In this document: positions 1 through 10,010 of the stretch, one piece after another
How positions within the stretch are numbered: position 1 is the stretch's first letter
How the letters are laid out: each line of letters opens with the position of its first letter
From: Candidatus Methylomirabilota bacterium
GTDB lineage: Bacteria > Methylomirabilota > Methylomirabilia > Methylomirabilales > Methylomirabilaceae
Assembly: GCA_016200385.1 (NCBI GenBank)
Contig: JACQEV010000324.1
Coordinates: forward strand, 1-10,010
Direction: 5' to 3'
Length of the DNA: 10,010 nt
Notes under the pieces: generated by a model
Seen by the model: only the letters and a program-made list of their open reading frames with translations
The model's database searches: none
Told to the model about the DNA's origin: nothing
Made by a program: the position numbers and the translations under genes

Positions 1-590
1 AGCGCCCCCATCTCCTCTTCCACGATCTCGATCGCCTGTGCCGAATCTCTGCGAGGCGCCGTCCGCTCCAGATCGTCTATGCAGGCAAGGCTCACCCCAG
101 GGACGAAGAGGGTAAGGACCTGATCCAGCGAATATTCGCTTGGGGACGAGAACTGCCTCCCGCAGTGAAGCTGGCGTATCTGCCCAACTACGATATGGAG
201 CTGGGGGCGCTGTGCACGGCAGGCGTGGACCTCTGGCTGAACACGCCGAAGCCCCCGCACGAAGCCTCCGGCACCAGTGGGATGAAGGCCGCCCATAACG
301 GGGTGCCGAGCCTGAGCGTGCTCGACGGCTGGTGGCTCGAAGGGCATGTGGAAGGGGTCACGGGCTGGTCTATTGGTTTCGAGAAGAACGGCGCCTCATC
401 TACGAGGGGGGACGACGAGGACGCGGCGGAGCTGTACTTCAAGCTGGAGGAAAGGATCCTCCCCCTCTACCATGGCGATCCGTTGCGGTGGGCAGAACTG
501 ATGCGTTACACGATCGCGCTCAACGCCTCGATGTTCAATACCCAGAGGATGGTTCAGGAGTACGTGATCCAGGCCTACATGGATCGTTAG
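1..590 (+). CDS. glgP: alpha-glucan (glycogen) phosphorylase, 3' end
   Basis: This is the C-terminal 195 residues of a GT35 phosphorylase. Its start lies before the window, and the first complete codon is at base 3. The enzyme releases glucose-1-phosphate from alpha-1,4-glucan (glycogen or maltodextrin) in the cytoplasm. The diagnostic segment is EASGTSGMKAAHNG. Its Lys (codon 285-287) is at the position that carries pyridoxal phosphate in glycogen phosphorylases. Upstream is the family-typical stretch IVYAGKAHPRDEEGK (from about base 77). Downstream is SVLDGWWLEG, followed by the C-terminal helical tail. The SGTSGMKAAHNG form, rather than SGTGNMKF, suggests the shorter bacterial alpha-glucan phosphorylase group; this is inferred from memory of the family. 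The gene ends in TAG with no clear terminator before the next gene 45 bp on. The family call is secure; the exact substrate range cannot be read from a fragment. Confidence 0.95.
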   Translation, partial: RPHLLFHDLDRLCRISARRRPLQIVYAGKAHPRDEEGKDLIQRIFAWGRELPPAVKLAYLPNYDMELGALCTAGVDLWLNTPKPPHEASGTSGMKAAHNGVPSLSVLDGWWLEGHVEGVTGWSIGFEKNGASSTRGDDEDAAELYFKLEERILPLYHGDPLRWAELMRYTIALNASMFNTQRMVQEYVIQAYMDR

Positions 591-623
591 CGTGGCCTTG
601 ATCCCAGATTGCTTCTCACGCCC

Positions 624-630
624 AGGGAGG
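624..630 (+). promoter_or_regulatory. ribosome binding site of the flavin reductase gene
   Basis: AGGGAGG lies 5 nt before ATG 636. It decides the start: the reading frame is open further upstream to a TTG at 609, but that codon has no comparable Shine-Dalgarno sequence. Confidence 0.7.
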
Positions 631-635
631 GACCC

Positions 636-1181
636 ATGGACCTGGCCAGCATCGGAGCAGTGCTCGGCAAGCTAGATTCTGAGGTTTTCGTTCTCACCGC
701 AGCCGACGGAGACCGCCGCAATGGCCAGATCGTGGCCTGGGTGATGCCGGCCACGATTGTGCCACAAGTCCCCCGCGTCCTGGTCGGGGTCGGACGGATG
801 ACCTACACCCGCGAGCTGCTCGAGGCCAGCCGGAAGTTCGCCCTGAACCTGCTCGGAGTGGATCAGTGGCGGTGGGTTCCCCACTTCGGATTCCGCTCGG
901 GGCGGGACGTGGACAAGTTCTCCGGCGTTTCTTTCGAGCGCGGACGGACCGGTAGCCCTCTTCTCCCGGGGATCGTGGGCTATCTTGAGTGCCAGGTCAG
1001 GTCTGTCCTGGACGGCGGTGGCCACCTCTTTTACCTGGCCGACGTCCTAGAAGGGAAGCTCGTGGCCGACCGCGATCCCCTTCGTCTGCATCAGTTGTTC
1101 GAGGTGCTCCCCCCGGAAGATGTCGCTACTATGCAGCAGCTCCTGGAGCAGGAGATCCCGCGACACCTCGCTCTCCTCTGA
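636..1181 (+). CDS. flavin reductase family / FMN-binding split-barrel protein
   Basis: The gene encodes 181 residues, close to the usual length for single-domain flavin-reductase-like proteins, which bind FMN (or FAD) and often use NAD(P)H to reduce flavin for a partner oxygenase. The N-terminal half has the split-barrel pattern: FVLTAADGDRRNGQIVAWV (residues 18-36) is the strand-loop that normally contacts the flavin phosphate. FGFRSGRDVDKFSGV (about 84-98) is the family's F-x3-SGRDxDKF motif. GGGHLFYLADV (127-137) carries the conserved His of the barrel. There is no signal peptide or membrane segment, so it should be cytoplasmic. The ATG at 636 is chosen for its good Shine-Dalgarno sequence. 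No partner oxygenase is visible nearby, so the physiological reaction is unknown; it could also be a flavoprotein of unrelated function that shares the fold. Confidence 0.85.
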   Translation: MDLASIGAVLGKLDSEVFVLTAADGDRRNGQIVAWVMPATIVPQVPRVLVGVGRMTYTRELLEASRKFALNLLGVDQWRWVPHFGFRSGRDVDKFSGVSFERGRTGSPLLPGIVGYLECQVRSVLDGGGHLFYLADVLEGKLVADRDPLRLHQLFEVLPPEDVATMQQLLEQEIPRHLALL

Positions 1182-1261
1182 GATCACGATCCTCATCACT
1201 GCCTTCCGCTCGCTCTCGATCTGTCCTCCAGGTATCAAGCTTCACCGACGTCAGAAACCGC

Positions 1262-1290
1262 TTGACCTGGCGCCAAAGCGCCAATAAGCT
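1262..1290 (+). promoter_or_regulatory. possible promoter with internal dyad upstream of the nuclease gene
   Basis: TTGACC at 1262-1267 is a good -35 match. It is followed after 17 bp by a weak -10, TAAGCT (1285-1290). Between them sits a perfect 6-bp dyad, TGGCGC-CAAA-GCGCCA (1268-1283), which could be an operator or a short RNA hairpin. No T-tract follows, so it is not a terminator. The rest of the 1182-1337 spacer shows nothing else recognisable. This is a motif reading only. Confidence 0.3.
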
Positions 1291-1337
1291 CACACCAAAC
1301 TGAGAAGGTGTCCGAAAAAAACAAATCACACGACACG

Positions 1338-2033
1338 ATGAAGCGCCGGACGTTATCAAACAGCCGGTTGGGCCTGTTTACCGAATGCCCGCGATGCTTC
1401 TGGCTCGACCTCAACGCCGGGATCAAGCGCCCGGACACGATCTTCCCCAGCCTTCCCGGCGGCCTTGACGCTCAGTTCAAGCGCTACTTTGACCAGTTCA
1501 GAGCGCAGGGCGACGTGCCTCCTGAAGTGAGGGGCAAGCTGCCCGGCAAGCTTCTGTCAGACGTCGGGACCATTGACCGATGGCGTGATTGGAGACGCGG
1601 CATCCGCTATACGCCGCTTTGGGCGGAGGTGGAGTTGATGGGCGCGTTGGATGAGTGCCTTGTCGATGTGGACGGCTTTCACTATCCCCTGGACTACAAA
1701 ACCAGAGGGTATGCCCCGAAGGACGACACGCATGCGTACTACCAGGATCAGATGAATTTTTACACGCTGTTGCTGGAAGGGAATGGTCTCAAGACCCAAC
1801 GCCTGGCGTACCTACTCTACTACCATCCGATCGAGGTGAAGGAGCACGGCCTCATTCAGTTCGACATCAGCGTCCAAGAAGTTGCCACCGACCCCGAGGC
1901 TGCCATGCGGCTCGTCACTGATGCCCTTGCCGTCCTCAACGGCCCCGCCCCAACTCGCTCCTCCTCGTGCGGGTTCTGCAAGTGGAACAGCGTAATCCGG
2001 GATTGGGAAGGCGCCCCAAGGCTCAACCTCTAA
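1338..2033 (+). CDS. PD-(D/E)XK nuclease superfamily protein with two CxxC pairs (Cas4/RecB-nuclease-like)
   Basis: This 231-residue protein reads as a RecB/Cas4-type PD-(D/E)XK domain. GALDE (Asp105) followed by LDYKT (Asp119, Lys121) matches the metal-binding D...D-x-K core, and YYQDQMNFYTLLL (about 134-146) matches the Q-x3-Y helix of RecB-like nucleases. TECPRCFWL near the N terminus (Cys17, Cys20) and SCGFCKW near the C terminus (Cys211, Cys214) give four cysteines bracketing the core. This arrangement recalls the Fe-S or metal site of Cas4 and AddB nucleases, although Cas4 normally has one N-terminal and three C-terminal cysteines. No cas genes or CRISPR repeats are in the window. The start is uncertain: GTG 1308 is in frame, but its GAGAAG abuts the codon. 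ATG 1338 puts the CPRC motif at the family-typical distance, though it has no Shine-Dalgarno sequence. DNA substrate and role are unknown. Confidence 0.75.
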   Translation: MKRRTLSNSRLGLFTECPRCFWLDLNAGIKRPDTIFPSLPGGLDAQFKRYFDQFRAQGDVPPEVRGKLPGKLLSDVGTIDRWRDWRRGIRYTPLWAEVELMGALDECLVDVDGFHYPLDYKTRGYAPKDDTHAYYQDQMNFYTLLLEGNGLKTQRLAYLLYYHPIEVKEHGLIQFDISVQEVATDPEAAMRLVTDALAVLNGPAPTRSSSCGFCKWNSVIRDWEGAPRLNL

Positions 2034-2107
2034 TTCGGAGCGCCCCACCGCCTTACCGAGCAACCAGTACGACTCCTCCTGTTCTTCTTCGATCGCCCCG
2101 AAAAGCC

Positions 2108-2146
2108 TTTGAATTCTATCAAAAAGTGTCTAAGATACGATTCAAA
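2108..2146 (+). promoter_or_regulatory. candidate promoter and operator dyad upstream of hsdR
   Basis: An AT-rich patch in the 200-bp gap before hsdR holds an inverted repeat with 13-bp arms, TTTGAATTCTATC (2108-2120) and GATACGATTCAAA (2134-2146), pairing at 11 of 13 positions. The same DNA contains TTGAAT (2109-2114), 16 bp, then TAAGAT (2131-2136), a plausible sigma-70 promoter. The overlap of dyad and promoter suggests repressor control of the restriction operon, but no regulator gene is in the window. Further downstream, 2166-2179 (TGGGT-ggag-ACCCA) and 2183-2194 (CCGAC-ag-GTCGG) could form two small leader hairpins. Confidence 0.4.
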
Positions 2147-2233
2147 ATGCGAGCATATTGACGAGTGGGTGGAGACCCAACACCGACAGGTCGGCGCAAC
2201 GGGGCGAGCGCCAGGTAGTCAGTAGAGAGAGTA

Positions 2234-4885
2234 GTGGACGAGAAGACCACGAGAAAACTCCTGATCGACAAGGCTCTTGAGCGGGCTGGCTGGTCCCCTA
2301 TTGTACACTGCGTCCCCGGGGCTTCCTATGACACGGCGGCTGTCGAGGAGTACGAAACCGCCGAGGGGCCGGCCGATTACGTCCTGTTTGATCGGGGAGA
2401 TGCCCTCGCCGCCGTCGAGGCCAAGAAGCTTGGCCTGGGTCCGCAGAACGTGCTCGGTCAGGCCCAGCGATACGCGAGGGGATTGCGGGGTGGTCGATTC
2501 AATTTCCATGGTTTCCGTCTCCCCTTTGTCTATTCCACGAATGGCGAGATCTTCTGGTTCCAGGACCTGCGGGAACAGTATAGCCGCTCCCGCCAGGTGG
2601 CGAGGTTTCACACCCCTTCCGCCCTCCGGGAGTTTCTGGGTCGCGATGTTGCCGCCGCGTCTGCCTGGCTCCGCGACCATCCCATTGAGCATCAGTTCTT
2701 ACGCCCTTACCAGCAGGACGCGATTGCGAGCATTGAAGAGGCTCTCATCTCAGGGAAGCGCCGGATGCTCGTCGCAATGGCTACGGGCACCGGGAAGACG
2801 TTCACCACAATCGGGTTGATCTATCGTCTTATGAAGTCCGGCTTCGCCCGGCGCATCCTTTTCCTCGTGGATCGCCGCGCCCTGGCGGCCCAAGCGGCTG
2901 GGGCCATGGCGGCCTTCGAGCCGGAACCCGGACTCAAGTTTGACCGGACTTACGAAGTCTTCAGTCAGCGTTTCCGCCGGGAGGACCTCGAAGAGCAGTT
3001 TAGATTCGATCCCAAGGTCCTCCCTACCGAGTATCTGACCGATCCCAAGCCTCGCGATGCGTTCGTCTACGTCTGCACCATCCAGGGGATGCGGATCAAT
3101 CTCTTCGGCCGAGAGGGGGCGTTTGGCACAGGTCGGGAGCCTCTTGACGAGGAGCCAGACGCCGAGGGCCTGGACATCCCCATCCATGCCTTCGACTGCA
3201 TTATTGCGGATGAATGCCACCGAGGATACACCTCAACCGAGGAAAGCAAATGGCGAGAGGTCTTGGACCATTTCGACGGAGTCAAGATCGGGCTGACCGC
3301 CACCCCAGCGGCCCACACGAGGGCGTATTTTCGGGACATTGTTTTCCGCTACGAGTACGAGCGGGCTGTCCGTGAGGGGTACCTGGTGGACTACGACGCT
3401 GTGCGGATCCAGTCAGATGTGACCATGAACGGCGTTTTCTTGAAGGAAGGAGAAGAGATCGGCTTGAAGGATACGCAGACCGGCCAGCTTACCTTCGACA
3501 TCTTGGAAGATGAAAGGCTCTTTCCTGCGGAAGACCTCGAGGAAAAGCTGACCGCTCCGGATCGGAATAGGAAGATCGTTAAAGAATTCGCCAAGTACGC
3601 CCGGGCCCAGGAGGCCGATCGGGGGATCTTTCCCAAGACGCTCGTCTTCGCCGTAAATGACCTGCCCCATATTTCCCATTCTGACCAGCTTGTCGAGATG
3701 CTCCGCGAGGAGTTCGGCAAAGGGGATGCGTTCGTCCAAAAGATCACCGGCAGTCCCACCGTGGACCGTCCCCTTCAGCGCATCCGGGAGTTTCGGAATC
3801 GGCCAAACCCCGGGATCGTCGTCACCGTTGACATGCTCTCGACAGGCGTGGACATCCCGCGCCTGGAGAATATCCTCTTCCTTCGCCCGGTGAAGTCCCG
3901 CATTCTCTTCGAGCAGATGCTGGGCCGTGGCACACGTCGCTGCGATGAGATCCACAAGACGCACTTCACCGTGTTCGACGTCCTCGGTGTTCTGGAGTAT
4001 TTCCGGCAGGCGAGCGCCTTTACCGCCGATCCCCCATCGAAACCGACGAGGCCGATCCGAGAGATCATCGAGGCCATTCATAATAACCAGGATCGGGATT
4101 ATAATGTCCGCGTTCTGATCAAACGGCTCCTGCGAATTGCCAAGAATGTCTCCGCCGAGGGGAGAACTCAATTCGCGGCCCTGATTTCCGGGCAGGATCT
4201 CGGCGACTTTGCTCGGTCCTTGCCCCAGCGCTTGGAGCAGAACTGGTCAGAGACGATGGTCCTGCTGCGAAGCGAGCCCCTTCTGGACTATCTGGAGAAC
4301 TATCCCAGGGCTCCACGGACGTTCATCGTTGCCGAGACTGTCGAAGACTTGGTGGTATCTGACTACATCTTCAGGACGGCGGATGGCCGGGAGCTGAAGC
4401 CCGAAGACTATTTGGTTGCCTTCGAACGGTTCGTGAAGGAGAACCCGGATCGTATCGAAGCCATCCGCATTCTTCTGAGCCGGCCCGCTGAGTTCCGGAC
4501 CGAGCATCTGAAGGAGCTTCGGGCCAAGCTGGCGGCCCGCCCTGAACGCTTCACGGAGCCGAATCTGCGCCGCGCCTATCAGAATGCTCTTGCCGACATC
4601 ATCTCAATTGTCCGCCATGCCGCCCTTCATGAGCCTCTTCTTGCCGCCCAAGAACGGGTCGGCAGGGCGATAGCCCGTATCCGGGCTGGCAGAACCTTTA
4701 CGCCGGAACAGGAGGGCTGGCTGGAATTGATCCAGGCTCACCTCATCGAAAACCTGGTCATCGAGAAGGCCGACTTTCAGGCCATTCCCTTCTCCCGTCG
4801 CGGCGCATGTGGTCGGGCAAACGCGGCGTTCGAGGGCCGGCTCGAAGAACTTCTGAACCAGATCAATGAAGCGATGGCAGCATGA
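2234..4885 (+). CDS. hsdR: type I restriction enzyme R subunit
   Basis: At 883 residues this is a full-length motor-nuclease subunit. In the R2M2S complex it translocates DNA from unmethylated sites using ATP and cuts at a distance. The N-terminal PD-(D/E)XK nuclease is visible as ADYVLFDRGDALAAVEAKK (Asp48, Glu62, Lys64). The SF2 helicase core has Walker A ATGTGKT (183-189), the DECH box (326-329), GLTATPA (353-359), motif V TVDMLSTGVDIP (531-542) and motif VI QMLGRGTRR (561-569). The C-terminal roughly 230 residues resemble the EcoEI-type R C-terminal domain that docks on the methyltransferase. GTG 2234 is chosen because a GAGAGAG tract sits just upstream and the nuclease domain begins at the normal distance. 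The gene overlaps hsdM by ATGA, so translation is coupled. No inactivating change was seen. Confidence 0.96.
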   Translation: MDEKTTRKLLIDKALERAGWSPIVHCVPGASYDTAAVEEYETAEGPADYVLFDRGDALAAVEAKKLGLGPQNVLGQAQRYARGLRGGRFNFHGFRLPFVYSTNGEIFWFQDLREQYSRSRQVARFHTPSALREFLGRDVAAASAWLRDHPIEHQFLRPYQQDAIASIEEALISGKRRMLVAMATGTGKTFTTIGLIYRLMKSGFARRILFLVDRRALAAQAAGAMAAFEPEPGLKFDRTYEVFSQRFRREDLEEQFRFDPKVLPTEYLTDPKPRDAFVYVCTIQGMRINLFGREGAFGTGREPLDEEPDAEGLDIPIHAFDCIIADECHRGYTSTEESKWREVLDHFDGVKIGLTATPAAHTRAYFRDIVFRYEYERAVREGYLVDYDAVRIQSDVTMNGVFLKEGEEIGLKDTQTGQLTFDILEDERLFPAEDLEEKLTAPDRNRKIVKEFAKYARAQEADRGIFPKTLVFAVNDLPHISHSDQLVEMLREEFGKGDAFVQKITGSPTVDRPLQRIREFRNRPNPGIVVTVDMLSTGVDIPRLENILFLRPVKSRILFEQMLGRGTRRCDEIHKTHFTVFDVLGVLEYFRQASAFTADPPSKPTRPIREIIEAIHNNQDRDYNVRVLIKRLLRIAKNVSAEGRTQFAALISGQDLGDFARSLPQRLEQNWSETMVLLRSEPLLDYLENYPRAPRTFIVAETVEDLVVSDYIFRTADGRELKPEDYLVAFERFVKENPDRIEAIRILLSRPAEFRTEHLKELRAKLAARPERFTEPNLRRAYQNALADIISIVRHAALHEPLLAAQERVGRAIARIRAGRTFTPEQEGWLELIQAHLIENLVIEKADFQAIPFSRRGACGRANAAFEGRLEELLNQINEAMAA

Positions 4886-6273
4886 GCACTGATGTCGGTG
4901 CTAAACTTTGGGGTTTTTGCAATACGTTGCGCCACGACGGCATTAACTATGGGGACTACGTCGAGCAGCTCACCTATCTGCTATTCCTGAAGCTTGCCGA
5001 TGAGAAAGGCCTCCCTGTGCCGGAGAGATGTGGCTGGCCGACCTTGCGCGAGCGCGCCGGTACCGATCTGCTGGATCATTATGTGGAGGTTCTCCGTATC
5101 CTGGGCAAGGAGGCGGTAATCCTGGGAGACATCTTCGCGGGCGCCCTCTCTAAGTTCCGCGAGCCCGTCAATCTGAAGAAGCTGATCACCCTCATTGACG
5201 AGACCGAATGGGCCGCCCTGGACATAGATCTCAAGGGCCAAGCCTACGAGGGACTGCTTCAGAAGTACGCCGCCGAGCAGAAGGGCGCGGGCCAGTACTT
5301 TACTCCCCGCGAAGCGATCCGGGCCGTTGTCAGGTGCGTGCGGCCCGACGTTCGGGAGCACGGTGAGTTCACCATCCACGATCCCGCGTGCGGGACGGCG
5401 GGCTTTCTCATCGGAGCCTACGAATGGCTCATGGGTCAGACTCGCGAGGGAGCGGACCTGCGCCGCGAGGACCGGGAGAGGCTCCAGAAGCGGACCTTCT
5501 CTGGCGGGGAGATCGTGCTGGAGACCCGACGCCTCGGGTTGATGAACCTCTACCTGCACGAGATCGATGCGAAGATCTACTATGGCGACTCCCTCGCCGA
5601 AGGACCGCACGTGGACAGGCGCTATGACTGCGTCCTCACCAAGCCCCCATTTGGGACCAAGGGGAGCGGGGACGTTCCGGTCCGGGACGACTTCACCGTC
5701 CAGACCTCTAACAAGCAGCTTAATTTCCTCCAGCACGTTGTGCACATCCTGAAGCCTGGGGGGCGGGCCGCGATCGTCCTTCCGGACAACGTCCTCTTCG
5801 AGGACCACGCGGGTCGCGACGTTCGCCGCCTCCTGATAACCGACTGTGAGCTTCACACCATCCTGCGACTGCCCATCGGCACCTTCACCCCCTACTCGCC
5901 CGGGGTGAAGGCCAACATCCTCTTCTTCCGCAAGGGCCTGCCAACTGAGGAGGTCTGGATCTACGACCTGCGGACCAACGTCGAGAAGGTGACCAAACGC
6001 CACCCCCTGACCGCCGACTATTTCAAAGAGTTCGAGGAGTGCTACCAAGGCAAGCCTCGAAAGGAGACCGAGCGCTTCAGGCGTTCTACTCGTAATGAGA
6101 TCGCCGGGCGGGACGACAACCTGGACATCTTCTGGCTCAAGGACGAGTCCCTTGGGGATGCCGGTGATCTCCCCGAGCCCGAGGATCTCGTCAGTGAGGT
6201 CGTCACCCAGTTGGAAACCGCACTCGACGCCCTCCGCGATTTGGCGCTCCGGCTTCAGGAAAACGGTAAGTGA
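4882..6273 (+). CDS. hsdM: type I restriction-modification DNA methyltransferase M subunit (catalytic motif altered)
   Basis: This 463-residue HsdM would, with HsdS, N6-methylate adenine in the recognition site and form the core for HsdR. The HsdM N-terminal helical domain covers roughly residues 5-115, then GAGQYFTPREAIRAVV (136-150). The S-adenosylmethionine motif I is DPACGTAGFL (167-176). Motif IV reads LTKPPFGTKGSG from residue 252: Lys254 (AAG, 5641-5643) replaces the Asn of the canonical N-P-P-F/Y/W that binds the target adenine. A single base change from AAC or AAT would explain it. The rest of the domain (SNKQLNFLQHVVHILKPGGRAA; VKANILFF) is well conserved, so the fold looks intact but the catalysis is doubtful. 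It overlaps hsdR by 4 bp; the next gene starts 72 bp later. Confidence 0.95.
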   Translation: MSTDVGAKLWGFCNTLRHDGINYGDYVEQLTYLLFLKLADEKGLPVPERCGWPTLRERAGTDLLDHYVEVLRILGKEAVILGDIFAGALSKFREPVNLKKLITLIDETEWAALDIDLKGQAYEGLLQKYAAEQKGAGQYFTPREAIRAVVRCVRPDVREHGEFTIHDPACGTAGFLIGAYEWLMGQTREGADLRREDRERLQKRTFSGGEIVLETRRLGLMNLYLHEIDAKIYYGDSLAEGPHVDRRYDCVLTKPPFGTKGSGDVPVRDDFTVQTSNKQLNFLQHVVHILKPGGRAAIVLPDNVLFEDHAGRDVRRLLITDCELHTILRLPIGTFTPYSPGVKANILFFRKGLPTEEVWIYDLRTNVEKVTKRHPLTADYFKEFEECYQGKPRKETERFRRSTRNEIAGRDDNLDIFWLKDESLGDAGDLPEPEDLVSEVVTQLETALDALRDLALRLQENGK

Positions 6274-6287
6274 ACGGAGGACTGCGG

Positions 6288-6359
6288 TTGAGCGCTCCCG
6301 AACTGAATGGCGCACTTGCAACGCTGACAAAGGAGATAATAGCTCATGGCGAAAGCTGA
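6288..6359 (+). other. possible 23-codon leader ORF before the antitoxin gene
   Basis: GGAGG (6276-6280) sits 7 nt before TTG 6288, which opens a 23-codon frame ending in TGA 6357-6359, overlapping the antitoxin start by 14 nt. The peptide (SAPELNGALATLTKEI...) is protein-like and unrecognised. It could couple translation from hsdM to the antitoxin, be a remnant of the original gene junction, or be chance. Confidence 0.2.
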
Positions 6360-6552
6360 GGCTCTGGCAGAGGTTTTCCTTAGGGCTTTGCGATCCCTTC
6401 CGAAGGCTGGCAGAGAACGCGTGCTCCAGGGGTTGATAAAAGACAGGACCATGCGCAGAGACTTGATGGACCTGGCAGTTATCGAGGAACGAAAAGGTGA
6501 ACCATCCCGTCCCTTCCGCGACTATCTGAAAGAACGGAGAGGGCGGGGATGA
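6346..6552 (+). CDS. putative type II antitoxin of a RelE/ParE-type pair
   Basis: This small protein of 68 residues is highly charged and mostly helical in appearance, with no membrane segment. It directly precedes a RelE/ParE-like toxin gene: its TGA at 6550-6552 is one base before the toxin start, which is the standard antitoxin-first arrangement. The C-terminal part, rich in Arg/Glu and ending near GEPSRPFRDYLKERRGRG (from about residue 51), looks like the flexible toxin-wrapping tail of such antitoxins. That assignment rests on position and general character, since no DNA-binding fold (ribbon-helix-helix, Phd/YefM or HTH) could be named with confidence. AAGGAG at 6330-6335 lies 10 nt before ATG 6346 and supports the start. 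Antitoxins of this kind normally bind and neutralise the toxin and repress their own operon. Confidence 0.65.
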   Translation: MAKAEALAEVFLRALRSLPKAGRERVLQGLIKDRTMRRDLMDLAVIEERKGEPSRPFRDYLKERRGRG

Positions 6553-6553
6553 C

Positions 6554-6808
6554 GTGAAGTACACAATTGAAATCAAGAGGTCAGCCGAACGCGAAATGAC
6601 GCGATTGCCAGATCTTATTCACAGTCGGGTTAGCGAAAAGATACTAGCCCTGGAGGTCGAGCCACGGCCTTCAGGAAGTCGAAAGTTGGAGGGTGGAGAG
6701 GGCTATCGCCTCCGCGTGGGAGACTACCGAGTGCTTTATACCATCGATGACCAGAAACAGCGCGTACTCATTTACAGTATCGCTCATCGGCGTGAGGCGT
6801 ATCGGTGA
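6554..6808 (+). CDS. RelE/ParE family toxin
   Basis: At 84 residues this is the typical RelE/ParE length. YTIEIKRSAEREMTRLP (residues 3-19) is the usual N-terminal strand and helix. RKLEGGEGYRLRVGDYRVLY (43-62) is the core signature, with basic residues Lys44, Arg52, Arg54 and Arg59. The tail IYSIAHRREAYR (73-84) carries the family's V-x-H-R-x-x-Y ending. RelE members cleave mRNA on the ribosome, while ParE members poison gyrase; the sequence alone does not settle which. The start is GTG 6554, one base after the antitoxin stop, implying translational coupling so that toxin is made only with antitoxin. It lies between hsdM and hsdS, so it is probably co-transcribed with the restriction genes or from a promoter not recognised here. 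All core residues seem present, so the toxin is likely functional. Confidence 0.88.
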   Translation: MKYTIEIKRSAEREMTRLPDLIHSRVSEKILALEVEPRPSGSRKLEGGEGYRLRVGDYRVLYTIDDQKQRVLIYSIAHRREAYR

Positions 6809-7017
6809 AGAATCCCCGGTCCACGATCCACCCCGTCGCAGCGGACCTACGGCGGCAGGGGAGTCGAGGCACGGTTCGGAAAAAATTGGTTCGATCTCGG
6901 AGGCGTTGATTGGCCGCTGAGGCAGCCAAACTCAACCCCAAGGAGGAGCAGACTCTGGCTGAAGAAGGTTTCTCCGCCGGACCATTGATATACCCATATA
7001 GCGGGTAGAGGTAGGCT
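6809..7017 (+). other. spacer between toxin gene and hsdS, with a 32-codon open stretch
   Basis: No gene is secure in these 209 bases. A short frame from TTG 6910 to TAG 7006-7008 reads LAAEAAKLNPKEEQTLAEEG and onward, with a rather protein-like, acidic character. It could be the tail of a lost small gene (perhaps a second antitoxin), but no Shine-Dalgarno sequence supports its TTG. AGAGG at 7007-7011 is the likely hsdS ribosome binding site, 6 nt before GTG 7018. Confidence 0.25.
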
Positions 7018-8140
7018 GTGACAGACAGCAGGGAACTGGATAGCAAAGCAAGTCAGGATGAGCGGTACGAGCTGCCTGAGGGGTGGGCGTGGGCATCTCT
7101 CGACGATGCCTGTGTTGTCAATCCGAGGCATGAGAGGAATGCCCTGCCTGACGATGCTCTGGTCTCGTTCATTCCTATGGCGGCTGTGGATCAACAGAGT
7201 GGTTGCATTTCTGGAAGTGTCGCTCGACGTTACGGCGAGGTCCGGAAAGGGTTTACACACTTTGCGGAGGGTGATGTACTTTTCGCTCGGATCACACCCT
7301 GCATGGAGAACGGCAAGATCGCCGTCGCACGAAACCTGGTAAATGGCCTTGGCTGTGGGACGACCGAGTTCCACGTCCTGCGCTCCCTGGGCGGAATACT
7401 TCCAGAGTACATCCATCGCTATCTCCGCCAGGAGTCTTTCCGTCGGAGCGCTGCGGCGAATATGTCGGGAACGGCTGGCCAATTGCGGGTTCCGACGGAC
7501 TATATGAGATCGGTCCAGCTACCGCTAGCGCCGCTGGCCGAGCAGCGGAGGATCATGGCGAAGATCGAGGCGCTATTCGAGCAGAGCCGCACGGCCCGCC
7601 AAACCCTGGACCGCATCCCACCTTTGCTGAAGAAGTTCCGGCAGTCGGTCCTCGCTGCCGCCTTCCGTGGCGACCTCACTCGCGACTGGCGTGAGCAGCA
7701 TCCTGATGTCGATCCCGCCCCGGTCTTGTTAGAGCACATTTGCGCGGAACGTCGCCGCAAATGGGAAGAGGATCTTCGTACCAAAGGCAAAGATCTTCGG
7801 ATGATGAAATGGGACAGGCCTAAACCCGTGGACACTTCACACCTCCCGAACCTGCCTGAGGGTTGGTTATGGATAGGACTCGGGGAGCTCATCGGTCGTT
7901 CACAGAACGGTCTTTCGACAAGATTCAGCCAGGTAGGAACACCGACGCCGGTCTTACGGCTCGCTGATATTAAGGATGGCCGGATCACCACGGATGGCAT
8001 TCGCCTTATTCGGTTGAGCGACGGAGAGATCCAGAAATATGGCCTCGCCAGGGGTGATCTCCTTGTGATTAGAGTGAACGGGAGCAAGGAATTAGTAGGA
8101 AGGCCGATACTGTTTAGTCTTGATGGGACCTTCACATATT

Positions 8141-8148
8141 GCGACCAT
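8141..8148 (+). repeat. left copy of 8-bp target site duplication
   Basis: GCGACCAT encodes part of C-D-H at the end of the intact 5' part of hsdS. It is repeated exactly at 8250-8257. Confidence 0.8.
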
Positions 8149-8153
8149 AGGCC

Positions 8154-8170
8154 TATTTACTTGACTCAAC
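8154..8170 (+). repeat. left arm of perfect 17-bp inverted repeat
   Basis: TATTTACTTGACTCAAC is the exact reverse complement of 8226-8242. The 55 bases between the arms continue as an imperfect stem. Confidence 0.92.
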
Positions 8171-8225
8171 CAACCCCAATATCATGTGGCAAGTCGAGTC
8201 GCCGCACCACAACATCTGGTGACTA

Positions 8226-8242
8226 GTTGAGTCAAGTAAATA
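8226..8242 (-). repeat. right arm of perfect 17-bp inverted repeat
   Basis: GTTGAGTCAAGTAAATA on the + strand pairs base for base with 8154-8170. Its first base also completes the TAG that ends the truncated hsdS product. Confidence 0.92.
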
Positions 8243-8249
8243 CCCACAT

Positions 8250-8257
8250 GCGACCAT
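8250..8257 (+). repeat. right copy of 8-bp target site duplication
   Basis: GCGACCAT, identical to 8141-8148. The hsdS reading frame resumes directly after it at TTC 8258. Confidence 0.8.
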
Positions 8258-8760
8258 TTCATCCGGTACTCAATTCTTTCTCAGGAGGTGCTTCCAGACC
8301 TGATCGCTCTTTATCTGGATACCAAGAGAGCCAGGGACTACGTTCAGTTCAGTGTGGTTTCGAGCGCAGGCCAAAACACCATTAGCCAGTCAAGCCTCGC
8401 GACTCTCCAAGTTCCGCTTGTGCCAGCACCTGAGCAACAGCATATTTTGGACAGGGTGAAGGAGTTTTTCGTCTTAGCAGATGCCATCGAAGCGAAGGTG
8501 GAGTTAACGCGGCGGCAGGCGGAGAAGCTAGAGCAGTCTATCCTAGCTAGAGCTTTCCGCGGCGAATTAGTTCCTCAAGACCCCAAAGACGAACCCGCAT
8601 CCATCCTCCTTGACCAGATCCGCGCCAGAGGTGTAAGAAGTGACATCCCCCAAAAGCCTCCGGCTAGATACTTGAGGGAGAAGAAACGTCAAGGCAAGAG
8701 GGGACTCGCGAACATTTGATGGCGAAAGCCTGAACCTACCCTTGTGTACCGAGCGCTGCA

Positions 8761-9420
8761 GTGTCACAAGATCCATTAAGCGAGACTGATCGTTTGCTCA
8801 ACGAAAAAGATCTTGTAAAGAAAATTGAAAAGGTAATTCGTGAGAAAAAGGAAAAGGGGAACAGGCCCTCCTTTCTCAGGTACACGCACGCCCATCTGAA
8901 TTTAGCACATAAGGGTTTTGAGGAAATATGGGGAAATTGGTATACAGGGCAGACACCGCCAAAACTTGAGGTCGACCTCCTTTGTATCTTCGAAGATGTT
9001 CAAAAACGCATTGACGACGCACTGATTGTCGCCGTGGAGATGAAGTATTTCCGTGGGAGTTCGAGAAGTAGCTTTTACCAAGGATTGGACCAGGTTCTGG
9101 CTCTCTCTCTATTTGGTTTTGATGGCTTATCACTATGGCATTTATTTTCTGGCGATGCCGAAGAAAGTGTAATCAAAGGGCATTCGAATGCAGTTGAAGA
9201 AATAACACAAGGTTATAAGTTGCCCTTATTCTATTTGGCGGCCAAAGTTGGGAATGATCTTGAATTCTCCTCATACTCGCCGGCAGTGACCACTGGTGGT
9301 GTTGACTATTATCTTAAATGGATGTGGGATTACAGTCGTGACAATAGAAATCCCCTTCTGCAATCTGACGAAGTTAAGAAGAGAAGAAAAACAATAAAAG
9401 CGATGTTGCAGATTCCTTGA
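8761..9420 (+). CDS. unrecognised protein with a probable PD-(D/E)XK nuclease fold
   Basis: The gene encodes 219 residues and is not a family that can be named. The middle looks like a PD-(D/E)XK core: KLEVDLLCIF (Asp72) then ALIVAVEMKYF (Glu93, Lys95) gives the D-x(n)-E-x-K pattern on two strands, preceded by a helix with FEEIW (Glu54, Glu55) and followed by YQGLDQVLALSLFGFDGLSL (106-125), a helix of the kind that packs beside the active site. The N terminus (about 1-37) is charged and lysine-rich. There is no membrane segment or signal peptide. GTG 8761 is the first usable start after an in-frame stop at 8731, but its Shine-Dalgarno sequence is poor. The gene is visibly AT-richer than hsdR/M, suggesting separate acquisition. 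It sits 41 bp after hsdS and ahead of a helicase gene. Role inferred: DNA binding or cleavage, perhaps in defence. Confidence 0.6.
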   Translation: MSQDPLSETDRLLNEKDLVKKIEKVIREKKEKGNRPSFLRYTHAHLNLAHKGFEEIWGNWYTGQTPPKLEVDLLCIFEDVQKRIDDALIVAVEMKYFRGSSRSSFYQGLDQVLALSLFGFDGLSLWHLFSGDAEESVIKGHSNAVEEITQGYKLPLFYLAAKVGNDLEFSSYSPAVTTGGVDYYLKWMWDYSRDNRNPLLQSDEVKKRRKTIKAMLQIP

Positions 9421-9470
9421 CGAACGGAAAGAAGCCAAGCCTTTGTTGATCTCCTTCTTAGTGTTGCGAG

Positions 9471-9502
9471 TATAGGCGATCAAGACGATCGCTTATATTT
9501 TT
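9471..9502 (+). terminator. intrinsic (Rho-independent) terminator
   Basis: TATAGGCGATC (9471-9481) pairs with GATCGCTTATA (9487-9497) over 11 bp, with one G-T wobble and a 5-base loop (AAGAC). Five Ts follow at 9498-9502. It lies 51 bp after the stop of the 8761-9420 gene and only 21 bp before the helicase ATG, so it either ends the upstream transcript or acts as an attenuator in the helicase leader. Confidence 0.65.
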
Positions 9503-9522
9503 GGAAAGAGTGTGTAACATCT

Positions 9523-10010
9523 ATGGCTTGGGATGATGATCTCACGGCTGAGCAACAGGCGGCGGCAAGCCACGTCGGCCGGCACGCCTGTCTGCTGGCG
9601 GGGCCGGGGACAGGGAAAACATTGAGTCTTACGCGGCGCGTCCTCTATCTTCTTGCAGAAGCAGGCGTTCAGCCGCGTGACGTTCTGGTTCTTACTTTCA
9701 CCCGAGCCGCGACGGCGGAACTTCGCCGTAGGGTGGAATCCGAGCAAGGCAATCATCCCCTAGGCCCGACAATATCAACGCTACACTCCTTCGCTCTCAG
9801 AACAATCCTGCAGGATCCCGCGAGAACACGTCTTGCTCAACCTCTACGCATTGCCGATGACTGGGAAGAGCGGCAGATTATTGAGGAGGAGCTGAAGCGA
9901 ATTCTTATCCTCCCACGCGTCACAGAGGCGCGTGATCTGCTGAATCAGCTTTCCGCTGACTGGGAACGTCTGACTGCAGACAACGTAGATTGGGAGCGGA
10001 GATTTCCCAA
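9523..10010 (+). CDS. UvrD/Rep-like superfamily 1 DNA helicase, N-terminal part
   Basis: The first 162 residues of a protein that continues past the window. DLTAEQQAAA (6-15) is the Q-motif region that contacts the adenine of ATP. LLAGPGTGKT (24-33) is Walker A with Lys32 and Thr33. VLVLTFTRAATAELRRRV (54-71) is motif Ia, and TISTLHSFALRTIL (83-96) is the following DNA-contact segment. Together these identify the UvrD/PcrA/Rep family of 3'-5' DNA translocases. Repair helicases, AddA/RecB-like nuclease-helicases and defence helicases such as GajB share this N terminus, so the role cannot be fixed without the rest. ATG 9523 is chosen because no start codon occurs in frame between the upstream stop (9418-9420) and this ATG; GGAAAGAG (9503-9510) is a distant, weak Shine-Dalgarno candidate. 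Composition returns to GC-rich here. Confidence 0.9.
   Translation, partial: MAWDDDLTAEQQAAASHVGRHACLLAGPGTGKTLSLTRRVLYLLAEAGVQPRDVLVLTFTRAATAELRRRVESEQGNHPLGPTISTLHSFALRTILQDPARTRLAQPLRIADDWEERQIIEEELKRILILPRVTEARDLLNQLSADWERLTADNVDWERRFP

Follow-up and report, generated by a model that had tools for sequence, protein, structure and literature searches.

Our analysis reveals that hsdS, the specificity gene of a type I restriction-modification system, has almost certainly been split by the insertion of a MITE of IS1595 type, a 101-bp element without a transposase which is bounded by an exact 8-bp direct repeat. The window, by which we mean the whole stretch of 10,010 nucleotides that was analysed, is contig C100 of a Methylomirabilota genome (G000, the host genome), a MAG of 2.21 Mb in 411 contigs which is 81% complete; the comparison drew on 95 genomes of the phylum, of which 15 belong to the genus of the window (G004, G005, G006 and G007 among them), and G018 denotes a relative from the host's order. 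In the window hsdR, hsdM and the broken hsdS (7018-8719) follow one another, and the features of the locus are the following.

2234..4885, + strand: hsdR, restriction subunit of the type I system
4882..6273, + strand: hsdM, methylation subunit of that type I system; among solved structures 2okc and EcoKI M match best
7018..8226, + strand: 5' part of hsdS in its present reading (402 aa): first recognition domain and central conserved region, followed by a portion of the second recognition domain and by residues which the element encodes
8141..8148, + strand: left target-site duplication GCGACCAT, exact direct repeat
8149..8249, + strand: MITE, 101 bp, with IS1595-type ends and without transposase (98% copy in G006; 77 bp identical in the host genome)
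8154..8170, + strand: left terminal inverted repeat TATTTACTTGACTCAAC, found unchanged at both IS ends in G018:C145
8226..8242, - strand: right terminal inverted repeat, the same sequence on the other strand
8249..8719, + strand: hsdS 3' part (CDHFIRYS...), with the rest of the second recognition domain and the distal conserved region
8250..8257, + strand: right target-site duplication GCGACCAT, exact direct repeat

The two 8-bp direct repeats and the perfect 17-bp inverted repeat between them, both described by the first-pass annotation, were recovered at the same places, and the identity of the flanking repeats in fact reaches 9 nt (TGCGACCAT, 8140-8148 and 8249-8257) when T8140 and T8249 are counted. 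The arms can be extended inward to 36 bp (8154-8189 and 8207-8242), over which they are 78% complementary. An inverted repeat of 17 bp within 150 bp was seen in none of 100 dinucleotide shuffles of the whole window, and as single-stranded DNA the element folds with z = -4.26, none of 200 shuffles being equally stable. It holds no transposase of its own, since 101 bp are too short for one and the frame of hsdS enters the element and stops there.

This stop, at 8226, ends the open frame of hsdS after 402 aa, and in the 3' part the listed ORF that has a start codon spans 8288-8719. The earlier claim that the frame is continuous once the insertion is taken out holds, as the 5' part through 8148 ends with FTYCDH, the 3' part from 8249 starts with CDHFIRYS, and both match HsdS models. 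With PADLOC the two parts match successive segments of Specificity_I (5' part 2.5e-109, profile 7-336; 3' part 1.1e-33, profile 348-487), and a Pfam search matched neither of them. Taken across the two parts and beside hsdR and hsdM, the layout of a type I HsdS is present with its two recognition domains and two conserved regions, the insertion point lying in the second target-recognition domain; in the alignment with EcoKI HsdS the 5' part runs up to residue 302 and the 3' part from residue 321. For the homologues, the 5' part was searched alone and 5724 proteins were obtained at E <= 0.001 among 7997 scored candidates, and 119 of them, that is the best 120 minus the window itself (P0001), were compared with both parts. 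With the 5' part aligned to residue 370 or beyond, the 3' part from residue 5 or before, and the alignment ends within 60 residues, 18 of these 119 (from the best 120 of 5724) reach the junction with the alignments of both parts; at this point 11 of them have no extra residue and 7 have three, and all 18 lack an insertion of the element's size (36 residues); the remaining 101 miss this junction criterion and are thus uninformative on the site, the recognition domain being the variable part of HsdS. Accordingly, among the best 120 of 5724, homologous proteins run through the site uninterrupted, as the proposed alignment check had envisaged, and the gap that would have spoken against an insertion recurs in 0 of the 18 which span it. 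As the HsdS proteins of the genus genomes are all distant (43% over 177 residues at best), there is no empty site at the DNA level for the hsdS of the window.

The 18 uninterrupted homologues also argue against an assembly artefact, in which two contigs would have been misjoined through a repeat. The assembler did meet the repeat, since another contig of this MAG, C13, has its start within the element; however, a chance join would be expected to lack the 8-bp duplication that both sides share, and would not be expected to bring together two halves of hsdS which are adjacent within 0-3 residues in these 18 homologues (from the best 120 of 5724), so that a misjoin is extremely improbable.

Moreover, several copies of the element are present at unrelated sites. 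In the host genome the searches gave one complete copy, and contig G000:C13 also has 77 bp identical to the window element and then a different flank. A pentapeptide-repeat ORF of 377 aa has its 3' end at this second host copy (L004, 1-78) and stops within the element; both copies of the host genome abut or interrupt coding frames, and the left flank of the C13 copy is missing from the assembly. In the phylum, blastn gave matches in 6 of the 95 genomes, among them G057, in which the match is the end of an insertion sequence and not a MITE. The covariance model A3, built from five copies, matched in 10 of the 95, five of the matched copies being sources of the model; the window copy scores 114 bits against it, as one of these five source sequences. 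All ten genomes belong to the genus of the window or to two families of the same order. An extra copy in G002, missed by the model, was found with a variant-arm pattern across the 15 genus genomes. MITE relatives are thus present in at least 11 of the 95 phylum genomes, 8 of them among the 15 of the genus, and this is a lower bound because the covariance search used stricter filters and scored no more than 42 candidates per genome. A scan of genome contigs for exact arm pairs, which misses diverged arms and whose coverage possibly excludes the window's own genome, returned one record, JACQQF010000073.1, at the place of the G006 copy.

Thirteen copies have both flanks; G000:C13 and G019:C86, which stand at contig ends, and G018:C242, whose right end is lost, were left out. 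Nine of the thirteen are 101 bp long, and the others measure 100 bp (G004 and G002), 111 bp (G009:C12) and 153 bp (G010:C68), the length being that of the model match wherever the duplication is absent. The model scores are weak for G010:C68 (27.8 bits) and G002 (24.9 bits). The former (L178, 1367-1519) is a relative whose middle is longer and whose duplication is 7/8, and the family is therefore not strictly of 101 bp.

For the duplications, the element length was fixed, the frame was slid by at most 4 bases, and random places in the same loci served as control. An exact 8/8 duplication flanks 7 of the 13 copies (the window, G006:C48, G019:C77, G019:C31, G032:C93, G009:C1 and G009:C12), a 7/8 duplication flanks one (G010:C68), and at most 5/8 is found in five (G010:C112, G014:C136, G007:C34, G004:C65 and G002:C127); among 58,662 control placements 8/8 occurred in 4 and 7/8 in 187, and the control of a first run on 11 copies had given 1 in 19,769. 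For the G006 copy the duplication is 7/8 in the register of the window and 8/8 one base to the left, and the G032 copy is a weaker case because its site is inside a local repeat. A looser test with both ends free gave 7/8 for G004 and 6/8 for G010:C112, which were kept out of the counts. In G014 (L147) and G007 (L148), two species of the genus, one MITE insertion (1501-1601) has identical flanks and therefore looks like one old, probably inherited insertion. An empty site is at hand for the G006 copy: its contig has a paralogous stretch, with a likeness of 84% on one side of the site and 73% on the other, which is without the element and reads CCAGCTTGGTAGCTAA. Contig G000:C10 had been considered as an empty site for the same copy and was dropped, the orthologous stretch ceasing to match before the insertion site.

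Copies with different 8-bp duplications, for which the first-pass annotation had advised a search, are thus found, exact in 7 of 13 with the window included, and together with the uninterrupted HsdS homologues they support its reading as a transposition. The contrary prospect which it had named, a conserved part of hsdS loci, is not what is seen, since the other copies whose surroundings were read are outside hsdS loci. As to its age, the window and the G006 copy are 98% alike over 101 bp, and one homologous stretch compared between both genomes is 83% alike over 488 bp; judged from these sequences, this likeness and the 77-bp identity within the host fit a recent movement, and the likeness to G006 may also reflect an exchange between lineages.

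The same copies bear on two other explanations. Bypass elements are a known precedent for skipped segments, and if ribosomes or RNA processing skipped 109 nt here, HsdS would still be made; identical codons indeed flank a hairpin-forming insert, yet the same element stands at unrelated sites in other genomes with duplications of its own, and the Rfam search of the window matched no family, which leaves such a bypass hardly credible at all. Pair counts on alignment A4 were not used as evidence for an RNA, because the covariation in A4 is inflated by the presence of the same palindromes on both strands, and because a transposon should have matching ends in any case. Copies elsewhere also keep intact duplications, as a simple insertion predicts, which speaks against a reversible switch, that is a precise loss between the 8-9-bp direct repeats which would restore hsdS in part of the population and make the gene phase-variable. 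Precise excision between very short repeats, as these are, is rare, and nothing links the element to regulation; in its favour the direct repeats are identical with a palindrome between them, the classical geometry for precise excision, and on balance we regard the switch as very unlikely.

The insertion reading is further sharpened by the ends of the element. The earlier statement that the parent family cannot be named is corrected here, because an insertion sequence in G018:C145 has the same ends and an IS1595 transposase, just the full element that a further proposed check was to look for. Both of its ends read TATTTACTTGACTCAACCA and equal the arms of the MITE, the left one over 19 nt and the right one over 17, and its transposase of 308 aa has a zinc ribbon and a catalytic domain (PF12762 8.9e-24, PF12760 4.1e-15, NF033547 7.5e-56). 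The homology extends past the terminal repeat, positions 1-34 of the MITE being 88% alike to the left end of the G018 element; positions 58-97 are 88% alike to the end of an IS1595 remnant in G057, and the core TACTTGAC is found again next to several IS1595 transposase genes of the phylum which are less closely related. A derivation of both arms from one end of the insertion sequence, the left, was considered and dropped, since the right arm fits a left end (G057, 20/28, counted at positions inside the terminal repeat and the best fit) and also a right end (the second G018 element, 18/28). Read by eye, the G018 element has no clear duplication and stands next to a second insertion sequence. 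The locus (L037, 445-2480) holds two different IS1595 elements head to tail, whose transposases are 66% identical and whose ends differ. With a general terminal-repeat finder the transposase frame was recovered in just 2 of 8 loci, without any informative result.

No match to an IS1595 transposase was obtained in the host MAG, 81% complete, either with PF12762 or with the G018 transposase as query, and the mover has therefore been lost, is encoded in sequence absent from the assembly, or had another source; for a MITE an autonomous partner within its own genome is the usual case but no requirement. Within the genus, G005 and G006 have an IS1595 transposase just 38-42% identical to that of G018, and in the stretches scanned near these elements no MITE-like end matched closely (at best 5 mismatches in 17); G004 and G007 have decayed or weak matches to the G018 transposase at most. 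In G004:C65, a contig which also has a MITE copy, a decayed fragment of 53 residues with two stops is 70% identical to the G018 transposase (L116) and is possibly a dead former partner.

According to PMC8101967, IS1595 elements usually make 8-bp duplications and have an N-terminal zinc finger except in one group. The window element resembles this family in its terminal repeats, identical over 17-19 nt with those of an insertion sequence of the same order, and in its 8-bp target duplication (PMC8101967); it differs in being 101 bp long and without transposase, in having halves alike over 36 bp, and in that no matching autonomous copy was found in the host. With the prokaryotic MITEs derived from insertion sequences, as PMC3852290 presents them, it shares the short length, the lack of a transposase ORF, the inverted repeats in common with an insertion sequence, the direct repeats and the several copies. 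However, those often exceed 10 copies per genome according to PMC3852290, whereas 1-3 per genome were found here as a lower bound; and here the length stays at 101 bp in 9 of 13 although the blast identity drops to ~70% and some copies are beyond blast.

As for the mechanism, the non-autonomous 101-bp element has almost certainly moved into the second target-recognition domain of hsdS and duplicated the 8 bp GCGACCAT; we infer that an IS1595-family transposase moved it in trans. The element shifts the frame and introduces the stop at 8226, and one frame therefore no longer encodes a specificity subunit of full length.

Type I restriction and modification both require HsdS, and the loss of both activities is therefore the simplest result; both are probably off in this system. 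The first-pass annotation had called hsdS knocked out, and the broken frame stands as described; the loss of function is just probable, because truncated HsdS proteins with an intact first half are active in known systems, as PMC3874165 reports. No second specificity gene was found in the host genome, by searches which are weak and on an assembly 81% complete: Methylase_S recovered the window's own 3' part alone, below the cut-off, and missed the 5' part, and the 5' part as protein query recovered the window's own gene alone.

It is conceivable, though unlikely, that the 402-aa product would pair with itself together with HsdM, and that a palindromic bipartite site would then become the target of methylation and restriction. 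The best solved match, EcoKI, and the order of the domains, S1-D1-S2-D2, are type IA-like, and in the review PMC3874165 homodimers of type IA are unreported and the two helical regions of that type are little similar; moreover, about 100 residues of a broken domain together with the residues encoded by the element may destabilise the product, and restriction would be uncertain as HsdR matches its closest NCBIfam model from position 231 on and below the cut-off. On the other side, the break falls within the second recognition domain and leaves the product its first one together with the central dimerisation region; the frames of hsdM and hsdR are open, and the window HsdS has two conserved regions which are 30% identical over 117 aa (E 7e-14). 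There are also precedents: in EcoDXXI, where Tn5 had inserted into the second recognition domain, the remaining half-subunit pairs with itself and reads a palindrome, the natural NgoAV had a similar outcome (both PMC3874165), and engineered half-HsdS enzymes were active according to PMC6158711. With EcoDXXI, which was broken by a transposable element, and with NgoAV the window hsdS shares the break in the second recognition domain and the intact first half (PMC3874165); in contrast it is type IA-like and was hit by a MITE instead of Tn5, and such half-subunit activity is unreported outside type IC in the review, where the dimerisation regions of type IA are little similar. If this outcome were true, a small mobile element would have rewritten a restriction specificity outside type IC in a single step. 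The loss of both activities remains the reading we prefer.

A MITE derived from an insertion sequence, with an 8-bp duplication and a disrupted gene, is of a kind well known, and judging from the literature rather than from ISfinder the window element is apparently an unlisted family of this known kind. By title or the start of the abstract, and with subscription papers thinly covered, the literature gave nothing on IS1595 MITEs in Methylomirabilota or on MITEs in hsdS. What our analysis adds is a parent, IS1595, for a family of ~100-bp elements in one order of the little-studied Methylomirabilota, and a clean natural case of a MITE which breaks a type I specificity gene in the very domain where a laboratory insertion changed the target and did not kill the enzyme.

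Outside the cellular genomes, a search of phage and plasmid records at E 0.01 found no match, and an internal 22-mer was absent from viral contigs. A 16-bp arm occurs in 22 viral stretches, several with common flanks and hence fewer independent sequences; for 18 of the 22 the 3 kb downstream contain no inverted partner, the other four (L019, L023, L028 and L030) have a weak inverted partner alone, with 4 mismatches at 251-2227 bp, and all were treated as unrelated to the MITE.

Several further observations were made in the window. The N-terminus of HsdR is possibly short or divergent, as the match to the closest NCBIfam model, PRK11448, starts at position 231 of 1123 with 616 bits against a cut-off of 729, and just the last part of Pfam HSDR_N is matched. 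Upstream of hsdR, 1308-2033 encodes a PD-(D/E)XK nuclease with weak likeness to Cas4 (PF12705 3.2e-13). Between hsdM and hsdS, a ParE/RelE-type toxin-like ORF (6554-6808, PF05016 2.1e-11) is directly preceded by an ORF of 68 aa (6346-6552), which could be an antitoxin. Located 3' of hsdS is an ORF of 219 aa (8761-9420) with zero matches in Pfam, NCBIfam and PADLOC, and after it the start of a UvrD/PcrA-like helicase runs from 9523 to the end of the window.
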